Source: Glycomyces sp. L485 | Lineage (GTDB): Bacteria; Actinomycetota; Actinomycetes; Mycobacteriales; Micromonosporaceae | Length of the DNA stretch: 64,000 bases | Reading direction: 5' to 3' | Assembly: GCF_022548875.1 (NCBI RefSeq) | Contig: NZ_JAKZEW010000002.1 | Span: 898 to 64,897 of the forward strand | In this document: piece by piece, positions 1-64,000 of the stretch | How positions within the stretch are numbered: position 1 is the first letter of the stretch | How the letters are laid out: each line of letters opens with the position of its first letter | The notes under the pieces: generated by a model | What the model saw: only the letters and a program-made list of their open reading frames with translations | What the model was told of the DNA's origin: nothing | The model's database searches: none | Made by a program: the position numbers and the translations under genes

Positions 1-171
1 CTCATCGCTGATCGATTGAAGCCCAAGCGAGAGGCACCGGGGAGCCGAAGACCCCACCCCCTCCCAACCATCCACCTCGTCATCGCCGCCGCCCTTGGCG
101 CAGAACAACCATCCACCCCACACCGCTCCCGCCAGCGCCCCCGCGGCCATTGCCGGGCTCCCAAGGCGCAC
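1..171 (-). CDS. Possible start of a small membrane protein, cut by the window edge
   Basis: A minus-strand frame stays open from a GTG at 171 to the window edge (57 codons). It encodes a short hydrophobic stretch (residues about 8-23, Ala/Gly-rich and ending WGGWLFC) followed by an acidic segment, as in a small membrane protein. A GGAGG lies only one base upstream of the GTG, so the true start may be the ATG at 150. No family is recognised. The plus-strand frame over the same bases does not look like protein. The rest of 1-317 holds nothing else I can support. Confidence 0.2.
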   Translation of the reverse strand, partial: MRLGSPAMAAGALAGAVWGGWLFCAKGGGDDEVDGWEGVGSSAPRCLSLGLQSISDE

Positions 172-317
172 CCCTCCGACTTTGCGCTTGGACGCATCCC
201 GATGAAAACGAACAGCCCGCGGTCGCTGACATGCCTTGAGCCCTGACCAACCGCCTGAACTGGTCCCGGAGACGAGTTCGGCCCCAGCGATCCCGCTGAG
301 GCCGTTCGATTCGGAGG

Positions 318-617
318 TCAGGTGGAAGCGGTCGGCGGACTGTCAGGCTTCTCGCCTTCGAGGCGGGTGCGCATGTCCTCGTAAGTGTCCGCGTCGATCT
401 CGCCCGAGGCGTAGCGCCTGTCGAGGATCTCGCGCGGCGAGCCGTGCTGGACCGGATAGGGGGCCCTTACCGGCGGCCTCGGCCCGAGTGGGGCCTCCGG
501 CTTGGTCAGGCGCAGGATCGACCAGACGATAAGGGCGATGAGTGCGGCCCAGAACAGGAAAGTCAGGAGTCCCCAGACCCAGCCGACTCCGTCGTAGTAG
601 TAGTGCGGTCCGTGCAT
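318..617 (-). CDS. Small membrane protein with C-terminal SHOCT-like domain
   Basis: This 99-residue protein begins with a His/Tyr-rich stretch (HGPHYYYDG). A single membrane span follows at about residues 14-36 (GLLTFLFWAALIALIVWSIL), then a Pro/Arg-rich linker. The C-terminal segment at about 60-88 (REILDRRYASGEIDADTYEDM) matches the SHOCT pattern, a short oligomerisation domain often found at the end of small bacterial membrane proteins. A purine-rich GGAGGGTGGG lies upstream of the ATG at 617. The role is unknown; SHOCT proteins are typically membrane-associated and self-assembling. The gene is monocistronic, with another minus-strand gene 98 bases upstream. Confidence 0.75.
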   Translation of the reverse strand: MHGPHYYYDGVGWVWGLLTFLFWAALIALIVWSILRLTKPEAPLGPRPPVRAPYPVQHGSPREILDRRYASGEIDADTYEDMRTRLEGEKPDSPPTAST

Positions 618-715
618 TGTCGGTTCCCACCCTCCATGTTTCGGTTGAGTGGTTCCGACTTCATCATCCGTTGCGTGAACAGGGCTGCATAAAGGCTTAG
701 GGCCGGATCAGAGTT

Positions 716-1309
716 TCACAGCCGGTCGACGACCTGCACGTGTCCGGGCGCGAAGGACGCGAGCCGGGCGAGGAGCTGCTGGGGGTCGGGGTCGAAGTCG
801 TTGCAGCGCATGGCCAGGTCAAAGCCGGCGACAAGGCCCTCAGTGGCGCGGTTGGCTTCGCGAAGGACCGAGCGGGCGATGAACCCGGGGCGATCGGAGC
901 CGCCTCGGCCGAGGTAGACGTCTGTGGCGAGCAGCAGGTACGAGTGCCCTCTGCGCCGGGAACCGACGGTGATCGCCGCGAGCTCTTCGACATTGCTCCA
1001 AGGGATGAGAAGGACCTTCCCGAAGCTGGGGCGCACGCGCAGTCCGAAGTGGTTGACCTGCAACTGCGGTGGTCGGACGAGCGGCGCGAGGAGGAACAAC
1101 GCTCCCAGGGCGGACACGGCGGTGAAGAAGCCGGGGAGCGCGACGACCGGGTTGGCCTCACCGGAGTCGAGGGTGTCGGGCTCGGTGTGGACCAGCCAGA
1201 GGAGCGCGCCGATACCCGCGGCGCACACGAGGGCGTAGAGGACCAGCGAGGAGATCCGGCGGGTCGGGGCGGAGCGTTCGACGACGGTCCAGTCCGAGCT
1301 TCTTGGCAC
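716..1309 (-). CDS. Membrane protein with two spans and a PH-like cytosolic domain
   Basis: I place the start at the GTG at 1309 because GAGGTG lies 6-7 bases upstream; a longer frame to 1396 has only Arg-rich, non-protein-like sequence. The 197-residue product has a charged N-terminus and two membrane spans (about 20-41, LVLYALVCAAGIGALLWLV, and about 56-75, FFTAVSALGALFLLAPLV). The soluble part that follows contains the pattern HFGLRVRPSFGKVLLIPWSNV, typical of bacterial PH-like domains. Function is unknown. The class is common in actinobacteria and usually annotated as hypothetical or PH-domain membrane protein. Confidence 0.7.
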   Translation of the reverse strand: MPRSSDWTVVERSAPTRRISSLVLYALVCAAGIGALLWLVHTEPDTLDSGEANPVVALPGFFTAVSALGALFLLAPLVRPPQLQVNHFGLRVRPSFGKVLLIPWSNVEELAAITVGSRRRGHSYLLLATDVYLGRGGSDRPGFIARSVLREANRATEGLVAGFDLAMRCNDFDPDPQQLLARLASFAPGHVQVVDRL

Positions 1310-1580
1310 CGGGTCACCTCCTGACCGCAACTGTAACCAGCGCCGTCGAACCGGCCGTCCCGGGCGGCGAGAGCGGACATGCGACTGAGATGCCAATCAA
1401 GGGTGAATGCGCAGCGCATTCGGGGTGAAGAGACGCGAATGAGCGGTGGTATCCGGCGCGGCGGCGACGTGGGGGTCCCTGGTGCGCGGGCCCCATCCGT
1501 ACACTGGTGGCAACCACCCGGTGTCCGCTTCGTCCGCCCCTCACGGTGAAGCTCGGGAGCCGAACCTCGGCTCCGGGCGT

Positions 1581-1624
1581 CGGATCATATTGTCCAGCCG
1601 GCACCGCCGGATCAGATAGTCCAG
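1581..1624 (+). repeat. Imperfect 17-bp direct repeat just upstream of disA
   Basis: CGGATCATATTGTCCAG at 1581-1597 recurs as CGGATCAGATAGTCCAG at 1608-1624, with 15 of 17 bases identical and a start-to-start distance of 27. The second copy ends 16 bases before the disA start codon. The AT-rich core stands out from its surroundings. It may be a tandem operator or part of the promoter; no known regulator is assigned. Confidence 0.5.
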
Positions 1625-1640
1625 TTATTGGGGGGTTCTC

Positions 1641-2708
1641 GTGCCGGCGATCCCGGATGAAGGCCTACGCGCGACACTGGCCACGATGGCTCCCGGAACG
1701 GCGCTGCGCGACGGCTTGGAACGCATCCTGCGGGGCCGCACCGGCGCACTCATCATCGTCGGCTGCGACGACGCGGTGGAGACGATGTGCACCGGCGGGT
1801 TCGAGCTCGACATCGAGTTCTCGGCGACCCGCCTGCGCGAACTGTGCAAGATGGACGGCGCGGTGGTGCTGACGACGGACGGCTCGCGGATCGTGCGCGC
1901 CGGAGTCCACCTCATGCCCGACCCGACCATCTTCTCGGCCGAGTCGGGCACGCGACACCGCACCGCCGAACGCGTCGCCAAGCAGACCGGCTTCCCCGTC
2001 ATCTCCGTCAGCCAGTCGATGCACACCATCGGCCTGTACATGGGCCCGATCCACCACCTGCTGGAGCCGTCGACGAAGATCCTCTCCCGCGCCAACCAGG
2101 CCCTGGCGACACTGGAGCGCTACAAGCAGCGCCTCGACGAAGTCGCGGGGAACCTGTCGAGCCTCGAGATCGAAGACCTCGTGACCGTCCGCGACGCGGT
2201 CACGGTCCTGCAGCGCCTGGAGATGGCCCGGCACATCGCCGACGAGGTCGAGGGCCACGTCATCGAACTCGGCACCGACGGGCGGCTCCTGGCGCTCCAG
2301 CTCGACGAGCTCATGGCCGGGGTCGACACCGACCGGGAGCTCATCGTCCGCGACTACCTGCCCGGCGGCACCGACTACCGCAAGGCCCTGCGCACCGTCG
2401 ACGAGATGGGCTCCACCGAGCTGCTCGACCTGTCAGCGGTCGCCCGCTCGCTCGGGTACGGGTCCTCGCCCGACGCGCTCGAACGCCGTGTGAGCCCCCG
2501 CGGGTACCGGATGCTCGCCAAGGTGCCGCGCTTGACCGAGGCCGTGGTCGAACGCGTCGTCTCGCGCTTCGGCACCCTGCCCGAGCTCCTCGGCGTCTCC
2601 GTCGAGGACCTCCAGGGCGTCGACGGGATCGGCCCGGGGCGCGCGCAGAACATCCGCGAGAGCCTCACCCGCCTCGCAGAGGTGTCCATACTCGACCGGT
2701 ACATCTGA
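1641..2708 (+). CDS. disA: DNA integrity scanning diadenylate cyclase DisA
   Basis: DisA converts two ATP to cyclic di-AMP and scans DNA for branched structures. The 355-residue length is normal. The N-terminal DAC domain carries the two catalytic motifs, DGA at about residue 73 and RHRTAE at about 104. A helical linker follows, and the C-terminus has a helix-hairpin-helix DNA-binding region (LQGVDGIGPGRAQNIRES, about 326-343). The start is GTG at 1641, preceded by GGGGGG. Adjacent mutY supports a DNA-repair setting, as is common in actinobacteria. Two direct repeats immediately upstream may control it. Confidence 0.96.
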   Translation: MPAIPDEGLRATLATMAPGTALRDGLERILRGRTGALIIVGCDDAVETMCTGGFELDIEFSATRLRELCKMDGAVVLTTDGSRIVRAGVHLMPDPTIFSAESGTRHRTAERVAKQTGFPVISVSQSMHTIGLYMGPIHHLLEPSTKILSRANQALATLERYKQRLDEVAGNLSSLEIEDLVTVRDAVTVLQRLEMARHIADEVEGHVIELGTDGRLLALQLDELMAGVDTDRELIVRDYLPGGTDYRKALRTVDEMGSTELLDLSAVARSLGYGSSPDALERRVSPRGYRMLAKVPRLTEAVVERVVSRFGTLPELLGVSVEDLQGVDGIGPGRAQNIRESLTRLAEVSILDRYI

Positions 2709-2739
2709 GCTCTTCCGGGACCGACCCGCATGGTGGGCC

Positions 2740-3402
2740 CTAGGTCAGAGTGAGGGACGTGGGCGGGGAGACCGCCTCGCCGAGCCTGGCGCGAATCTCG
2801 TAGTCGCCCGCCGGCAATCTCCTGCGGTCACCTCCGCAGCCCGGGTCGGAGGCGCGTGAGTCGAGCGTGAACTCCGCGGTCTGGCCCGCGCCCGCCTCCA
2901 GTTCCACCGTGTTCGGCTCCGCCTCCTCGCAGTGCGCCGTCGAATAGACGACGTCCGATCCGGCCGCGAGCTCGACCTCCACCTCGCCGAGCTCGGCCGT
3001 GCACGTCGCCTCCGAACCGCTGGCGACCAGAACGCTCACCGGCACCTCGGCCCCCGAGCGCGCCTCGTCGAACGCCGCGACGACCTGCAGCAGCAGCTCC
3101 TCCTCGGCGCACGCGGCAATCGCCGGCTCCGTCGGCGACGGCGATGCGCTGCTCGGCTCCGCCTCCGGCGTCGGCGCGATGTGCGGACGCTTCAGCGTGC
3201 TCGACTGCGACGGCCGCACCCACTCCTGCGGCTCGGCCTCGCCGTCGACGCTGGCGCCGCCGCCCCCCGAGCCGAGCGCCTTGAACGCGAACACGACGAC
3301 CACGATCAGCGCGACCGCCGCCCCCGCCACGATCGCCCGGCGCTGCCAGTAGACCGACGGCGGCTCCGAGCCCTTCACGAACCTGTCCTGGAAACGCTGC
3401 AC
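2740..3402 (-). CDS. Single-span membrane protein, hypothetical
   Basis: The 220-residue product starts at a GTG (3402). It has a short cytosolic N-terminus and one membrane span at about 25-45 (AIVAGAAVALIVVVVFAFKAL). A Pro/Ser/Thr/Glu-rich linker and an extracytoplasmic domain with about six Cys follow (ACAEEE, TCTAE, HCEEA, GCGG), which suggests disulphides. Function is not recognised. It is convergent with disA (32 bases apart) and divergent from mutY, with which it probably shares the 60-base promoter region. Confidence 0.7.
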   Translation of the reverse strand: MQRFQDRFVKGSEPPSVYWQRRAIVAGAAVALIVVVVFAFKALGSGGGGASVDGEAEPQEWVRPSQSSTLKRPHIAPTPEAEPSSASPSPTEPAIAACAEEELLLQVVAAFDEARSGAEVPVSVLVASGSEATCTAELGEVEVELAAGSDVVYSTAHCEEAEPNTVELEAGAGQTAEFTLDSRASDPGCGGDRRRLPAGDYEIRARLGEAVSPPTSLTLT

Positions 3403-3462
3403 TTCGGGACGCTAACCCACCCTCCCGGCGCATCGTCGGAACTACACGCGGAGAATGGGCGC

Positions 3463-4335
3463 ATGCTCGCACCCGACCAGCTCGCCGAACGGCTCCTGCC
3501 CTGGTTCGACGCCCAGGGCCGCACCGACCTGCCCTGGAGGCGGCCCGGCACCACCGCCTGGGGCGTTCTCGTCTCCGAGGTCATGAGCCAGCAGACGCAG
3601 GTCGCGCGCGCCGCCCCCGTCTGGGAGGCGTGGATGGAGCGCTGGCCGACCCCCGCCGACCTCGCCTCGGCGCCCACCGCCGAGGTCCTCCGCGCCTGGG
3701 GCCGCATGGGCTACCCGCGCCGGGCGCTGCGGCTCCAGGAGTGCGCGCGCATCGTCGCCGAGCACCACGGCGGCACTGTCCCCTCCGACCCGGCCGAACT
3801 CGAGAAGCTCCCCGGCATCGGCGTCTACACCGCCGCCGCAGTCGCCGTGTTCCACTTCGGCAAGCGCCACCCGGTCGTCGACACGAACGTCCGCAGGGTC
3901 GTCGCGCGCCTCGGCGGCGAGGCCGACGCCGGCACCGCCACCACGAAGGCCGACCTGGCCGCGGCCGAGGCGCTCCTCCCGGCCGAGGCGAGGACGGCGT
4001 CCCGGGTGTCGTTGGCGCTCATGGAGCTCGGCGCGCTCGTCTGCACCGCCCGCAAGCCCGAATGCGGCGACTGCCCGGTGGGCGACGCCTGCGGATTCTC
4101 GGGGCAGGAGGTCCCGGCCGGTCCGAGCCGCAAGCGCCAGCGCTACAAGGGCACCAACCGGCACGTCCGCGGGGAGGTCATGAAGGTCCTCCGCGAAGCG
4201 GACGGACCGGTCGAACGGGGCCGGATCGACGCGGCCTGGCCTGATCCGCGCATGCTCGACGAGGCCGTCGCCCAGCTCATCGCAGAGGGGCTCATAGAGA
4301 CCGACGAAAACGGTCGATTCGAGTTGCCGTCTTAG
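3463..4335 (+). CDS. mutY: A/G-specific adenine DNA glycosylase MutY
   Basis: MutY removes adenine mispaired with 8-oxoguanine. The 290-residue protein has the catalytic Glu motif SEVMSQQTQV (about residues 38-47), the helix-hairpin-helix LPGIGVYTAAAV (about 117-128) and the catalytic Asp in VVDTNVRR (about 139). A C-x6-C-x2-C-x5-C iron-sulphur loop follows at about residues 194-210. As in mycobacteria it lacks the long C-terminal NUDIX-like domain of E. coli MutY. The start chosen is ATG 3463, with GGAG ten bases upstream. A winged-helix-like tail (HVRGEVMKVLRE...) closes the protein. Confidence 0.95.
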   Translation: MLAPDQLAERLLPWFDAQGRTDLPWRRPGTTAWGVLVSEVMSQQTQVARAAPVWEAWMERWPTPADLASAPTAEVLRAWGRMGYPRRALRLQECARIVAEHHGGTVPSDPAELEKLPGIGVYTAAAVAVFHFGKRHPVVDTNVRRVVARLGGEADAGTATTKADLAAAEALLPAEARTASRVSLALMELGALVCTARKPECGDCPVGDACGFSGQEVPAGPSRKRQRYKGTNRHVRGEVMKVLREADGPVERGRIDAAWPDPRMLDEAVAQLIAEGLIETDENGRFELPS

Positions 4336-4794
4336 TGACAAGCGGCGTTCCCACTGCTAACGTATGAATTGAGAGAACTTCACGATGCTCGGTTGGTGCC
4401 GATTCTTAGAGTCGGCGGCTCTGGGTCCGACTCCGCTTCTCACACAAGCGGGGCACCGGACGGGCCAACAGGCCCGTGCTCACCGCCGGTGCCAGAGCCG
4501 ACACACCTACCGCCAAGGCCGCCCCCGCGCGGCCGGCCAGGAACACGACGACGCGGCTCGCGCCATCACAACGTCGCGTCGACCGCGGACCAGCCGCATG
4601 AAAGCGGCCGAGGCGAATGCGAACGCCGTCAGGCGTCGCGACCGGGCAACGACGATGCCGCCGAGGTACCGCGCGCTCAGACCCCGGCGGCACCGTCACG
4701 TTTCAACCGGCCACCGCTTGCCGAACTCTATGGCGCCCGTTCAGGGCAAGAAAAACGCCGCCCGCACACGTGCTGACGGCTGCTGCCGGGTTCG
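4336..4794. other. Intergenic stretch without a confident gene
   Basis: No intact gene is supported between mutY and the bldC terminator. On the minus strand two different frames at about 4405-4720 each contain a hydrophobic, actinobacterial-codon stretch (first LTAFAFASAAFMRLV, then RVVVFLAGRAGAALAVGVSA in the next frame). Together they look like a decayed or frameshifted small membrane protein. This is only a suspicion and neither frame alone makes a convincing gene. Confidence 0.3.
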
Positions 4795-4817
4795 GCGGGC
4801 CCTGAGGGAGGGCCCGC
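4795..4817 (-). terminator. Stem-loop downstream of bldC
   Basis: GCGGGCCC pairs perfectly with GGGCCCGC around a 7-base loop, 55 bases beyond the bldC stop codon. There is no T-run, which is usual for actinobacterial terminators. Confidence 0.6.
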
Positions 4818-4871
4818 GCTTCCCGACTCGATCGGTTCCGGCGGCCGGCAGGGTGGTCCGGCCAGCCCGGG

Positions 4872-5093
4872 CTACTCGCCCGATTCGCGCTGGCCGGGGA
4901 TGTCTCCGTTGATGAGGGCGCGGATCTCCGACTCGCGGTAGCGGCGGTGGCCGCCGAGGGTGCGGATCGCCGAGATCTTCCCCGCCTTGGCCCAACGGGT
5001 GACGGTCTTGGGATCGACGCGGAACATCGCGGCGACCTCAGAGGGTGTGAGCAGGGTCTCGGTTTCAACCGGAAGGTTCAAATCTGTCGTCAT
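4872..5093 (-). CDS. bldC: Developmental MerR-like DNA-binding protein BldC
   Basis: BldC is a small DNA-binding protein with only the winged-helix of the MerR family. In Streptomyces it controls entry into development and binds DNA as head-to-tail repeats. The 73-residue product contains the family core TPSEVAAMFRVDPKTVTRWA, then KISAIRTLGGHRRYRESEI. I start it at ATG 5093 because GGAGGAG lies eight bases upstream; the open frame extending to 5162 has no such site. The gene is monocistronic with a hairpin terminator. The 206-base upstream region holds a perfect 12-bp palindrome. Confidence 0.95.
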   Translation of the reverse strand: MTTDLNLPVETETLLTPSEVAAMFRVDPKTVTRWAKAGKISAIRTLGGHRRYRESEIRALINGDIPGQRESGE

Positions 5094-5240
5094 CGTTCGT
5101 TCTCCTCCACAGGCGGGCTTGGAATCACCGGCTGCCGCAGCCTCGATTCTTTCCTTCTCCAATCGTCCGTGCTGTCGTAGATGTCCGACATAGTCCGAAC
5201 GGCCGATTTTGGCTGGACTTTCCGCTCGTTCACCTCATCC

Positions 5241-5252
5241 GAGTGATCACTC
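5241..5252. promoter_or_regulatory. Perfect 12-bp palindrome upstream of bldC
   Basis: GAGTGATCACTC is self-complementary and lies about 150 bases upstream of the bldC start, between bldC and the 3' end of the next minus-strand gene. A regulator-binding site is possible; no binder is assigned. Confidence 0.35.
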
Positions 5253-5299
5253 CACAGGAGAATCCGGTGCTCGCGAGCGCACTGCCTCGACTGTGAAGT

Positions 5300-6136
5300 T
5301 CAATTCAACCGCTCGGCGAGACGACGATCACGCCATCGCTCCACCAGGCGCGCATAGCAGTCCTGCGCGGCCTCCCTCTCGCCCGCGCCGAGCTTGTCGA
5401 GCGCCTCCCAGGTGATGTCTACCGAGTCCTCCCGACGCAGCTCCTCGTCGTCCATGCGCGCGACCAGGCCGCCGTAGTCGAGCTCGACGAGCGAGTCGTG
5501 GCCGAAGCCCTCCAGCCACTCGGCCGTCTCGCCGATCGCCGCCGCGAGGTCGGCGTCGTCGCCGAATTCGGCGCGGAGGAGGTTGCGGGCGACGACGAGC
5601 TGCGTGCGAGCCTTCGCGATCGGGGTGCGGTAGCGCAGCCACGTGGCGCGGGGGCGGACGACGAGCTGACGGTCCTCGGGCCGGACGCAGGCGAACCAGC
5701 GCAGCGGCACCGACCAGGACGCGACCTGCTCATGGGTGTCGGCCGGCGCCTCGTGCCGGTCGGTGAGGTCGTCGTGGGCGACGACCTCCGCGGCCGAGGC
5801 GAGGAAGTCCGGCGGGACGAGCGCCTCGGCGACCGCCTCCGGCGTCAGGCGGCGCAGCTCCAGCGCCGCCTGGGCGATCCGGTAGCGCAGGTTCCACGGG
5901 CACACCAGCGGGTCGGCGTCCTCGCCGCGGTCGATGACGTAGGCCTCGCGCCCGAAGGAGGGGACACTCCGCCAGGGCCATCCGACGCGCTCGTAGAGTG
6001 CTTCTCGGCGCAGCCTCGGGCCCTCGTGCTGTTCGGGCGCCCGTCCGGACGCGGCGTAGGCGCGCCAGTAGTCGGCGTCGGCGAAGGCCCCGGCCGGCTC
6101 GTAGACGCGCAGATACGAAGCGTTCGGTTCGTACAC
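5300..6136 (-). CDS. Conserved actinobacterial protein of unknown function
   Basis: The 278-residue soluble protein starts at GTG 6136 and has no signal peptide or membrane span. It is rich in Trp, Arg and acidic residues. Examples are LRVYEPAGAF near the N-terminus, WNLRYRIAQAALELRRL at about 81-97, and a C-terminal helical part with WLEGFGHDSLVELDYGGL and EREAAQDCYARL. I do not recognise a catalytic motif, although the even composition and codon use leave no doubt it is a real gene. The divergent neighbour is the amino-acid dehydrogenase 477 bases away. Confidence 0.75.
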   Translation of the reverse strand: MYEPNASYLRVYEPAGAFADADYWRAYAASGRAPEQHEGPRLRREALYERVGWPWRSVPSFGREAYVIDRGEDADPLVCPWNLRYRIAQAALELRRLTPEAVAEALVPPDFLASAAEVVAHDDLTDRHEAPADTHEQVASWSVPLRWFACVRPEDRQLVVRPRATWLRYRTPIAKARTQLVVARNLLRAEFGDDADLAAAIGETAEWLEGFGHDSLVELDYGGLVARMDDEELRREDSVDITWEALDKLGAGEREAAQDCYARLVERWRDRRLAERLN

Positions 6137-6191
6137 GAGGCAGATACTTCCACAGCGCCCACCGACGCGACCGAGTGCCTTCGCCGATCAA

Positions 6192-6218
6192 GGTGATTCG
6201 GATCGCATCCGAATCACC
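6192..6218. promoter_or_regulatory. 27-bp perfect dyad in the divergent intergenic region
   Basis: GGTGATTCGGAT is followed by CGC and its exact complement ATCCGAATCACC (12-bp arms). It lies 55 bases upstream of the GTG of the minus-strand gene starting at 6136 and about 395 bases from the dehydrogenase start. No gene ends here, so a terminator is less natural than an operator. The rest of 6137-6613 shows only a small dyad CGCTCG-CC-CGAGCG at 6264-6277. Confidence 0.45.
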
Positions 6219-6613
6219 GTCACCTCGCAGGAGGCCGGGCCGTTAGCCCATGCGTCGGATGATCGCTCGCCCGAGCGAAGAGCAAGGAGCACCTGGAATG
6301 GAGCGAGACCCGAGCGCGCGGCGCCGCCGTCCGTACGCACCTGCCGCTGTGGGAACTGCCAGACCACCAGACGACGGGACAGGAATTCCGCGCTGGTGAT
6401 TCTCGGCCCGGGCTGATTTCGCCGCTGAGACCGGAAGTCCTCGGCGGCCGAGGGACGCGCAGGCGGCCAGAGTTGGGAATCTCCTCATCCGAGACGAGAA
6501 TGCGAAGTCATAGACTGGTCGCGTAGCCGTACCCGTGCTACGCCAAAACGCCCCGGCCGCGATCCGGCCGATCATAGGGCGGGTCCGGCCCGCCCACGGA
6601 ACTGGAGCAAGTC

Positions 6614-7843
6614 ATGAGCATCTTCGACGAATGCGGCCATGAGCAGGTCGTGTTCTGCCACGACCCGGACTCCGGGCTGCGCGCGGTCATCGCGATCTAC
6701 TCGACCGCGCTCGGCCCTGCCCTCGGCGGCACCCGCTTCTACCCCTACGCGACCGAGCAGGAGGCCCTCACCGACGTGCTGCACCTGTCGGAGGGCATGG
6801 CCTATAAGAACGCGCTCGCCGGGCTCGACCACGGCGGCGGCAAGGCCGTCATCTGGGGCGACCCGGCCACCGACAAGAGCGAAGCGCTCCTGCGCGCCTA
6901 CGGCCGCTTCGTCGAGTCCCTCGGCGGTCGCTACGTGACCGCCTGCGACGTCGGTACCTATGTGGAGGACATGGACGTCGTCGCGCGCGAGTCGCGGCAC
7001 GTCACCGGCCGGTCGCCCGAGGCCGGCGGTGCCGGCGACTCCTCGATCCTCACCGCTTTCGGCGTCTTCCAGGCCATGCGGGCCGCCGCCCGCCACCGCT
7101 GGGGCTCAAGCGACCTCTCCGGGCGCACGGTGGGCATCGCGGGGCTCGGCAAGGTCGGCCGCCACCTGCTGCCGCACCTGACCGAGGCCGGCGCCGACAT
7201 CGTCGCCACCGACATCTCCGAGGCCGCCCGCGTCTGGACCGCCGAGCAGTTCCCGAAGGTGCGCCTGGTGTCCGACACCGACGAGCTCATCGCCTCCGGT
7301 CTCCACCTCTACGCCCCGTGCGCCCTGGGCGGGGTGCTCAACGAGCATTCTGTGAAGATCCTCGACGCCGATGTCGTCTGCGGCGCGGCCAACAACCAGC
7401 TTGCCGAGCCCGGCGTCGCCGACGAGCTCGAACGGGCCGGGATCCTCTACTGCCCGGACTACGTGGTCAACTCCGGCGGGGTCATTCAGGTCGGTGACGA
7501 GTACGGCGGCGCCTTCGACTTCAAGCGGGCCGAACGCCACACCGCGACGGTCTTCGACACCACCGCGGCCATCCTCGATCGCGCCGAGGACGACGGTGTC
7601 ACGCCGGTCGCCGCCGCCGACGTCATCGCCGAGGAGCGCATGGCCGCCGTCGGCCGACTCCAGCGGCTGCGCCTGTTCAGGTTATCGGTCGCTCACATCG
7701 CGGGAGCCGACTCCCGCGATGTGAACTCGTGTTCACGCTGCACCGGGCCGCTCGCCGGTCCGGTCTCGACTCGATCGCCCGTAATCTGTGGCATCGAACT
7801 CATGGGCCGGGATGCAACCGAGCGCCGCGAGGTTGTACCGTAG
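6614..7843 (+). CDS. vdh: Leu/Phe/Val-type amino-acid dehydrogenase with an aberrant C-terminal extension
   Basis: This NAD-dependent enzyme oxidatively deaminates branched-chain amino acids to 2-keto acids, feeding the Bkd complex encoded at 19-23 kb. The Glu/Leu/Phe/Val dehydrogenase signature is clear: [12 protein letters not shown], then [16 protein letters not shown] with the catalytic Lys (about 69-84), and the Rossmann motif GIAGLGKVG (about 175-183). Family members are about 350-370 residues. Here the frame runs to 409: after about residue 358 the sequence stops looking like the family and the frame passes through a perfect 14-bp hairpin at 7693-7724. The stop codon has probably been lost. 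The start is ATG 6614, with GGAGC (6604-6608) upstream. Confidence 0.9.
7693..7736 (+). terminator. Perfect 14-bp hairpin inside the 3' end of the dehydrogenase frame
   Basis: TCACATCGCGGGAG at 7693-7706 pairs completely with CTCCCGCGATGTGA at 7711-7724 around a 4-base loop. A second hairpin (GTGAAC-TCGT-GTTCAC, 7721-7736) overlaps the last four bases of the first, so the two cannot form together. Its position matches where the dehydrogenase family normally ends, so it is most likely that gene's terminator. Confidence 0.7.
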
Positions 7844-7922
7844 GAGCCACGAAGAGATTGCAAGCATGCCGGGGCGCCGAATTGGCTGCCCCGATGATTT
7901 CTGTGCGAGGGGGTCGAGCCAT

Positions 7923-8189
7923 ATGGGGCGCGGCCGAGCTAAGGCAAAGCAGACCAAAGTGGCCCGGAAGCTCAAGTACCATGCTCCGAACACCGACCTG
8001 CGCGCGCTCGAGCGCGAGCTCTCAGGCGGTCGTGAGGATGCCGGTGACGTCGAGCCTGACGAGCCTGAAGAGGACCCGTACGCTGCTTACGCCGATCGGT
8101 ACAACGCGGACGACGACGAAGTCCGTGAGGATGACTGGATCCCGCCGGACAAGAGGTTAGCCGTCTCGGCGGAGCTCGCAGCCCTGTAG
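7923..8189 (+). CDS. DUF3073 family protein
   Basis: The 88-residue protein matches the actinobacterial DUF3073 family from its first residues (MGRGRAKAKQTKVARKLKY, then HAPNTDLRALERELSGG). A highly acidic tail follows (DEPEEDPYAAYADRY). The basic head and acidic tail are typical of the family; function is unknown. I start it at ATG 7923 because the family begins with MGRGRAKAKQ and a GAGGGGG site is ten bases upstream. Upstream codons in the same frame back to 7788 are not family-like. A very strong terminator follows. Confidence 0.92.
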   Translation: MGRGRAKAKQTKVARKLKYHAPNTDLRALERELSGGREDAGDVEPDEPEEDPYAAYADRYNADDDEVREDDWIPPDKRLAVSAELAAL

Positions 8190-8359
8190 GCCGCGGGCCT
8201 GGCCCGGTCCGGCATCTGCAATCCACATATCTGGCATCAACCGCGTTCACCGCCGACCTCCGCGCCGGTCCCACCGACCCGTGCGCCGCGAAGCAGTGGA
8301 GGCGGGTCGGGCGTCGATGCGGTCGGTCCCGACGAAGCGAGAACACAGCACAGCACTAA

Positions 8360-8398
8360 GACGAGGCGGTCGCGACCACGGGTCGCGACCGCCTCGTC
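8360..8398. terminator. 18-bp perfect bidirectional terminator hairpin
   Basis: GACGAGGCGGTCGCGACC pairs without mismatch with GGTCGCGACCGCCTCGTC around a 3-base loop. It sits between the convergent DUF3073 gene and the minus-strand gene ending at 8407, so it can serve both. Confidence 0.85.
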
Positions 8399-8406
8399 CG
8401 TTCCGT

Positions 8407-9132
8407 CTACTGCTGCGGCGGCTGCGGCCACTGGTTCTGCTGGGTCGGCTGGGAGCCTGCATAGCCGGTAGCGTAACCGCCCGGTTGCTGCGGCTGCTGC
8501 TGCGCCGCCTGCTGCGGCGCCGCGGCCTGCTGCTGGGCGGCAGCCTGCTGCTTGGCGGCCTTCGCCGCGGCTTCGTCGGCGCTCCCGGGAACCATGATCG
8601 CGCCGGCCACGAACACGCCGTAGGCGCCGAGCAGCAGGATCGCCGCGATCCACGCCGAGGCGTCCGAGCCGCTGTCGCCGTCGGGCAGGTCGAGCACGAC
8701 GTACAGGAACTCCGCCAAGAACACCGCACCCGCGGCCAGCGTCAACGTCTTCCACAGGGGACGCAGTCGCTCCCCCGCGAACAGCGTCAGCGCGAACATG
8801 ACGATGACGCCCACCAGCGTGGTCTGGACGCCGCCGAACTCGCTGCCGATGTACTCGCCCAGCCTCGTGCTGTCGCTGGTTCCGGCGATGAGTCCTGCCA
8901 GGGCCAGCGCGCCCAGGCCCGACATCCCCAGGATCGCGGACATCGAGGGGACGCCGAGCTTGTCGAACAGCGACGGGCTCTGGGGAGCGTAGGCCGCGTA
9001 CTGCTGCTGCTGGGCCTGCTGAGCCTGGTACTGCGCCTGCGGCGAGGCGTACTGGGGCGGGTACCCCTGCTGTTGCGGTTGGCCGGAGGTCGGCTGCTGC
9101 GGATACCCCGCACCTGATTGCTGTTCACTCAT
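8407..9132 (-). CDS. Four-span membrane protein with Gln/Pro-rich termini
   Basis: The 241-residue product starts at ATG 9132 (MSEQQ). A Gln/Tyr/Pro-rich disordered head covers about residues 1-65. Four predicted spans follow (SAILGMSGLGALALAGLIAG, TTLVGVIVMFALTLFAG, LTLAAGAVFLAEFLYVVLDL and AWIAAILLLGAYGVFVAGAIM), then an Ala/Gln-rich tail (KQQAAAQQQ...). The ribosome-binding site is weak (GATGAAG). A longer frame upstream to 9414 is not supported. The family is unknown to me; low-complexity ends of this type are common among actinobacterial envelope proteins. The 202-base gap to the divergent aldehyde dehydrogenase probably holds both promoters. Confidence 0.75.
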   Translation of the reverse strand: MSEQQSGAGYPQQPTSGQPQQQGYPPQYASPQAQYQAQQAQQQQYAAYAPQSPSLFDKLGVPSMSAILGMSGLGALALAGLIAGTSDSTRLGEYIGSEFGGVQTTLVGVIVMFALTLFAGERLRPLWKTLTLAAGAVFLAEFLYVVLDLPDGDSGSDASAWIAAILLLGAYGVFVAGAIMVPGSADEAAAKAAKQQAAAQQQAAAPQQAAQQQPQQPGGYATGYAGSQPTQQNQWPQPPQQ

Positions 9133-9334
9133 TACTTCATCATGCCTTGCGGACGCAAGATCGGGGACAAGCGGGTGCGAAGGGTGCCGGAGAGGTGTCT
9201 GCGCGTCGACGATGGCCCCTCGCAGCAGGCGAGGTACCCGCTCGTCGAGAACAGGGGACCGAAAACTGGTGCGATGCGGGACCACGCGCGCGAGATGAGA
9301 GCGAGCGGCCGATACGAGACCGTAGGCTGGGGGC

Positions 9335-10780
9335 ATGTCGCAACGTCTCCGTCCCGTTTCACCGATTTGGGTGGCAGGCCGTCCGCAGCACGGCGAGGAG
9401 GAATTCTTCGTCACCCATCCCTACGACGACTCGCCGGTGGGCGCCACGTCCTGGGCCACTTCGGGCCAAGTCGAGGCGGCCGTCGCCGCCGCCTCGGGGG
9501 TCGCCCGCGAGGCCGCGGCACTGCCCGCGCACGTCCGCGCCGAAGCGCTCGAACACGTCAGGCGCCGCCTCGACGAGGAGGCCGAGACGTGCGCCGAGCT
9601 CATCACCGCCGAGTCCGGGAAGCCGATCTCGTGGGCCAGGATCGAGGTGCGCCGGGCGGTCTCGACGTTCCGGTGGGCCGCCGAGGAGGCCCGCCGGTTC
9701 TCAGGGGCGGTGCAGCGGCTCGACACCGACGCGTCCGCAGAGGGCCGCATGGCGCTGGTGCGTCGATTCCCGCGCGGCCCGGTAGTGGGCATCACTCCGT
9801 TCAACTTCCCGCTGAATCTGGTGGCGCACAAGATCGGGCCGGCGATCGCCGCGGGCTGCCCGATCGTGCTCAAGCCGGCTCCGGCGACGCCGCTGTCGGC
9901 GCTGCACCTGGGCGCGCTGTTCTCCGAGACCGAGTTGCCTCCGGCGATGCTCTCAGTGCTGCCGGTGCCGAACGAGCGGGCCGGGCAGCTGGTGGAGGAC
10001 TCGCGGCTGCCGGTGGTGTCGTTCACCGGTTCGGCCCCGGTCGGCGCGCAGATCGTCCGGCAGGTCCCGGGCAAGCACGTGACGCTGGAGCTGGGAGGCA
10101 ACGGGGCGGTGCTGGTGGCCGCGGACTACCCGAAGCGGGACTGGGCGGCGGAGCGGATCGCGACGTTCGGGAACTACCAGGCAGGGCAGTCGTGCATCGC
10201 GGTGCAGCGCGTGTACGTGGAGGCCCCCGCGTTCAACGACATGGCGCTGCGGATCACCGAGAAGGTCGAGTCGCTGCCGTCGGGAGACCCGAACGACCCG
10301 GCGTGCAAGGTCGGGCCGATGATCAGCGCCGCGGCGGCCGACCGGGTCGAGTCGTGGGTGGGTGACGCGGTCGAGGCCGGCGCGAAGGTGCTGTGCGGCG
10401 GTTCGCCGCGCTCGGGCGCGAACCTGGAGCCGACGGTGCTCTCGGACGTGAGGGCGGACGCGCTGGTACTGCGCGAGGAGGTATTCGGGCCGGTGCTGGT
10501 GCTGCAGAGCGTGGACTCGTTCGAGGCGGGCCTGGCCGCGATCAACGACTCCAAGTACGGGCTGCAGGCGGGGGTGTTCACCGAGAACCTGCCGCAGGCG
10601 ATGAAGGCGCATCGGGAGTTGGAGGTCGGCGGCGTCGTCATCGGCGACGTGCCGTCGTTCCGGGCCGATCAGATGCCGTACGGGGGCGTGAAGGCGTCCG
10701 GGATCGGCCGGGAGGGTGTGGCGTCCGCGATGGACGATTACACGGTCGAGCGGGTCCTGGTCATCCCAGATACGCTGTAG
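9335..10780 (+). CDS. NAD(P)-dependent aldehyde dehydrogenase
   Basis: This enzyme oxidises an aldehyde to the acid; the substrate is not predictable. The 481-residue length is normal. Conserved motifs are GITPFNFPLNL (about 150-160), the Lys of CPIVLKPAPATPLSA (about 178), the general-base Glu in LELGGN (about 252), the catalytic Cys in GQSCIAVQR (about 287) and EEVFGPVLV near 385. The start is ATG 9335 (MSQRLRPVSP). The downstream gene begins four bases after the stop, so the two may be co-transcribed, but no functional link is evident. Confidence 0.93.
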   Translation: MSQRLRPVSPIWVAGRPQHGEEEFFVTHPYDDSPVGATSWATSGQVEAAVAAASGVAREAAALPAHVRAEALEHVRRRLDEEAETCAELITAESGKPISWARIEVRRAVSTFRWAAEEARRFSGAVQRLDTDASAEGRMALVRRFPRGPVVGITPFNFPLNLVAHKIGPAIAAGCPIVLKPAPATPLSALHLGALFSETELPPAMLSVLPVPNERAGQLVEDSRLPVVSFTGSAPVGAQIVRQVPGKHVTLELGGNGAVLVAADYPKRDWAAERIATFGNYQAGQSCIAVQRVYVEAPAFNDMALRITEKVESLPSGDPNDPACKVGPMISAAAADRVESWVGDAVEAGAKVLCGGSPRSGANLEPTVLSDVRADALVLREEVFGPVLVLQSVDSFEAGLAAINDSKYGLQAGVFTENLPQAMKAHRELEVGGVVIGDVPSFRADQMPYGGVKASGIGREGVASAMDDYTVERVLVIPDTL

Positions 10781-10783
10781 CGC

Positions 10784-11347
10784 ATGAGCTACCCCCCGCA
10801 TGCGTCGGTCCATTCACCCCGGAATCCGTACACGCCGCAGGGTGGGCGGCCCGGTCCGCCCCGCCGGAACATGGCGCTCGTCGGCGGCATCGTCGTCGGT
10901 TGCACGGCCTTGCTGCTCGGCTCGATCCTGATGGTGGCGTTCGTCGTCAACCGCGGCGGTGGGAACGCCGCGGCCGAGGATCCGGCGGAGACCACCGACG
11001 GTGCCGAGGAGGCCGGCATCGAGTCGGGGTCCAACGACCCCGAGGAGGTCGCGGTGACGGTGGCCGAGATCCTGTACGGCCTGAGCGGTGAGGGCTCGGA
11101 AGGCTATGTCTGCGCCGATCCGAGCTCCGCGCTCGCGGACGTCGAGCAGACCGGCGCCATCGCGGCCGAGATGCTCGGAGAGCTCAGTGAGCTGCTGGAG
11201 GGCGTCACCGCCACCGGTTCCTCGCGGGAGGGCGATGCGATGCTGGTGGACGTCGCGTTCATCGCCTCGGGGGCCCAGAGCCCGGCGGGCACGGTCGAGC
11301 TCGTCGTCGAGGACGGCCTGTGGAAGGCGTGCGACTTCACTTACTGA
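10784..11347 (+). CDS. Single-span membrane protein, first of three tandem relatives
   Basis: The 187-residue product has a Pro/His-rich cytosolic head and one span at about 30-54 (ALVGGIVVGCTALLLGSILMVAFVV). An acidic Ala/Glu linker and a small extracytoplasmic domain follow. The domain contains LVDVAFIASG and LVVEDGLWKACDF, a pattern resembling lipoprotein-type ligand or stress domains with a beta-hairpin end. The span is nearly the same as in the next gene (VGGIVVGCT vs IGGIVVGCT), which indicates common descent. The ectodomain differs from the other two and has only two Cys. Function is unknown. Confidence 0.75.
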   Translation: MSYPPHASVHSPRNPYTPQGGRPGPPRRNMALVGGIVVGCTALLLGSILMVAFVVNRGGGNAAAEDPAETTDGAEEAGIESGSNDPEEVAVTVAEILYGLSGEGSEGYVCADPSSALADVEQTGAIAAEMLGELSELLEGVTATGSSREGDAMLVDVAFIASGAQSPAGTVELVVEDGLWKACDFTY

Positions 11348-11395
11348 CGACCGGGGCCCTCGGAACGCATTGACACCGCCTTATAGCTTGGCATC

Positions 11396-12244
11396 ATGAG
11401 CGTCCCTCCGAACTACAGCGTTCCGCCCGAGCGCCCGCCGACCCCGGACTACGGGTTTCAACCACAGCATGGCGGCCCGACGGCCCCGGAGGATCCCAAG
11501 CCGCGCAACTACGCCCTCATCGGCGGCATCGTCGTGGGCTGCACCGTGCTCGGGCTCGGGACGATCCTGCTGCTCGCACTCGGGCTCACCAGGGGCGGCG
11601 AGGAGGCCGACCCCCCGGCCGCCGCGGCCGAGACGACCTCTGCGGCCGAGGAGGAGGCGACGACGCCCCAGGCCGAGGAGACCACGACCGAGGCCGCCGA
11701 CGACGAGATCGGCCGGTGTCTGATCCGCGAGCCCGCGATCATCGGGGACGGCCTGGAGCTGCTGGACTCCTGCGAGGACCCCGAGGCGTTCTGGACGATC
11801 ACGAACATGTCCTACGACGTCGACGCGGACGTCGACGACGAGGGGGGCCTGGCCGACACACAGGTCGCCTACGATCTGTGCGGCGAGGAGTACGGTGCCG
11901 CCCGGCTCGGCGAGACGTGGACGAACTGGCACTGGGTGTACTCCTCGGGCACGGTCGACTCCCTGTACTGCATCGAGGCGATCGGGAACCCCGACGACGA
12001 AGGGCGCCTGCCGTACACACCGGACACCGACGACTGCTTCCCCGACGCCGCCGAGTGGTGGATCGTCCCCTGCGACTCGGACCTGGCGGCCTACGAGGTG
12101 ACCGACACGATCGAGTTCGACGAGCCGCGGGAGCTCGACGACGACGAGGCCACGGCGGAGGCCGCCTGCGACAGCGATTTCTACTGGAAGGTAGTCGACG
12201 TCGAGGACCGCACCACCGCGATCCTCTGCGGCAACGAGCGGTAG
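11396..12244 (+). CDS. Membrane-anchored eight-cysteine surface protein, paralogue A
   Basis: The 282-residue protein has a Pro-rich head and a span at about 42-63 (ALIGGIVVGCTVLGLGTILLLAL). An acidic Ala/Glu/Thr linker leads to a C-terminal extracytoplasmic domain with eight Cys in the contexts GRC, DSC, LCGEEYG, YCIEAIGNP, DDCF, PCDSDL, ACDSD and LCGNE. The same eight positions recur in the next gene, so four conserved disulphides are likely. Hallmarks are CGEEYGAxxLGE, AIGNPDxEGR and EDRTTAILCG. Function is unknown. It lies 48 bases after the first relative and 57 before the next, each preceded by its own AT-richer spacer. Confidence 0.8.
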   Translation: MSVPPNYSVPPERPPTPDYGFQPQHGGPTAPEDPKPRNYALIGGIVVGCTVLGLGTILLLALGLTRGGEEADPPAAAAETTSAAEEEATTPQAEETTTEAADDEIGRCLIREPAIIGDGLELLDSCEDPEAFWTITNMSYDVDADVDDEGGLADTQVAYDLCGEEYGAARLGETWTNWHWVYSSGTVDSLYCIEAIGNPDDEGRLPYTPDTDDCFPDAAEWWIVPCDSDLAAYEVTDTIEFDEPRELDDDEATAEAACDSDFYWKVVDVEDRTTAILCGNER

Positions 12245-12301
12245 CGGGGCGAATGGGCCATTCCGCCCACCAGGACTGAGCATTGCTCATAGTCTGGGGC
12301 C

Positions 12302-13279
12302 ATGGTCGAGCCTCCGAACTACGGCAGTCCGCCACCGGGCCCCGATCCCCAGTACCAGTGGGGACGCGGACCCGAGCGGCCGGGCGGCCCTGGCCCGCCG
12401 CAGTATCCGCCGCCGGACCAGGACCCGGGCTTCGGACCGGGCGGCGCGCAGCCGCCCTACCCCCCTGGCGGTCCTCCCGGCGGTCCGCCGGGCGGCTATC
12501 CGGCCCAGTTCGGGCCGCAGGAGCCGCGCCGGAACCGGACTGGACTCATCATCGGGATCGTCATCGCGGCGGTCGTCCTCGTAGCGGCGCTCGCACTGCT
12601 CGGCCTGAGCCTGCTCGGCGGTGACGACGAGCCCGAACCCGGCGCGGCCGAGGACACCTCCGAGGAGGTCACGACAGAGGAGGAGCCCACGGAGGAGGAG
12701 ACCACCGCACCGCCCGCGGCCGGCGAGGCGGTCGGCCTGTGCCTGCCGCGCGAGCCGCAGGTCTCGGGATTCTCCTTCGACTTCGGCACCTCCTGCGACA
12801 GCGACGCGGCGTTCTGGGAGGTCACCGCCGCCTCCGGTGCGGTCGGCGCGAGCGTCGACACCGAAGGCAGGCTCGTGGACCCGCAGGCGGCCTTTCAGGT
12901 CTGCGGCGAGGAGTACGGGGCGTTCCAGCTCGGCGAGCTGTGGAAGGACTGGTACTTCACCTACGACGACGCGACACTCGTCGTCGAGGAGCTGTACTGC
13001 GTCCAGGCCATCGGCAACCCGGACCCCGAAGGCCGCGAGCCGGTCACGCCCGACACGGGCTCGTGCTTCGACGACTCCGACCACTGGTGGTCCGTGCCGT
13101 GCGACTCCGACCTGGCGCTGTACGAAGTGGTCGACACCCTCACCGTCGACCCGCCCGAGGAGATGAGCACCGACGAGGCGAACGACGCCTCGACGCCGTG
13201 CTCCGGAGGCGAGTTCTTCTGGCAGGTCACCGACGTGGAGGGCCGCACCACCGCGATCCTCTGCGGTGACGAGGTCTGA
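12302..13279 (+). CDS. Membrane-anchored eight-cysteine surface protein, paralogue B
   Basis: The 325-residue product has a long Gly/Pro/Tyr-rich cytosolic head (about 1-78), one span at about 80-101 (GLIIGIVIAAVVLVAALALLGL) and an acidic Glu/Thr linker. Its eight-Cys ectodomain is co-linear with that of the upstream gene: CGEEYGAFQLGE, YCVQAIGNPDPEGR, PCDSDLALYEV and EGRTTAILCGDE. Tandem duplication is the simplest explanation. It is convergent with pstB, whose last base is the next base, leaving no room for a terminator. Confidence 0.8.
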   Translation: MVEPPNYGSPPPGPDPQYQWGRGPERPGGPGPPQYPPPDQDPGFGPGGAQPPYPPGGPPGGPPGGYPAQFGPQEPRRNRTGLIIGIVIAAVVLVAALALLGLSLLGGDDEPEPGAAEDTSEEVTTEEEPTEEETTAPPAAGEAVGLCLPREPQVSGFSFDFGTSCDSDAAFWEVTAASGAVGASVDTEGRLVDPQAAFQVCGEEYGAFQLGELWKDWYFTYDDATLVVEELYCVQAIGNPDPEGREPVTPDTGSCFDDSDHWWSVPCDSDLALYEVVDTLTVDPPEEMSTDEANDASTPCSGGEFFWQVTDVEGRTTAILCGDEV

Positions 13280-14131
13280 TCAGCCGAAGCGGCCGGTGAT
13301 GTAATCCTCGGTGCGCGAGTCGGACGGGTTGGAGAACAGCTTCTGCGTGTCGTCGAACTCGACGAGGTACCCGAAGCGCTCCCCGGTGTCGTCCACATCG
13401 GCCGAGTAGAACGCCGTCGAATCCGAGACTCGCGCGGCCTGCTGCATGTTGTGGGTGACGATGACAATCGTGTAGTCCTCGACGAGCTCGTTCATGAGCT
13501 CCTCGATGCGGGCCGTCGCGATCGGGTCGAGCGCCGAACAGGGCTCGTCCATGAGCAGGACCTCGGGCTGCACGGCGATGGCGCGCGCGATGCACAGGCG
13601 CTGCTGCTGGCCGCCCGAGAGCGCCAGAGCGCTCTTCTTCAGCGTGTCCTTGACCTCGTCCCACAGGGCGGCGCCTCGCAGGGCCCGCTCGACCCGGTCG
13701 GACAGGTCGTCGGTCATGCCGTTGATGCGCAGGCCGTAGGCGACGTTGTCGAAGATCGACTTGGGGAACGGGTTGGCCTTCTGGAAGACCATGCCGATGT
13801 GGCGCCGCACGGCGATCGGGTCGACGCCGGAGGCGTAGATGTCCTGACCGTGGTAGGTGATCGCACCGGTGACGCGGGCGCCGGGGATGAGGTCGTTCAT
13901 GCGGTTGATCGAGCGCAGCACCGTCGACTTGCCGCAGCCGGAGGGGCCGATCATCGCGGTGATGCGGTTGCGCGCGACCGGAAGCGAGACGTCCCGCACG
14001 GCGTGGGCCTTGCCGTAGTGGACATCGACGCCCTTGAGCTCGATGATCGTCTCAGTGGCCTGCCGGGTTCCGGGGGCCTTCGTCTCGACCTGGACCGGTT
14101 CGGTCCGCTGGCCGCTCTCGTTCACTGGCAC
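13280..14131 (-). CDS. pstB: Phosphate ABC transporter ATP-binding protein PstB, solitary
   Basis: PstB energises high-affinity phosphate uptake through PstA and PstC. The 283-residue protein has Walker [10 protein letters not shown] (about 62-70), the PstB-specific Q-loop region [19 protein letters not shown], the signature LSGGQQQR, Walker [14 protein letters not shown], and the H-loop [14 protein letters not shown]. The start is GTG 14131, with GGAG six bases upstream; a roughly 28-residue N-terminal extension precedes the usual domain. The gene is alone: neither pstA, pstC, pstS nor phoU is next to it. It presumably works with permeases encoded elsewhere. Confidence 0.93.
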
Positions 14132-14252
14132 GCGAACTCCAATCGCCGAATTTCAACCGCCGTTAACGTGTCCTGTACTCATGGAATGCGATACAGGTGC
14201 ACACCAGTGGGCTTGCAGATGAACGGAGCGTGAACGACGCTTGAGATGCGTC

Positions 14253-15107
14253 TCAGGCGTGCTCGGGCGGCAGGAGCTCGTCGTTCGGGTAGCCGCCGAG
14301 CAGGTCGTCGGAAGCCGTCAGGGTGAACTCCTCGCCGAGGCCGACGGTCGCGAGATCGGCCGGGGTCGACACGTCGCCGTCTTCGGCGAGCTCCATGAGC
14401 ATGCCGCGGATGACCTGCGGCGGGACGCCCGCGTCGTCCCCGAGTGAGACGAGGTCGAGGGTCACTGTGGCGGAGGACGCGCCGCCCGGCAGCGCGAAGT
14501 GTCCCTCGTCGTCGAACTCGTATTCGACGCCGCCGACGCGCCTTACGGCGATCGCGGTGAGCTCTTCGAGGTCGCCGCGCTGGTCGGCGGCCTCCTCGAT
14601 CGCCTCAAGCTTGTCGAAGGCGAGCACGTCGAACGGGTTGATGTACAGCTGGGGCGAGACGTGCAGCTGGCCGTCGCGGGTCTCGCCGCGGTACAGCCCG
14701 AGGGCGAGCAGGAACTCGAGCAGGTCGCGGACGGTGTGCGGGACGGGCAGGCCGCTGCGCTCGCAGTGCGTGGTGAACGTCGCGATGCGCTCCGAGCGCT
14801 CGGCGGTGGCGCGGTCGTACTCCTCGCGGGCCTCCTTCTCGACGACCTCCGGGGAGGCGCCGTAGTGGTGCTCGCGGGCCTCGGCGATCCAGTCGTCGAC
14901 ATCGCCGGGGTCGCACCAGACCGGCTCGTTCCAGATGTCCTCCTCGGGGAAGACGTCCGCCCACCAGGTCGCCGGGAACGGGTTCAGCGACGGGACGGTA
15001 CGGAACAGCTCTATGCTGCACGGCATGAGCCTGATCCACGCGGGGTGCATCGGGGCTTGGACCGGGCCGGACTCGTCGCCGCCGAACGGCCTTTCGAAAG
15101 CTTCCAC
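14253..15107 (-). CDS. Hypothetical soluble protein
   Basis: This large, acidic, soluble protein has no signal or span. I place the start at GTG 15107 (284 residues) because the upstream in-frame codons encode Arg/Pro-rich sequence unlike the rest, but no strong ribosome-binding site confirms this. Visible features are a Trp/Pro-rich head (FPATWWADVFPEEDIWNEP), a long charged helix (EVVEKEAREEYDRATAERSE), and a C-terminal part with LTAIAVRRVGGVEYEFDDEG and a beta-rich segment. No family is recognised. Confidence 0.6.
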   Translation of the reverse strand: MEAFERPFGGDESGPVQAPMHPAWIRLMPCSIELFRTVPSLNPFPATWWADVFPEEDIWNEPVWCDPGDVDDWIAEAREHHYGASPEVVEKEAREEYDRATAERSERIATFTTHCERSGLPVPHTVRDLLEFLLALGLYRGETRDGQLHVSPQLYINPFDVLAFDKLEAIEEAADQRGDLEELTAIAVRRVGGVEYEFDDEGHFALPGGASSATVTLDLVSLGDDAGVPPQVIRGMLMELAEDGDVSTPADLATVGLGEEFTLTASDDLLGGYPNDELLPPEHA

Positions 15108-15343
15108 TCGTCGAAGGTAGCAGCGCGGGCCGACGGCGCCGCACGGCTCGGCCCCAGCGTGGTTCGCCTGTAGCGGAATCGGGGCCGCGGGCGGTTTGCG
15201 CGGTGGTGCCGCCACGGCGTTTTGTCATCAGTGTTGCTCAGTGCTCGTCGAATGCCTTTTGCATCGAGACAGATCGCGGCGCGGTCGACCCAGCCTTGCA
15301 CACCGTGCTCATGACCCCGTTCGCCCCCGAGGCGTGGCGCTGT

Positions 15344-15550
15344 TCACCGGCTGAGACCGGCGGCGCCGTCGAGGCGGGCGGCCCTCAGGTCCGGCTCGAA
15401 GTCCGCGAGGTCCTCGGCGGGAAGATATTCGAGCATCCTGACCTGCTGAGCCAGCAACTGACCGACCTCGACGATCTGATCGGCGGCGTTGATGACGAGC
15501 CAGTGCTCGTACTCGGCGTATCGTTCCTCGACCTGCGCCTCGGCGGTCAC
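15344..15550 (-). CDS. Small acidic protein, 68 residues
   Basis: A GTG at 15550 is preceded by GGGAGGA at ideal spacing, which decides the start. The frame can be extended further upstream only into Arg-rich, non-protein-like codons. The product is mostly helical and acidic (VEERYAEYEHWLVINAAD, then VEVGQLLAQQVRMLEYLPAEDL) and ends in LDGAAGLSR. It looks like a small soluble regulatory or structural protein, and no family is recognised. It lies 122 bases downstream of the thioredoxin/NHL gene on the same strand. Confidence 0.55.
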   Translation of the reverse strand: MTAEAQVEERYAEYEHWLVINAADQIVEVGQLLAQQVRMLEYLPAEDLADFEPDLRAARLDGAAGLSR

Positions 15551-15672
15551 CTGGTTCCTCCCTTGAGCGATGTCATCTGGCAAAGCTAATGCGCGCGCCC
15601 CCGGCGCGCTCCGCCGACACGCCGCGCGGCGGCGAAACGGAGCGGACCTGCCCGTCCACTCGGCCGACGGGT

Positions 15673-17454
15673 TCAAGACCGCAGGACGAGCCGGAGCGTG
15701 TCGGTGCCGCCTGGGGCGACTTCGACGGGGACGCCCCAGTCCTGGCGGGTGAGGTGGCAGGCGGGGTGCTCGGCCTCGGCGTCGCAGGTCGCGACCTGCG
15801 CGACGACTTGGAGGACGCCGCGGTCACCATACTCCCGGGCCAGTTCGATCTCGCGCGCGAGCTCCTCGCCGGGACCCGATCCGGCCTCGAGCAGCCGGGG
15901 CGGGTCGGCCGAGACCTTCACCGAGATCGGGGAGCCGAAGCTGAAGTCGAGCTTGTGCCCGGCGGCCGGCTCGAACAGGACCTCCAAGCGGAGCTTCCCG
16001 GGGGCGACGGCGGTGCGCTTGCGAGTCACGCGGTGGTGCTCGCCTTCCACGGCGGTCTCGGCGAGACCGGGGGCGACCAGGCGGTGCGCGGCCGATTCGA
16101 CGACGACGAGGCGCCCGCCCGCGACGACGACGTCGCTGGGTTCGGCCAGTCCGGCCGCCAGCGTGGTGACTTCCCCGAAGGTCGGGTCGTAGCAGCGCAG
16201 AGCGCCGTTGTAGGTGTCGGCGACGGCGACGCGCCCGTCGGGCAGGACGCCGACGCCGAGCGGGTGCTGCATGAGCGCGTCGGCGGCCGGACCGTCGACG
16301 TGCCCGAAGTCGAACAGGCCGTGGCCGACGGCGGTGCGCATCCGGCCGTGCTCGACGTAGCGCAGCGCGGAGGTCTCCGAGTCGACCAGCCACAGCCGCT
16401 CGCCGTCGGCGGCCAGTCCGGAGGGTTGGGCCATCCACACCTCGGCGAGCGGGCCGTCCTTGAGGCTCTCGACGGTGGTGCCGGCCCAGGGGCCGGCCGT
16501 GCCGGCGACGGGGTCGAAGTACCAGAGCTGGTGGATCCCGGCCATCGCGACGATGATCTTCCCGTCGAACCAGGCGACGTCCCATGGAGAGGAGAGGTCC
16601 ACTTCGGTCGCGGCGCCGGGGCCGCCGGTGCGCCACTGGTTCCCGGTGCCGGCGACGGTGGTGACGGCGCCGTCGGACAGGCGCAGCCCGCGCAGGAGGT
16701 GGTTCACGGTGTCGGCGACGACGACGTCGTAGCCGAGGAGCCCGGCGACGTCTTCGGGCAGCAGCGCCAGGCCTTGCGGTTCGCTGAACTCGGGTGCCGT
16801 GCCGTCGGCGCGGCCGCGCTCGCCTGAGCCGACGACGGCCTTCACGGTTCGGAGGTCGGCGCCGAGGCGCACGAGGCGGTGGCGGGCGGAGTCGGAGACG
16901 AGGAGGTCGCCGCCGGGCAGGGGCAGGGCTTTACCGGGAAAGCGCAGCGCGGTCTCGGCCTGCGGCGGGGCGACGTACGGGGAGCCGGCGGGGTCGAGGG
17001 CGCCGTGCCGCTCGACGAGGCCGCCGACGACCGCGTCGAGCGCCTCCAGGTGCCCTTCGCCGGCCATGGTGGACACGACGTAGCCGGCCGGGTCGATGAC
17101 GACGAGGGTCGGCCAGGCGCGCGCGGCGTAGGCGTCCCAAGTGGTCAGGTCGGGGTCGTCGAGGACGGGGTGGGCGACGCCGTAGCGTTCGACGGCGGCG
17201 GCCAGGGCCTCCGGGTCGCGTTCGTGGTCGAACTTCGGGGAGTGGACGCCGACGATGACGAGCGCACCGCCGTACTTCGCCTCGAGGGGCCGCAGTTCGT
17301 CCAGCACGTGCAGGCAGTTGATGCAGCAGAAGGTCCAGAAGTCGAGGACTACGACTTTTCCTCGGAGGCGCTCCAGATCGAGGGAGCGCCCGCCGGTGTT
17401 GAGCCACCCGCGGCCGACGAGCGGGGCGGCGCGCACGCGAGACTGAGTCACCAC
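15673..17454 (-). CDS. Thioredoxin-like and NHL-repeat protein (NHLRC2-type)
   Basis: The 593-residue protein joins an N-terminal thioredoxin-like domain to a six-bladed NHL beta-propeller and a C-terminal beta domain, the order seen in NHLRC2. The redox site is DFWTFCCINC, with CxxC at Cys44-Cys47. The cis-Pro region is RAWPTLVVID at about 118. Propeller repeats are visible as DLLVSDSARHRLVRL, DVVVADTVNHLLRGL and RVAVADTYNGALRCYD. There is no signal peptide, so it should be cytosolic. The start is GTG 17454. A thiol-redox or scaffolding role is likely; the substrate is unknown. Confidence 0.88.
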   Translation of the reverse strand: MVTQSRVRAAPLVGRGWLNTGGRSLDLERLRGKVVVLDFWTFCCINCLHVLDELRPLEAKYGGALVIVGVHSPKFDHERDPEALAAAVERYGVAHPVLDDPDLTTWDAYAARAWPTLVVIDPAGYVVSTMAGEGHLEALDAVVGGLVERHGALDPAGSPYVAPPQAETALRFPGKALPLPGGDLLVSDSARHRLVRLGADLRTVKAVVGSGERGRADGTAPEFSEPQGLALLPEDVAGLLGYDVVVADTVNHLLRGLRLSDGAVTTVAGTGNQWRTGGPGAATEVDLSSPWDVAWFDGKIIVAMAGIHQLWYFDPVAGTAGPWAGTTVESLKDGPLAEVWMAQPSGLAADGERLWLVDSETSALRYVEHGRMRTAVGHGLFDFGHVDGPAADALMQHPLGVGVLPDGRVAVADTYNGALRCYDPTFGEVTTLAAGLAEPSDVVVAGGRLVVVESAAHRLVAPGLAETAVEGEHHRVTRKRTAVAPGKLRLEVLFEPAAGHKLDFSFGSPISVKVSADPPRLLEAGSGPGEELAREIELAREYGDRGVLQVVAQVATCDAEAEHPACHLTRQDWGVPVEVAPGGTDTLRLVLRS

Positions 17455-17535
17455 CAGAGCCTAGCGCGCACGAGAACCCGTGATCCTACAGGACATATCC
17501 AATACGATCACGGTCAGATCGCGTTTGAACTGGGA

Positions 17536-18936
17536 TCACTCGCCTTCGGGCGCTTCCTCTTCCGCATCGCCGTCGACCTCGGCGCCGAGGAGGGTGAGGC
17601 AGTAGACGTCCTCACCGGCGGTGAGGGTCTCGCGGCCCGTGTCGGCGCATTCGGAGCCGTCGCCTACCTTCGAGGTGATCTGGTAGTCCTCGCCTTCGAC
17701 GGCCTCCTCGCAGTCGATGGCCTCTGCGGTGTCGCCGCCGCCGTGGCGAACGCAGCCGCCCTCTTCGAACGAGGGGGGCCGGAGCAGGAGGATCGCGGCC
17801 ACGGCGGCAGCGCCGATGACGACCACGGCGATGAGCGCGAAGACCGGGACGAGCCACTTCTTGCGGGTCTTCGCGGGCGGCGGCTGCTGCGGGTACTGGC
17901 CGCCGGGGCCCATCGGACCGGGCGGCGGGGCCATGCCCCCGCCGGGCGGGACTGAGCCGGGCGGCATCTGCCCGGGATAGGCGCCGGGCGCGGAGCCCGG
18001 ATACATGCCGGGCTGCTGCATCTGCTGCTGCTCGGAGGGCATCGGCTGCGCGGCCCCGTAACCGGGGGCCACCGGGCCGCGCGGTTCGCTCTGCGGCGAC
18101 TGGGCCCCGATGATGAGCCGCTGCGTGTCGTCGGACTGCGGCGGCGGGGGCTGCTGTCCTGCGGGCGGCTGCGGCGGCTGACCCGACGGCGGCAGACCTG
18201 CGTCCGCCGGCGGCATGACGGTGTTGAGGGGGTTGGGCGGGGGCGAGGGCCACGCCGCATGCGGCTGCTGCGACTGCGCCGGCGACTGGTGCTGGGGCTG
18301 CTCCCCGAAGGGGGCCGGCGGGTTGAAGCCGACGCCTTGGGCAGGCAGGACCTCGGTGGCCTCGTCCTCTACGTTCTTGGCCGGGGAGGGCTCGGGTTCC
18401 TTCGAGCCGGCCTGGGGAGCGCTGTAGCGCAGCACCGTGGTGCCGCCGTCTTCGAAGCGTTCAGGCGAGGGCTCCGGCGCGGGTTCGGCCGGGGCCTCGG
18501 CGCCCGGGGCGGCGGGGGCCGGCGGTTCCGGCGGGGCGGGCGGCACCTGCTCGGGAGCAGCGGTGTCGGCGGCCGGGGCGGCGGGGATCGCGATGTCGAT
18601 GGAGCCGGAGACGGGGATGGCCTGCGTGGCGCCCTCGTCGACGGTCTCGCTGGAGGGGGTCTCGGGTTCGGGGGCCGCGGTCTCGGCGGCTTCGGCCGCA
18701 TCGCCTGCGGACGCTTCGGCGGTCTCGGGTGCGCCGTTCGCCCCGGGGTCTGCCGGCGCGGCCTCGCTCTCGGCCGGCGCCGACTCGGAGGCTTGCGATT
18801 CGGCGGCTTCAGGGGCGCCCCCAGGCTCAGGGGCACTCTCCTGTGTGGTGCCGTCCTCGACGGAGGCACTGTTCTCGGGGGCCCTCGCTTCGGGGGTCTC
18901 GCCCTTGTCTGACGCGTTGCCTTGCTCGGAGGTCAC
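17536..18936 (-). CDS. Long disordered acidic/Pro-rich single-span membrane protein
   Basis: Of 466 residues, the first 350 or so are low complexity: an acidic Glu/Ala/Pro/Ser segment, then Pro/Gln/Gly-rich repeats. A single span follows at about 362-385 (WLVPVFALIAVVVIGAAAVAAILLL). The small extracytoplasmic end carries four Cys (GGCVRHGG, IDCEEA, SECADTG, YCLTLLG), probably two disulphides. The architecture parallels the three proteins at 10.8-13.3 kb (disordered cytosolic head, one span, Cys-rich domain). Such proteins are common in actinobacteria and lack assigned functions. The frame and start ATG 18936 are secure. Confidence 0.75.
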   Translation of the reverse strand: MTSEQGNASDKGETPEARAPENSASVEDGTTQESAPEPGGAPEAAESQASESAPAESEAAPADPGANGAPETAEASAGDAAEAAETAAPEPETPSSETVDEGATQAIPVSGSIDIAIPAAPAADTAAPEQVPPAPPEPPAPAAPGAEAPAEPAPEPSPERFEDGGTTVLRYSAPQAGSKEPEPSPAKNVEDEATEVLPAQGVGFNPPAPFGEQPQHQSPAQSQQPHAAWPSPPPNPLNTVMPPADAGLPPSGQPPQPPAGQQPPPPQSDDTQRLIIGAQSPQSEPRGPVAPGYGAAQPMPSEQQQMQQPGMYPGSAPGAYPGQMPPGSVPPGGGMAPPPGPMGPGGQYPQQPPPAKTRKKWLVPVFALIAVVVIGAAAVAAILLLRPPSFEEGGCVRHGGGDTAEAIDCEEAVEGEDYQITSKVGDGSECADTGRETLTAGEDVYCLTLLGAEVDGDAEEEAPEGE

Positions 18937-19388
18937 GGCTGCTCCTCAATGGTGCTTTCGGCCCGGCGTCCCGGGGAGGACGCCAGACGAAGCACACGGT
19001 ACAGCAGCAGATCAACCCTGCATTCGACAGGGTTGCGCGCGAATTGCGCCGCGGTGGGCGCGAATGGAAGCCCGGAGGGCTGAGACGTTAAAGGCCGGGC
19101 GCCGCAGTAGCCCACCCCTCATGGCTACGCGGCACCCGGCCGGTGTGAGAACCCCCTGGAGAGGGTCTCCATGCGGTGCGCGGACTCGGCGCTGTCCGCC
19201 GCACCTATTGGGAGGAGATAAGTACGCGGCCTCAGTCGTCGCCGAAGCGTCCGACGCCATTCGATGCTCGACTCCCGTCATCGATAGGCGACGCAAAGAA
19301 ACTTCGAAGTCATGTTTCCTCGACGTTTCCTTGCATCAATTACAACACCGGACAGCTCGATCCGCCATCGATTCATCGGTGCGATGCA
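18937..19388. other. Intergenic region holding a terminator and probable promoter
   Basis: No gene is supported here. The part next to 18936 should contain the promoter of the minus-strand membrane protein; the middle holds the bkd terminator hairpin; 19250-19388 is unusually AT-rich for the window but shows no clear motif. Confidence 0.4.
19093..19141 (-). terminator. Long stem-loop downstream of the bkd operon
   Basis: GGCCGGG pairs with CCCGGCC, and after one mismatch GCCGC pairs with GCGGC. Past a one-base bulge GTAGCC pairs with GGCTAC, closing a loop of ten bases. It lies about 250 bases beyond the bkdC stop codon. Confidence 0.6.
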
Positions 19389-20696
19389 TCACGTCCAGGA
19401 GAGCAGTGTTTCCCCTGGACGCGTAAGGAACGCACCGACATCGGCGAGGAACTGCGCGCCGAGTTCACCGTCGACGAGCCGGTGGTCGAACGCCAGGCCC
19501 AGCGTCGTGATCTGCCTTACGGCGATCTCGCCTTCATGGACCCACGGCTGCGGCCGGACCGCCCCGAACACGAGGATCGCCGACTCCCCCGGCGGGAGGA
19601 TCGGCGTGCCGGTGTCGATGCCGAAGACACCGACGTTGGTGATCGAGAACGTCCCGCCGGCCATGCCGCCGGGCGAGGTCTTGCCGTCGCGGGCCGTGCG
19701 GACCAGCTCGCCCATCGCCTCGGCCAGTTCCACCAGGCTCAGGTTCTGTGCGGCCTTGATGTTCGGCACCACCAGACCGCGGGGCGTGGCCGCCGCGATG
19801 CCGAGGTTGACGTCGTGCTTGACGACGATCTCCCCGGCCGCCTCGTCCCAGAAGGCGTTGATCATCGGGTGGCGGCGGCACGCCAGCAGGACAGCCTTGG
19901 CGACCAGCAGCAGCGGCGTGACCTTGACGTCGGCGAACTCGCGGCGGGCCTTGAGCTCGGCGACCGTCTCCATCATTCCGGTGACGTCGCAGGTGAGGAA
20001 CACGGTGGCGTGCGGGGCGGTGAACGCCGAGGCCACCATGTTCTGCGCGGTGAGCTTGCGGACGCCCTTGATCGGGATGCGCTCCTCGCCTCCGGCAGGC
20101 GCCGCGGCCCGGCTCGGAGCGGTAGCCGGTCGGGCCGCCGCCTCGACGTCGGCTCGGGACACGGTGCCGTGGGGGCCGGTCGGGGTGACCGCGCGCAGGT
20201 CGACGCCGAGGTCCTTGGCGAGCTTGCGCACCGGGGGCTTGGCGAGCGTCGGCGCGGTCGGCTCGGCCGCCGGAGCCGGTGACACGGGGGTCTCGGCCCC
20301 GACCAGGGACGCGGGGGCGGTCGGCTCCGCCGACGCCCCGCCGGCCTCACGCTTGCGCTTGCGGCGCTTCGGCGCCGACTCCTTCGCGCCGTAGCCGACG
20401 AGGTTCGGGGTGCGCTTGTCCGCGTCCTTCTTCGGCTTCTCGGGCTCGGCGCCCTCGACCTCGAACGTCGCCAACGGCGAGCCGACATCGACGGTGTCGC
20501 CGGCCGAGGCGTGGTGCTCGGCGAGCCTCCCGTCATAGGGGCTGGGCACCTCCACGAGCGCCTTGGCGGTCTCGACCTCCACGAACGGCTGGTTGAGCTT
20601 CACCTCGCCGCCGGGCTCGACGAGCCAGGCGGCGACTTCGCCCTCGGTGAGTCCCTCACCGAGGTCGGGCAGATTGAACGTGATCTTCTGACCCAT
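19389..20696 (-). CDS. bkdC: Branched-chain keto-acid dehydrogenase E2 (dihydrolipoyl acyltransferase)
   Basis: E2 forms the core of the complex and transfers acyl groups from lipoate to CoA. The 435-residue protein has an N-terminal lipoyl domain (lipoyl Lys in VETAKALVEV, about residue 44), a charged linker rich in Lys/Arg, and a peripheral subunit-binding domain (PPVRKLAKDLGVDL). The catalytic domain ends with the active-site motif FDHRLVDG. The start is ATG 20696, with GAGGAG seven bases upstream. It is the last gene of the bkdA-bkdB-bkdC operon, ten bases after bkdB. Confidence 0.94.
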   Translation of the reverse strand: MGQKITFNLPDLGEGLTEGEVAAWLVEPGGEVKLNQPFVEVETAKALVEVPSPYDGRLAEHHASAGDTVDVGSPLATFEVEGAEPEKPKKDADKRTPNLVGYGAKESAPKRRKRKREAGGASAEPTAPASLVGAETPVSPAPAAEPTAPTLAKPPVRKLAKDLGVDLRAVTPTGPHGTVSRADVEAAARPATAPSRAAAPAGGEERIPIKGVRKLTAQNMVASAFTAPHATVFLTCDVTGMMETVAELKARREFADVKVTPLLLVAKAVLLACRRHPMINAFWDEAAGEIVVKHDVNLGIAAATPRGLVVPNIKAAQNLSLVELAEAMGELVRTARDGKTSPGGMAGGTFSITNVGVFGIDTGTPILPPGESAILVFGAVRPQPWVHEGEIAVRQITTLGLAFDHRLVDGELGAQFLADVGAFLTRPGETLLSWT

Positions 20697-20706
20697 GTCC
20701 CGCTCC

Positions 20707-21681
20707 TCAGTACTCAAGGGACCGGTCGACGGCGTCGAGCACCCGGTCCAGGTTCGGAAGGTAGTCCTCTTCGAGGCGGCTCGTCGGATAAGGGACGTCA
20801 TAGCCCGTCACCCGCAGCACCGGCGCCTCCAGGGAGTAGAAGCACCGCTCCGAGAGGCGCGCGGCCACCTCCGAGCCGATCCCCAGCGACCCGGAGGCCT
20901 CGTGGACGACGATGGCGCGGCCGGTCCTGCGCAGCGATGCTTCAAGCGGCTCCCAGTCGATCGGCGACAGCGAGCGCAGATCGACGACCTCCAGGTCCAG
21001 CCCCTCCTCGGCGGCCGCCGCGGCCGCGCTCTGCGCCACGTCGACCGTGGGGCCGTAGGCGATCACGGTCGCGTCCGAGCCGGAACGGACGACGCGCGCG
21101 TCGTGGAGGCCCATCGGCGCCGACTCGGTGTCCACGTCGGCCTTGGCGTGGTAGCGGCGCTTGGGCTCGAAGAAGATCACCGGGTCGTCCGAGGCGGCCG
21201 CCTGCTGGATCATCCAGAAGGCGTCGTTCGGGTCGGCGCAGGTGACGACCTTCAGGCCCGCGGTGTGCGCGAAGTACGCCTCAGGCGATTCGGAGTGGTG
21301 CTCGATCGCGCCGATGCCGCCGCCGTAGGGGATGCGGACGACCACCGGCAGGCGCACGCGCCCGCCCGAGCGGTTCGGGATCTTCGCCAACTGCGACACC
21401 AGCTGGTCGAACGCCGGGTACACGAACCCGTCGAACTGGATCTCGCAGATAGGCCGGTAGCCGCGCAGGGCCAGGCCGATCGCGGTGCCGATGATGCCGG
21501 ACTCGGCCAGCGGCGTGTCGATGACCCGCTCAGAGCCGAAGTCCTTCTGCAGGGCGTCGGTCACGCGGAACACTCCGCCGAGACGCCCCACGTCCTCGCC
21601 CATGACCAGGGCCTTCTCATCCTCTTCGAGGATGCGGCGCAGGCCCGTGTTGAGGGCCTTGATCATCGTCATGGTCGCCAT
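20707..21681 (-). CDS. bkdB: Branched-chain keto-acid dehydrogenase E1 beta subunit
   Basis: E1 beta pairs with E1 alpha to decarboxylate branched 2-keto acids. The 324 residues match the family throughout: ALNTGLRRILEEDEKALVMGEDVG, GGVFRVTDALQKDFG, DTPLAESGIIGTAIGLALRG and the His-containing GIGAIEHHSESPEAYFAHTAGLKVV. The C-terminal transketolase domain contains DLRSLSPIDWE. Its ATG overlaps the bkdA stop by one base (TGATG), indicating translational coupling. Confidence 0.95.
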   Translation of the reverse strand: MATMTMIKALNTGLRRILEEDEKALVMGEDVGRLGGVFRVTDALQKDFGSERVIDTPLAESGIIGTAIGLALRGYRPICEIQFDGFVYPAFDQLVSQLAKIPNRSGGRVRLPVVVRIPYGGGIGAIEHHSESPEAYFAHTAGLKVVTCADPNDAFWMIQQAAASDDPVIFFEPKRRYHAKADVDTESAPMGLHDARVVRSGSDATVIAYGPTVDVAQSAAAAAAEEGLDLEVVDLRSLSPIDWEPLEASLRRTGRAIVVHEASGSLGIGSEVAARLSERCFYSLEAPVLRVTGYDVPYPTSRLEEDYLPNLDRVLDAVDRSLEY

Positions 21682-22832
21682 CAGGACTCGCTCCCCTCGT
21701 CGAGCGACGCCCGGAAGGCGACCGCCTCCGCCCGCTCGGCACCGAGGCGCGGCGGCAGGTCCGTGTAAACGGAATCGAACATCTCGGTCACCTCGGGATC
21801 GGGCAGGTCCATGACCCGCTGCCGCAGTTCGCGGACGTGCTGGACGGCCTCGTCGTCGACCGAGGCGAAGTAGTCGGCGTCGGCCAGCGACTCGGCCTCC
21901 AGCCAGGAGCGGTAGCGCAGGATCGGGTCCTTCGCGCGCCAGTAGTCCAGCTCGGCCTCGTCCCGGTAGCGGGTGGCGTCGTCGGAGGTGGTGTGCGGCT
22001 GCATCCGGTAGGTGAACGCCTCGACCAGGCTCGGGCCCTCGCCGGTGCGGGCGCGGTCGAGTGCGGACTCGGTGACCGCGTAGGTCGCCAGGACGTCGTT
22101 GCCGTCTACGCGGACGCCCGGCAGGCCGAAGCCCTCGGCCCGCTTGTACGGCGGCACGCGGAACTGGCGGGCGTTGGTCTCGGAGATCGCGTACTGGTTG
22201 TTCTGGCAGAAGAACACCAGCGGAGAGTTGAACACCCCGGCCCAGATCAGCGCCTCGTTGAAATCGCCCTCGGCGGTGGCGCCGTCGCCGTGGTAGACGA
22301 TGACGGCCTCGCCGTCGGCGCCGCCGACCGCGCCGTCCTTGGCCACGCCCATGGCGTAGCCGGCGGCGTGGAGGGTCTGGGAGGCGATGACGATCTCGTA
22401 CATGTTGAAGCGGTCGGCGGCAACGTCGCGGCCACCGAGGTCGACGCCGCGGAACAACGAGAACGCCGAGATCATGTCGATGCCGCGGCACCACTGGACG
22501 CCGAGCTCCCGGTAGGCGGGGAAGACCGTGTCCTGCGGCTTGAGCGCCCGGCCGGAACCGATCTGGGCGGCCTCCTGGCCGAGCAGGCTCGGCCACAGGC
22601 CCAGCTGGCCCTGGCGCTGCAGGGCCGTGCCCTGGGCGTCGAGCTCGCGAGTGATGAGGAGGTCGCGGTACAGGCCGCGGTACTCCTCGTCGGTGAAGTT
22701 CACCTCGTAGTCGGGGTGGGAGACGCGCTTCCCCTCGGGGGTCAGCAGTTGCACGAACTCAGGTTCGTTCGCTGAGGCGGATTTCCGACGGCTCTTGGCC
22801 GTCTTCGCGGCTGGACGCTTCTGGTCGCCCAT
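21681..22832 (-). CDS. bkdA: Branched-chain keto-acid dehydrogenase E1 alpha subunit
   Basis: E1 alpha binds thiamine diphosphate: the motif GDGATAEGDFNEALIWAGVF ends in NN (about 181-213). The phosphorylation-loop region (YRMQPHTTSDDATRYR) and the SLLGQEAAQIGSG signature are also present. Of 383 residues, the first 20 or so are a Lys/Ser/Ala-rich extension. The start is ATG 22832, with GAGGAGG seven bases upstream. It is first in the operon; the 190 bases upstream hold its promoter, with no obvious operator. It acts downstream of the amino-acid dehydrogenase at 6.6 kb in valine, leucine and isoleucine breakdown. Confidence 0.95.
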   Translation of the reverse strand: MGDQKRPAAKTAKSRRKSASANEPEFVQLLTPEGKRVSHPDYEVNFTDEEYRGLYRDLLITRELDAQGTALQRQGQLGLWPSLLGQEAAQIGSGRALKPQDTVFPAYRELGVQWCRGIDMISAFSLFRGVDLGGRDVAADRFNMYEIVIASQTLHAAGYAMGVAKDGAVGGADGEAVIVYHGDGATAEGDFNEALIWAGVFNSPLVFFCQNNQYAISETNARQFRVPPYKRAEGFGLPGVRVDGNDVLATYAVTESALDRARTGEGPSLVEAFTYRMQPHTTSDDATRYRDEAELDYWRAKDPILRYRSWLEAESLADADYFASVDDEAVQHVRELRQRVMDLPDPEVTEMFDSVYTDLPPRLGAERAEAVAFRASLDEGSES

Positions 22833-23026
22833 GTTTGCCTCCTCGGTATTGACATTCCGGTGTATTCAAGCATCTCAAAGCCGTGGCGTGCGCGTTCCGC
22901 ACCTCACGTCCGACTACCATTCGTAGGCTGACATTCGACGCTGAGTAGCCATCTTCGTTCGGCCTCCGACATCATCGGTCCTGAACGCGCGTTTCGCTGC
23001 ACGGGGGTGGCGGGAAGGAGCGCTTC

Positions 23027-23515
23027 GTGCGCCATGAGGGCAGCGATCAGGTGGGGCGCTGGCCGTGGGGGGTGTGGCTCGCGCTGGTGGGCGTGAGCGC
23101 GGGGACGGTAGCGTCCTTCGCCGCGGTGGGCTGGGTGTTTCTGAGCGCGGACCTCTACAGGGGGACCGACGCGGCGGGACCGCCGAAGCGGGCCGAGGAC
23201 CAGGTGGTGATCGAGGCCGAGGAGACGCCGGTCCCCGAGCCGGGTCCGGGCGGCTCGGAGCCGACGACGCAGGCGCTCTCGGCTCCGGTGCCAGAGGCCG
23301 CGCCGGTAGGGAACCAGGCGGAGCCGATCCCGGAGCGGGCGGGCGAGGTGCCCGCGGAGGATCCGCGCCTCGTGCCGGTCGAGGACGATCCAGAGTGTGA
23401 ACTGCGGGAGGAGCGGCCGTGGCTTGAGCTCGAAAGCGACCTTTCGGACAGGGACGCGATGCCAGAGCTGATCATCGAACATGAGGCCCCTTGGTTGCCT
23501 CGCCCTAAGGAGTGA
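23027..23515 (+). CDS. Small single-span membrane protein
   Basis: The 162-residue product starts at GTG 23027 (GGAAGGAG upstream). A short head precedes one span at about 12-38 (WPWGVWLALVGVSAGTVASF, then AAVGWVFL). A long acidic, Pro-rich extracytoplasmic tail follows, ending PWLPRPKE. No family is recognised. It precedes the gene at 23630 on the same strand, with the paired motif at 23549-23616 in between. Confidence 0.6.
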   Translation: MRHEGSDQVGRWPWGVWLALVGVSAGTVASFAAVGWVFLSADLYRGTDAAGPPKRAEDQVVIEAEETPVPEPGPGGSEPTTQALSAPVPEAAPVGNQAEPIPERAGEVPAEDPRLVPVEDDPECELREERPWLELESDLSDRDAMPELIIEHEAPWLPRPKE

Positions 23516-23548
23516 GCGCGCGGAATTCCCGTCCGCAGCCGTAACTTG

Positions 23549-23616
23549 CACATGCGGATATCCGTTAAAGGTAACGAGAGCGCATCGCAGAGTGACGAAC
23601 ACATACGGATATCTGT
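23549..23616 (+). promoter_or_regulatory. Pair of 17-bp direct repeats with a GATATC-centred dyad
   Basis: CACATGCGGATATCCGT at 23549-23565 and CACATACGGATATCTGT at 23600-23616 match at 15 of 17 positions and are 51 bases apart, close to five helical turns. The first contains the perfect palindrome CGGATATCCG. The second ends 13 bases before the ATG at 23630. The layout resembles a cooperative operator. Similar motifs occur upstream of the carbonic anhydrase gene at 48.2-48.5 kb. Confidence 0.6.
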
Positions 23617-23629
23617 GGGGTACAAGCAC

Positions 23630-24163
23630 ATGGACCTTTTCTCCCGCACCATGCTCGCCTCCTCGGCCGAGGCCGGCCTGACCACGACGACCCTCAGCCG
23701 ACACGTTCCACTCCTCCGCCGCAACATCCGGCCCTCCGATCGGGTGGCGCTGCTGACCGGCTGCGTCGGCTCCGACGGGCTGGCCAGCGGCGACTGCATG
23801 CTCATGCTCACCGGTGAGCGCATAGTCGTGACCAGGCAGTCGCGGCTGCTGAGCCGGGTAAGTCTGTGCCTTGACACGCCTGTCAGAGCCGTCGAGAACC
23901 TGCGCTGGTCGGCGGACCCGAACGGGCCCGGCGTCGAGCTGAACTTCACGGTGCCGGGGAGGCCTGGCGCGACCTCACCGCACCGGTGGCACTTCTGGCT
24001 GCCGGCCTCGCACGCGAAGCGGGTGTGGAGGATCGACGCACTGCTGGCGCGGGCGTTCCGACGCCCAGGGGCGTCCGCGGCCCCCGGTTTCGGATCGGCC
24101 CCGCAGTGGGGTGCGAGGCCGATCCGGGGACAGGGCTTCGATGTGACGCTCGCGCCTGCGTAG
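23630..24163 (+). CDS. Hypothetical protein with a PH-like core
   Basis: I start it at ATG 23630 (177 residues, GTGGGG upstream); the frame back to 23546 merely translates the repeat motifs. The protein has a basic N-terminal third and a beta-rich middle: MLMLTGERIVVTRQSRLL, then VSLCLDTPVRAVENLRWSAD. The pattern suggests a PH-like or GRAM-like domain, followed by a Trp-containing C-terminal helix (HAKRVWRIDALLARAF). There is no signal or span. Function is unknown. It is convergent with the dimethylargininase-like gene (55 bases). Confidence 0.65.
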   Translation: MDLFSRTMLASSAEAGLTTTTLSRHVPLLRRNIRPSDRVALLTGCVGSDGLASGDCMLMLTGERIVVTRQSRLLSRVSLCLDTPVRAVENLRWSADPNGPGVELNFTVPGRPGATSPHRWHFWLPASHAKRVWRIDALLARAFRRPGASAAPGFGSAPQWGARPIRGQGFDVTLAPA

Positions 24164-24218
24164 CGGGCCCGACGGTCGCCCGAATCGACGGAAGCGGCCG
24201 GACCCCTTCGTCAGGCCT

Positions 24219-25064
24219 TCATCGACGCAGCTCGGCGGTGCAGCATTTCACGCTGCCGCCGCCCTTCTTGAGCTCCGAGAGGTCGACTGGGACGGGCTCG
24301 TAGCCGGCGTCGCGGAGCTTGCCGACCATGCCGGCGGCCTCGGCGTTGACGACGACGTTCGTGCCGTCGGAGACGAAGTTGAGGCCGAAAGCGGCGGCGT
24401 CGGCGGCGTCGGCGAGGACCGCGTCGGGGAAGAGCCGCTCGAGGAGCAGTCGGCTGCCGGGCGCGAATGCGTCGGGGTAGTACGCGATGCGCTCGTCGTC
24501 GAGGGGCGCGAGCGCGGTGTCGAGGTGGTAGTAGCGCGGGTCGACCAGGCGCAGCGAGACGACTTGGCGGCCGAACACGTCGGCGGCTTCGGCGTGCGCG
24601 CGGGCGTCGGTGCGGAAACCCCATCCGGCGAGGATGAGCCCGCGGCCGGGGAGGTAGGTGAAGTCGCCTTCGCCTTCGTTGGTGTGCTCGGGCTTGACGA
24701 ATGTCCAGCCGGCGGCGCGGTGCCACTTCTCGTGGGAGTCGGCTTCGGAGGTGCGCTCGGGGTGGCGGAAGCGGGCGCCATAGGCGGTGCCGTCGACGAC
24801 GAACGCGCCGTTGGCGGCGTAGACCATGTCGGGCAGCCCGGGCTCGGGTTCGATGCGCAGGACTTCGTGGCCGAGGTCGGCATAGATGTCCGCGAGGGCC
24901 TCCCACTGCGCGCAGGCGCGCGCGGTGTCGACGGGAGCCGAGGTGTCCATCCAAGGGTTGATGGCGTACTCGACGGCGTAGTAGGCGGGCCGGCACATGA
25001 GGTAGGTGCGGCCGCGGGACGCCCGGATCGCGGACGTCTCGGGTGAAGAACTGCGTATCGCCAT
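24219..25064 (-). CDS. ddaH: Dimethylargininase-like amidinotransferase-family hydrolase
   Basis: The 281-residue protein belongs to the guanidine-modifying (pentein) superfamily. Visible signatures are the N-terminal RPAYYAVEYAINPWMD, AANGAFV (about 84-90), the acidic motif GEGDFTYLPGRG (about 130-141), the His of YYHLDTALAPL (about 180) and the C-terminal nucleophile Cys in SVKCCTAEL (Cys274/275). Actinobacterial members are usually called N(omega)-dimethylarginine dimethylaminohydrolase, releasing citrulline. Activity on arginine or another guanidine compound cannot be excluded. The start is ATG 25064, with a weak ribosome-binding site. No arginine genes are adjacent. Confidence 0.8.
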   Translation of the reverse strand: MAIRSSSPETSAIRASRGRTYLMCRPAYYAVEYAINPWMDTSAPVDTARACAQWEALADIYADLGHEVLRIEPEPGLPDMVYAANGAFVVDGTAYGARFRHPERTSEADSHEKWHRAAGWTFVKPEHTNEGEGDFTYLPGRGLILAGWGFRTDARAHAEAADVFGRQVVSLRLVDPRYYHLDTALAPLDDERIAYYPDAFAPGSRLLLERLFPDAVLADAADAAAFGLNFVSDGTNVVVNAEAAGMVGKLRDAGYEPVPVDLSELKKGGGSVKCCTAELRR

Positions 25065-25220
25065 GGCGGAAGTGTAGACAGCGGACGGCCCGCGGGACCC
25101 GCAAGTGACTCGCAGACACCTGATATGTGACCGAATCGCCGTCAACCGGATCGCCGCCGCGCAGCGGCGGCCGCAGCGAGCGGCATGCTCGCGGGCGGGG
25201 CCGGACCAGGCCGCAGATTT

Positions 25221-25275
25221 CGGGTCGCAGGCCGCGGGCCGCGGCGCGGCCCGCGAGGGATTGTCCTGCGACCCG
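25221..25275 (-). repeat. Nested stem-loops in a 438-base intergenic region
   Basis: An outer 11-bp stem (CGGGTCGCAGG with CCTGCGACCCG) encloses a perfect 9-bp inner hairpin (CGCGGGCCG with CGGCCCGCG). It lies between the tad terminator and the dimethylargininase start and could be a second terminator or a folded leader. I see no gene in 25065-25502. Confidence 0.4.
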
Positions 25276-25451
25276 CCCGACGGCGGTCTTCCGGGCCCTC
25301 CCCTCCCCGTGCCCACCCTCCGCCGACCAGCACCCATATCGAGAGCGGGCTCGCGCCCGCGCGGGGATCCAGCCGCGGGACCGCGTCCCGCGCACCTCCT
25401 CGACCCGCGAAGTCGACCTTTGCCGGTATGCGCCCGGCTGCCTCTATGTGA

Positions 25452-25484
25452 GGCCGCGGCGGCGTGGCCACCGCCGCCGCGGCC
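25452..25484 (-). terminator. 13-bp perfect hairpin ending the tad operon
   Basis: GGCCGCGGCGGCG pairs completely with CGCCGCCGCGGCC around a 7-base loop. It starts 18 bases beyond the stop codon of the last tad gene. Confidence 0.75.
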
Positions 25485-25502
25485 GGATTATGGATTCGGT
25501 TC

Positions 25503-25877
25503 CTATGACGTCATGACCGGCCCCGCCCGGGAGACCGCCCGAGCCGGACCGAACGCCGCCGGGACCCCGACCGGATCGGCGGCCACATGGACCGTCACCT
25601 CCAGGTCCTCCACCACGCAGCCTTCGAGCTCGGCGCCATTGGCGGCGACCAGTTCGGCCGCGGCATCGCAAGCCGCCCCGTCCCCGAGAAGGACCCGGGC
25701 CGCTCCCGCCAGCGCCGCCGCGTCGGCCGCCCCCTGCGCCCGGTGCCGCGCCGCACTCGCCTGCCCCACGGCCGCGAACGCCGTCGCGAACAGCACCAGA
25801 GCGGCGACCACGCCCACGGACAGGACCGTCGCCGACCCCCGCTCGCCACGTTCGCTCGCCGATTCGCGCAGGTTCAT
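25503..25877 (-). CDS. TadE-like minor pilin (Rv3654c type)
   Basis: This 124-residue protein has the actinobacterial Rv3654c-like pattern ERGSATVLSVGVVAALVLFA (about 13-32), a prepilin-like hydrophobic segment after a short basic head. It continues with RHRAQGAADAAALAGAARVLLG, typical of TadE/TadG-like pseudopilins, and two Cys in the C-terminal part. It is the last gene of the tad operon; its ATG overlaps the previous stop as ATGA. It probably forms a minor component of an Flp-type pilus or secretion machine. Confidence 0.8.
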   Translation of the reverse strand: MNLRESASERGERGSATVLSVGVVAALVLFATAFAAVGQASAARHRAQGAADAAALAGAARVLLGDGAACDAAAELVAANGAELEGCVVEDLEVTVHVAADPVGVPAAFGPARAVSRAGPVMTS

Positions 25878-26260
25878 TCGGGCATCCCCGGTTCTTTCGG
25901 GGCCGTCGCCTCGGCCCGCACCTGCACCGCCGGAGTCAACGAGCCCAGCGGCCTCGCCGGCGCGGTCACCGTCGCCCGCATCATGTCGTCCTCCTCGGCG
26001 ACCGACACCGACGATCCCTCCGGCAGGTACGCCGCGGCGACCGCTTGAGGGTCCTCGCCCCGCGCCGCCGCGAGGGCGGCGCTGTTGGCCGCGTCGATCG
26101 CTCGGACCTTCACGCCGACGGTCGCGACCGCCCAGATGGCGAGCGCGAGCACCGCCACGACCGCGGGAAGGACGGCGGCGAGTTCGGCGGTGACGAAGCC
26201 GCGCTGGCCGGTATCGGTTCGTCGTGGCAGGCGGTGTGGTCGGCCGCGGACGGGTGTCAT
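25874..26260 (-). CDS. tadE: TadE family minor pilin
   Basis: The 128-residue product has a basic head and then GFVTAELAAVLPAVVAVLALA (about 19-39). The Glu is at the position conserved in type IV-like prepilins just after the Gly cleavage site. IDAANSAALAAARGED and a beta-rich C-terminal part follow, as in TadE. The start is ATG 26260, which overlaps the preceding stop codon (ATGA), so translation is coupled. Confidence 0.82.
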   Translation of the reverse strand: MTPVRGRPHRLPRRTDTGQRGFVTAELAAVLPAVVAVLALAIWAVATVGVKVRAIDAANSAALAAARGEDPQAVAAAYLPEGSSVSVAEEDDMMRATVTAPARPLGSLTPAVQVRAEATAPKEPGMPE

Positions 26261-26652
26261 GACAGCGCGCGTTCGATCAGACCGGACAGGGCGCTTTGGA
26301 CGGTGCCGGAGGTGAGGACCTTCAGCAGGACGCCGGCGAAGGCGACGGCGGCCAGGGTGCCGACGGCGTATTCCGCCGTGGACATGCCTCGTTCGCCGCG
26401 CATTCGGGAGGCGAACCTGCCGCCCCAGCTGGGTTTCGTGACGCCTTTCATCCGGCCGGGGCTCCATTCGTCGTCGCGTGGCCTCGGGTTGGGGCGCCGT
26501 GTCGGTTGCGGTCGCGGGCGGGCGGGGGCAGGGCAGTCCTCGCCGCTCGGGCGTTGGAGTTCGCATTGCTGCTTGAGGCGGCAGGTGCTCGGGCAGTCGC
26601 GGGTGGTCTCGGGTCGGGTCGTGGAGGCCGGGCTGGTCTCGGTCGTGGTCAT
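26257..26652 (-). CDS. DUF4244 pilin-like protein, candidate Flp pilin
   Basis: The last 65 residues match DUF4244: RMRGERGMSTAEYAVGTLAAVAF, then AGVLLKVLTSGTVQSALSGLIERAL. The G-MSTAEYA junction has the Gly and Glu expected of a prepilin-peptidase site, so this is the best candidate for the major Flp pilin. The frame starts at ATG 26652 with AAAGG upstream and adds an unusual Pro/Arg/Cys-rich head of about 65 residues. An internal ATG (MKGVTKPSW, at about residue 68) would give a family-sized protein. Which start is used cannot be settled here. Confidence 0.75.
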   Translation of the reverse strand: MTTTETSPASTTRPETTRDCPSTCRLKQQCELQRPSGEDCPAPARPRPQPTRRPNPRPRDDEWSPGRMKGVTKPSWGGRFASRMRGERGMSTAEYAVGTLAAVAFAGVLLKVLTSGTVQSALSGLIERALS

Positions 26653-26700
26653 GTCGGTTGCCTTTCTTCTTGTGGTGTCGGTTCCCGGTTGCGGTCTGGG

Positions 26701-27303
26701 TCAGAGGGCGAGGGTGTCGGCGACGATGCCGAACACGACCGGTCCGATGCCGGCTATGACGAAGGCGGGCAGGAAGCACAGGCACAGCGGCCCGATGAGG
26801 GCCACGGCTGCGCGTCCGGCGCGTTCTTCGGTGCGGGTGCGGTGTTCGGCTCTCAGTGAGGCGGCGAGTTGTTCGAGTCCTCCGGCGATCGCGGCGCCGC
26901 TTGCGGTGGAGCGGTCGAGTTGTCTGGCGAGGCGGTCGGCGCCGGGGAGTCTTCCGAGTTCCGGGGCGGCTTCGGTGGCGGTCGCGCCGAGGTGCATGGC
27001 CTGGGCGAAGCGGGTGAGCCGTTCGCCGAGAGGTCCTTGCTCGGCGTTCGCGACGGCGAGGGCCGCCTGTGGGAAGGGGGCGCCGGCCCGCATACCCGCG
27101 GCGGCCAGGTCGAGCGTCCAGGTCCATTGGGGCGTGAGGCGGGTCGCCGCGAGTTGTTCGCTGCGGTGGGGGTCGGTGCGCAGGAGCCGGCGGATGAGCC
27201 ACCAGGCCGCGACGCCGGTTGCCGCTCCGGTGGGGCCGCCTACGGCGATGGCGGTGGCGGTGCCGATGAGCGGGGCGGTGAGTTTGCCGAGTCGGTGTTT
27301 CAT
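26701..27303 (-). CDS. tadC: Type II secretion F family protein, TadC-like
   Basis: The 200-residue inner-membrane platform protein has an N-terminal hydrophobic pair (LIGTATAIAVGGPTGAATGV), a GspF-like helical cytosolic domain (AAAGMRAGAPFPQAALAVA; QLDRSTASGAAIAGGLEQLA) and a C-terminal span region (ALIGPLCLCFLPAFVIAGIGPVV). The ATG at 27303 overlaps the tadB stop (ATGA). Together with TadB it should anchor the ATPase to the pilus assembly site. Confidence 0.85.
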   Translation of the reverse strand: MKHRLGKLTAPLIGTATAIAVGGPTGAATGVAAWWLIRRLLRTDPHRSEQLAATRLTPQWTWTLDLAAAGMRAGAPFPQAALAVANAEQGPLGERLTRFAQAMHLGATATEAAPELGRLPGADRLARQLDRSTASGAAIAGGLEQLAASLRAEHRTRTEERAGRAAVALIGPLCLCFLPAFVIAGIGPVVFGIVADTLAL

Positions 27304-27962
27304 GCGGTCTCCACTCCGACGGATTTGACGAGTGCTGTGGTCCAGGCGATGCCTGCGGCTTGGAGTGCCGTCGCGGCTGCGAGGCAGGCGATGCCGGGGA
27401 GTGTGCCGAGGAGGAAGGCGAGGGCGCCGATCCCGAGTGCTTCTCCTAGGGCGACTCCGGCGGCGGGGAGCGCGGTGAGCAGGGCGGCGGTGGCATGGAT
27501 GGAGGCGGTCTGGGCTCTGGCGCGGGCGGCCGCCTGTTCGTCTTCCCGGAGGTGTTCGGCGAGTTTTCGGCACAGTTCCGCGGCGGGTGCGCCGAGGTCC
27601 GCGGCGACGGCCCAGGCGGTGGCGAGCCGCCTGGTCGTGGATGCGGCGTCGCGGGGCCAGTCGGGTTCGATCGCGGCGATCGCGCGTGTCGGGTCGGTTC
27701 CTGCGGCCAGGTCGGCGGCGAGGTAGGCGACGGTGTCGGCGGCGGTGCGCCGGGCTTCGCGGAGCCGTCTGCGGCGCAGGGACCGGTGCCAGGCGGTGAC
27801 TGCGGCCGCGGTGTAGGCGGCTGCGATGGCGGCGGCGGTGGCGGTCGCGGTGGCGCCGAGGTGCTTCGCCGCCCAGGCGGCGGTCAGTGCGGCGATGAGG
27901 GAGGCTGCCGTGATCGTCGTTTTCGGGCGGTGGGTGAGCAGTGCGGTGATGGTGGTGTTCAT
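27300..27962 (-). CDS. tadB: Type II secretion F family protein, TadB-like
   Basis: The 220-residue protein begins with hydrophobic helices (ITAASLIAALTAAWAAKHLG, then TATATAAAIAAAYTAAAVTA). A GspF-like domain follows (YLAADLAAGTDPTRAIAAI; WAVAADLGAPAAELCRKLAEHLRED), then two C-terminal spans (ATAALLTALPAAGVALGEAL; FLLGTLPGIACLAAATALQA). The start ATG 27962 overlaps the tadA stop. It is short relative to proteobacterial TadB, as usual in actinobacteria. Confidence 0.85.
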   Translation of the reverse strand: MNTTITALLTHRPKTTITAASLIAALTAAWAAKHLGATATATAAAIAAAYTAAAVTAWHRSLRRRRLREARRTAADTVAYLAADLAAGTDPTRAIAAIEPDWPRDAASTTRRLATAWAVAADLGAPAAELCRKLAEHLREDEQAAARARAQTASIHATAALLTALPAAGVALGEALGIGALAFLLGTLPGIACLAAATALQAAGIAWTTALVKSVGVETA

Positions 27963-29134
27963 GCGTCGCGCTCCCTCAGCAGCCGTTCGAGGATGCCGGC
28001 GGCCGGTCCGGGGCCGTGGCGGGTCCAGGCGGTGGTGACGGCGAGGTTCCGGGTGCCGGGGGTGTCGCCGGTGTCGATGAGGGCGATCTCGGCGACTTGA
28101 CGCTTCGGCCCGGTTCGTCGCAGATGGATGATGATGCGCAGGGCGGTGACGAGTTGGGCGTGGAGCCCGGCCCTCGGCATGCCGTGCGGCAGTGCCAGCG
28201 CCTCCAGGCGGGCCGGTGCGTCGGCGGCGGTGTTGCAGTGGAGGGTGCCGGCTCCGCCTTCGTGGCCGGTGTTGAGCGCGGCCAGCAGTTCGCTGACTTC
28301 GGCGCCGCGGCATTCGCCGATGATGATCCGGTCGGGCCGCATGCGCAGCGCCTGGCGGACCAGGGCCGCCATGTCGACCGCTCCGGCGCCTTCGATGTTC
28401 GGGGGTCTGGCTTCGAGGGTGAGCGTGTGCGGGTGGTCGGGCGCGAGTTCGGCGGCGTCTTCGACGATGACGATCCGCTCTGACCCGGGGACGGCGGACA
28501 GGAGGCTGGACAGCAGTGTGGTCTTGCCGGTGCCGGTGCCGCCGGTCACCAGATGTGGGATCTTGGCGGTGACGACGCGGAGCAGCAGGTCGGCCATGTC
28601 GGCGGTGAGCGTGTCGGCTTCGACCAGTTGCGACAGGGTGAAGGCCTTGGCGCGGTGGGTGCGGAAGGACAGGTAGGGTCCGGCGGCGGCGATGGGCGGC
28701 AGGATCGCGTGGAACCGGGTCCCGTCGGGGAGTCGCACGTCCGCGTACGGGTTGCCGGCGTCGAGGCGGCGGCCGGCGGCGGCTGCGAGCCGGCAGGCGA
28801 GCGATCTGATGGTGTCGCGGTCGCCGAGTCGGACCGAGGCGTCCTGGAGCCCGTCGCCTCGGTCGATCCAGACGCCGTCGGTGCCGTTGACGACGACGTC
28901 GGTGACGGTGGCGTCGTCCAGCAGCGGTTGGAGCGGTCCGGCGCCGCCGAGGTCGTCGGCGAGTGCGTCGGACAGTTCGAGCAGTCCGGGTTGGTCCGGC
29001 GGTGCGGCTCCGGCGGCGCACAGGGCTTTGACGATGTCGGCTTTGGCCGGTGCGTTGCGATGCTCGTGCGGTCGGCGCGGGTCGGTCTGGGCGGCGAGTT
29101 GGCGCCTGACGCGGTGGATCAGTTCGAGGTTCAT
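27959..29134 (-). CDS. tadA: Flp pilus assembly ATPase TadA
   Basis: TadA is the secretion/pilus motor of the CpaF/TadA family. The 391 residues include the N-terminal LLDDATVTDVVVNGTDGVWID, the RLPDGTRFHAILPP motif, Walker A GGTGTGKTT (about 196-204), the Asp box IVIVEDAAEL, Walker B RIIIGECRG, and the His box GGAGTLHCNTAADAPARLEAL. The start ATG 29134 overlaps the tadZ stop (ATGA). All catalytic motifs look intact. Confidence 0.93.
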   Translation of the reverse strand: MNLELIHRVRRQLAAQTDPRRPHEHRNAPAKADIVKALCAAGAAPPDQPGLLELSDALADDLGGAGPLQPLLDDATVTDVVVNGTDGVWIDRGDGLQDASVRLGDRDTIRSLACRLAAAAGRRLDAGNPYADVRLPDGTRFHAILPPIAAAGPYLSFRTHRAKAFTLSQLVEADTLTADMADLLLRVVTAKIPHLVTGGTGTGKTTLLSSLLSAVPGSERIVIVEDAAELAPDHPHTLTLEARPPNIEGAGAVDMAALVRQALRMRPDRIIIGECRGAEVSELLAALNTGHEGGAGTLHCNTAADAPARLEALALPHGMPRAGLHAQLVTALRIIIHLRRTGPKRQVAEIALIDTGDTPGTRNLAVTTAWTRHGPGPAAGILERLLRERDA

Positions 29135-30324
29135 CGGTCGGCTCCCGCCTGGTCGAGTTCGGGCAGTCGGGTCGTGTCGGGGTCTGAGCGGGTTCGGCCG
29201 AGTTCGGTCATGAGGGCGCGGAGGCGGCGGGTGGTGCGGCCGTGTGGGAGGCGTCCTCGACGCAGCCGCCCGGTCAGGCGCCGGTGGACGGGCATGTGGC
29301 CCCACACCGGCGGTGCGAAGTCGTCGAACGGTTCGGCGCCGTCCGGTGCCGGTTCGGGTTTCGGGCGGTCCGTGCCGCGCAGCACCATCCCGATGCGGGA
29401 GGTGTGGAGGCCGTATGCGGCGACGACGTTGCGGGCGGCCTCCCATGCGCGCGGGGAGGGGCCGAGTGCGACGGCGACTGCTTCGGCCGCTGCGGCGGCG
29501 CGGGCGGCGGCGCCGGTCCGGGTGCGCGGCAGGTCGACGACGACGAGGTCGGCGCCCATGCGGGCGGCGCGCAGGACGCGTTCGAATGCTTCGGTTCCTG
29601 GCCCGGCCGGGTTGCGCGGGTCGGGGGCGACTAGGTGGAGGCCGTCGCGTTTCGGCAGGCCGGACAGGAGCCGATCGGGTTCGAGCTGGCCGGTGCCGGC
29701 GGCGAGCGCGGGCCAGCGCCAGCCCGGTTGGGCGCCGAGTCCGGCGGCGGTGTCGATGCCGCCGCCGGTGAGGTCGAGGTCGATGAGGACGACGCTTCTG
29801 CCCTCGCGTGCGGCGGCGGTGGCGCCGGCGAGCGCGAGTGTGGACGCGCCGGCTCCGCCGTGTCCGGCGACGGTGGCGAGGACCGGTGCGGCGGTGGTGG
29901 CGCGGGTGGAGCGGGTGAAGCGGTCGAGCAGCCACTCGTTGGCTTCGGGTACGGCGATGACGTGTTCGGCGTGGAGTTTCACGGCGAGGGGCCAGAGCAT
30001 GGAGGCGTCGGCCTGGTCGGCGCTGATCCAGGCGACGGTGGTGCAGAGGATCAGGTCGGGTCGTTCGGGCAGGCCGAGGGCGAGGCATTCGTCGCCGATG
30101 TCGGCGCCGACGATGGCAAGGGGCGCGTGCTGCCAGCGGGCGCGTGCTTCGGCGGGGTCTTTGACGCGGCGGAGCGGTTGGCCGGCAGCTGCGGCCAGTG
30201 GCGTGATGATGTCGGCCAGGCGGTCGTCACCGGTGACGAGCAGGGATTCGGTTGCGGCGGGGGTGTTTCGGGGCGCGGTGCCTTTCGGGTCTTCCGCGGT
30301 CCGGACGAGCGTTGACGCGACCAT
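29131..30324 (-). CDS. TadZ/CpaE-like ATPase-fold protein (Rv3660c type)
   Basis: The first tad gene encodes a 397-residue MinD/ParA-fold protein of the actinobacterial septum-site-like family, thought to place the Tad machine. The N-terminal half is receiver-like (about 25-130). The P-loop reads GHGGAGAST (about 154-162): the usual KGGxGKT has lost its Lys residues, so ATP hydrolysis is doubtful. Later motifs VVLIDLDLTGGGIDTAAGL and DLVVVDLPR remain. The start is ATG 30324 with GGAG upstream. It is the promoter-proximal gene; the region upstream holds DnaA boxes and an element shared with 52.4 kb. Confidence 0.82.
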   Translation of the reverse strand: MVASTLVRTAEDPKGTAPRNTPAATESLLVTGDDRLADIITPLAAAAGQPLRRVKDPAEARARWQHAPLAIVGADIGDECLALGLPERPDLILCTTVAWISADQADASMLWPLAVKLHAEHVIAVPEANEWLLDRFTRSTRATTAAPVLATVAGHGGAGASTLALAGATAAAREGRSVVLIDLDLTGGGIDTAAGLGAQPGWRWPALAAGTGQLEPDRLLSGLPKRDGLHLVAPDPRNPAGPGTEAFERVLRAARMGADLVVVDLPRTRTGAAARAAAAAEAVAVALGPSPRAWEAARNVVAAYGLHTSRIGMVLRGTDRPKPEPAPDGAEPFDDFAPPVWGHMPVHRRLTGRLRRGRLPHGRTTRRLRALMTELGRTRSDPDTTRLPELDQAGADR

Positions 30325-30379
30325 GGCTACTCCTACGTTGCGTGTGTTTCCGATTGCCTGGAGTAACCATGACCGAGAT

Positions 30380-30518
30380 TGTCAAGGCTTGGCAAGGAGC
30401 AGTTTCGAGCCTGTGGATAACTTCCGTCCTCAGCGGTGTTCGCGCAGGTCAGCCACTGTCCATGTGAGAGCGGTTCCGGTTCGGTCGATCGCGGAGGGCC
30501 TGTGGACGACTTCCGTCC
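30380..30518 (-). promoter_or_regulatory. tad operon promoter region with two DnaA-box repeats
   Basis: Read on the minus strand, GTTATCCACAGGCT is followed by 12 bases, TTGCCAAG, two bases and TTGACA (30385-30380), 55 bases before the first tad ATG. TTATCCACA (30420-30412) is a perfect DnaA box. A second copy of the surrounding 21-mer lies at 30498-30518 with 19 of 21 bases identical; its box reads TCGTCCACA, which fits the looser actinobacterial DnaA consensus. The same arrangement precedes the DUF4192 gene at 52502. Confidence 0.6.
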
Positions 30519-30552
30519 GTCGCGGGATCGGGTCTGCGGATCGGGGCGGGAC

Positions 30553-30591
30553 GACCCGGGGGACCGTCGCATCGCGACGGTCCCCCGGGTC
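30553..30591 (-). terminator. 18-bp perfect hairpin after the aldose epimerase gene
   Basis: GACCCGGGGGACCGTCGC pairs completely with GCGACGGTCCCCCGGGTC around a 3-base loop. It begins 16 bases beyond the stop codon at 30608. Confidence 0.85.
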
Positions 30592-30607
30592 GGCGGCGGT
30601 TTCGTGT

Positions 30608-31504
30608 CTATTCGGGGCGGATGCCCCAGACGCCGAACCATGCCTCGCTCGGCGCGAGCTCGATGAGGTCCTCGCCGGTCGCGAGGGCGTTGGGCGGGCA
30701 GGTCGTCGGTTCGATCGCGACCGAGGCGCGCTTGCGGTCGCCTTCGAGCCCGTCGGAGGTGTAGATGTGGACCCAGTCGAAGGACTCGTCCATCCACACG
30801 GTCACCGCCGATCCGGAGACCGGGTCGGCCAGGCGCACTTCGGCCTTGCCGTCGGAGCCGCGCCGGAGTTCGCCGTAGGCGTCGTCGATGACCGTCGCGC
30901 CCAGCACGGTCGGCTCGTCGAGGTCGGCCGCGCCGGAGCCGACGGGGATGCGCTGCTTGTCGAGCTGCAGCTTCGTCTTGGCCGGGACGTGCAGCGTCGC
31001 CTGGGCGATGTCGTCGAGTTCGCCGGCGATCAGGTAGGAGTGGGTGCCGAGCCCGAACGGCGCGGCCTGCGTGCCGAGGTTGGACACGGTGTGCGCGGCC
31101 CGCAGACCTCCCGGCCCTACCGACCAGCGTGTGCGCAGCTGCAGGGTCCAGGGGTAGCCGATGCGCGCGGGGAGCCGGCATTCGAGCGTGACGGAGGTGT
31201 CGGTGAGGTCGACGGCGGACCATTCGGCCCATGCGACGAAGCCGTGGAGGGCGGTGTTGGTCGGGATCTCGTTGATCGGCAGCTGGTACTCCTCGCCGCC
31301 GAAGGTGTACTTGCCGTCGCGGATCCGGTTGGGCCACGGGGCCAGGACGTGGCCGGCCCAGCCGGGAGCGAGTTCCTCGTCTCCGTAGGTGGCCACGACA
31401 GGGCGTCCGCGGTAGCTGTAGGCGCGCACGCCGCCGCCGACAGCGACGATGGTCGCCTCGTGGTCGTTGTAGGCGATAGACCATTGCTCGCCGGACAGCG
31501 CCAT
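30608..31504 (-). CDS. Aldose 1-epimerase family protein
   Basis: This enzyme class interconverts alpha and beta anomers of sugars or phosphosugars. The 298 residues show the family pattern: GHVLAPWPNRIRDGKYTFGG (about 50-69, with the substrate-binding Arg), the first His in TALHGFVAWAEW (about 90) and the second His in FGLGTHSYLIAG (about 170). IEPTTCPPNAL with the catalytic Glu is near 270. I start it at ATG 31504, placed nine bases after GGAGG; a longer start at 31519 would bury that site in the coding sequence. The gene is monocistronic. Confidence 0.9.
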   Translation of the reverse strand: MALSGEQWSIAYNDHEATIVAVGGGVRAYSYRGRPVVATYGDEELAPGWAGHVLAPWPNRIRDGKYTFGGEEYQLPINEIPTNTALHGFVAWAEWSAVDLTDTSVTLECRLPARIGYPWTLQLRTRWSVGPGGLRAAHTVSNLGTQAAPFGLGTHSYLIAGELDDIAQATLHVPAKTKLQLDKQRIPVGSGAADLDEPTVLGATVIDDAYGELRRGSDGKAEVRLADPVSGSAVTVWMDESFDWVHIYTSDGLEGDRKRASVAIEPTTCPPNALATGEDLIELAPSEAWFGVWGIRPE

Positions 31505-31861
31505 CGGGGGTACCTCCATGTCGTTCGGAACGGGGCGGGATGTGCATTGACGTTAGCCCATGGGCGTTGACCTGCGGCACGCGTATCGATGTGGGGGAGA
31601 TCGCAACGAACCGTTGAACCTGACAACGCTGGTTATCGAAACCCTCCCATGAAAACCGTCAAAACAGTACAAATACCATGCCTCACGAAGCTCTTCTCAT
31701 ATTTTGCGCGCCTTTTGGGCACCCAAACGAGAGCACCGCGACCCCGCTCGCACTTCCGTAGTCGATCGCATTGAGGCACCATTTCCCCAATAACTACGAA
31801 CCGTCGCCTCCCGGAAGCCCCCGGTCGGCAAGTACAGGGACAACCACTCAGGAGTACAACG
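31505..31861. promoter_or_regulatory. Divergent promoter region, AT-rich, with a TTTGGG-CA-CCCAAA palindrome
   Basis: This 357-base spacer separates the epimerase and citrate synthase genes and has the lowest GC of the window at about 31600-31790. A 14-base dyad (TTTGGGCACCCAAA, 31714-31727) sits about 135 bases before the citrate synthase ATG. Smaller CGTTG/CAACG arms lie at about 31611-31627. No gene is supported. The dyad is a possible operator for central-carbon control. Confidence 0.4.
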
Positions 31862-32950
31862 ATGTCTGAGTTCAAGCCCGGTCTCGAAGGCGTGGTCGCC
31901 TTCGAGACCGAGATCGCCGAGCCCGACAAGGAAGGCGGATCGCTCCGCTACCGCGGAGTCGACATCCAAGACCTCGTCGGCCAGACTTCCTACGGCGATG
32001 TCTGGGGCCTGCTCGTCGATGGCAAATTCGGCGACGGCCTCCCGGCCGCCGAACCCGTCCCGGTCCCCGTCTCCTCGGGCGACACCCGGGTCGACGCCCA
32101 GGCCGCCGTCGCCATGCTCGCCCCGTTCTGGGGCCTCAAGCCCCTGCTCGACATCGACGACGACACCGCCCGCGACGACCTCGCCCGCGTCTCGGTCACC
32201 ACGCTGTCGTTCATCGCCCAGTCCGCCCGCGGATCCGGCCGGCCGGCCATCCCGCAGTCGGAGATCGACAAGGCCGAGACCATCACCGAGCGATTCATGC
32301 GCCGCTGGCGGGGCGAGCCCGACCCCGCGCACGTCAAGGCCGTCGACACCTATCTGATGTCGGCCGCCGAGCACGGCATGAACGCCTCCACCTTCACCAC
32401 CCGCGTCGTCGCCTCCACCGGCGCCGACGCCGCCGCCGCGATCTCCGCGGGCATCGGCGCCCTGTCCGGCCCGCTCCACGGCGGCGCTCCCACCCGGGTG
32501 CTGCACATGATCGAAGAGGTCGAGCGCCGCGGCGAGGCCGAGTCGTACGTCAAGGAGATCCTCGACTCCGGCGAGCGCCTCATGGGCTTCGGCCACCGCG
32601 TCTACCGCGCCGAGGACCCGCGCTCGCGCGTGCTTCGCTCCGCTGCCAAGAGCCTCGGCGCCGAGCGCTACGAGGTAGCCGAGGCCCTGGAGACGGCCGC
32701 CCTTGCCGAGCTCAAGGCCCGCAAGCCAGACCGCGTCCTCGCCACGAACGTCGAGTTCTGGTCCTCGGTGCTCCTCGACTTCGCCCAGGTGCCCGCCGAC
32801 CTGTTCCCCTCGATGTTCACCTGCGCCCGCGTCGCCGGCTGGAGCGCCCACATCCTCGAGCAGAAGAAGCTCGGCCGGATCGTGCGCCCCTCCGCCGTCT
32901 ACGTCGGTCCCGGCCCGCGCCAGCCCTCCGAAGTGGAAGGCTGGCGCTAG
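31862..32950 (+). CDS. citA: Citrate synthase 2
   Basis: This enzyme condenses oxaloacetate and acetyl-CoA at the head of the TCA cycle. The 362-residue protein matches the second citrate synthase of actinobacteria. It has the first catalytic His in AEHGMNAS (about 170-177), GPLHGGAPTRVL and the second His in MGFGHRVYRAEDPR (about 240-253). The third catalytic position lies in NVEFWSSVLLDFAQ: Glu replaces the Asp of classical enzymes, as I recall for this subfamily. The C-terminal SMFTCARVAGWSAHILEQ is typical. A strong hairpin terminator follows. Confidence 0.93.
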   Translation: MSEFKPGLEGVVAFETEIAEPDKEGGSLRYRGVDIQDLVGQTSYGDVWGLLVDGKFGDGLPAAEPVPVPVSSGDTRVDAQAAVAMLAPFWGLKPLLDIDDDTARDDLARVSVTTLSFIAQSARGSGRPAIPQSEIDKAETITERFMRRWRGEPDPAHVKAVDTYLMSAAEHGMNASTFTTRVVASTGADAAAAISAGIGALSGPLHGGAPTRVLHMIEEVERRGEAESYVKEILDSGERLMGFGHRVYRAEDPRSRVLRSAAKSLGAERYEVAEALETAALAELKARKPDRVLATNVEFWSSVLLDFAQVPADLFPSMFTCARVAGWSAHILEQKKLGRIVRPSAVYVGPGPRQPSEVEGWR

Positions 32951-32977
32951 AGCCGACCCCAAGCCGCCCAGCGAAGG

Positions 32978-33022
32978 ACGAGGTCCGCAAGCCGCACGCC
33001 CCGGCAGGCTTGCGGACCTCGT
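32978..33022 (+). terminator. 16-bp hairpin after citrate synthase
   Basis: ACGAGGTCCGCAAGCC pairs completely with GGCTTGCGGACCTCGT around a 13-base loop, 28 bases past the stop codon. Confidence 0.8.
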
Positions 33023-33084
33023 TCGAGCACGGCTGGGCTAAGATGCCCTAGGAACCGCCGCAAGCCCACCTGAACGAGACGTGC

Positions 33085-35118
33085 ATGCCCCCGGCCCCCC
33101 GCCCCGCGCTGCGTCGGCGAAGCCTCCTCGTCGGAGGGATCGCCGGCCTGACGGTCGCGGCCGCCGCCGGCGAGGCCGCATGGTCGCTGCTGGACTCCAC
33201 CGGCCGCGGCGAACCGCCGCCCCAGGCCGTGACCGGTCCGGTCCACATGCAGATCGTCGCCCACCCCGACGACTGCCTTTATTTCATCAACCCGCGCATC
33301 GCGCGTGTCCTCGCGGCCGGTGCCGCGAGCTGCACCGTCGTCCTCACCGCGGGAGAATCCGACGGCCGCAACAGCCGCGACACGACCGGTGCCCCCGACT
33401 ACGCCGGCTACGCCGCCGCCCGCAACACCGGGCTGCGCCGCGCCTACGCCCACCTGGCCACCGGCGACTCCGAATCACCCTGGGACCGCACCTGCGTCGA
33501 CCTCGACTCCGGCCAGCAGGTCGAGATCTGCGTGTTGCGCGAACGGCCCGGCGTCCACCTCGTCTTCTGCTCGTTGTGGACGAACCTCGGGCGCCTCACC
33601 GGCGAGTACACCCGTCTGGTGTCGCTGTGGGAGGGGAACCTCGGCGCCTCTCTCGTGCTGCCGCCGACCGACTCGGGCCTGGGGGAATCCACCGTGGAGC
33701 GCCAGACGGTCCGCGAGACCCTTCTCGAACTGCTCGACCGCTACCAGCCCGCGATCGTCAACACCCTCGACCCGGACCCCGACCCGGTCGCGGGCCCCCG
33801 GATCGGCGCCGAGCAGCGCGGCTATTCCGACCACATCGACCACACCGCCGCCGCCCTGTTCGCATGGGAGGCGGTCCGCGAATGGGGCCGAGCCGCCGCC
33901 GTCGAATCCTGGAGGGGCTACTACAACCGCCGCTGGCCCGGCAACCTCGGCGCCGCCGACCGCGACGCCAAGGGCCGCGCCCTCAACGTCTACGCCTGGG
34001 CGGACGGCCTCGACTGCGGCGACCCAGTCGGCTGCGGCGACCGGCTCATCGCCGGCCCCGACACCGGCGACACCTACGGCACCGCCACCCACCCCCGCTA
34101 CCACGCCGCCGTCGCCACCGCCCTCCTCGACGGCGACCTCACACCGATCACCGTCCAGGGCACCAGGATGCGCGTCGAGAACGACCTGTCCTGGCACGAC
34201 GCCGGCGGCCCCGACCTCCTGCCGTCCATCGCCGTCGCCGGCACCCGCGTCTTCGCCGTCAGCCCCGACCACACCCCCGACCCCGACGCCCACACCCGCG
34301 ACCTCCACTGCCTCGACCTCACGCTCGGCGAATGGACCAGCCTGGGCAACCCCGCCGGCACCGGCGAACCCGCCCGCGCCATCGGTCCCCCGACCGCCGC
34401 CGACAACGGCGCCATGGCCGTCGTCGCCGTCCGCAGCCCCGACCGCGGCCTGCACGTGCGCGCCAAACCCCTCGGCGGCCCATGGACCGACTGGACCCAC
34501 CTCGACGGCCGCATGATCCACGACTCCCCCGCCGCCGTCGCCACCGACAGCGGCTTCATCGTCGTCGCCGCCACCCCGGGCGGCCTGGCCGCCTGGGAGT
34601 GGAGCGGCCTCGGCTGGACCACCCGCGACCTCGACCTGCCCCACGTCGGCGGCGAACCCGGCTACATCCCGGCCAGCGCCGTCACCGCCGCCAAAGCGCC
34701 CGGCGGCCGCCTCGTCATCGCCTCCCGCTCGGCCGGCAGCGCCGACGTCGTCCTCCACCTCGGACGAGGCGGGTCGTGGACGGCGACGCTCATCGCCCTG
34801 GACGGCGGCATCCTCCCTCCGACGGTCGCCGTCGGCGAAGACGGCACGGTCGCCGTCGCCTGCGACGACGGCACCGGGGCGCCCGCGGTCGCCGCCGTCG
34901 CCCTCGACCGGCTCGAACACGGCCCCTCCGAGCGACTCGGCCCGCACTGGAGCCGCGGCGACATCGTTCTCGCCAAGCGGCCCGCGATCGCCTTCGAGGC
35001 CGACGGGAGCCTGCGGCTGTGGGCGATCGGGGCCGACGGCGAGGTCTACACCGCGGTCTCCGCACCAGGTGACCGACCTGCCACCGCATGGGCCCCCGCG
35101 CTTCGGCAAGGCGACTGA
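33085..35118 (+). CDS. Secreted PIG-L family deacetylase with C-terminal propeller-like domain
   Basis: The 677-residue protein carries a Tat-like signal (RRRSLLVGG followed by an Ala/Gly-rich hydrophobic stretch, about 9-29). A PIG-L (LmbE) deacetylase domain follows, with the zinc motif AHPDD (about 59-63) and the second motif SDHIDHTAAALFAWEAV (about 247). These enzymes deacetylate N-acetyl sugars. The C-terminal 330 residues form repeats with Trp and Asp (LGEWTSLG, GGPWTDWTHL, WEWSGLGWTTRDL), like a sugar-binding beta-propeller. Cell-wall or exopolysaccharide modification outside the cell is the best guess. The start is ATG 33085. Confidence 0.85.
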   Translation: MPPAPRPALRRRSLLVGGIAGLTVAAAAGEAAWSLLDSTGRGEPPPQAVTGPVHMQIVAHPDDCLYFINPRIARVLAAGAASCTVVLTAGESDGRNSRDTTGAPDYAGYAAARNTGLRRAYAHLATGDSESPWDRTCVDLDSGQQVEICVLRERPGVHLVFCSLWTNLGRLTGEYTRLVSLWEGNLGASLVLPPTDSGLGESTVERQTVRETLLELLDRYQPAIVNTLDPDPDPVAGPRIGAEQRGYSDHIDHTAAALFAWEAVREWGRAAAVESWRGYYNRRWPGNLGAADRDAKGRALNVYAWADGLDCGDPVGCGDRLIAGPDTGDTYGTATHPRYHAAVATALLDGDLTPITVQGTRMRVENDLSWHDAGGPDLLPSIAVAGTRVFAVSPDHTPDPDAHTRDLHCLDLTLGEWTSLGNPAGTGEPARAIGPPTAADNGAMAVVAVRSPDRGLHVRAKPLGGPWTDWTHLDGRMIHDSPAAVATDSGFIVVAATPGGLAAWEWSGLGWTTRDLDLPHVGGEPGYIPASAVTAAKAPGGRLVIASRSAGSADVVLHLGRGGSWTATLIALDGGILPPTVAVGEDGTVAVACDDGTGAPAVAAVALDRLEHGPSERLGPHWSRGDIVLAKRPAIAFEADGSLRLWAIGADGEVYTAVSAPGDRPATAWAPALRQGD

Positions 35119-35160
35119 CCGGAGCTACAGTGAGCTCGGACGATGAGAACGGAGCCTCAA

Positions 35161-36273
35161 GTGACCGACGAGATCACCATCCCCGCCGACCTGCTGCCCG
35201 CCGACGGGCGATTCGGATCCGGCCCTTCCAAGGTGCCGGCCGAGGCGATGAGCGCGCTGGCCGGGATCGGCAAGTCCGTCATGGGCACCTCCCACCGCAA
35301 GAGCGCGGTCAAGGACCAGGTGGGACGGCTGCGCCGCGGCCTGGCCGACCTGTTCGCGCTCCCCGAGGGCTACGAGGTCGTCCTCGGTGTCGGCGGCACC
35401 ACCGCGTTCTGGGAAGTCGCCGTGTTCGGCCTCGTCGAGGACCGGGTACAGGCCGCCTCGTTCGGCGAGTTCGGCTCCAAGTTCGCCAAGGCAGTGCAGA
35501 TCGCTCCGCACCTGGGCGAGCCGACGGTCGTCACCGCCGAGCCCGGCTCGGCCGCCTACCTGAGCGCTGAAGAGGGCGTGGACGTCTACGCCACGCCGCA
35601 CAACGAGACCTCCACCGGTGTCGCCGTCGAGGTCGAGCGGGTCGCGGCCGACGGGCTCATGCTCCACGACGCCACTTCGGCCGTGGCGGGCCAGCCGGTC
35701 GACATGGCCGAGACCGACTGCTACTACTTCGCGCCGCAGAAGGGCCTGGCCTCCGACGGCGGGCTGTGGATCGCGCTGATGAGCCCGGCCGCGATCGAGC
35801 GCGCCGAGCGGATCGCCGCCTCCGGGCGCTACATCCCGGCGTTCCTGGACCTGAAGACCGCGATCGACAACTCGCGCAAGGACCAGACGTACAACACGCC
35901 GGCGGTGGCGACGGTCGTGCTCGCCGCCGAGCAGGTCGACGCGCTCAACGCCGCCGGCGGTCTCGAAGCGGCCGTGAAGCGCTGCTCCGAGTCGACCGGG
36001 ACGCTGTACTCGTGGGCCGACTCGCGCGAGTTCGCCTCGCCGTTCGTCACCGACACGAAGATCCGGTCCAATGTGGTCGCCACGATCGACTTCGAAGGCG
36101 TCGACGCCGCTGAGATCGCGAAGATACTGCGCGCCAACGGGATCCTCGACACCGAGCCGTACCGCAAGCTCGGCCGCAACCAGCTGCGGATCGCCTGCTA
36201 CCCGGCCGTCGACCCGGCCGACGCGGCGAAGCTGACCGACGCGATCGACTACGTCGTCGAGCGCCTCTCCTAA
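35161..36273 (+). CDS. serC: Phosphoserine aminotransferase, mycobacterial type
   Basis: SerC makes 3-phosphoserine from 3-phosphohydroxypyruvate in serine biosynthesis. The 370-residue protein begins with IPADLLPADGRFGSGPSKV and keeps the family features MGTSHRKSAVKDQVGRLR, GVGGTTAFWEVA, HNETSTGVAV and the PLP Lys in YYFAPQKGLASDGG (about 195). I choose GTG 35161 because GGAG lies eight bases upstream; ATG 35143 lacks a site. It follows the PIG-L gene by 42 bases and ends at a strong hairpin. Confidence 0.94.
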   Translation: MTDEITIPADLLPADGRFGSGPSKVPAEAMSALAGIGKSVMGTSHRKSAVKDQVGRLRRGLADLFALPEGYEVVLGVGGTTAFWEVAVFGLVEDRVQAASFGEFGSKFAKAVQIAPHLGEPTVVTAEPGSAAYLSAEEGVDVYATPHNETSTGVAVEVERVAADGLMLHDATSAVAGQPVDMAETDCYYFAPQKGLASDGGLWIALMSPAAIERAERIAASGRYIPAFLDLKTAIDNSRKDQTYNTPAVATVVLAAEQVDALNAAGGLEAAVKRCSESTGTLYSWADSREFASPFVTDTKIRSNVVATIDFEGVDAAEIAKILRANGILDTEPYRKLGRNQLRIACYPAVDPADAAKLTDAIDYVVERLS

Positions 36274-36281
36274 GACACGGT

Positions 36282-36315
36282 GCGAAGGGCCGGGCCTGTC
36301 GGCCCGGCCCTTCGC
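36282..36315 (+). terminator. 15-bp perfect hairpin after serC
   Basis: GCGAAGGGCCGGGCC pairs completely with GGCCCGGCCCTTCGC around a 4-base loop, nine bases after the stop codon. Confidence 0.85.
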
Positions 36316-36488
36316 GCATCTCCTGGGCGACGGTCCAGGGCATGCCGAGCCGCTGGAACTGCGGCAGGAAACATCGACGACCGAGCCGACGGGCGTTCCG
36401 GCGCATGGGACTCCTCCAGTCGAGGGTGCGGACACGAGCAGTTCTTCCACATCCGGAGACCGCCGCGTGACTCCGATACATTGGGTGC

Positions 36489-37349
36489 GTGGATACAGCC
36501 CGCGACCGATGGCGCCTGCTGCCCGAGCTCATCGAGCACCAGCGCGTCCGCACCACCCCCGTCAAGTCCGAGGCCAGCGCCACCGCCCAGCGCCTGACGT
36601 TCGACGACGGCACCTCCGTGTTCGCCAAGTTCGCTCACGGCGACCAGCCCGGCTACCTCGCCGCCGAGGCGAACGGACTGCGCTGGCTCGGCGAGGCGAG
36701 CGACGCGGTGGTCCCCGTCCTCTACGGCGACGACCGGCTCCTGGTCGAGCCGTGGATCGAACCGGCCGAGCCGAACCGCGATCGCGCCCTCGAGCTGGGC
36801 CGCGAGATCGCGCGCATGCACGCGGCCGGCGCCGACCGGTTCGGAGCGCCGTGGCGCGGCTACATCGGCGAGACGTTCATGGACAACGACCCGGCCGGCA
36901 TGAGATGGGCGGAGTGGTACGCGGCCAGGCGCATTGAGCCGTACCTGGGGCCCTCGCGCGACAACGGCGCGCTCGACGCTGCCGACGTCGCCGCCGTCGA
37001 GGCGCTCGCCGCGCGGCTCCCCGACCTCGGCGGTCCCGAGGAGCCGCCCGCGCGCACGCATGGCGACCTGTGGTGGGGCAACGTCCACTGGGGCGCCGAC
37101 CGGGCGTGGATGATCGACCCGGCCGCGCACGGCGGACACCGCGAGACCGACCTGGCGAACCTGAGGCTGTGGGGCGGGGTGCCGATGCTCGGCGCGATCC
37201 TCGCCGGGTACGCCGAGGTCAGCCCCCTCGCCGACGGCTGGGAGGATCGGATCGGGATCCACCAGCTGTTCCCGCTGCTGATCCACACCACGCTGTTCGG
37301 GCGCCCGTACCGCGGCCAGTTGATGGGCGTCGTGTCGCGCTTCGCATGA
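36489..37349 (+). CDS. Fructosamine kinase family protein
   Basis: Members phosphorylate ketosamine adducts on proteins or free amines so that they fall apart (deglycation). The 286 residues show the aminoglycoside-kinase-like fold: VFAKFAHGDQPGYLAAEANGL with the ATP Lys (about 47), the catalytic HGDLWWGNVHWG (about 191-202) and the metal-binding DPAAHGGHRETDLA (about 210-223). The start is GTG 36489. The gene stands alone between the serC terminator and moaA. Confidence 0.9.
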   Translation: MDTARDRWRLLPELIEHQRVRTTPVKSEASATAQRLTFDDGTSVFAKFAHGDQPGYLAAEANGLRWLGEASDAVVPVLYGDDRLLVEPWIEPAEPNRDRALELGREIARMHAAGADRFGAPWRGYIGETFMDNDPAGMRWAEWYAARRIEPYLGPSRDNGALDAADVAAVEALAARLPDLGGPEEPPARTHGDLWWGNVHWGADRAWMIDPAAHGGHRETDLANLRLWGGVPMLGAILAGYAEVSPLADGWEDRIGIHQLFPLLIHTTLFGRPYRGQLMGVVSRFA

Positions 37350-37425
37350 TCGTCCCCCTCACCCATGGAATGGGAAACGTGTCTCACTTTACGGAAGTGT
37401 CATATTGACGGATTAGGCTCGACAG

Positions 37426-38424
37426 ATGTCGACCCGTTCTCTCCGCGACCGCCATGGCCGGGTGGCGACCGACCTCCGGGTCTCGCTGACCGACCGGTGC
37501 AACCTGCGCTGCACCTACTGCATGCCCGAGGCCGGGCTGCCGTGGCTTCCCAAACCCACGCTCCTCACCGACGACGAAGTCGTGCGCCTCGTCGGCATCG
37601 CGGTGAGCGACCTGGGCGTGCGCGAAGTCCGCTTCACCGGCGGCGAGCCGCTCCTGCGCCCGGGTCTGCCGGACATCATCGCCGCAGTCGCGGCGCTCGA
37701 CCCCCGGCCCGAGATCTCCCTGACCAGCAACGCGATCGGTCTCGACAAGCTCGCCGCCACCCTTGAGGAGGCCGGGCTCGACCGCATCAACGTCTCCCTC
37801 GACACACTCCGGCCCGAGCGGTTCACCGAGCTCGCCAAGCGCGACCGCCTCGGCGCCACCCTGGCGGGCATCGAAGCCGCCGCGGCCACCGGCCTCGCCC
37901 CCGTCAAGATCAACACCGTGCTCATGCGCGGCGTCAACGACGACGAGGCCCCCGCGCTGCTGCGCTTCGCCCTCGCCCACGGCTACCAGCTGCGGTTCAT
38001 CGAGCAGATGCCGCTCGACGCCGGCGGCACCTGGCGGCGCGAGGAGATGATCACCGCCGCCGAGATCCTCGAATCGCTGAAGGCCGAGTTCGACCTCACC
38101 CCCGACCCGGCGCACCGCGGCTCGGCCCCTGCCGAGACCTGGCTGGTCGACGGCGGCCCCGCCAAGGTCGGCGTCATCGGCTCGGTCACCCGCCCGTTCT
38201 GCGGCGACTGCGACCGCACCCGCCTCACCGCCGACGGCCAGGTCCGCAACTGCCTGTTCGCCCGAGGCGAGACCGACCTGCGCGGCCTCGCCCGCTCCGG
38301 AGCGGGCGACGACGAGATCGCCGCGCGCTGGCAGGAGGCTATGTGGGGCAAGCTCCCCGGCCACGGCATCGACGACCCGTCGTTCCTCCAGCCCGCCCGC
38401 CCCATGTCGGCGATCGGAGGATGA
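37426..38424 (+). CDS. moaA: GTP 3',8-cyclase MoaA
   Basis: MoaA is the radical-SAM enzyme that starts molybdopterin synthesis from GTP. The 332-residue protein has the N-terminal cluster motif CNLRCTYC (Cys25, 29, 32) and the SAM motif FTGGEPLLRPGL. The second cluster, FCGDCDRTRLTADGQVRNC, is near residue 262. The protein ends in the C-terminal GG needed for activity. The moaD start codon overlaps or adjoins its stop. It is one of three molybdenum-cofactor genes in the window. Confidence 0.95.
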   Translation: MSTRSLRDRHGRVATDLRVSLTDRCNLRCTYCMPEAGLPWLPKPTLLTDDEVVRLVGIAVSDLGVREVRFTGGEPLLRPGLPDIIAAVAALDPRPEISLTSNAIGLDKLAATLEEAGLDRINVSLDTLRPERFTELAKRDRLGATLAGIEAAAATGLAPVKINTVLMRGVNDDEAPALLRFALAHGYQLRFIEQMPLDAGGTWRREEMITAAEILESLKAEFDLTPDPAHRGSAPAETWLVDGGPAKVGVIGSVTRPFCGDCDRTRLTADGQVRNCLFARGETDLRGLARSGAGDDEIAARWQEAMWGKLPGHGIDDPSFLQPARPMSAIGG

Positions 38425-38426
38425 CG

Positions 38427-38669
38427 GTGACAGTGAGGGTGCGCTACTTCGCGGGCGCCCGCGCCGCGGCCGGGACCGCCGAGGAGGACGTCCCCGCCGG
38501 CGACCTCGCCGATCTCAAGGCCGCGCTCGCCGAGCGGCACGGCCACGAGCTCGAACGCGTCCTCAAGGTCGCGACGCTGCTCGTCGACGGTCGCGCCGCC
38601 CGAGAGGACGCCCTCGCCTTGGCCGAGGGGGCCACCGTCGAGGTCCTCCCGCCGTTCGCCGGCGGATGA
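38427..38669 (+). CDS. moaD: Molybdopterin synthase sulphur carrier subunit MoaD
   Basis: This ubiquitin-like carrier delivers thiocarboxylate sulphur to molybdopterin synthase. It ends in VEVLPPFAGG, with the diagnostic C-terminal GlyGly. The ATG at 38421 overlaps the moaA stop but lies directly against GGAGG with no spacing. The in-frame GTG at 38427 has six bases of spacing and is the better start, giving 80 residues. moaE is not in the window. Confidence 0.88.
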   Translation: MTVRVRYFAGARAAAGTAEEDVPAGDLADLKAALAERHGHELERVLKVATLLVDGRAAREDALALAEGATVEVLPPFAGG

Positions 38670-38738
38670 CCAGGACGCGAACACTTTTCCACTCCGGGAG
38701 CCGCCTGGTGTGGACCGATCGGGGTTTGCGAGGATGCA

Positions 38739-39962
38739 GTGGTGCGCCGTCCTGACGAACGAACGAGACCACAGGTGGCGTCCCCGCTGTTCGAGCTGTC
38801 AGCGGACATGCGGACCACCGCCGAGAAGCGGCGCCGGTCGAGCAGGCCGCATCCCAAGTCGGCGCGCGAGGTCGTCCCGATGCCCGACCCGGCCTTGACG
38901 ACACGGGCCCCAGACCCCTGGCTGGACTCCGCGCCGCTGCTCACCGGCATGGACGAGGTGGGCGCGGGACTGCTCGATTCGCTGGACGCGATGCAGCGCG
39001 TCGCCGCCTCGGCCGGGCCCGGGCCGCTGCTCGTCAACGCCGCCCCCGGCACCGGCAAGACGCACCTGCTCGTCCGCCGCGTCGCCTACCTCGTCCAGGA
39101 GCTCGGCATCCCCGCCGCCCAGTGCCTGGTCGCCGCCGCCTCCACCACCGGGGCCGCGAGGATCCGCCGCGAGCTGGGGACGCTGCTCGGGGGCGAGGCC
39201 TCGGCGATCACCGTCGCCGAGTTCGCCGACTTCACCCCCGAATACTCGAAAGACTCCGCATACCGACGCGTCGCACCCGAGCTGGGGCACCTGTTCGTCG
39301 ACGACCTGCCGCGCATGCCGATGCGGCTGTACCGCCAGCTCATGGAGCATCGCGGCGCCGAGGCCGACGTGACCGCCACCGGCGACCCCGACTCGGCCCT
39401 CGGCCGCGGCCCCGACGCGTTCGGCGCCTTCGCCGAGCAGTTCTCGCACGCCCACGTCGTGCGGCTCTCGCGCAACCACCGCAGCGCCGCCGCCGTCCTC
39501 GTCGCCGCCTCCCAGGTCGTCGAGCCGATCAGCCGCGTCCCCGGGCGCCTCACCCAGCCGCAGCGCCCCGCGCTCGAAGGTTCGGGCATCGGACGGTACT
39601 ACGCGGTGGACGACGACGACGAGAAGCACTTCGTCGAGCAGCTCACCGCCCGCCTGGCCGACCTGGGCGTCGACCCCGGCGAACTGGCCGTGATCGGCCC
39701 CGACGGCATGTCCGTCGCCGAGGCCGCCGACGGCGAGTACCGGGTGGTGTGTCTGACGGGGATGACCGCCGAGACGTGGCCGAACACGCCCGCCGCCAGA
39801 CGGGAGCTGTACGTCGCGCTCAGCCGCACCCGCGACCTCGCCTACGTCAGCCACACCGGCCCCGGCTCGCCGCTGCTGGCCGATGTGGACCAGGGCCTGT
39901 TCACTCCCTTCGGGATGGTGCCGGTGACGCGCTCGGGCCCTGAGCAGCCCCGACTGCTGTGA
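38739..39962 (+). CDS. Reduced UvrD/Rep-like superfamily 1 protein
   Basis: The 407-residue protein looks like an SF1 helicase with most of the 1B and 2B insertions missing. Visible motifs are Walker A NAAPGTGKTHLL (about 99-110), motif Ia-like VAAASTTGAARI, motif III ATGDPDSALG, motif IV RLSRNHRSAAAVL, and motif VI ELYVALSRTR near residue 370. Motif II should read DEAQD but here is VDDLPRMP, so the catalytic Glu appears absent. An N-terminal segment of about 65 residues is basic and disordered. The start is GTG 38739 (GAGGA upstream). It may bind DNA or ATP without unwinding. Confidence 0.7.
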   Translation: MVRRPDERTRPQVASPLFELSADMRTTAEKRRRSSRPHPKSAREVVPMPDPALTTRAPDPWLDSAPLLTGMDEVGAGLLDSLDAMQRVAASAGPGPLLVNAAPGTGKTHLLVRRVAYLVQELGIPAAQCLVAAASTTGAARIRRELGTLLGGEASAITVAEFADFTPEYSKDSAYRRVAPELGHLFVDDLPRMPMRLYRQLMEHRGAEADVTATGDPDSALGRGPDAFGAFAEQFSHAHVVRLSRNHRSAAAVLVAASQVVEPISRVPGRLTQPQRPALEGSGIGRYYAVDDDDEKHFVEQLTARLADLGVDPGELAVIGPDGMSVAEAADGEYRVVCLTGMTAETWPNTPAARRELYVALSRTRDLAYVSHTGPGSPLLADVDQGLFTPFGMVPVTRSGPEQPRLL

Positions 39963-40056
39963 AACGGACAGACGCGGCGACGCGTAGTTCCCGCACGACC
40001 ACGCAGCGATAGGCCACAATAGGTCGGGTAACCGCAGTCCGACACTGGGAGGCCCG

Positions 40057-41187
40057 ATGGAGCACACCGAAGAGGACACCTTGCCTCTGCACCGGCCCGC
40101 TGCTTCGGGGTGGTCGCCGTTCGCACCCGACGGGCCCCCTCCGGGCGAGGACCGCACGCCGGCATCCGGCGCCCCCGGGCACCCGCTCCCGCCTGCCGCG
40201 CCGCCCACGGCGCCGGTGGCGGCGTTCCCCGACCAGCCGGGCGCCCTCGAACGCGTCGGCGTCACCGCGGACGACTTCTCCAGCCGCCGCGTCGTGCCGC
40301 CCCGGTCGCCCGTCGCCGAGACGGGCCTGCGCGGCGCCCTCCACCGGCTCTCGCTCGGCCTCGTCGCCCTGCCGCCGAGCGCGCGCGAACAGGCCTACCT
40401 GCAAGCGATCGAGACCGTCCGGCGCAATTTCGGAGGCCTGCGGCAGGTCACCATCGTCAATCCCAAGGGCGGGGCCGGCAAGACCGTCGCCGTCCTCATG
40501 CTCGCCATGACCTTCGGCCGCCACCGCGGCGGCTACGTCCTCGCCTGGGACAACAACGAGACTCAAGGGACGCTCGGGATGCGCGCCCAGCAGGACTTCC
40601 ACATCCGCACCGTCCGCGACCTGCTGCGGGACCTCGACCACTTCAAGGGCCCCACCGGGCGCGTCGGGGACCTGTCGCAGTATGTGCGGGCACAGGGCGG
40701 GGCGATGTTCGACGTCCTGGCCTCCGACGAATCGGCCACGGCCGGGGAGATGCTGACCGCGCGGGCCTTCGGGGATCTGCGCGAAGCGGTCTCGCGCTTC
40801 TACAAGCTCATCGTCGTCGACACCGGGAACAACGTCCGCGCCCAGAACTGGCAGGCGGCCATCGACGCGACCGACCAACTGGTGGTGACGATGTCGGCGC
40901 GCAACGACTCGGCTGAGACGGCGGCTCGGATGCTCGACCATCTGGAGCAGACCGGGCGCAGGGACCTGGTGCGCAACGCGGTCTCGGTGGTCTCGATGCC
41001 CGCCCATCGGAAGGATGTGGATCTGCCTGCGGTGCAGCGGCACTTCGCGGCGCGGACTCGGGCGGTGCTACTGGCGCCCTATGAGAAACTGCTGGATTCG
41101 GGGGAGCCGATTCGCTACGACTCGCTGAGTAAGGCGTCGTCGGGGGCCTGGCTTCGGATCGGGTCGGCGGTGGCCGAGGGTCTGTGA
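40057..41187 (+). CDS. ParA/MinD-like ATPase
   Basis: The 376-residue protein has a Pro-rich disordered head (about 1-70) and a P-loop domain. The domain carries the deviant Walker A NPKGGAGKTVAVL (about 134-146, both Lys intact), VLAWDNNETQGTLGM and LIVVDTGNNVRAQNW. Relatives act in positioning or in type VII secretion loci of actinobacteria, but no secretion gene is adjacent. The start is ATG 40057, four bases after GGGAGG. Its last 73 bases overlap the convergent TetR gene. Confidence 0.85.
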   Translation: MEHTEEDTLPLHRPAASGWSPFAPDGPPPGEDRTPASGAPGHPLPPAAPPTAPVAAFPDQPGALERVGVTADDFSSRRVVPPRSPVAETGLRGALHRLSLGLVALPPSAREQAYLQAIETVRRNFGGLRQVTIVNPKGGAGKTVAVLMLAMTFGRHRGGYVLAWDNNETQGTLGMRAQQDFHIRTVRDLLRDLDHFKGPTGRVGDLSQYVRAQGGAMFDVLASDESATAGEMLTARAFGDLREAVSRFYKLIVVDTGNNVRAQNWQAAIDATDQLVVTMSARNDSAETAARMLDHLEQTGRRDLVRNAVSVVSMPAHRKDVDLPAVQRHFAARTRAVLLAPYEKLLDSGEPIRYDSLSKASSGAWLRIGSAVAEGL

Positions 41188-41771
41188 CGGTCGAGGAGCG
41201 CCACCAGGCCGGCCGCCGCGTCGTCGAGCCGCACGTCGTCCTCGTCTGCATGCCCGACCACGAACGCGCCCTGTATGAACACCAGCAGCGTCCGCGCCAG
41301 ACCGACCGGGTCCACGCCGTCCATCTCACCGACCTCGACCGCGCGCGCCAGGATCGCGGCGAGGTCGCGCTCGAGCTCGGACCAGGCTTCTTGGACCCGG
41401 CGCATCGTCACCGGATCGTCCGCCAGCTCCACCGCCGCACGCACCACGAATCCTCCTTGCTTGCTGTGCCTGGCCACCACTTCGAGGATGTCGCCGACCA
41501 CCCTGGGGGCGTCGAGACGCTCGAACGCTGCCCGGTCGAGAGCCCGGCGGGCAATCGAGCGCATCTCAGGTTCGGTGTCCTCGCGGTAGCGCGCGAGCGC
41601 GGTGATGTACAGCTGGTGCTTCGAACCGAAGGCCGAATACAGGCCCGCCCGGTTCATTCCCGTGGCCGCCACGAGATCCGACATGGAGGTCCCCACGAAG
41701 CCTCGCTCCAGGAATGCCCTGGTCACAACGCGGAGCACTCTGTCCAAATCGGCATTCTTATTTCTGCTCAC
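41115..41771 (-). CDS. TetR family transcriptional regulator, probably leaderless
   Basis: The 218-residue repressor has an N-terminal helix-turn-helix (AFLERGFVGTSMSDLVAATG, then MNRAGLYSAFGSKHQLY, about 21-57) and a helical ligand domain. The start is GTG 41771. No ribosome-binding site is visible, but a promoter TTGACC-18-TACGGT ends six bases before the GTG, so the mRNA probably begins at the start codon. It is divergent from the cobalamin operon and a 20-base palindrome lies between them, so it may control itself, the operon or both. The 3' end overlaps the ParA-like gene by 73 bases. Confidence 0.88.
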   Translation of the reverse strand: MSRNKNADLDRVLRVVTRAFLERGFVGTSMSDLVAATGMNRAGLYSAFGSKHQLYITALARYREDTEPEMRSIARRALDRAAFERLDAPRVVGDILEVVARHSKQGGFVVRAAVELADDPVTMRRVQEAWSELERDLAAILARAVEVGEMDGVDPVGLARTLLVFIQGAFVVGHADEDDVRLDDAAAGLVALLDRHRPSATADPIRSQAPDDALLSES

Positions 41772-41777
41772 GTCTGA

Positions 41778-41807
41778 ACCGTATCGACACCTGGCGCTAC
41801 CGGTCAA
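41778..41807 (-). promoter_or_regulatory. Leaderless promoter of the TetR gene
   Basis: On the minus strand TTGACC (41807-41802) and TACGGT (41783-41778) are 18 bases apart, and six bases separate the -10 box from the GTG. Transcription would begin at or beside the G of the start codon. Confidence 0.55.
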
Positions 41808-41837
41808 TGACTTGACTGCCGTGAACGCAGTGGAGCG

Positions 41838-41857
41838 AGTGAAGGGATCCACTCACT
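41838..41857. promoter_or_regulatory. Candidate TetR operator
   Basis: AGTGAAGGGATCCACTCACT is a 20-base imperfect palindrome (16 symmetric positions) centred on GGATCC. Wider arms ACGCAGTG (41825-41832) and CACTGCGT (41854-41861) add a second dyad. It lies just upstream of the TTGACA of the cobalamin operon and about 70 bases from the TetR start. Confidence 0.55.
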
Positions 41858-41868
41858 GCGTGACCTCC

Positions 41869-41898
41869 TTGACACCCCGTCGCACCGAGCGACAGAAT
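41869..41898 (+). promoter_or_regulatory. Promoter of the cobalamin-transport operon
   Basis: A perfect -35 TTGACA at 41869-41874 is followed after 18 bases by CAGAAT (four of six consensus bases, including A2 and T6). The predicted transcript starts near 41905, immediately before the riboswitch. Confidence 0.55.
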
Positions 41899-42010
41899 GA
41901 ACGCAAACTCAACAGGCGCCCCGTGGGGGAAGTCCGGTCAGAAGCCGGCGCTGACCCGCAGCGGTAGTCGCGGTTCGACTTCGAACACCAGCCGAGTGCC
42001 TTAGCCTCTT
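41899..42010 (+). ncRNA. Cobalamin riboswitch
   Basis: The conserved core is legible: AACAGG at 41911, GGGGGAAGTCCGGTCAGAAG, CCGGCGCTGACCCGCAGCGG and then TAGTCGCGG. These correspond to the family core GGAA...GGTnnGAA...CCGG...GCTGnCCCGCaaCGGTA. A B12-box-like ACCAGCCGAGTGCCTT at 41988-42003 follows a small GTTCG/CGAAC hairpin. Further stems at 42073-42092 and 42095-42115 could form the expression platform ahead of the gene at 42150. Boundaries are approximate. B12 binding would be expected to reduce expression of the uptake operon. Confidence 0.87.
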
Positions 42011-42149
42011 TACAAACTCGGCCCGCCCGCGTGAGCCCGAATGCCCACCGGTCGCCAACATCCACTGTCAACGCCTGTCGTGGTCTACAGGCGCCTGCGG
42101 CGACGCCGCCTGCCCGAAGACCCCGCCCGCGCTTCAGAAAGGTCAGGCA

Positions 42150-43364
42150 ATGCGCCACCAGTCGACCGCAGGCCGAGTCACGGCCCGCACGCGTCGCCGA
42201 GGGCGGAAGCTGCTCGCAGCAGCGGCCGCCGCGGTCCTGCCCATCGTCGCCGTCGTCACGGCCTCCCCGGCCCAAGCCCAGGCCGAGCCGCACGACGACC
42301 CGGCCTCGGCCGCCGCCGCATGGCTCGCCGACCAGTCCAGCGGCGACTACTTCGAGTTCAACGGCGCCCCCGACGTCAGCACCACCCTCGACGCCCTCAT
42401 CGGGCTCATGGCCGCCCGCGTCGGCGGCGACCAGGTGCAGGCCTCGCTCGAATGGCTCAACGAGCCCGACACCCTGAACTCCTACGTCTACCCCGGCGGG
42501 GACGCCGAAGGCGCCTCAATCGCGGTCGGCGCCGCGGGCAAGGTCATGTACGTCGTGGCCACCGCCGGCGGCGACCCCACCGACTTCGGCGGCGTCAAAC
42601 TCGCCGACGAGGTCGCCGCAGCACCGCTCGAAGGCATCGACGGCAGCACCCTGTCGTGGGCCGCGCTCGGCCTCTCCCGCACCGAGGACGGCGTCCCGCC
42701 CGAAATCGCCGACGCGCTCACCGCCGCCCAGTGCGACGACGGCGGCTTCTCGTTCACCGTGCCAGAAGACGGCTCGTGCACCAGCGACACCGACACCACC
42801 GGCATCGCGGTCGCGGCACTCACCGCGACCGGCGACGCCGCGGCCGACACGCGCGAGGACGCCCTCCAGTGGCTGCGCGACCACCAGGACGAGGACGGCT
42901 CCTTCTCCTTCGACGAAGCATCGGGCCCGAGCGCCAACTCCACCGCGATGGCCGCGCAGGCACTGCTGACCTCGAACGACACCGAGGCCGCGCAGCTGTC
43001 GGTCACCTACCTCATCGGACTGCAGATCTCCTGCGGCGAGGACGGCGCCGGCGCCGTCCGCTTCACCGACCCCGAGGACCCCGAATTCGGCGAGATCTCC
43101 CGGCTGAGCGCGACCGCGCAGTCCCTCGTCCCGCTCGCGGGCCAGAACTACGCCGAACTCGACGCCACCGACTCGTCCCCCGACGTCCCGACCCTCGAAT
43201 GCCCGACCGCCGGCGACGACGCCGCGACCGCGGACGAGGACGAGACCGACACGACCACCTGGGTCCCCTGGGTGATCGTCGCCGCCGTGATCGTCCTAGC
43301 CGGGATCATCGCCTACCTGGTCGTGCGCGCCCGCCGCGGCGGCGGGGGCAAGGACGGCGAATGA
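42150..43364 (+). CDS. Exported, membrane-anchored alpha/alpha-repeat protein, transcobalamin alpha-domain-like
   Basis: The 404-residue product has a signal peptide (basic head, then LLAAAAAAVLPIVAVVTASP, with cleavage likely after AQA near 44). About 300 residues of helical repeats follow, resembling the prenyltransferase/squalene-oxidase alpha/alpha toroid: ASAAAAWLADQ, ASLEWLNEPD, CDDGGFSF, TTGIAVAALTATGD, ALQWLRDHQDEDGSF and STAMAAQALLTS. An acidic linker, one span (WVIVAAVIVLAGIIAYLVV) and a basic tail close it. Animal intrinsic factor and transcobalamin have the same type of alpha barrel. With the riboswitch and ECF genes it is probably a surface B12 binder. Catalytic cyclase motifs are absent. 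The ribosome-binding site is AAAGG. Confidence 0.82.
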   Translation: MRHQSTAGRVTARTRRRGRKLLAAAAAAVLPIVAVVTASPAQAQAEPHDDPASAAAAWLADQSSGDYFEFNGAPDVSTTLDALIGLMAARVGGDQVQASLEWLNEPDTLNSYVYPGGDAEGASIAVGAAGKVMYVVATAGGDPTDFGGVKLADEVAAAPLEGIDGSTLSWAALGLSRTEDGVPPEIADALTAAQCDDGGFSFTVPEDGSCTSDTDTTGIAVAALTATGDAAADTREDALQWLRDHQDEDGSFSFDEASGPSANSTAMAAQALLTSNDTEAAQLSVTYLIGLQISCGEDGAGAVRFTDPEDPEFGEISRLSATAQSLVPLAGQNYAELDATDSSPDVPTLECPTAGDDAATADEDETDTTTWVPWVIVAAVIVLAGIIAYLVVRARRGGGGKDGE

Positions 43365-43936
43365 CCGACCGCGCCCTGCCGACCGGAGCCGCCGCGGTCA
43401 TCGCGGTCGCGGCGGCCCTGGCATGGGCCGGGTCGGCTGCCGCGCACGACGCCCACTGCCACGGCGTCACGGTCGTCGTCGACTCCGGGCAGGGAGCGCC
43501 GGCCGTCGGCTGCGCCGACGACCCCGCCTCCGGCATCGAGGCCCTCGCCCAAGCCGGCTTCACCGTCACCGAGGTGACCTCCTTCCCCGGCGCGGTGTGT
43601 CGGATCGACGACCACCCCGAGACCGAATGCGGTCCGATGCCCCCGGCTGACGCGTCCTGGTCGTACTGGTACGCGGACACCGGCGACGACGAGTGGACGT
43701 ACGCCAGCGTCGGCGCGGGCGTGCGCGACCCCGACGAGGGCGACCTCGAAGGCTGGGCCTTCGGCAACGGATCCGGCGCGCCCGGCCTCGCCCCCGACGA
43801 AGCGGCCGCCGCCGAGCCCCGGCCCGAAGCCGACCTCGAATCGTCCAGCCCGCCGACCTGGGTCCTCGCCGTCGTGATCCTCGCGGCCATCGGGGCACTC
43901 GTCATCTGGCGGGCACGGCGCGACAGGCGAGCGTGA
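43361..43936 (+). CDS. Exported, anchored DUF4430-like protein, transcobalamin beta-domain-like
   Basis: The 191-residue protein has a signal peptide (AAAVIAVAAALAWAGSAAA) and a domain matching the DUF4430/transcobalamin beta-domain pattern: VTVVVDSGQG, ASGIEALAQAGFTVTEVTSF, CRIDDHPETECG, ADASWSYWYAD, EWTYASVGAG and DLEGWAFG. A single span (WVLAVVILAAIGALVIW) and a basic tail follow. In animal B12 carriers this domain caps the ligand held by the alpha barrel. The ATG overlaps the previous stop (ATGA) and its own stop overlaps the next start. Likely it closes over B12 together with the preceding protein. Confidence 0.82.
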   Translation: MTDRALPTGAAAVIAVAAALAWAGSAAAHDAHCHGVTVVVDSGQGAPAVGCADDPASGIEALAQAGFTVTEVTSFPGAVCRIDDHPETECGPMPPADASWSYWYADTGDDEWTYASVGAGVRDPDEGDLEGWAFGNGSGAPGLAPDEAAAAEPRPEADLESSSPPTWVLAVVILAAIGALVIWRARRDRRA

Positions 43937-45030
43937 ACGCACCGGCCCGGGCCCGCCGCCCCGCCCACCCGGTGGCCTGGTGGGGATGGGCGCTACTGCT
44001 CGCCACCGCCGCCAGCCGCACCGCGAACCCGTGGCTGCTGCTCCTCATCATCGCCGTCTCCGGCCTCGTCGTGTCCTGGTGCAGGGGCGACGAGCCCTGG
44101 TCCGGCGCCTACCGGGTGTTCCTGGCGATCGGCGCGAGCGCGATCGCGATCCGCATGACGTTCTACATCGTCTTCGGCGGCGCCGAGGGCACGACCGTCC
44201 TGTTCGCGCTCCCGTCGATCCGCCTGCCGGACTGGGCCGCGGGCTTCCGGCTCGGCGGCGCCGTCTCGGCCGAAGGCGCGCTCGCCGCCTCCTACGACGG
44301 GCTCCCGCTGGCGACGCTGCTGGTGTGCGTGGGCGCGGCGAACGCGCTCGCGAGCCCGCGGCGGCTCCTGCGGTCGGTCCCGGCGGCGCTGTACGAGGTG
44401 AGCGTCGCGGTCGTCGTCGCGTTGTCGGTCGCACCCCAGCTGGTGTCGGGCGTAGCGAGGATCAGGAAGGCGAGGGCGCTGCGGGGCAACACGAAACGGA
44501 ACCCGGCGAACCTGATGCGGACGGTCGTCGTCCCGGTCCTGCACGACGCGCTGGACCGGTCGCTCGCGCTCGCCGCCGCGATGGCGTCGCGCGGCTACGG
44601 CCGGGCCGCGGGCGCGGCGGCGAGCACCCGCCGCACCACCTCCGCGCTCCTCCTCATGGGCCTGCTCGGGCTGTGCGCCGGAGCGTACGCGCTGCTCGGC
44701 CCGGCCACGCCGGCACCCGTCGCCTGGGGCCTGCTCGCGCTCGGCGCCGCCGCCGCGGTCCTCGGCATCGCGTTCGCCTCCAAACGGGTCCCGCACACCC
44801 GCTACCGGACCGACGCGTTCGGCGCCCGCGACTGGGCGGTCCTGCTCTCAGGCTCTGCCGCTGCGATGGGGAGCATCGTCAGCGCCGCGGCCGAACCGGG
44901 CTCGATCTGGCCGGCGACCAACCCGCTGACGATGCCGCCGCTGCCGCTGGCGGCCGCCTTCGGGGTGCTCATCGCCGCCGCACCGGCCATCCTGGTACCG
45001 AACACACCGACGAAGGCAGGACCCGCATGA
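43933..45030 (+). CDS. ECF transporter transmembrane (T) subunit
   Basis: The 365-residue EcfT-like protein is strongly hydrophobic. It has N-terminal spans (LLLLIIAVSGLVVSW, VFLAIGASAIAIRMTFYIV) and the two conserved coupling-helix motifs RIRKARALRG and AMASRGYGR (about 178 and 218). Additional C-terminal spans are present. It starts at GTG 43933, overlapping the previous stop. It should couple the ATPase to the S subunit. Confidence 0.9.
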   Translation: MNAPARARRPAHPVAWWGWALLLATAASRTANPWLLLLIIAVSGLVVSWCRGDEPWSGAYRVFLAIGASAIAIRMTFYIVFGGAEGTTVLFALPSIRLPDWAAGFRLGGAVSAEGALAASYDGLPLATLLVCVGAANALASPRRLLRSVPAALYEVSVAVVVALSVAPQLVSGVARIRKARALRGNTKRNPANLMRTVVVPVLHDALDRSLALAAAMASRGYGRAAGAAASTRRTTSALLLMGLLGLCAGAYALLGPATPAPVAWGLLALGAAAAVLGIAFASKRVPHTRYRTDAFGARDWAVLLSGSAAAMGSIVSAAAEPGSIWPATNPLTMPPLPLAAAFGVLIAAAPAILVPNTPTKAGPA

Positions 45031-46628
45031 TCCACTTCGACCGAGTGACCTTCGCCTACGACGAGCGCCCGGTCCTCCGGGACGTCACCATCGACATCCC
45101 AGAAGGGGAGTTCTGCCTGCTCGTCGGTTCCACCGGAGCGGGCAAGTCGACGCTCCTGCGGTCGATCAACGGCCTGGTCCCGCACTTCACGGGCGGCACG
45201 ATGACCGGCGAGATCACCGTCGCCGGGCGGCGCGTGCGCACATCGTCCCCCGCGGACCTGGCCGACGCGGTCGGCTACGTCTCCCAAGACCCCCTCGCGG
45301 GCTTCGTGACCGACGACGTGGAGCTTGAACTGGCCTACACCGCCGAACAGCTCGGCCTCCCACAGGCCACGATGCGCAAACGGGTCACCGAGATCGTCGA
45401 CCTCCTCGGCCTCGCCGACGTCAGAGGCAGGACCCTGGCGGCCCTCTCCTCCGGCCAGCGCCAGCGGGTCGCGATCGGCGCGGCCCTCGTGGCCGGACCG
45501 TCCGCGCTGGTCCTGGACGAGCCCACCTCGGCGCTCGACCCCGGTGCTGCGGACGAGGTCCTGTCGGCACTCCACCGGCTCGTCCACGACCTCGGGGTGA
45601 CGGTCCTACTCGCCGAGCACCGCCTGGAGCGGGTGGTGCAATACGCCGACTCGGCGCTGCTGCTGCGCGACGGCACCGTGACGGCGGGCGGGCCTGGCGC
45701 GGTCCTGGCGGACTCCCCCGTGGCCCCGCCGGTGGTCCACCTGGGCAAGCTCGCCCACTGGCCCGGGCCGCCGGTGACGATCCGCGAGGCACGGCGCCAC
45801 GCCGCGCCGCTGCGCGAACGGCTGGCGGGCGAGCGTCCGCCGCAGCGAGCGCCGGTCGCCGCCGGCAGCCCGCTGCTGGAGACGGGCGCGGTCGCGGTCG
45901 ACTATTCGAGGGTGCGGGCGGTGGACGGCGTCGACCTGGCGGCGCTGCGCGGGGAGCGGATCGCGCTCATGGGCCGCAACGGGTCGGGGAAGTCGAGCCT
46001 GCTGTGGGCGCTCCAGGGCACTGGGAGGCGCTCGGCCGGGACGGTGCGGATCGACGGCGTCGACCCGTCGTCGCTGCGCCCGGGCCGGCGCCGGACCGTC
46101 GCGGGCCTGGTCCCGTCGGAGCCGGCGGACCTTCTGTACGCCGAGACGGTCCGCGCCGAATGCGAAGGGGCGGACCGGGACGGCGACGCTCCGTCCGGGA
46201 CGTGCGCGAAGATCCTGGCCGACCTGGTCGAGGACGTCGACGCCGGGGCCCATCCGAGGGACCTGTCCGAGGGGCAGCGGCTGGCGTTGGCGCTCGCCGT
46301 GACGCTCACGGCGGCGCCGCCCCTGTTGCTGCTGGACGAGCCGACGAGGGGCCTGGACTATCCGGGGAAGGCGTCGTTGGCGACGAGGTTGCGGGGGCTC
46401 GCCGACGCGGGCCACTGCGTGATCGTCTCGACGCACGATGTGGAGTTCGTGGCGGAGTTCGCGAGTCGGGTGGTGATCCTGTCCGACGGCCGTGTGGTCG
46501 CGGACGGCCCCGCGTGCCGGATCGTGTCGGCCTCGCCGATGTTCGCGCCGCAGGTGGAGAAGATCCTGCCGGGCTGGCTCACGGTCGCGGAAGTGGCGGC
46601 CGCACTTGGGGCGGATGATGACCGGTGA
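45027..46628 (+). CDS. ECF transporter ATPase with two fused ABC domains
   Basis: The 533-residue protein carries two complete ATPase domains. The first has Walker A GSTGAGKST (about 33-41), signature LSSGQRQRVAIG and Walker B ALVLDEPTSALDP. The second has Walker A GRNGSGKSS (about 318-326), signature LSEGQRLALALA and Walker B LLLLDEPTRGLDYPG. Fused A-A' subunits occur in actinobacterial ECF systems. The ATG overlaps the T-subunit stop (ATGA). Confidence 0.93.
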   Translation: MIHFDRVTFAYDERPVLRDVTIDIPEGEFCLLVGSTGAGKSTLLRSINGLVPHFTGGTMTGEITVAGRRVRTSSPADLADAVGYVSQDPLAGFVTDDVELELAYTAEQLGLPQATMRKRVTEIVDLLGLADVRGRTLAALSSGQRQRVAIGAALVAGPSALVLDEPTSALDPGAADEVLSALHRLVHDLGVTVLLAEHRLERVVQYADSALLLRDGTVTAGGPGAVLADSPVAPPVVHLGKLAHWPGPPVTIREARRHAAPLRERLAGERPPQRAPVAAGSPLLETGAVAVDYSRVRAVDGVDLAALRGERIALMGRNGSGKSSLLWALQGTGRRSAGTVRIDGVDPSSLRPGRRRTVAGLVPSEPADLLYAETVRAECEGADRDGDAPSGTCAKILADLVEDVDAGAHPRDLSEGQRLALALAVTLTAAPPLLLLDEPTRGLDYPGKASLATRLRGLADAGHCVIVSTHDVEFVAEFASRVVILSDGRVVADGPACRIVSASPMFAPQVEKILPGWLTVAEVAAALGADDDR

Positions 46629-47406
46629 CGCGCGGACAGCGATCCGCTGGCGCGGTGCGCTTGCGGTGGCGCTGGCTGCGGTGTTCGGGCTGGTGGCGAC
46701 GTCGTGGCCCCTCTTGGCCGCTCCGGGCGGGGTCTTGACCGAGTCGACCTCGGGTCCTTGGCTGTTCGCGCTGCTGCTGCCGGTAGTGACGGCGGTGGCG
46801 CTGGTGCAGTTGTCGGACGGAGGGTTGGACGCGCGTGCGGTGGCGATGCTCGGTGTGCTTTCGGCGGTGGTCGCCGCGGTGCGGCCGTTCGGAGCGGGGG
46901 CCGCGGGGGTGGAGACGGTCTTCTTCCTGATCATCCTGGCGGGCAGGGTGTTCGGTCCGGGGTTCGGTTTCATTCTGGGCAATACGGGGCTGTTCGCCTC
47001 GGCGCTGTTGACCGGCGGGGTGGGCCCTTGGATGCCGTACCAGATGTTCGCGGCGGCGTTCGTGGGCCTGGGGGCGGGGCTGCTGCCGGGCGGTGAGCCC
47101 GGGGGCCGGCCGGGGCGGGTCGGAGAGTTGGCGATGCTCGTGTCCTACAGCGTCGTGGCGTCGCTGGGTTTCGGCCTGCTGTTGAACATGTCGTTCTGGC
47201 CGTTCGTGATCACGCAGGGCGATCTGGCCTATGTTCCCGGCGGCGGTTTCGAGGAGAACGCTTCGCGGCTGGTCGCCTATTCGCTTGCGACCTCGCTCGG
47301 TTGGGATCTGGGACGGGCGGTGACCACGGCGGTGCTGATCGTGTTGACCGGCCCGATCCTGCTGCGGGTGCTGCGCCGTACAGCCCGCAGGGCGCGCTGG
47401 GCATGA
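46615..47406 (+). CDS. ECF transporter substrate-binding (S) subunit, probably for cobalamin
   Basis: The 263-residue integral membrane protein has about six spans. The S-component hallmark lies in AMLGVLSAVVAAVRPFGAGA, then FFLIILAGRVFGPGFGFILG and GPWMPYQMFAAAFVGLGAGL. It starts at ATG 46615 or 46618, inside the ATPase gene (14-base overlap). The upstream cobalamin riboswitch and transcobalamin-like partners point to B12 or a corrinoid precursor as substrate, as in CbrT-type systems; this is inference from context. A hairpin follows the stop. Confidence 0.85.
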   Translation: MMTGDARTAIRWRGALAVALAAVFGLVATSWPLLAAPGGVLTESTSGPWLFALLLPVVTAVALVQLSDGGLDARAVAMLGVLSAVVAAVRPFGAGAAGVETVFFLIILAGRVFGPGFGFILGNTGLFASALLTGGVGPWMPYQMFAAAFVGLGAGLLPGGEPGGRPGRVGELAMLVSYSVVASLGFGLLLNMSFWPFVITQGDLAYVPGGGFEENASRLVAYSLATSLGWDLGRAVTTAVLIVLTGPILLRVLRRTARRARWA

Positions 47407-47409
47407 GAA

Positions 47410-47440
47410 GGGGCCGCCGGACGGATCGGCCGGCGACCCC
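47410..47440. terminator. Hairpin between the ECF operon and carbonic anhydrase
   Basis: GGGGCCGCCGG pairs with CCGGCGACCCC with one mismatch around a 9-base loop. It lies between convergent genes and could end both. Confidence 0.6.
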
Positions 47441-47445
47441 GGGGA

Positions 47446-48195
47446 TCACTCGATTCCGGTGACCAGGCCGGTGTCGAAGGAGTAGTAGGCGCCGATGATG
47501 GTGAGGGCGCCGGAGTCGACGTGTTCGGCCATGTTCTTGTGCTCGCTGAGCTGCTGGACCGTGAGCTCGACGTTGGCGCGGATCATCGCCAGGACCGGGT
47601 CGTCGGCCTCGCCTTTGCTCTCCTCGTAGGCCGGGCGCAGGGCCTCGACGGTCTCGCTGAGGTCGTAGCCGTGGTCTTCGAGCTCCTCGCCCGACTCGGC
47701 GGCCACGAGGGCCTCGTGGGCGGCGGTGACGGCACCGCAGTTCTGGTGTCCGAGAACGACGAGAAGGGGGGACTCCAGCGCTGCCGGGCCGTACGAGACC
47801 GATTCCTCGATCAGGGGGTCGAGGACGTTGCCTGCGGAGCGGGTGGTCATGAGGTCGCCGATGCCGGTGTCGAAGACGAGCTCGGGTCCGACGCGGGAGT
47901 CGACGCAGGTGATGACCGCGGCCTTCGGCGTCTGGCCCTCGATGAGCGCCTCGCGGGTGGCGACGTCGGTGTTGGGGTGCTTGGCCTTCCCGTTCGCCCA
48001 GCGCTGGTTGCCTTCGAGCATCGCGTCCCAGATCTCCTGGGCGGATTCGAGGTCCTGGAATTCGGTCTGGCTCGCCTGCGCTTCGGGGGAGCTGCCGCAG
48101 GAGGCGAGCGTAGTGGAGAAGAGCGCTCCCAGGCCGAGAGCTCCTGCGCCGGTGAAGATCCGGCGCCTTGTACCTGTAATTTGAGTGGTTTTCAT
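47446..48195 (-). CDS. Beta-carbonic anhydrase lipoprotein
   Basis: The enzyme interconverts CO2 and bicarbonate at the cell surface. The 249-residue precursor has a Tat-like basic start (TRRRIFTGAG) and a lipobox LASC (Cys33), so it should be a lipid-anchored exported protein. Zinc ligands are present: Cys-x-Asp-Ser-Arg in ITCVDSRVG and His-x2-Cys in VLGHQNCGAV. TTRSAGNVLDPL and the C-terminal GAYYSFDTG are typical of the family. The start ATG 48195 has no ribosome-binding site; the frame stays open upstream to a GTG at 48474. A motif shared with the gene at 23630 lies 17 bases upstream. Confidence 0.9.
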   Translation of the reverse strand: MKTTQITGTRRRIFTGAGALGLGALFSTTLASCGSSPEAQASQTEFQDLESAQEIWDAMLEGNQRWANGKAKHPNTDVATREALIEGQTPKAAVITCVDSRVGPELVFDTGIGDLMTTRSAGNVLDPLIEESVSYGPAALESPLLVVLGHQNCGAVTAAHEALVAAESGEELEDHGYDLSETVEALRPAYEESKGEADDPVLAMIRANVELTVQQLSEHKNMAEHVDSGALTIIGAYYSFDTGLVTGIE

Positions 48196-48678
48196 GGCCC
48201 ATGGGTACCGAGGCGATATTCGCATGTCCATGTGCATATGTGTCAGTGTGTGATCCGGCATATCGGGCGCCAGTCGGTCGGCGGCGATCGCGCCGCACCC
48301 CGTCGAGGCAAGTAGAGCGGCCGCTGCCTGCGAAGACATGGACAGCGGCTGCGGAGCCGCTCCTCCGAAAACGATCATGCAAACGCACCTCGGGTCCACC
48401 GGAGCCACCAGCGAGGCGAAGTCGGGGACGGTGACTGAGACGACTTCGCCCTCAGCCGTGGTGGTGATTGTCACGAACGGTCCGCTCGCCTCGCGCGGAA
48501 CTCGGGACTCGGTGACGGCAGGCGCCGAGATATTCGCAAGTGTCGCGATTCAGCGCGAGCGGCGGCTCCCGGAGCAGGAGCTTGCCCATGCGCGCCCAAG
48601 AGTACGAGCGCGGCGTCGCATCAGGGACCACCTGCGTTTCGGACCCGCCCCGGAGGCGTTCACCGAACACCCGGCGCG
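48196..48678. other. Upstream region of carbonic anhydrase; possible coding leader
   Basis: No separate gene is certain. On the minus strand the carbonic-anhydrase frame continues to GTG 48474 with codon use that is partly actinobacterial (VVSVTVPDFASLVAPVDP), so an extended or overlapping product is possible. The two copies of the GATATTCGCAWGT-type motif are at 48212-48228 and 48526-48542. No terminator for dnaE (stop at 48679) was found. Confidence 0.35.
48212..48228 (-). promoter_or_regulatory. Copy of the ACATGCGRATATC motif next to carbonic anhydrase
   Basis: On the minus strand the bases read GACATGCGAATATCGCC, sharing ACATGCG-R-ATATC with the first repeat at 23549-23565. It ends 17 bases before the carbonic anhydrase ATG. 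A further relative, CACTTGCGAATATCTCG, is at 48526-48542 on the same strand. Confidence 0.5.
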
Positions 48679-52215
<3,537 letters not shown>

Positions 52216-52441
52216 GTGGTGCTCCCTGACTCTGCGCCCTATTCAACACCCGACCACCGACATCGCGCTCCGCGCCGAGGCCGGGAATCAGACCCTCAAC
52301 CCTAGTCCCCGCCTTCATGGCGGCGCGCCGGCTCGGCGGCCCGGATGCCTTCCATCTCAAGGTCCGAGGACATCAGAGAGAACTTCGCATTGCCGCTATA
52401 TGCCGTGATGGTGATGATGACCGCACACAAGGTGCGGAGAG

Positions 52442-52482
52442 TTATCCACAGGCTGAAAATCGATGCTTGCCAAGTGTTGACA
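52442..52482 (+). promoter_or_regulatory. DnaA box and promoter block upstream of the DUF4192 gene
   Basis: GTTATCCACAGGCT (52441-52454, DnaA box 52442-52450) is followed by 12 bases, TTGCCAAG, two bases and TTGACA (52477-52482). Exact spacing and sequence recur, in the same orientation relative to the gene, ahead of the tad operon. The start codon is 20 bases past TTGACA. The remaining 52216-52440 shows nothing else definite. Confidence 0.6.
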
Positions 52483-52501
52483 TCAGTCGGACACTTATGC
52501 C

Positions 52502-53479
52502 ATGAACTTGACAGAGACGAAAATCAGCATCAAAGGGCCCACCGACCTCATCACCACCGTTCCGCTGCTGCTGGGTTTCCACCCGGAGCACAGCCTGGTC
52601 GTGGTGGGGCTCATCGACTTCGATCTTCAATGCACTTTCCGCGTCGACCTCCCCGGCTCGGCCGACCACCTCGAACACCTGCGTGACCTGACCGCGCAGC
52701 TGTGCCGCAACGAATGCGACGCGGCCGTCCTCATCGCCTACGGCGAGCGGGAGGTCGCCGAGGCCTCCCTGGAGCGCGGTGCCCACCGGCTCGACGCCGC
52801 CGGCATCAAGCCGGTAGACCGGCTCCGCGTCTCGGAGGGCCGCTGGTTCAGCCTCTCGTGCGGCCGCGCCTGCTGCCCGCCCGAGGGCAAACCGGTCCCC
52901 GAGAGCTCGGCGGCCTCCTGCGAGGTCGCCGTCGCCGGGGGCCACGCCCTGTCCGACCGCGCGGCCGTCGCCGCACAGCTCGACCCGGCCGAGGACGGAC
53001 GTCGCGCCGCCGTGGCCTCGGCCGTCGAGGCGATCCTGCTCGCCGAGACCGAACTCGACTGGGCCGAGCAGCGCGGCCGCGACCTCCACACCGTCGAACA
53101 CTGGATGAGCGCCGAGGATCTTCCCGACACCGACGACATCGCCACCCTCGGGCTCGCGCTCGGCGATCTGGACATCCGCGACTTCGTGATCGAGCGCATC
53201 GGTTCCGGCGGGTTCGAAGCCAATCGCACCGACCTGTGGGTCTGGCTGGCCCGCCACCTCGAGGATGAACTGGTCGCCCCGGCCGCCACGGTCGCGGGCT
53301 TCGCCGCCTACCGGTTCGGCAACGGGGTCCTGGCCTTGGAGGCCTTCGAGATGGCGCTGCGGTCGCAGCCGAACTACCGGCTCGCGCAGATGCTCATGGC
53401 CGCGCTCCAGGCAGGGATTCCGCCCGGAGCGCTCGATGGAATCGGGCGTGGCAGGGCGGGCGGTGTACTCGATGGCTAG
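52502..53479 (+). CDS. DUF4192 family protein
   Basis: The 325-residue soluble protein matches the actinobacterial DUF4192 family. The N-terminal signature is KISIKGPTDLITTVPLLLGF, followed by HPEHSLVVVGL; later come CDAAVLIAYGE, RWFSLSC-x8-PEG-type Cys residues (LSCGRACCPPEG), and the C-terminal DLWVWLARHLEDE, then FAAYRFGNGVLALEAFEMAL. Function is unknown. Its promoter block is shared with the tad operon, hinting at co-regulation. The mobA-like gene follows after nine bases. Confidence 0.9.
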   Translation: MNLTETKISIKGPTDLITTVPLLLGFHPEHSLVVVGLIDFDLQCTFRVDLPGSADHLEHLRDLTAQLCRNECDAAVLIAYGEREVAEASLERGAHRLDAAGIKPVDRLRVSEGRWFSLSCGRACCPPEGKPVPESSAASCEVAVAGGHALSDRAAVAAQLDPAEDGRRAAVASAVEAILLAETELDWAEQRGRDLHTVEHWMSAEDLPDTDDIATLGLALGDLDIRDFVIERIGSGGFEANRTDLWVWLARHLEDELVAPAATVAGFAAYRFGNGVLALEAFEMALRSQPNYRLAQMLMAALQAGIPPGALDGIGRGRAGGVLDG

Positions 53480-53488
53480 GCTGGTGGC

Positions 53489-54115
53489 ATGGGAAACTCC
53501 CCGCGTAGTTTCGCCGCACTCTTCCTCGTCGGCGGCCGGGCCAGAAGGTTCGCGGGCATCGCGAAGAGCGAACTCGTCGTTGACGGCGCCACCATTCTCG
53601 AGCGAATGCTGGGCGCCACCACGGCGGCCGCGCGCCGCGTGGTCGTCGGCACCAGGCCCGCCGACGCCGATCCGCTGCCCGATGACGTGGCGTCGGTCTT
53701 GGAGGATCCGCCCGGGTCGGGGCCCGCCAGGGCCGTCGCGGCCGGGCTGGAGGCGGTGCCGGTCGAAGACGAGCGGGTGGTGATCCTGCCGGGAGATCTG
53801 CCGTTCCTGTGCCCCGAGGCGCTGAACCTGCTGTTGACCCGAGCCGAGGCGGCCGGTGATGACGCGGGCGCGGTGTTCTGCGACGACGCCGGGCGCCGCC
53901 AGTGGCTGTGCGGAGCATGGCCGACAGAGGCGGTGCGGCGCAACGCGTTGAAGGCTCTGCCGGGCGATCCGGCGAGGGTCCTGTTCTCCGGGATCAAGGT
54001 GGCCGGGGTGAATTGGGACCGCGGCGGGCCGCCGCCGTGGTTCGACTGCGACACTCCAGGCGAGCTGGAACAGGCACGGGTGTGGGCCAGCCATATCAAG
54101 GCGAACGAGGACTGA
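53489..54115 (+). CDS. MobA-like molybdenum cofactor guanylyltransferase
   Basis: The 208-residue nucleotidyltransferase starts LFLVGGRARRFAGIAKSEL, a variant of the GGxSxRxGxDK motif with the Lys kept. It continues with VILPGDLPFLCPEAL, where the usual Asp of PCDMPF is Asp in PGDLPF, and WLCGAWP and WFDCDTPGELEQA near the end. It probably attaches GMP to molybdopterin, consistent with moaA-moaD in the window. Another sugar- or cofactor-nucleotide role is possible. A hairpin terminator follows. Confidence 0.8.
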   Translation: MGNSPRSFAALFLVGGRARRFAGIAKSELVVDGATILERMLGATTAAARRVVVGTRPADADPLPDDVASVLEDPPGSGPARAVAAGLEAVPVEDERVVILPGDLPFLCPEALNLLLTRAEAAGDDAGAVFCDDAGRRQWLCGAWPTEAVRRNALKALPGDPARVLFSGIKVAGVNWDRGGPPPWFDCDTPGELEQARVWASHIKANED

Positions 54116-54186
54116 CCGGTCCGCTCGCTCGCGGATCGGGCCGGAGCCCGGCCGATGGGCCGGTCTCGGGTCTCACCGTCGACCGG

Positions 54187-54216
54187 GGAGCCGGCGGGCT
54201 CGATCCCGCCGGTTCC
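54187..54216. terminator. Hairpin between mobA-like and rhomboid genes
   Basis: GGAGCCGGCGGG pairs with CCCGCCGGTTCC (one G-T pair) around a 6-base loop. It lies between convergent genes and may end both. Confidence 0.65.
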
Positions 54217-54220
54217 GATC

Positions 54221-55156
54221 TCAGCCGATGCCGTACTGGCTGACCAGGACTCCGGTCCTCCACATGGTGAGCACGATCAAGAGCACCAGGATCGCGGCGA
54301 AGCCGACCCAATGCAGCACTCGCCGCTGGTTCTTCGGCGTGAAGGCCAGCACCGCGCCGCACAGCAGGCCGCCGACCAGACCGCCGAGGTGACCGGTGAT
54401 CGAGATCGCCGGCACGATGAACGTCAGCGCCAGGTTCAGTCCAAGCAGGACGTACAGTCCGGTGTTGTCGCGGCTCAGCCGCCGATTGACCAGGATCAGA
54501 GCGCCGAACATGCCGTAGATCGCGCCCGACGCGCCCGCGGACCAGCCCTCCGGGCTGGCGAACAGGTACGTCACGACGCTCCCGGCCAGGCCCGAGAGGA
54601 GGTACACCGCCAGGAATCGCATCGATCCGAGGTCGCGCTCCAGCACCCGGCCCAGGATCCACAGCACCACCATGTTGAACAGCAGGTGCATCGCGCCGAA
54701 ATGCATGAACGTCGAGGTCAGCAGCCGGTACTCACCGCCGGCCGCGACCGTCGGAAGGAGGAACCGGTTCCCGAACAGATCGACCTGCGCGGTGGCGGGG
54801 CGCGAGAACTGGGCCAGCGCGAGGTGGAACTCGGTGATCGAGAAGCCCATCGCGGCCGCGCCTCCGACGGCGAGGGTCAGCACGAACACGGCGACGTTGA
54901 TGCCGATCATCGCCTTGGTGACCGTGCCGGCGGAGCCGGATGAGGAACCGCCGAACGCGGAGGCTCGGCCTCCGAAGGCCGTGCGGGTCCGGCGCATGGT
55001 GCGCCGGCCCTCGGCTACGCAGTCGGGACATTGGAACCCGACGGGCGCGTCGATGCGGCAGTCGGCACAGATCGGCTTGTCGCAACGGACACACCGCAGG
55101 TAGGTCTGGCGGTTCCGGTGGCGATAGCAGACCGGGGGCGACTGCTGATCGCTCAT
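54221..55156 (-). CDS. Rhomboid intramembrane serine protease with N-terminal zinc domain
   Basis: The 311-residue protease has an N-terminal B-box-type zinc module (Cys10, His13, Cys22, Cys25, Cys30, Cys33, Cys43, Cys46), then a basic linker and six or seven spans. The catalytic Ser is in WSAGASGAIYGMFG (near 190) and the catalytic His in SITGHLGGLVGG (near 255). The HxxxHxxxN motif is FMHFGAMHLLFNMVVLW. It directly follows ppiA (adjacent stop and start), a pairing conserved near the origin in actinobacteria. Confidence 0.93.
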   Translation of the reverse strand: MSDQQSPPVCYRHRNRQTYLRCVRCDKPICADCRIDAPVGFQCPDCVAEGRRTMRRTRTAFGGRASAFGGSSSGSAGTVTKAMIGINVAVFVLTLAVGGAAAMGFSITEFHLALAQFSRPATAQVDLFGNRFLLPTVAAGGEYRLLTSTFMHFGAMHLLFNMVVLWILGRVLERDLGSMRFLAVYLLSGLAGSVVTYLFASPEGWSAGASGAIYGMFGALILVNRRLSRDNTGLYVLLGLNLALTFIVPAISITGHLGGLVGGLLCGAVLAFTPKNQRRVLHWVGFAAILVLLIVLTMWRTGVLVSQYGIG

Positions 55157-55669
55157 TTACTTCTCGATGTCCACACTGTTGATGACGATGTCGTTCACAG
55201 GGCGGTCCATCGGGCCGGTCTGGGTCTTGGCGATCTGGTCGACCACGGCCCGGGAGTCGTCGTCGGCGACGACGCCGAAGATGGTGTGGCGGCCGTTGAG
55301 GTGCGGCGTGGGCGAGACGGTGATGAAGAACTGCGAGCCGTTGGTGCCGGGCCCGGAGTTCGCCATGGCCAGGAGGTAGGGCTGCCCGAAGTGCAGGTCG
55401 GGGTGGAACTCGTCGCCGAACTGGTAGCCGGGTCCGCCGCGGCCGGTGCCGGTCGGGTCGCCGCCTTGGAGCATGAACCCGTCGATGACGCGGTGGAAGA
55501 TGACACCGTCGTAGAACGGGCCGGAGCCGGGCTGCCCGGTCTTCGGGTCGGTGTATTCCTTGGTGCCCTCGGCCAGTCCGACGAAGTTCGCGACCGTCTT
55601 GGGCGCGTGGTTGTCGAACAGGTCGATCTTGATGTCACCGACGTTGGTCTTCAGAGTCGCCTTTGTCAT
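55157..55669 (-). CDS. ppiA: Cyclophilin-type peptidyl-prolyl isomerase
   Basis: This enzyme isomerises Xaa-Pro bonds. The 170-residue cytosolic cyclophilin keeps [36 protein letters not shown] (catalytic Arg in FHRV), [29 protein letters not shown] and [10 protein letters not shown]. The start is ATG 55669 ([15 protein letters not shown]), matching other actinobacterial PpiA; the frame extends 12 codons upstream without a ribosome-binding site. It is the first gene of a pair with the rhomboid protease. Confidence 0.94.
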
Positions 55670-55785
55670 GGCGTCAATGGTGCCAGACGCGACAGGTTGG
55701 TCCAACTTTCTCCCCCGTTTCCCTCGACGGGTGTCACAGGTCGGTGCAACATGAGACTACGAGCACCTAGAGGAGGGCAATCACG

Positions 55786-56181
55786 ATGGGCTTCAGCCGA
55801 AATTCAACGACTCCCGTGCAGGAGGTCAAGGCCAACCTGAGCAAGGGGAAGGACAACCTGAGCAAGGGGGCTGTCTACCTGAAGGACGCCGGTGTCGCAG
55901 CCGCGAAGGGAACGCGCGAGGCGGCGGGACCGAAGGTCTACGTCATGCTCACGAAGGTCGGACTCAAGAAGGCCCGGGCGCGCAGGTGGCCGTGGGTGGC
56001 CGGCGCGATCGGCGCCGGCATCGCGGTGGGCGGCGCGGCCGCGTACCTGTGGTACCGGCAGCGCACGCAGTCGATCGGCGAGTCCCTGCTGGCCGACGAG
56101 CTCCTCGACGACGCAGAGGAGGGGCCTCAAATCACCGATGAGGCGATAAACCAGGAACTGATCGAGCGGGTGAGCCGCTGA
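55786..56181 (+). CDS. Small single-span membrane protein
   Basis: The 131-residue product has a helical, Lys-rich head with an internal repeat (NLSKGK, NLSKGA), the segment GPKVYVMLTKVGLKKARARRW, and one span (WVAGAIGAGIAVGGAAAYLWY). A short acidic cytosolic-type tail follows. AGGAGG lies upstream. Its position next to ppiA recalls a membrane protein found at this place in streptomycetes (DUF5324), but similarity is only in layout. Function is unknown. Confidence 0.7.
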   Translation: MGFSRNSTTPVQEVKANLSKGKDNLSKGAVYLKDAGVAAAKGTREAAGPKVYVMLTKVGLKKARARRWPWVAGAIGAGIAVGGAAAYLWYRQRTQSIGESLLADELLDDAEEGPQITDEAINQELIERVSR

Positions 56182-56598
56182 GCGGTCGCCTGCCGTTCGA
56201 GCGTGAATGGACTGCCGTTCTTTCCGGCGGGATCCGCCGGAGTTTTCGGCTGTTCGGACTTCGCTCGACCGAGTGCGGTCCGGTGCGGACATGTGAACGC
56301 CGGACCGGTGCCTCGCCCCGGGGGGGAGTGGGCGAGTTCACCGATCCGGCGCCAATGGGGGCGGGAATTCGGTCTTCCGCGCGGCTCGCGCCGCGACCAC
56401 GAGACCGATTCTCGCCTTCTGTCGAAGCAATGTGAAGAGTTTGCCAGTGGCGGTTATACGCCATGTCGCATAACCGCCAACCATGGTCGACATGTCGTGT
56501 TCACGACGCTACGGCCAGTGACCGTCGTCTCGCGAAATCGCGGCCGCCTCGTCCGGATCGGACGGGAGACGGCCGCGTTCGCTCGTTCCGGGACGGCG
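56182..56598. other. 417-base intergenic region with inverted repeats
   Basis: No gene is supported. A perfect 10-bp inverted repeat (TGGCGGTTAT at 56448-56457, ATAACCGCCA at 56470-56479) encloses 12 bases. Overlapping CATGTCG (56463-56469) and CGACATG (56488-56494) arms form a second dyad. They lie about 120 bases downstream of the aminotransferase stop, so a regulatory or folding role is unclear. Confidence 0.4.
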
Positions 56599-57693
56599 CT
56601 AGGGGCGGGTGGCCTCGACGGCCTTGGCCAGGCGCCGGACGCCTTCGTCGATCTTCTCGGCCGCGACGGCCGAATACGCCAGGCGCAGGCAGGACTCGCC
56701 GCCGTCGATCACGAAGTCGGTGCCCTTGACGACCTGCACGCCTTCGTCGGCGGCTGCGGCGGCGACCTTGTCGCAGTCGACGCCTTCGCCGAGGTCGACC
56801 CACAGGAAGTAGCCGCCGTCGGGCACCACGAACTCGGCGTTCGGCAGATGCGCGCGCAGGGAGGCCGACAGCTGGTCGACACGCGCTTCGAGGGCGGCCT
56901 TGACGGTCGCGATCGACCGGTCCAGACTGCCGGCCTTCGCGAACTGGTAGATGGTGGCCTGCGCGAACATGTTCGGCGCGATGTAGGTGTTGGTGGCGGC
57001 CTTCGCGATCCGGCCGATCAGGTCGGCCGGGCCGACGAGGTAGCCGGTCCGCAGGCCTGGGCAGACCGTCTTGGAGAACGACGACGCGTACACGACGCGG
57101 TCCTCGACGTCCTGGGAGAGCATCGTCGGGAACTGCTCGCCGCGGAAGCGGATGTCGAGGTACGGGTCGTCCTCGAAGATCGTGAAGTCGTACTCGTGGG
57201 CGAGCGCGAGCAGGCGGGTCCGCTTCTCGCCCGAGAGCGTCACTCCGGCGGGGTTCTGGAAGTTCGGGATGATGTGCGCGAGGGTCGGTCGCACGCCGCC
57301 TTTGAGGATTCTTTCGAGCTCGTCGACGTCGAGGCCGTCGGCCTGCAGCGACACCGGGTGGAGTTCGCCTCGCCGGTTGCGCAGGCCCAGCAGCGTCCGG
57401 TCGTAGGTGGGCCGCTCGACGATGACAGGCGAGTCGGGCTTGACGAGCTCGTCGAACAGGAACGCGTCGGCCTGCATCGAGCCGTTGGTGACGAGGACGT
57501 TCTCGACTTCGACCTCGTGCTTCGCGGCGATCCATTCGCGCAGCGGCGGGTAGCCGACGGCGGTGCCGTAGCCGGTGACCCGCGCCGGGTCGGCGTCGAG
57601 GGCCGCGGCGGCGGCGGACTTGAGTCCTTCGGTGTCGACGATGTCGAGCGACGGGGCGCCCCTGGAGAATGAGATGACGTCGGTGTTCGGCAT
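56599..57693 (-). CDS. PLP-dependent aminotransferase, class I/II
   Basis: The 364-residue enzyme resembles 2-aminoadipate/MocR-type aminotransferases without the DNA-binding domain. It has ISFSRGAPSLDI at the start, TGYGTAVGYPPLREWIAAKH, LVTNGSMQADAFLFDEL, IIPNFQNPAGVTLS, FEDDPYLDIRF and the PLP Lys in YASSFSKTVCPGLRTGYLVG (about 227). The amino-acid substrate cannot be deduced. The start is ATG 57693. It is divergent from the PEBP gene. Confidence 0.9.
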   Translation of the reverse strand: MPNTDVISFSRGAPSLDIVDTEGLKSAAAAALDADPARVTGYGTAVGYPPLREWIAAKHEVEVENVLVTNGSMQADAFLFDELVKPDSPVIVERPTYDRTLLGLRNRRGELHPVSLQADGLDVDELERILKGGVRPTLAHIIPNFQNPAGVTLSGEKRTRLLALAHEYDFTIFEDDPYLDIRFRGEQFPTMLSQDVEDRVVYASSFSKTVCPGLRTGYLVGPADLIGRIAKAATNTYIAPNMFAQATIYQFAKAGSLDRSIATVKAALEARVDQLSASLRAHLPNAEFVVPDGGYFLWVDLGEGVDCDKVAAAAADEGVQVVKGTDFVIDGGESCLRLAYSAVAAEKIDEGVRRLAKAVEATRP

Positions 57694-57858
57694 GCCAACC
57701 AGCGTATGCGCCGACCCCGGCCGTCGTCGACCGGCATGTGGGCACCGCCGCATGTCGCACGGCGGCCCGCGCCGCCGGCGGCGCCGGCCGCGATACGGTG
57801 CAGTTGTGGGCCCTTTTGGGGCTCTGAGGGTTCGCTTCGCCGAAATGAGGGAGAGACG

Positions 57859-58374
57859 ATGACGCTCGACCGTCCGCAGGCCCCGTGGCCGTACGATTTC
57901 CTTCCGCAGGTTCCATCGTTCGAGGTGACGTCGACCGACGTCGCCGACGGCGAGATGCTCTCCGAGGCCCAGACCGGCGGACAGGACGTGTCCCCGCAGC
58001 TTTCCTGGGCGGGGTTCCCCGACCAGACCGTCGCGTTCGCCGTGACGTGCTTCGACCCGGACGCGCCGACCGGCTCGGGCTTCTGGCACTGGATGATGCT
58101 CGACCTGGACCGCTCGGTCACCGGCCTGCCCGCCGGCGCCGACCTCGACCCGCCGCCGGGGACGGTGCAGCTGCGCGGCGACGCCGGCAAGGCCGGGTTC
58201 TTCGGCGCCGCTCCGCCGTCCGGCGACTACCCGCACCGCTACATCTTCGCGGTACACGCCCTGAAACAGCGCCTGGAGGTCCCTTCGGACGCCTCCTGCG
58301 CGGTCGGGTCGTTCAACATCACCTTCAACGTCCTCGCCCGGGGCTTGATCACGCCGGTGTACCGCAATGCCTGA
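57859..58374 (+). CDS. YbhB/YbcL family PEBP-like protein
   Basis: The 171-residue protein matches the phosphatidylethanolamine-binding-like family: GQDVSPQLSWAGFPDQTVAFAVTCFDPDAPTGSGFWHW, a His/Asp-rich ligand site, then GDYPHRYIFAVHAL. There is no signal peptide. I start it at ATG 57859, after GAGGGAGAG. The role in bacteria is unclear. Its end overlaps the thiolase start by eight bases, so the two are translated together. Confidence 0.9.
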   Translation: MTLDRPQAPWPYDFLPQVPSFEVTSTDVADGEMLSEAQTGGQDVSPQLSWAGFPDQTVAFAVTCFDPDAPTGSGFWHWMMLDLDRSVTGLPAGADLDPPPGTVQLRGDAGKAGFFGAAPPSGDYPHRYIFAVHALKQRLEVPSDASCAVGSFNITFNVLARGLITPVYRNA

Positions 58375-59524
58375 CGCGGTGATCCTGTCCGCTGCGCGCA
58401 CTCCGGTCGGCAGGCGCGGGGGCGTCCTCGCGGACGTCCACGCCGTCGACCTCGCCGCGCACGCGATCAACGCGGCGCTGGAGCGCGCCGGTCTGGAGCC
58501 GGACGCGGTGGACGACGTCGTACTCGGCTGCGTCTCCCAGGTCGGGGAGCAGTCGTGGAACGTCGCGCGCAACGCGGTGCTCGCGGCGGGCTGGCCCGAC
58601 GCGATCCCCGGCTCGACGATCGACCGCCAGTGCGGCTCGGGCCAGCAGGCGATCAGCAACGCCGCGGCCGCGGTCATGGCCGGGCACGCGGACGTCGTCG
58701 TCGCCGGTGGCGTGGAGTCGATGACACGGGTGCCGATGGGCTCGAACGTCAGCTCTGGCTCGGGCGAGCCGTACGGCCCGGCGGTGCGCGCCCGCTACGG
58801 CGAGCGGGTCGACGCGACCGCGGCGATGCCGTTCAACCAGGGTGTCGCGGCCGAGCTGGTGGCCGAGCGGTACACGGTCGGCCGGGAGGCGATGGACGCA
58901 TTCGCGCTGACCAGTCACGAGCGGGCCGCCGCCGCGTCCGACAAGGGCGCGTTCGCCGCCGAGATCGCGCCGCTGGCCGGTGTCGACGCCGACGAGGGGA
59001 TCCGGCGCGACACGAGCATGGAACGGCTCGCGGCGCTGAGACCAGTGTTCAAGGAGGGCGGTTCGGTGACGGCCGGGTCGTCGTCGCAGATCTCTGACGG
59101 GGCGGCGGCACTGGTCATCACCACCGATGAGCACGCGAGGCGGCTGGGGGTGCGGCCGCTGGCGCGGATCGCGGCCTCTGCGGTGGTCGGATCGGACCCG
59201 GTGATGATGCTCGACGGGCCGATCCCTGTGACGGCGCGGATCCTGCGCCGGACGGGGCTCGACCTCGACGAGATCGACGTGTTCGAGGTCAACGAGGCGT
59301 TCGCGTCGATACCGCTCGCTTGGCTGGCGGAGACGGGCGCCGACGAGGAGCGGCTCAATCCGCGCGGCGGCGCGATCGCACTCGGGCACCCGCTGGGCGC
59401 ATCGGGTGCGCGACTGGCGACGACGCTGCTGCACTACATGCGCGACACCGGCGCGAGGCGGGGTCTTCAAACGATGTGCGAAGGCGGCGGGATGGCCAAT
59501 GCGACGATCTTCGAGCTCTTCTGA
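58367..59524 (+). CDS. Acetyl-CoA C-acyltransferase (thiolase)
   Basis: This thiolase cleaves or condenses acyl-CoA in fatty-acid or branched-chain breakdown. Of 385 residues, the first catalytic Cys is in STIDRQCGSGQQA (Cys89), followed by VVVAGGVESMTRVPMG. The His motif EVNEAFASIPLAW, GGAIALGHPLGASGAR and the second Cys in TMCEGGGMANATIF come near the end. All catalytic residues are present. It is coupled to the PEBP gene and ends at a hairpin. It could finish catabolism of acyl-CoAs from the Bkd complex. Confidence 0.95.
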   Translation: MPDAVILSAARTPVGRRGGVLADVHAVDLAAHAINAALERAGLEPDAVDDVVLGCVSQVGEQSWNVARNAVLAAGWPDAIPGSTIDRQCGSGQQAISNAAAAVMAGHADVVVAGGVESMTRVPMGSNVSSGSGEPYGPAVRARYGERVDATAAMPFNQGVAAELVAERYTVGREAMDAFALTSHERAAAASDKGAFAAEIAPLAGVDADEGIRRDTSMERLAALRPVFKEGGSVTAGSSSQISDGAAALVITTDEHARRLGVRPLARIAASAVVGSDPVMMLDGPIPVTARILRRTGLDLDEIDVFEVNEAFASIPLAWLAETGADEERLNPRGGAIALGHPLGASGARLATTLLHYMRDTGARRGLQTMCEGGGMANATIFELF

Positions 59525-59570
59525 GCCCGAGAACATGAAACCGGATATTTACTGATTTATCCGTCATAAG

Positions 59571-59603
59571 GGACCCCTGGCAACAAGTTTATGCCGGGGG
59601 TCC
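59571..59603 (+). terminator. 12-bp hairpin after the thiolase gene
   Basis: GGACCCCTGGCA pairs with TGCCGGGGGTCC (one T-G pair) around a 9-base loop, 46 bases after the stop codon and before the convergent crgA end. Confidence 0.7.
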
Positions 59604-59646
59604 GACAACGAACAGACTGCGCCGAGTGGCCGTCACCAGCTCGGGG

Positions 59647-59907
59647 TCATCGCCACTTGGAGAGGACCAGCAGCGCCGCGACCATCGCCGAGAATCCGAC
59701 CGCGAGGTTCCAATAACCCCACGCGGCCACCGGGTAGGCCATGCCGGACAGGTAGAACAACGTGAGCCACCCGATGCCGATCACGATGAGCGCGACGGCG
59801 GTGACCGGCACCCACGTCGGGCTCGGCTCGTAGCTCTCGCCGGTCTGCGAGCTCTTCCCCGAAGGGTTTGAGTAGACCTTCTTCTTACGCACGCGTGACT
59901 TCGGCAT
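59647..59907 (-). CDS. crgA: Cell division protein CrgA
   Basis: CrgA is a small actinobacterial septation protein that binds FtsZ and recruits FtsI and other divisome parts. The 86-residue protein has a basic head (MPKSRVRKKK), the conserved SPTWVPVTAVALIVIGIGWL, then LTLFYLSG (first span), WGYWNLAVGFSAMVAALLVL (second span) and a terminal KWR. The start is ATG 59907. Its place just before the class E sortase is the conserved origin-proximal order. Confidence 0.95.
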   Translation of the reverse strand: MPKSRVRKKKVYSNPSGKSSQTGESYEPSPTWVPVTAVALIVIGIGWLTLFYLSGMAYPVAAWGYWNLAVGFSAMVAALLVLSKWR

Positions 59908-60149
59908 CGACGACTCTCCAAACGAGGGACATATCCGATGTTCAGGGTACCGCTCCGCTCCGAGACTCCCAAGCCCTCCATGGCCGAGCCGTCCTCCGGC
60001 CCGAAAGCCTCGCGGCGGCGCCCTGGACTGGACCGTTCGGGCGATACTTGAGATCAGGGCGTCACCTTAGGATGTCGTGGGGCGTTATGTTTAGGAAGCC
60101 ACTCCCCCAACGATCCGATCACATGACCTGACGGAGGCGAAGTTCCCAG

Positions 60150-61157
60150 GTGAACGAGCAGGACTGGTCGCCCTTCGGAGGGGAACCGACTTCTCCTCCG
60201 CGACCCGCGCCCGGCCCGGGCCGGGCCACCGTGCCCCAGCCCGCCGGTTCGCCGCGTCCGTCGCCGTTCCCGAAGACGGACCCTCCTCACGACCAGACCG
60301 CCGCGCTCCGCCCGCCCTCGGCCGCGAAGCAGCCGACGCCGGGCCTCATCCCCGCCCCCGACGCCACCGCGATCCTCCCCCAGATCCCCGACGGCCCCGC
60401 CCCCGCTCCCGAAGGCGCCGACTCCGCGACCCGCAAGAAGCAGTCGGTCAAGCGCCACCGCGACGCGGAGGCCGCCGGCAAGGTCCGCAAGACAGTCCGC
60501 GGCGTCGGCGAAGTCCTCATCACCTTCGGCGTCGTCGTCCTGCTGTACGCCGCCTACGAGGTCTTCGGCGTCACCGGCGAGATCAACAACGCCCAGGGCG
60601 ACCTCTCCTCGGACCTCGACGTCATCTGGGACGTCGGCGGGGAAGAAGAGGAGGGCGTGGACGGCGCTCCAGTCCCCGAGCTCGGCGACGCATTCGCCCG
60701 CATGTGGGCGCCCGACATCCGCGCCGAGTCGTGGACCCTCGTCGAGGGCACCGAGCTGTCCGACATCGAGTACGCCCCCGGCCGCTACCTCGACGGCGCC
60801 TACCCCGGCGAGCAGGGCAACTTCACGCTCGCCGGCCACAACGTCCCGGCCATCTTCCAGAAGATCCGCGATCTCGACCCCGGCGACAAGGTCGTCATCG
60901 AGACCAGGGAGAACTTCTACGTCTACGAAGTCGAAGAGCACGTCATCGTCGACGAGACCCAGATCGACATCACCGCGCCCGTGCCCGGCGATCCCGGCGC
61001 CTCGCCCGGGGACGAGGACTTCTGGATGACCCTGTTCACCTGCCACCCCCTGTGGGACAACTACGAGCGCTACGTCGTCTACAGCAAACTGATCGACACC
61101 GTCGAACGCGACCCGGAGGGCGACCTGCCCGACGAAGCGTTCGATCCGGAGGCCTGA
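60150..61157 (+). CDS. Class E sortase
   Basis: Class E sortases attach LAXTG-type surface proteins to the peptidoglycan. The 335-residue protein has a Pro-rich cytosolic head (about 1-100) and one span (GVGEVLITFGVVVLLYAAYEVF). The sortase barrel has the catalytic His in TLAGHNVPAIF (about 230), Cys in TLFTCHPLW (about 298) and Arg in YERYVVYSKL (about 307). The start is GTG 60150. The next gene begins directly after its stop and shares the transcript. Confidence 0.93.
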   Translation: MNEQDWSPFGGEPTSPPRPAPGPGRATVPQPAGSPRPSPFPKTDPPHDQTAALRPPSAAKQPTPGLIPAPDATAILPQIPDGPAPAPEGADSATRKKQSVKRHRDAEAAGKVRKTVRGVGEVLITFGVVVLLYAAYEVFGVTGEINNAQGDLSSDLDVIWDVGGEEEEGVDGAPVPELGDAFARMWAPDIRAESWTLVEGTELSDIEYAPGRYLDGAYPGEQGNFTLAGHNVPAIFQKIRDLDPGDKVVIETRENFYVYEVEEHVIVDETQIDITAPVPGDPGASPGDEDFWMTLFTCHPLWDNYERYVVYSKLIDTVERDPEGDLPDEAFDPEA

Positions 61158-61158
61158 C

Positions 61159-61476
61159 GTGTACGGATGGATCTGGAGAAAACTGCCGTTCGGCCTTCCG
61201 GGTAAGCTGGTGGGCTCCCTCGCCCTCGCGGCGGGCATGCTCGCGCTCCTGTGGTTCGTGGCATTCCCGGCGATCCGGCCGATGATGCCGTGGAGCAACG
61301 TCGACGTGGGCGGTGGGACGAACGTCGAGAACGAGGAGGGCGGCGAAGATGAGCCCGACGGAGACGAACCCACCTGCACGCAAGGAGTCGACTGCGCACA
61401 TACCGGCTTCGACCCCGAGGACTACCAGACCGCGGCGCCTCCCGAGGACGCCGAGGACCAGGAAGGCGATGGGTAG
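61159..61476 (+). CDS. Small membrane protein of the sortase operon
   Basis: The 105-residue product starts at GTG 61159, a few bases after GGAGG, and has one span (KLVGSLALAAGMLALLWFVAF) and a strongly acidic tail with two Cys (TCTQGVDCAHTG). A similar small membrane protein is usually found after the class E sortase in actinobacteria. Function is unknown. Its end overlaps the amidotransferase start by eight bases. Confidence 0.8.
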   Translation: MYGWIWRKLPFGLPGKLVGSLALAAGMLALLWFVAFPAIRPMMPWSNVDVGGGTNVENEEGGEDEPDGDEPTCTQGVDCAHTGFDPEDYQTAAPPEDAEDQEGDG

Positions 61477-62065
61477 CGTCCTCGTCGTCGACTTCCGCGA
61501 CTCCTTCGTCCACACGATCGTCAGCTACCTGCGGGCGCTCGGCGCACGCGTCGAAGTGCGCCGCTCCGACGAGTGCTCCCTCGCCGAAGCCGAGACGCTG
61601 CACCCCTCCGGGATCCTCCTCTCGCCGGGGCCGGGCCGGCCCGAGGAGGCCAAGCTCGGCCACGACCTGCTGGAGCGCTTCGCCGAACAGGTCCCGATCC
61701 TCGGGGTGTGCCTGGGCCACCAGGTCATCGCCGAGCACTGGGGCGCGACCGTCTCCCGTGCCCCGCAGCTGCGCCACGGCGAGACCTCCGCGATCCACCA
61801 CGACGGCTCTGGCCTGTTCGCCGGATGCCCGAGCCCGCTGACCGCCACCCGCTACCATTCCTTGGCCGTCGAGCCTGATACCGTCGCCCCTCCGCTAGAG
61901 GTCACCGCGTCCACGGCTGACGGCGTCGTCATGGCGCTGCGCCACCTCGACCTCGATGTCGAAGGGGTGCAGTTCCATCCTGAGTCGATCCTCACCGAGG
62001 ACGGCAGCGCCCTGCTGAAGAACTGGCTGCAGCGCCTCGCAGTCTCATCGCGTGAGACCACCTAG
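61469..62065 (+). CDS. pabA: Glutamine amidotransferase, anthranilate/aminodeoxychorismate synthase component II
   Basis: This class I amidotransferase supplies ammonia from glutamine to chorismate for folate or tryptophan. The 198 residues show LVVDFRDSFVHTIVSYLRALG, LLSPGPGRPEEA, the nucleophile in ILGVCLGHQVIAEHWG (Cys81), RYHSLAVEP and the His-Glu of VEGVQFHPESILT (about 170-182). It starts at ATG 61469 with GGAAGG upstream. It is the homologue found between sortase and pknB in other actinobacteria; here pknB does not follow. Confidence 0.93.
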   Translation: MGSVLVVDFRDSFVHTIVSYLRALGARVEVRRSDECSLAEAETLHPSGILLSPGPGRPEEAKLGHDLLERFAEQVPILGVCLGHQVIAEHWGATVSRAPQLRHGETSAIHHDGSGLFAGCPSPLTATRYHSLAVEPDTVAPPLEVTASTADGVVMALRHLDLDVEGVQFHPESILTEDGSALLKNWLQRLAVSSRETT

Positions 62066-63464
62066 GAATCGGCCGTCGCCTGACGACGGCACCGACCACA
62101 CACCGCAAGGCGCCTTTGGGGAGCTGTACTTGACTCGGGAGGACTGGAATCCTCGGAACCGGCACCGGCCGCGGCGCCCGCTGGTCCTCGCCGGATTCCT
62201 GCTGCTCCCGGTCGGGGCCTGGGAGGTCTTCATCGGCTATGCGATCGCCCACGGCGAGACGTTCGTCTTCTCCGACGGCGGCTACTGGTACCGGGCCGAC
62301 AACACCGGCTGGGGTTGGGTCAACCTCGTCATCGGCCTCGCCGCGATCACCCTCGGCCTCGGTCTCGTAGTCGCGGCCAAGCGGCTCGCGCGCCTGCGCG
62401 CGAAGGTCACCCTGGCGCTGCTGCTCGCCGTGGTCTCGGCGATGAACCAGTTCTTCCTGGCCACGCAGTATCCCCTGTGGTCGACCCTGGTGATCGCGGT
62501 GGACGTCTTCATCATCTGGACGGTCACGACGCAGACCGAGGACCTCGGCGACAACATCGGACTGGACGACGGAATCGTCCGTTTAGGCCCGACCTGTCCG
62601 CAGAGCTGGCACGGTGGAGTCATGGGCCGTCGATCCTTCAAGACCGCGGCGAAGCGGTTCTGGGCCGAGAAGCGCACCGACGCCGCAGCAGCGCTCACGT
62701 ACTACGCGGTGCTGTCGATCTTCCCCGCCATCCTCGTCGGCACCTCAGTAATCGGCATGCTGAACCCGGACGCCACCGAGGAGATGCTGAACGCCGCCGA
62801 CGATCTGTTCCCCGACGACGCCATGTCGATCATCGACTCCGCGGTCGCGCAACTCCAGACCAACCCGGCGACGGCCGGGCTCATGGCCCTGGTCGGCCTG
62901 GCCGCCGCCCTCTGGGCGGCATCGAAGTACGTCGCGGCGTTCTCACGAGCCCTCAACGACGTCAACGGCACCGGCGAGACCCGCAAGTGGTGGACCGTAC
63001 TCATCGTCCGCGTCGTGCTCACCGTCGTCGTCGGCGCCTTGACGGCCGTGTGCGCGATCATCGCCGCCACCGGCGGGGCCGTCGCCGACGCGATCGGCGA
63101 CGCAGTCGGCGCCGGAGGAACCGCGGTCACCGTCTGGAACTGGGTGAAGTGGCCGGTCATCATCGTGCTCGTCATGGTCATCGTCACGCTGCTGTACTGG
63201 CTGGCCCCCGCCAAACGCTCCACGTTCCGGTTCCGCGCGCCCGGCGCCGTCTTGGCCGTCGCCGCGTGGATCGTCGTCTCCGCGCTGTTCGGCCTGTACG
63301 TGGCGAACTTCGGCAACTTCGACAGGACGTACGGCGCCCTCGGCGGCGTCATCGTGTTCCTGGTGTGGCTTTGGATCACCAACTCGGTGCTGCTGTTCGG
63401 CTCCGAGTACAACGTCTCGGCGCTCGCCGACGAAGTGAACGCCGAGGAGTCGGCGATCGGCTGA
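62052..63464 (+). CDS. Apparent fusion of a DUF7144-like membrane protein to a YihY/BrkB protein
   Basis: The 470-residue frame begins at GTG 62052, overlapping the amidotransferase by 14 bases. Residues about 40-165 form a four-span unit of DUF7144 type (GWGWVNLVIGLAAITLGLGL; YPLWSTLVIAVDVFIIWTV). The stretch from about 168 to 190 is not protein-like. From MGRRSFKTAAKRFWAEKRTD (ATG at 62622, GGTGGAG just upstream) comes a full YihY/BrkB protein (AAALTYYAVLSIFPAIL; GGVIVFLVWLWITN). The natural proteins are separate, so the upstream stop codon was probably lost, or the frame is read through. Confidence 0.8.
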   Translation: MRPPRNRPSPDDGTDHTPQGAFGELYLTREDWNPRNRHRPRRPLVLAGFLLLPVGAWEVFIGYAIAHGETFVFSDGGYWYRADNTGWGWVNLVIGLAAITLGLGLVVAAKRLARLRAKVTLALLLAVVSAMNQFFLATQYPLWSTLVIAVDVFIIWTVTTQTEDLGDNIGLDDGIVRLGPTCPQSWHGGVMGRRSFKTAAKRFWAEKRTDAAAALTYYAVLSIFPAILVGTSVIGMLNPDATEEMLNAADDLFPDDAMSIIDSAVAQLQTNPATAGLMALVGLAAALWAASKYVAAFSRALNDVNGTGETRKWWTVLIVRVVLTVVVGALTAVCAIIAATGGAVADAIGDAVGAGGTAVTVWNWVKWPVIIVLVMVIVTLLYWLAPAKRSTFRFRAPGAVLAVAAWIVVSALFGLYVANFGNFDRTYGALGGVIVFLVWLWITNSVLLFGSEYNVSALADEVNAEESAIG

Positions 63465-63467
63465 ACG

Positions 63468-64000
63468 TCACTCCTCGACCTTGGGCTGCACCAGACCCGA
63501 CTCGTAGGCGAACACGACCAGCCCGGCCCGGTCCCGGACGCCGAGCTTCATCATCGCCCGGTGGACGTGCGTCTTCGCCGTCGCGGGACTGATGAACAGC
63601 CGCTCGGCGATCTCCGTGTTCGTCAGCCCGCGCGCCACCAGCGCGACGATCTCGGTCTCTCGGCCGGTGAGTCCCTCGACCTTCCCGGCCAGGCGGGTCG
63701 GCGGGTGCGCGACATACTCGGCGACGAGTTTTGCGGCGATCTGCGGCGACAGCAGCGTCTCCCCGCACGCACCGCAGCAGCTCCTCGGGCTCGGTGTCCT
63801 TGACGAGGTAGCCGGCGGCCCCGGCGCGAAGCGCGTCGAAGACGTACCCGTCGAAGGAGTAGTTGGTGAGCATGAGGACGCGCAGATCCGCCAGCGCGCG
63901 ACGTTCGGCGATCTCGCGGACGGCGCTGATGCCGTCCCCGCCGGGCATCTCGACGTCGATGAGGGCGACGTCGGGCCGGTGGGCGAGCGCGAGTTCGACC
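63468..64000 (-). pseudogene. NarL-type response regulator, frameshifted and cut by the window edge
   Basis: The receiver half (from the edge: DVALIDVEMPGGDGISAVRE, LMLTNYSFDGYVFDALRAG, GYLVKDTEPEELLRCV) is in one frame. The linker and LuxR-type helix-turn-helix (GETLLSPQIAAKL; GLTGRETEIVALVARGLTNT; then EIAERLFISPATAKTHVHRA) are in another, ending at a TGA at 63468-63470. The frames break at 63764-63766: compared with relatives about 14 bases (roughly AVAA plus part of a codon) are missing. As sequenced the gene cannot make a full regulator. A sequencing or assembly error is the alternative. Its partner kinase would lie beyond 64000. Confidence 0.75.

Follow-up and report, generated by a model that had tools for sequence, protein, structure and literature searches.

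A duplicated four-cysteine unit of LppU/SCO3897 kind in anchored proteins of Glycomyces sp. L485, found in related genomes also on kinase, caspase and Hsp70-like proteins

The locus and its four proteins

The window, by which we mean the whole stretch of 64,000 nucleotides that was analysed, comes from the 4.4-Mb genome of Glycomyces sp. L485. It contains three adjacent open frames on the forward strand (P1, P2 and P3) and a fourth gene (P4) on the reverse strand, and their features, in window positions, are as follows.

10784..11347, forward: P1, 187 aa; Pro-rich head, single span (about 10886-10948), ectodomain with two Cys that does not resemble the eight-Cys ectodomain
11396..12244, forward: P2, 282 aa; Pro-rich head, single span (about 11519-11581), tandem four-Cys units
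11699..11989, forward: P2 unit 1; Cys 108, 126, 162, 192; end approximate
12011..12241, forward: P2 unit 2; Cys 214, 226, 258, 278; 15.3 bits with NF049863, short of its cut-off of 25
12302..13279, forward: P3, 325 aa; Pro/Gly-rich head, single span (about 12545-12607), tandem four-Cys units
12722..13018, forward: P3 unit 1; Cys 147, 165, 201, 233; end approximate
13040..13276, forward: P3 unit 2; Cys 255, 267, 300, 321; NF049863 13.7 bits (P3 ectodomain), below cut-off
17536..18936, reverse: P4, 466 aa; long Pro-rich head, single span, lone four-Cys unit
17578..17769, reverse: P4 unit; Cys 395, 409, 430, 446; limits approximate

The initial annotation had described P1 to P3 as three adjacent genes, each encoding a Pro-rich head and one span, and the frames, the proline content of the heads (24% in P1, 29% in P2 and 35% in P3) and the hydrophobic stretches (exactly one in each protein) agree with it. 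A single predicted span is shown for each of P1 to P4. The three genes are flanked by an aldehyde dehydrogenase (ALDH) gene and a convergent pstB gene (TIGR00972, 382 bits against a cut-off of 343), and the order ALDH-P1-P2-P3-pstB-like is kept in Glycomyces arizonensis, with the neighbours judged by eye. Between the two species, differences at the three codon positions number 45/59/78 for P2 and 69/68/112 for P3. As these differences in P2 and P3 fit coding genes and the gene order is kept, the genes P1 to P3 look real. A role in phosphate uptake, considered from the pstB neighbour, was dropped; pstB is convergent, and none was seen by eye beside three paralogues.

In the tree, P2 and P3 fall into separate supported clades (95/91 and 100/99) of four rows each, and both clades contain rows from G085, from a metagenome-assembled genome (MAG) and from G069, whose P2 and P3 sequences are those of G. 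arizonensis DSM 44726. The pair therefore predates the split of these genomes.

P1 resembles P2 in its head (14 of 28 positions identical) and span (20 of 33); the two spans, previously called nearly identical, are thus alike, but that wording was too strong. Identity in the ectodomain is 97/181 between P2 and P3, 31/114 between P1 and P2 and 28/122 between P1 and P3, and the ectodomain of P1 is no nearer to that of P2 than to that of P3. With two Cys in its ectodomain and one in its span, P1 has no eight-Cys domain; it seems to combine the head and span of a P2-type protein with another ectodomain. Five of the 22 Glycomyces genomes have strong matches to P1 (E <= 2e-21), and 12 have matches at E <= 0.01. 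The strong ones adjoin eight-Cys genes in G000, G069, G085 and G398, and in G397 the P1 match and P2 lie on different contigs, the P2 contig ending there. The Rv0361_Cterm family gave P1 an E value of 0.13 (12.5 bits) and two P1 orthologues 0.0039 and 0.16 (17.4 and 12.2 bits), in no case reaching the curated cut-off of 37 bits. As a side observation, P1 (10784-11347) is a candidate for an ectodomain swap.

The eight-cysteine ectodomain is a tandem of four-cysteine units

That the last two genes share an eight-Cys ectodomain, as had been proposed, is borne out by their 97 identical residues, by the alignment of all eight Cys and by the motifs CGEEYG, AIGNPD and RTTAILCG, each present in P2 and in P3. 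Cysteine conservation extends to homologues: all eight Cys co-align in 9/9 proteins of the initial comparison, and in an alignment of 30 rows (A2) seven of the Cys columns have no exception, and the eighth lacks a Cys in a single row (L038), which had been cut before its last Cys, present in the full sequence as C369. By GTDB kinship 25 of the 30 rows come from the genus (the MAG included), so the rows are not independent, and the alignment of the cysteines covers the compared proteins and the A2 rows rather than each of the 86 full-length matches in the genus. The unit also retains conserved non-Cys residues.

We cut A2 between Cys 4 and Cys 5 and compared the two halves by hhalign. They aligned with a probability of 89% and a score of 35.1, in a register that pairs C1 with C5, C2 with C6, C3 with C7 and C4 with C8. 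None of 200 column shuffles reached this score (maximum, 20.7), nor did any of 200 shuffles with the Cys columns fixed (maximum, 19.2). A structure prediction had been among the suggested checks, and in the AlphaFold2 prediction for the P3 ectodomain (pLDDT 94.7, pTM 0.86) one fold occurs twice, strand-helix-strand-strand in residues 32-96 and again in residues 134-184. When P3 unit 2 was modelled by itself, the order of elements was kept (pLDDT 85.9, pTM 0.70). Sequence comparison and model together show the predicted ectodomain of P2 and P3 to be a tandem duplication of a four-Cys unit.

A survey of copy number and clustering, likewise suggested beforehand, gave full-length matches to the eight-Cys profile in all 22 genomes of the genus (3 to 6 each, median 4, total 86), among them seven neighbouring pairs. 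In 21 of the 22 genomes, a partial match over unit 2 lies no more than 1.5 kb from a full-length match; the two such partners that were read (L089:4836-5609 and L091:3363-4184), both beside an eight-Cys gene, have one four-Cys unit each. Outside the genus, matches to profile A1 occurred in 3 of 95 further family genomes (9/101 overall) and matches to the A2 profile in 10 of 290 genomes of the order, the match being confined to unit 2 in 9 (18/298 overall). The counts within the genus support the earlier proposal that the P2/P3 group is an anchored, diversified surface family. The source genome also holds a further eight-Cys-like match (L088, G000:C23:50-385; profile positions 2-120), which is ended by a contig edge.

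Relation to the LppU/SCO3897 family

The initial annotation had found no named domain with this cysteine pattern. This did not hold, as the eight Cys form two units homologous to NF049863, the NCBIfam model of the LppU/SCO3897 family, which describes a domain of 64 positions and has a curated cut-off of 25 bits. P2 and P3 score 15.3 and 10.1 bits, both below the cut-off. In the source genome, five of the seven matches at E <= 1 fall in eight-Cys paralogues, and two of these five lie in one protein, one in each half; at the same threshold the model also matches E. coli and Haloferax, two of the 14 control genomes, so weak matches alone prove nothing. At E <= 1, NF049863 recovers 26 of the 30 eight-Cys ectodomains (lowest E, 1.8e-8), and four other families match one ectodomain each.

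Profile comparison was made with a reference set of the 30 best-scoring LppU/SCO3897 domains from other genomes, a set that is not random. The N half scored 30.9 (82%) over 37 columns, two of them Cys, and the C half 24.1 (51%) over 46 columns, three of them Cys; four controls were run, some with Cys fixed, and in every one 0 of 200 shuffles reached these scores. The alignments of the halves to the set are partial. The two models meet in a bridge protein (L083:4553-5485, genome G004), which scores 56.4 bits with NF049863, over the cut-off and in two stretches, and is also retrieved, over positions 2-181, with the eight-Cys profile (E 2e-10). A profile search, as had been recommended, thus supports homology to NF049863 by profile comparison, but leaves P2 and P3 themselves under the cut-off.

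Counted from the start of the domain, exactly eight Cys are present in 26 of the proteins at the top 30 NF049863 loci and four Cys in the other 4, and at 15 of the loci a second gene of like kind lies within the fetched 3.2 kb. A head, a span, eight Cys and clustering therefore make up a usual layout in the LppU/SCO3897 family. Within the order, NF049863 was found in 163 of 298 sampled genomes (160 over the cut-off), and across the phylum in 21 of 396 drawn genomes, all within one class; 0 of 14 controls matched in either survey. The family and P2/P3 have in common the unit G-D-C...C...A-x-x-x-V...C...C, which is mostly present twice, giving eight Cys. Judged by eye, what precedes the units is a Pro/Gln-rich head with a span or else a lipobox, and paralogues are often adjacent. 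P2 and P3 differ from the family in their unit 1, which is longer (C1-C2 18, C2-C3 36 and C3-C4 30 to 32 residues). By sequence and model, the four-Cys unit of P2 and P3 is shown to be a homologue of NF049863, and the two proteins are assigned to a branch of LppU/SCO3897 that we call divergent because their scores lie under the family cut-off. The eight-Cys surface proteins do not represent a new domain and belong to a named but uncharacterised actinobacterial family.

P4 had been described as of like architecture. Its layout is indeed that of P2 and P3, but it has four Cys only, in one unit. Against the LppU/SCO3897 set this unit scored 24.0 (53%), with 0 of 100 shuffles reaching that value in each of two controls, and a distant relative of P4 (L127, E 2e-7) scores 29.7 bits with NF049863, over the cut-off. 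Neither half of the eight-Cys ectodomain was matched by P4 (scores, 15.7 for the N half and 8.6 for the C half). Two of seven other P4 matches (L128 and L129), which are without the four Cys, were taken as chance. P4 carries a single predicted unit of LppU/SCO3897 kind.

Searches of other databases gave P1 to P4 no Pfam-A match up to E 5. Among PDB sequences the best match to P3 had an E value of 0.84 and the unit profile retrieved nothing up to E 1. By fold, the best PDB match to the tandem had a Foldseek E value of 0.26 and a VIA-align Z of 3.1 (rmsd 5.2, 60 aligned), and for the single unit the values were E 0.46 and Z 3.4 (rmsd 4.3, 52 aligned; copper-binding domain of APP). Such scores mark the fold neither as new nor as known. 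The result that had been put forward as overturning the initial annotation, namely that the ectodomain matches some known CHARACTERISED domain, was obtained in part: the family has a name, but our literature search found no functional study of LppU/SCO3897. It found no paper on SCO3897, and the matches for LppU were mostly unrelated by title. Rv2784c, which we take to be LppU, appeared in the literature found only as a listing, with no functional account. In a BCG biofilm table, lppU has a fold value of -3.4 (PMC7387457).

Enzyme fusions and a proposed recognition role

In the genus, the four-Cys unit is also shown by sequence at the C termini of predicted Ser/Thr kinases, as a single unit, and of an EACC1-type caspase and Hsp70-like proteins, as a tandem. 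Of 14 partial matches not adjoining a full-length one, eight were picked as kinase candidates by their long open frames (L193-L198, L202 and L210; seven genomes of the genus), and all eight are Ser/Thr kinases that end in a single unit, with Pkinase E values of 8e-38 to 1.2e-33 and a span, seen by eye, between kinase and unit. An alignment of the kinase units with two single-unit proteins scored 49.6 against the N half and 53.0 against the C half, and 0 of 100 shuffles reached these scores in each control; directly against the LppU/SCO3897 set the match was weak (19.2, 9.5%), with 0 of 100 shuffles reaching it. Among the 298 genomes of the order, eight have the kinase-type unit, and all eight belong to this genus. 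The kinase domain of one candidate (L196) is nearest to the PASTA-kinase model, at 212.8 bits against a cut-off of 450 and over residues 34-294 only.

The caspase, encoded outside the window (L085:1391-3160, reverse strand), reaches the cut-off of the EACC1-associated caspase model NF047832 (143.9 bits against 140) and continues with a span (by eye) and tandem four-Cys units, which score 21.5 bits with NF049863, below its cut-off. Ahead of it lies a gene for a 136-aa one-span protein (L085:3160-3570, reverse strand), with no NCBIfam match up to E 0.01, which looks like the EACC1 gene as the accessible text of PMC7159879 presents it. Two further proteins (L037:79-2037, forward strand, and L200:2091-4253, reverse strand) have an Hsp70-type domain (E 4e-33 and 2.8e-31) followed by the tandem four-Cys ectodomain; one of them scores 21.9 bits with NF049863, under the cut-off. 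The unit is shown by sequence also at the ends of genus proteins with a putative lipobox, of which six were recognised by eye (L030, L031, L032, L045, L046 and L047).

In the source genome, no long-frame fusion was present among the seven unit matches at E <= 1e-3 (212 to 381 residues), and a signalling reading of P2 and P3 therefore rests on their relatives. Five NF049863 matches with long frames outside the genus (L078-L082) were checked for fusions. L078 holds four double-unit proteins, one of them in a longer frame; a lone unit, with no kinase visible by eye, is present in each of L081 and L082, and neither L079 nor L080 matched the profiles of this study. The fusions were named in no paper that our literature search found, a weak negative given its thin coverage of subscription journals, and no paper was found on kinases or cysteine-rich membrane proteins of Glycomyces.

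The reading that we favor, with a probability of about 0.6, is that P2 and P3 are anchored extracytoplasmic proteins with two units of LppU/SCO3897 kind and that the unit is a recognition module. The C-terminal parts of P2, P3, P4 and the fusions would lie outside the cell, with the cysteines of each unit paired as disulfides, and the Pro-rich heads would be cytosolic, like the enzymes of the fusions. Each unit would recognize a cell-envelope ligand or a partner protein; in the fusions, binding outside could be relayed to the kinase, caspase or Hsp70 inside, and the free forms (P2, P3, P4 and the lipoproteins) may bind as partners, assist as co-receptors or compete for a like ligand.

By analogy, a small Cys-paired unit that occurs alone or in tandem on anchors, lipoproteins and enzyme proteins is best read as a putative outer recognition module; the closest parallel to this sharing is the PknH-type sensor. 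In the accessible text of PMC4118811, the outer domain of the mycobacterial PknH-type sensor has two disulfides and is common to a Ser/Thr kinase and lipoproteins. This sensor was absent from the Pfam matches of the 30 eight-Cys members up to E 1 and from the fold-search matches listed, although such searches do not exclude it. To our knowledge, PASTA repeats are without a four-Cys pattern, and no Pfam PASTA match was found among the 30 members. PASTA repeats of PknB-type kinases, which serve in cell wall sensing, are likewise small repeated outer domains on Ser/Thr kinases with one span, whereas their fold is beta3-alpha (accessible text of PMC6213207). The two-gene EACC1-caspase conflict system offers a third comparison: as far as the accessible text of PMC7159879 describes it, a caspase with a span and an extra C-terminal domain stands behind a short one-span gene, as at L085, but the outer part described there is a periplasmic-binding-protein domain and that of L085 is the tandem four-Cys ectodomain. 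That close relatives of the four-Cys unit occur on the predicted outer side of kinases, a caspase and Hsp70-like proteins suggests a module for sensing or recognition.

A broader version, which we put forward tentatively and would not expect to hold in full, makes the unit a general actinobacterial envelope sensor that was added in Glycomyces and its kin to a kinase, a conflict-system caspase and an Hsp70-like ATPase, with the free tandems P2 and P3 as co-receptors or decoys; a single class of envelope ligand would then act on growth signalling, on cell suicide and on the quality control of proteins.

Three other explanations were weighed against the recognition module. P2 and P3 might be passive parts of the envelope or cell wall, such as spacers or helpers in secretion or assembly, with no sensing and with the unit serving as an outer anchor in the fusions. 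The Pro-rich heads, the several paralogues per genome, ALDH and pstB neighbours that are unrelated in kind and a failure to recognize any enzyme motif by eye would all suit such parts; however, fusion to three distinct signalling or effector enzymes is the usual pattern of an input domain, and residues of the unit other than Cys are conserved, and we regard a passive role as possible but rather doubtful. That the unit and Septum_form (PF13845) make up one superfamily with a role in cell division is improbable. Nine aligned Septum_form stretches (L142-L146, L151-L153 and L156) also have two sets of four Cys, yet the profile scores of 20.5 for the tandem, 19.2 for the LppU set and 20.9 and 13.1 for the halves are about those of the shuffle maxima of other profiles (17 to 21), and Septum_form matched 9 of 41 relatives and 0 of 22 genomes of the genus. 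A new domain whose likeness to LppU/SCO3897 reflects convergent Cys spacing would account for the sub-threshold scores of P2 and P3 and for the finding that no Pfam-A family matched more than 2 of the 30 members up to E 1, but it is very hard to reconcile with Cys-fixed shuffles that never attained the observed scores (0/200 each), with a bridge protein matched by both models across the tandem and with NF049863 matches in 26 of the 30 members.

What is new here is that in the genus all eight long single-unit frames examined encode Ser/Thr kinases and that the tandem occurs fused to an EACC1-type caspase and to Hsp70-like proteins. The family is common (over the cut-off in 160 of the 298 genomes sampled from the order), yet no function was found for it in the literature searched. 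With the eight Cys traced to two repeats of a unit that also ends these enzymes, surface proteins that have been nameless become candidates for envelope sensing that can be tested.
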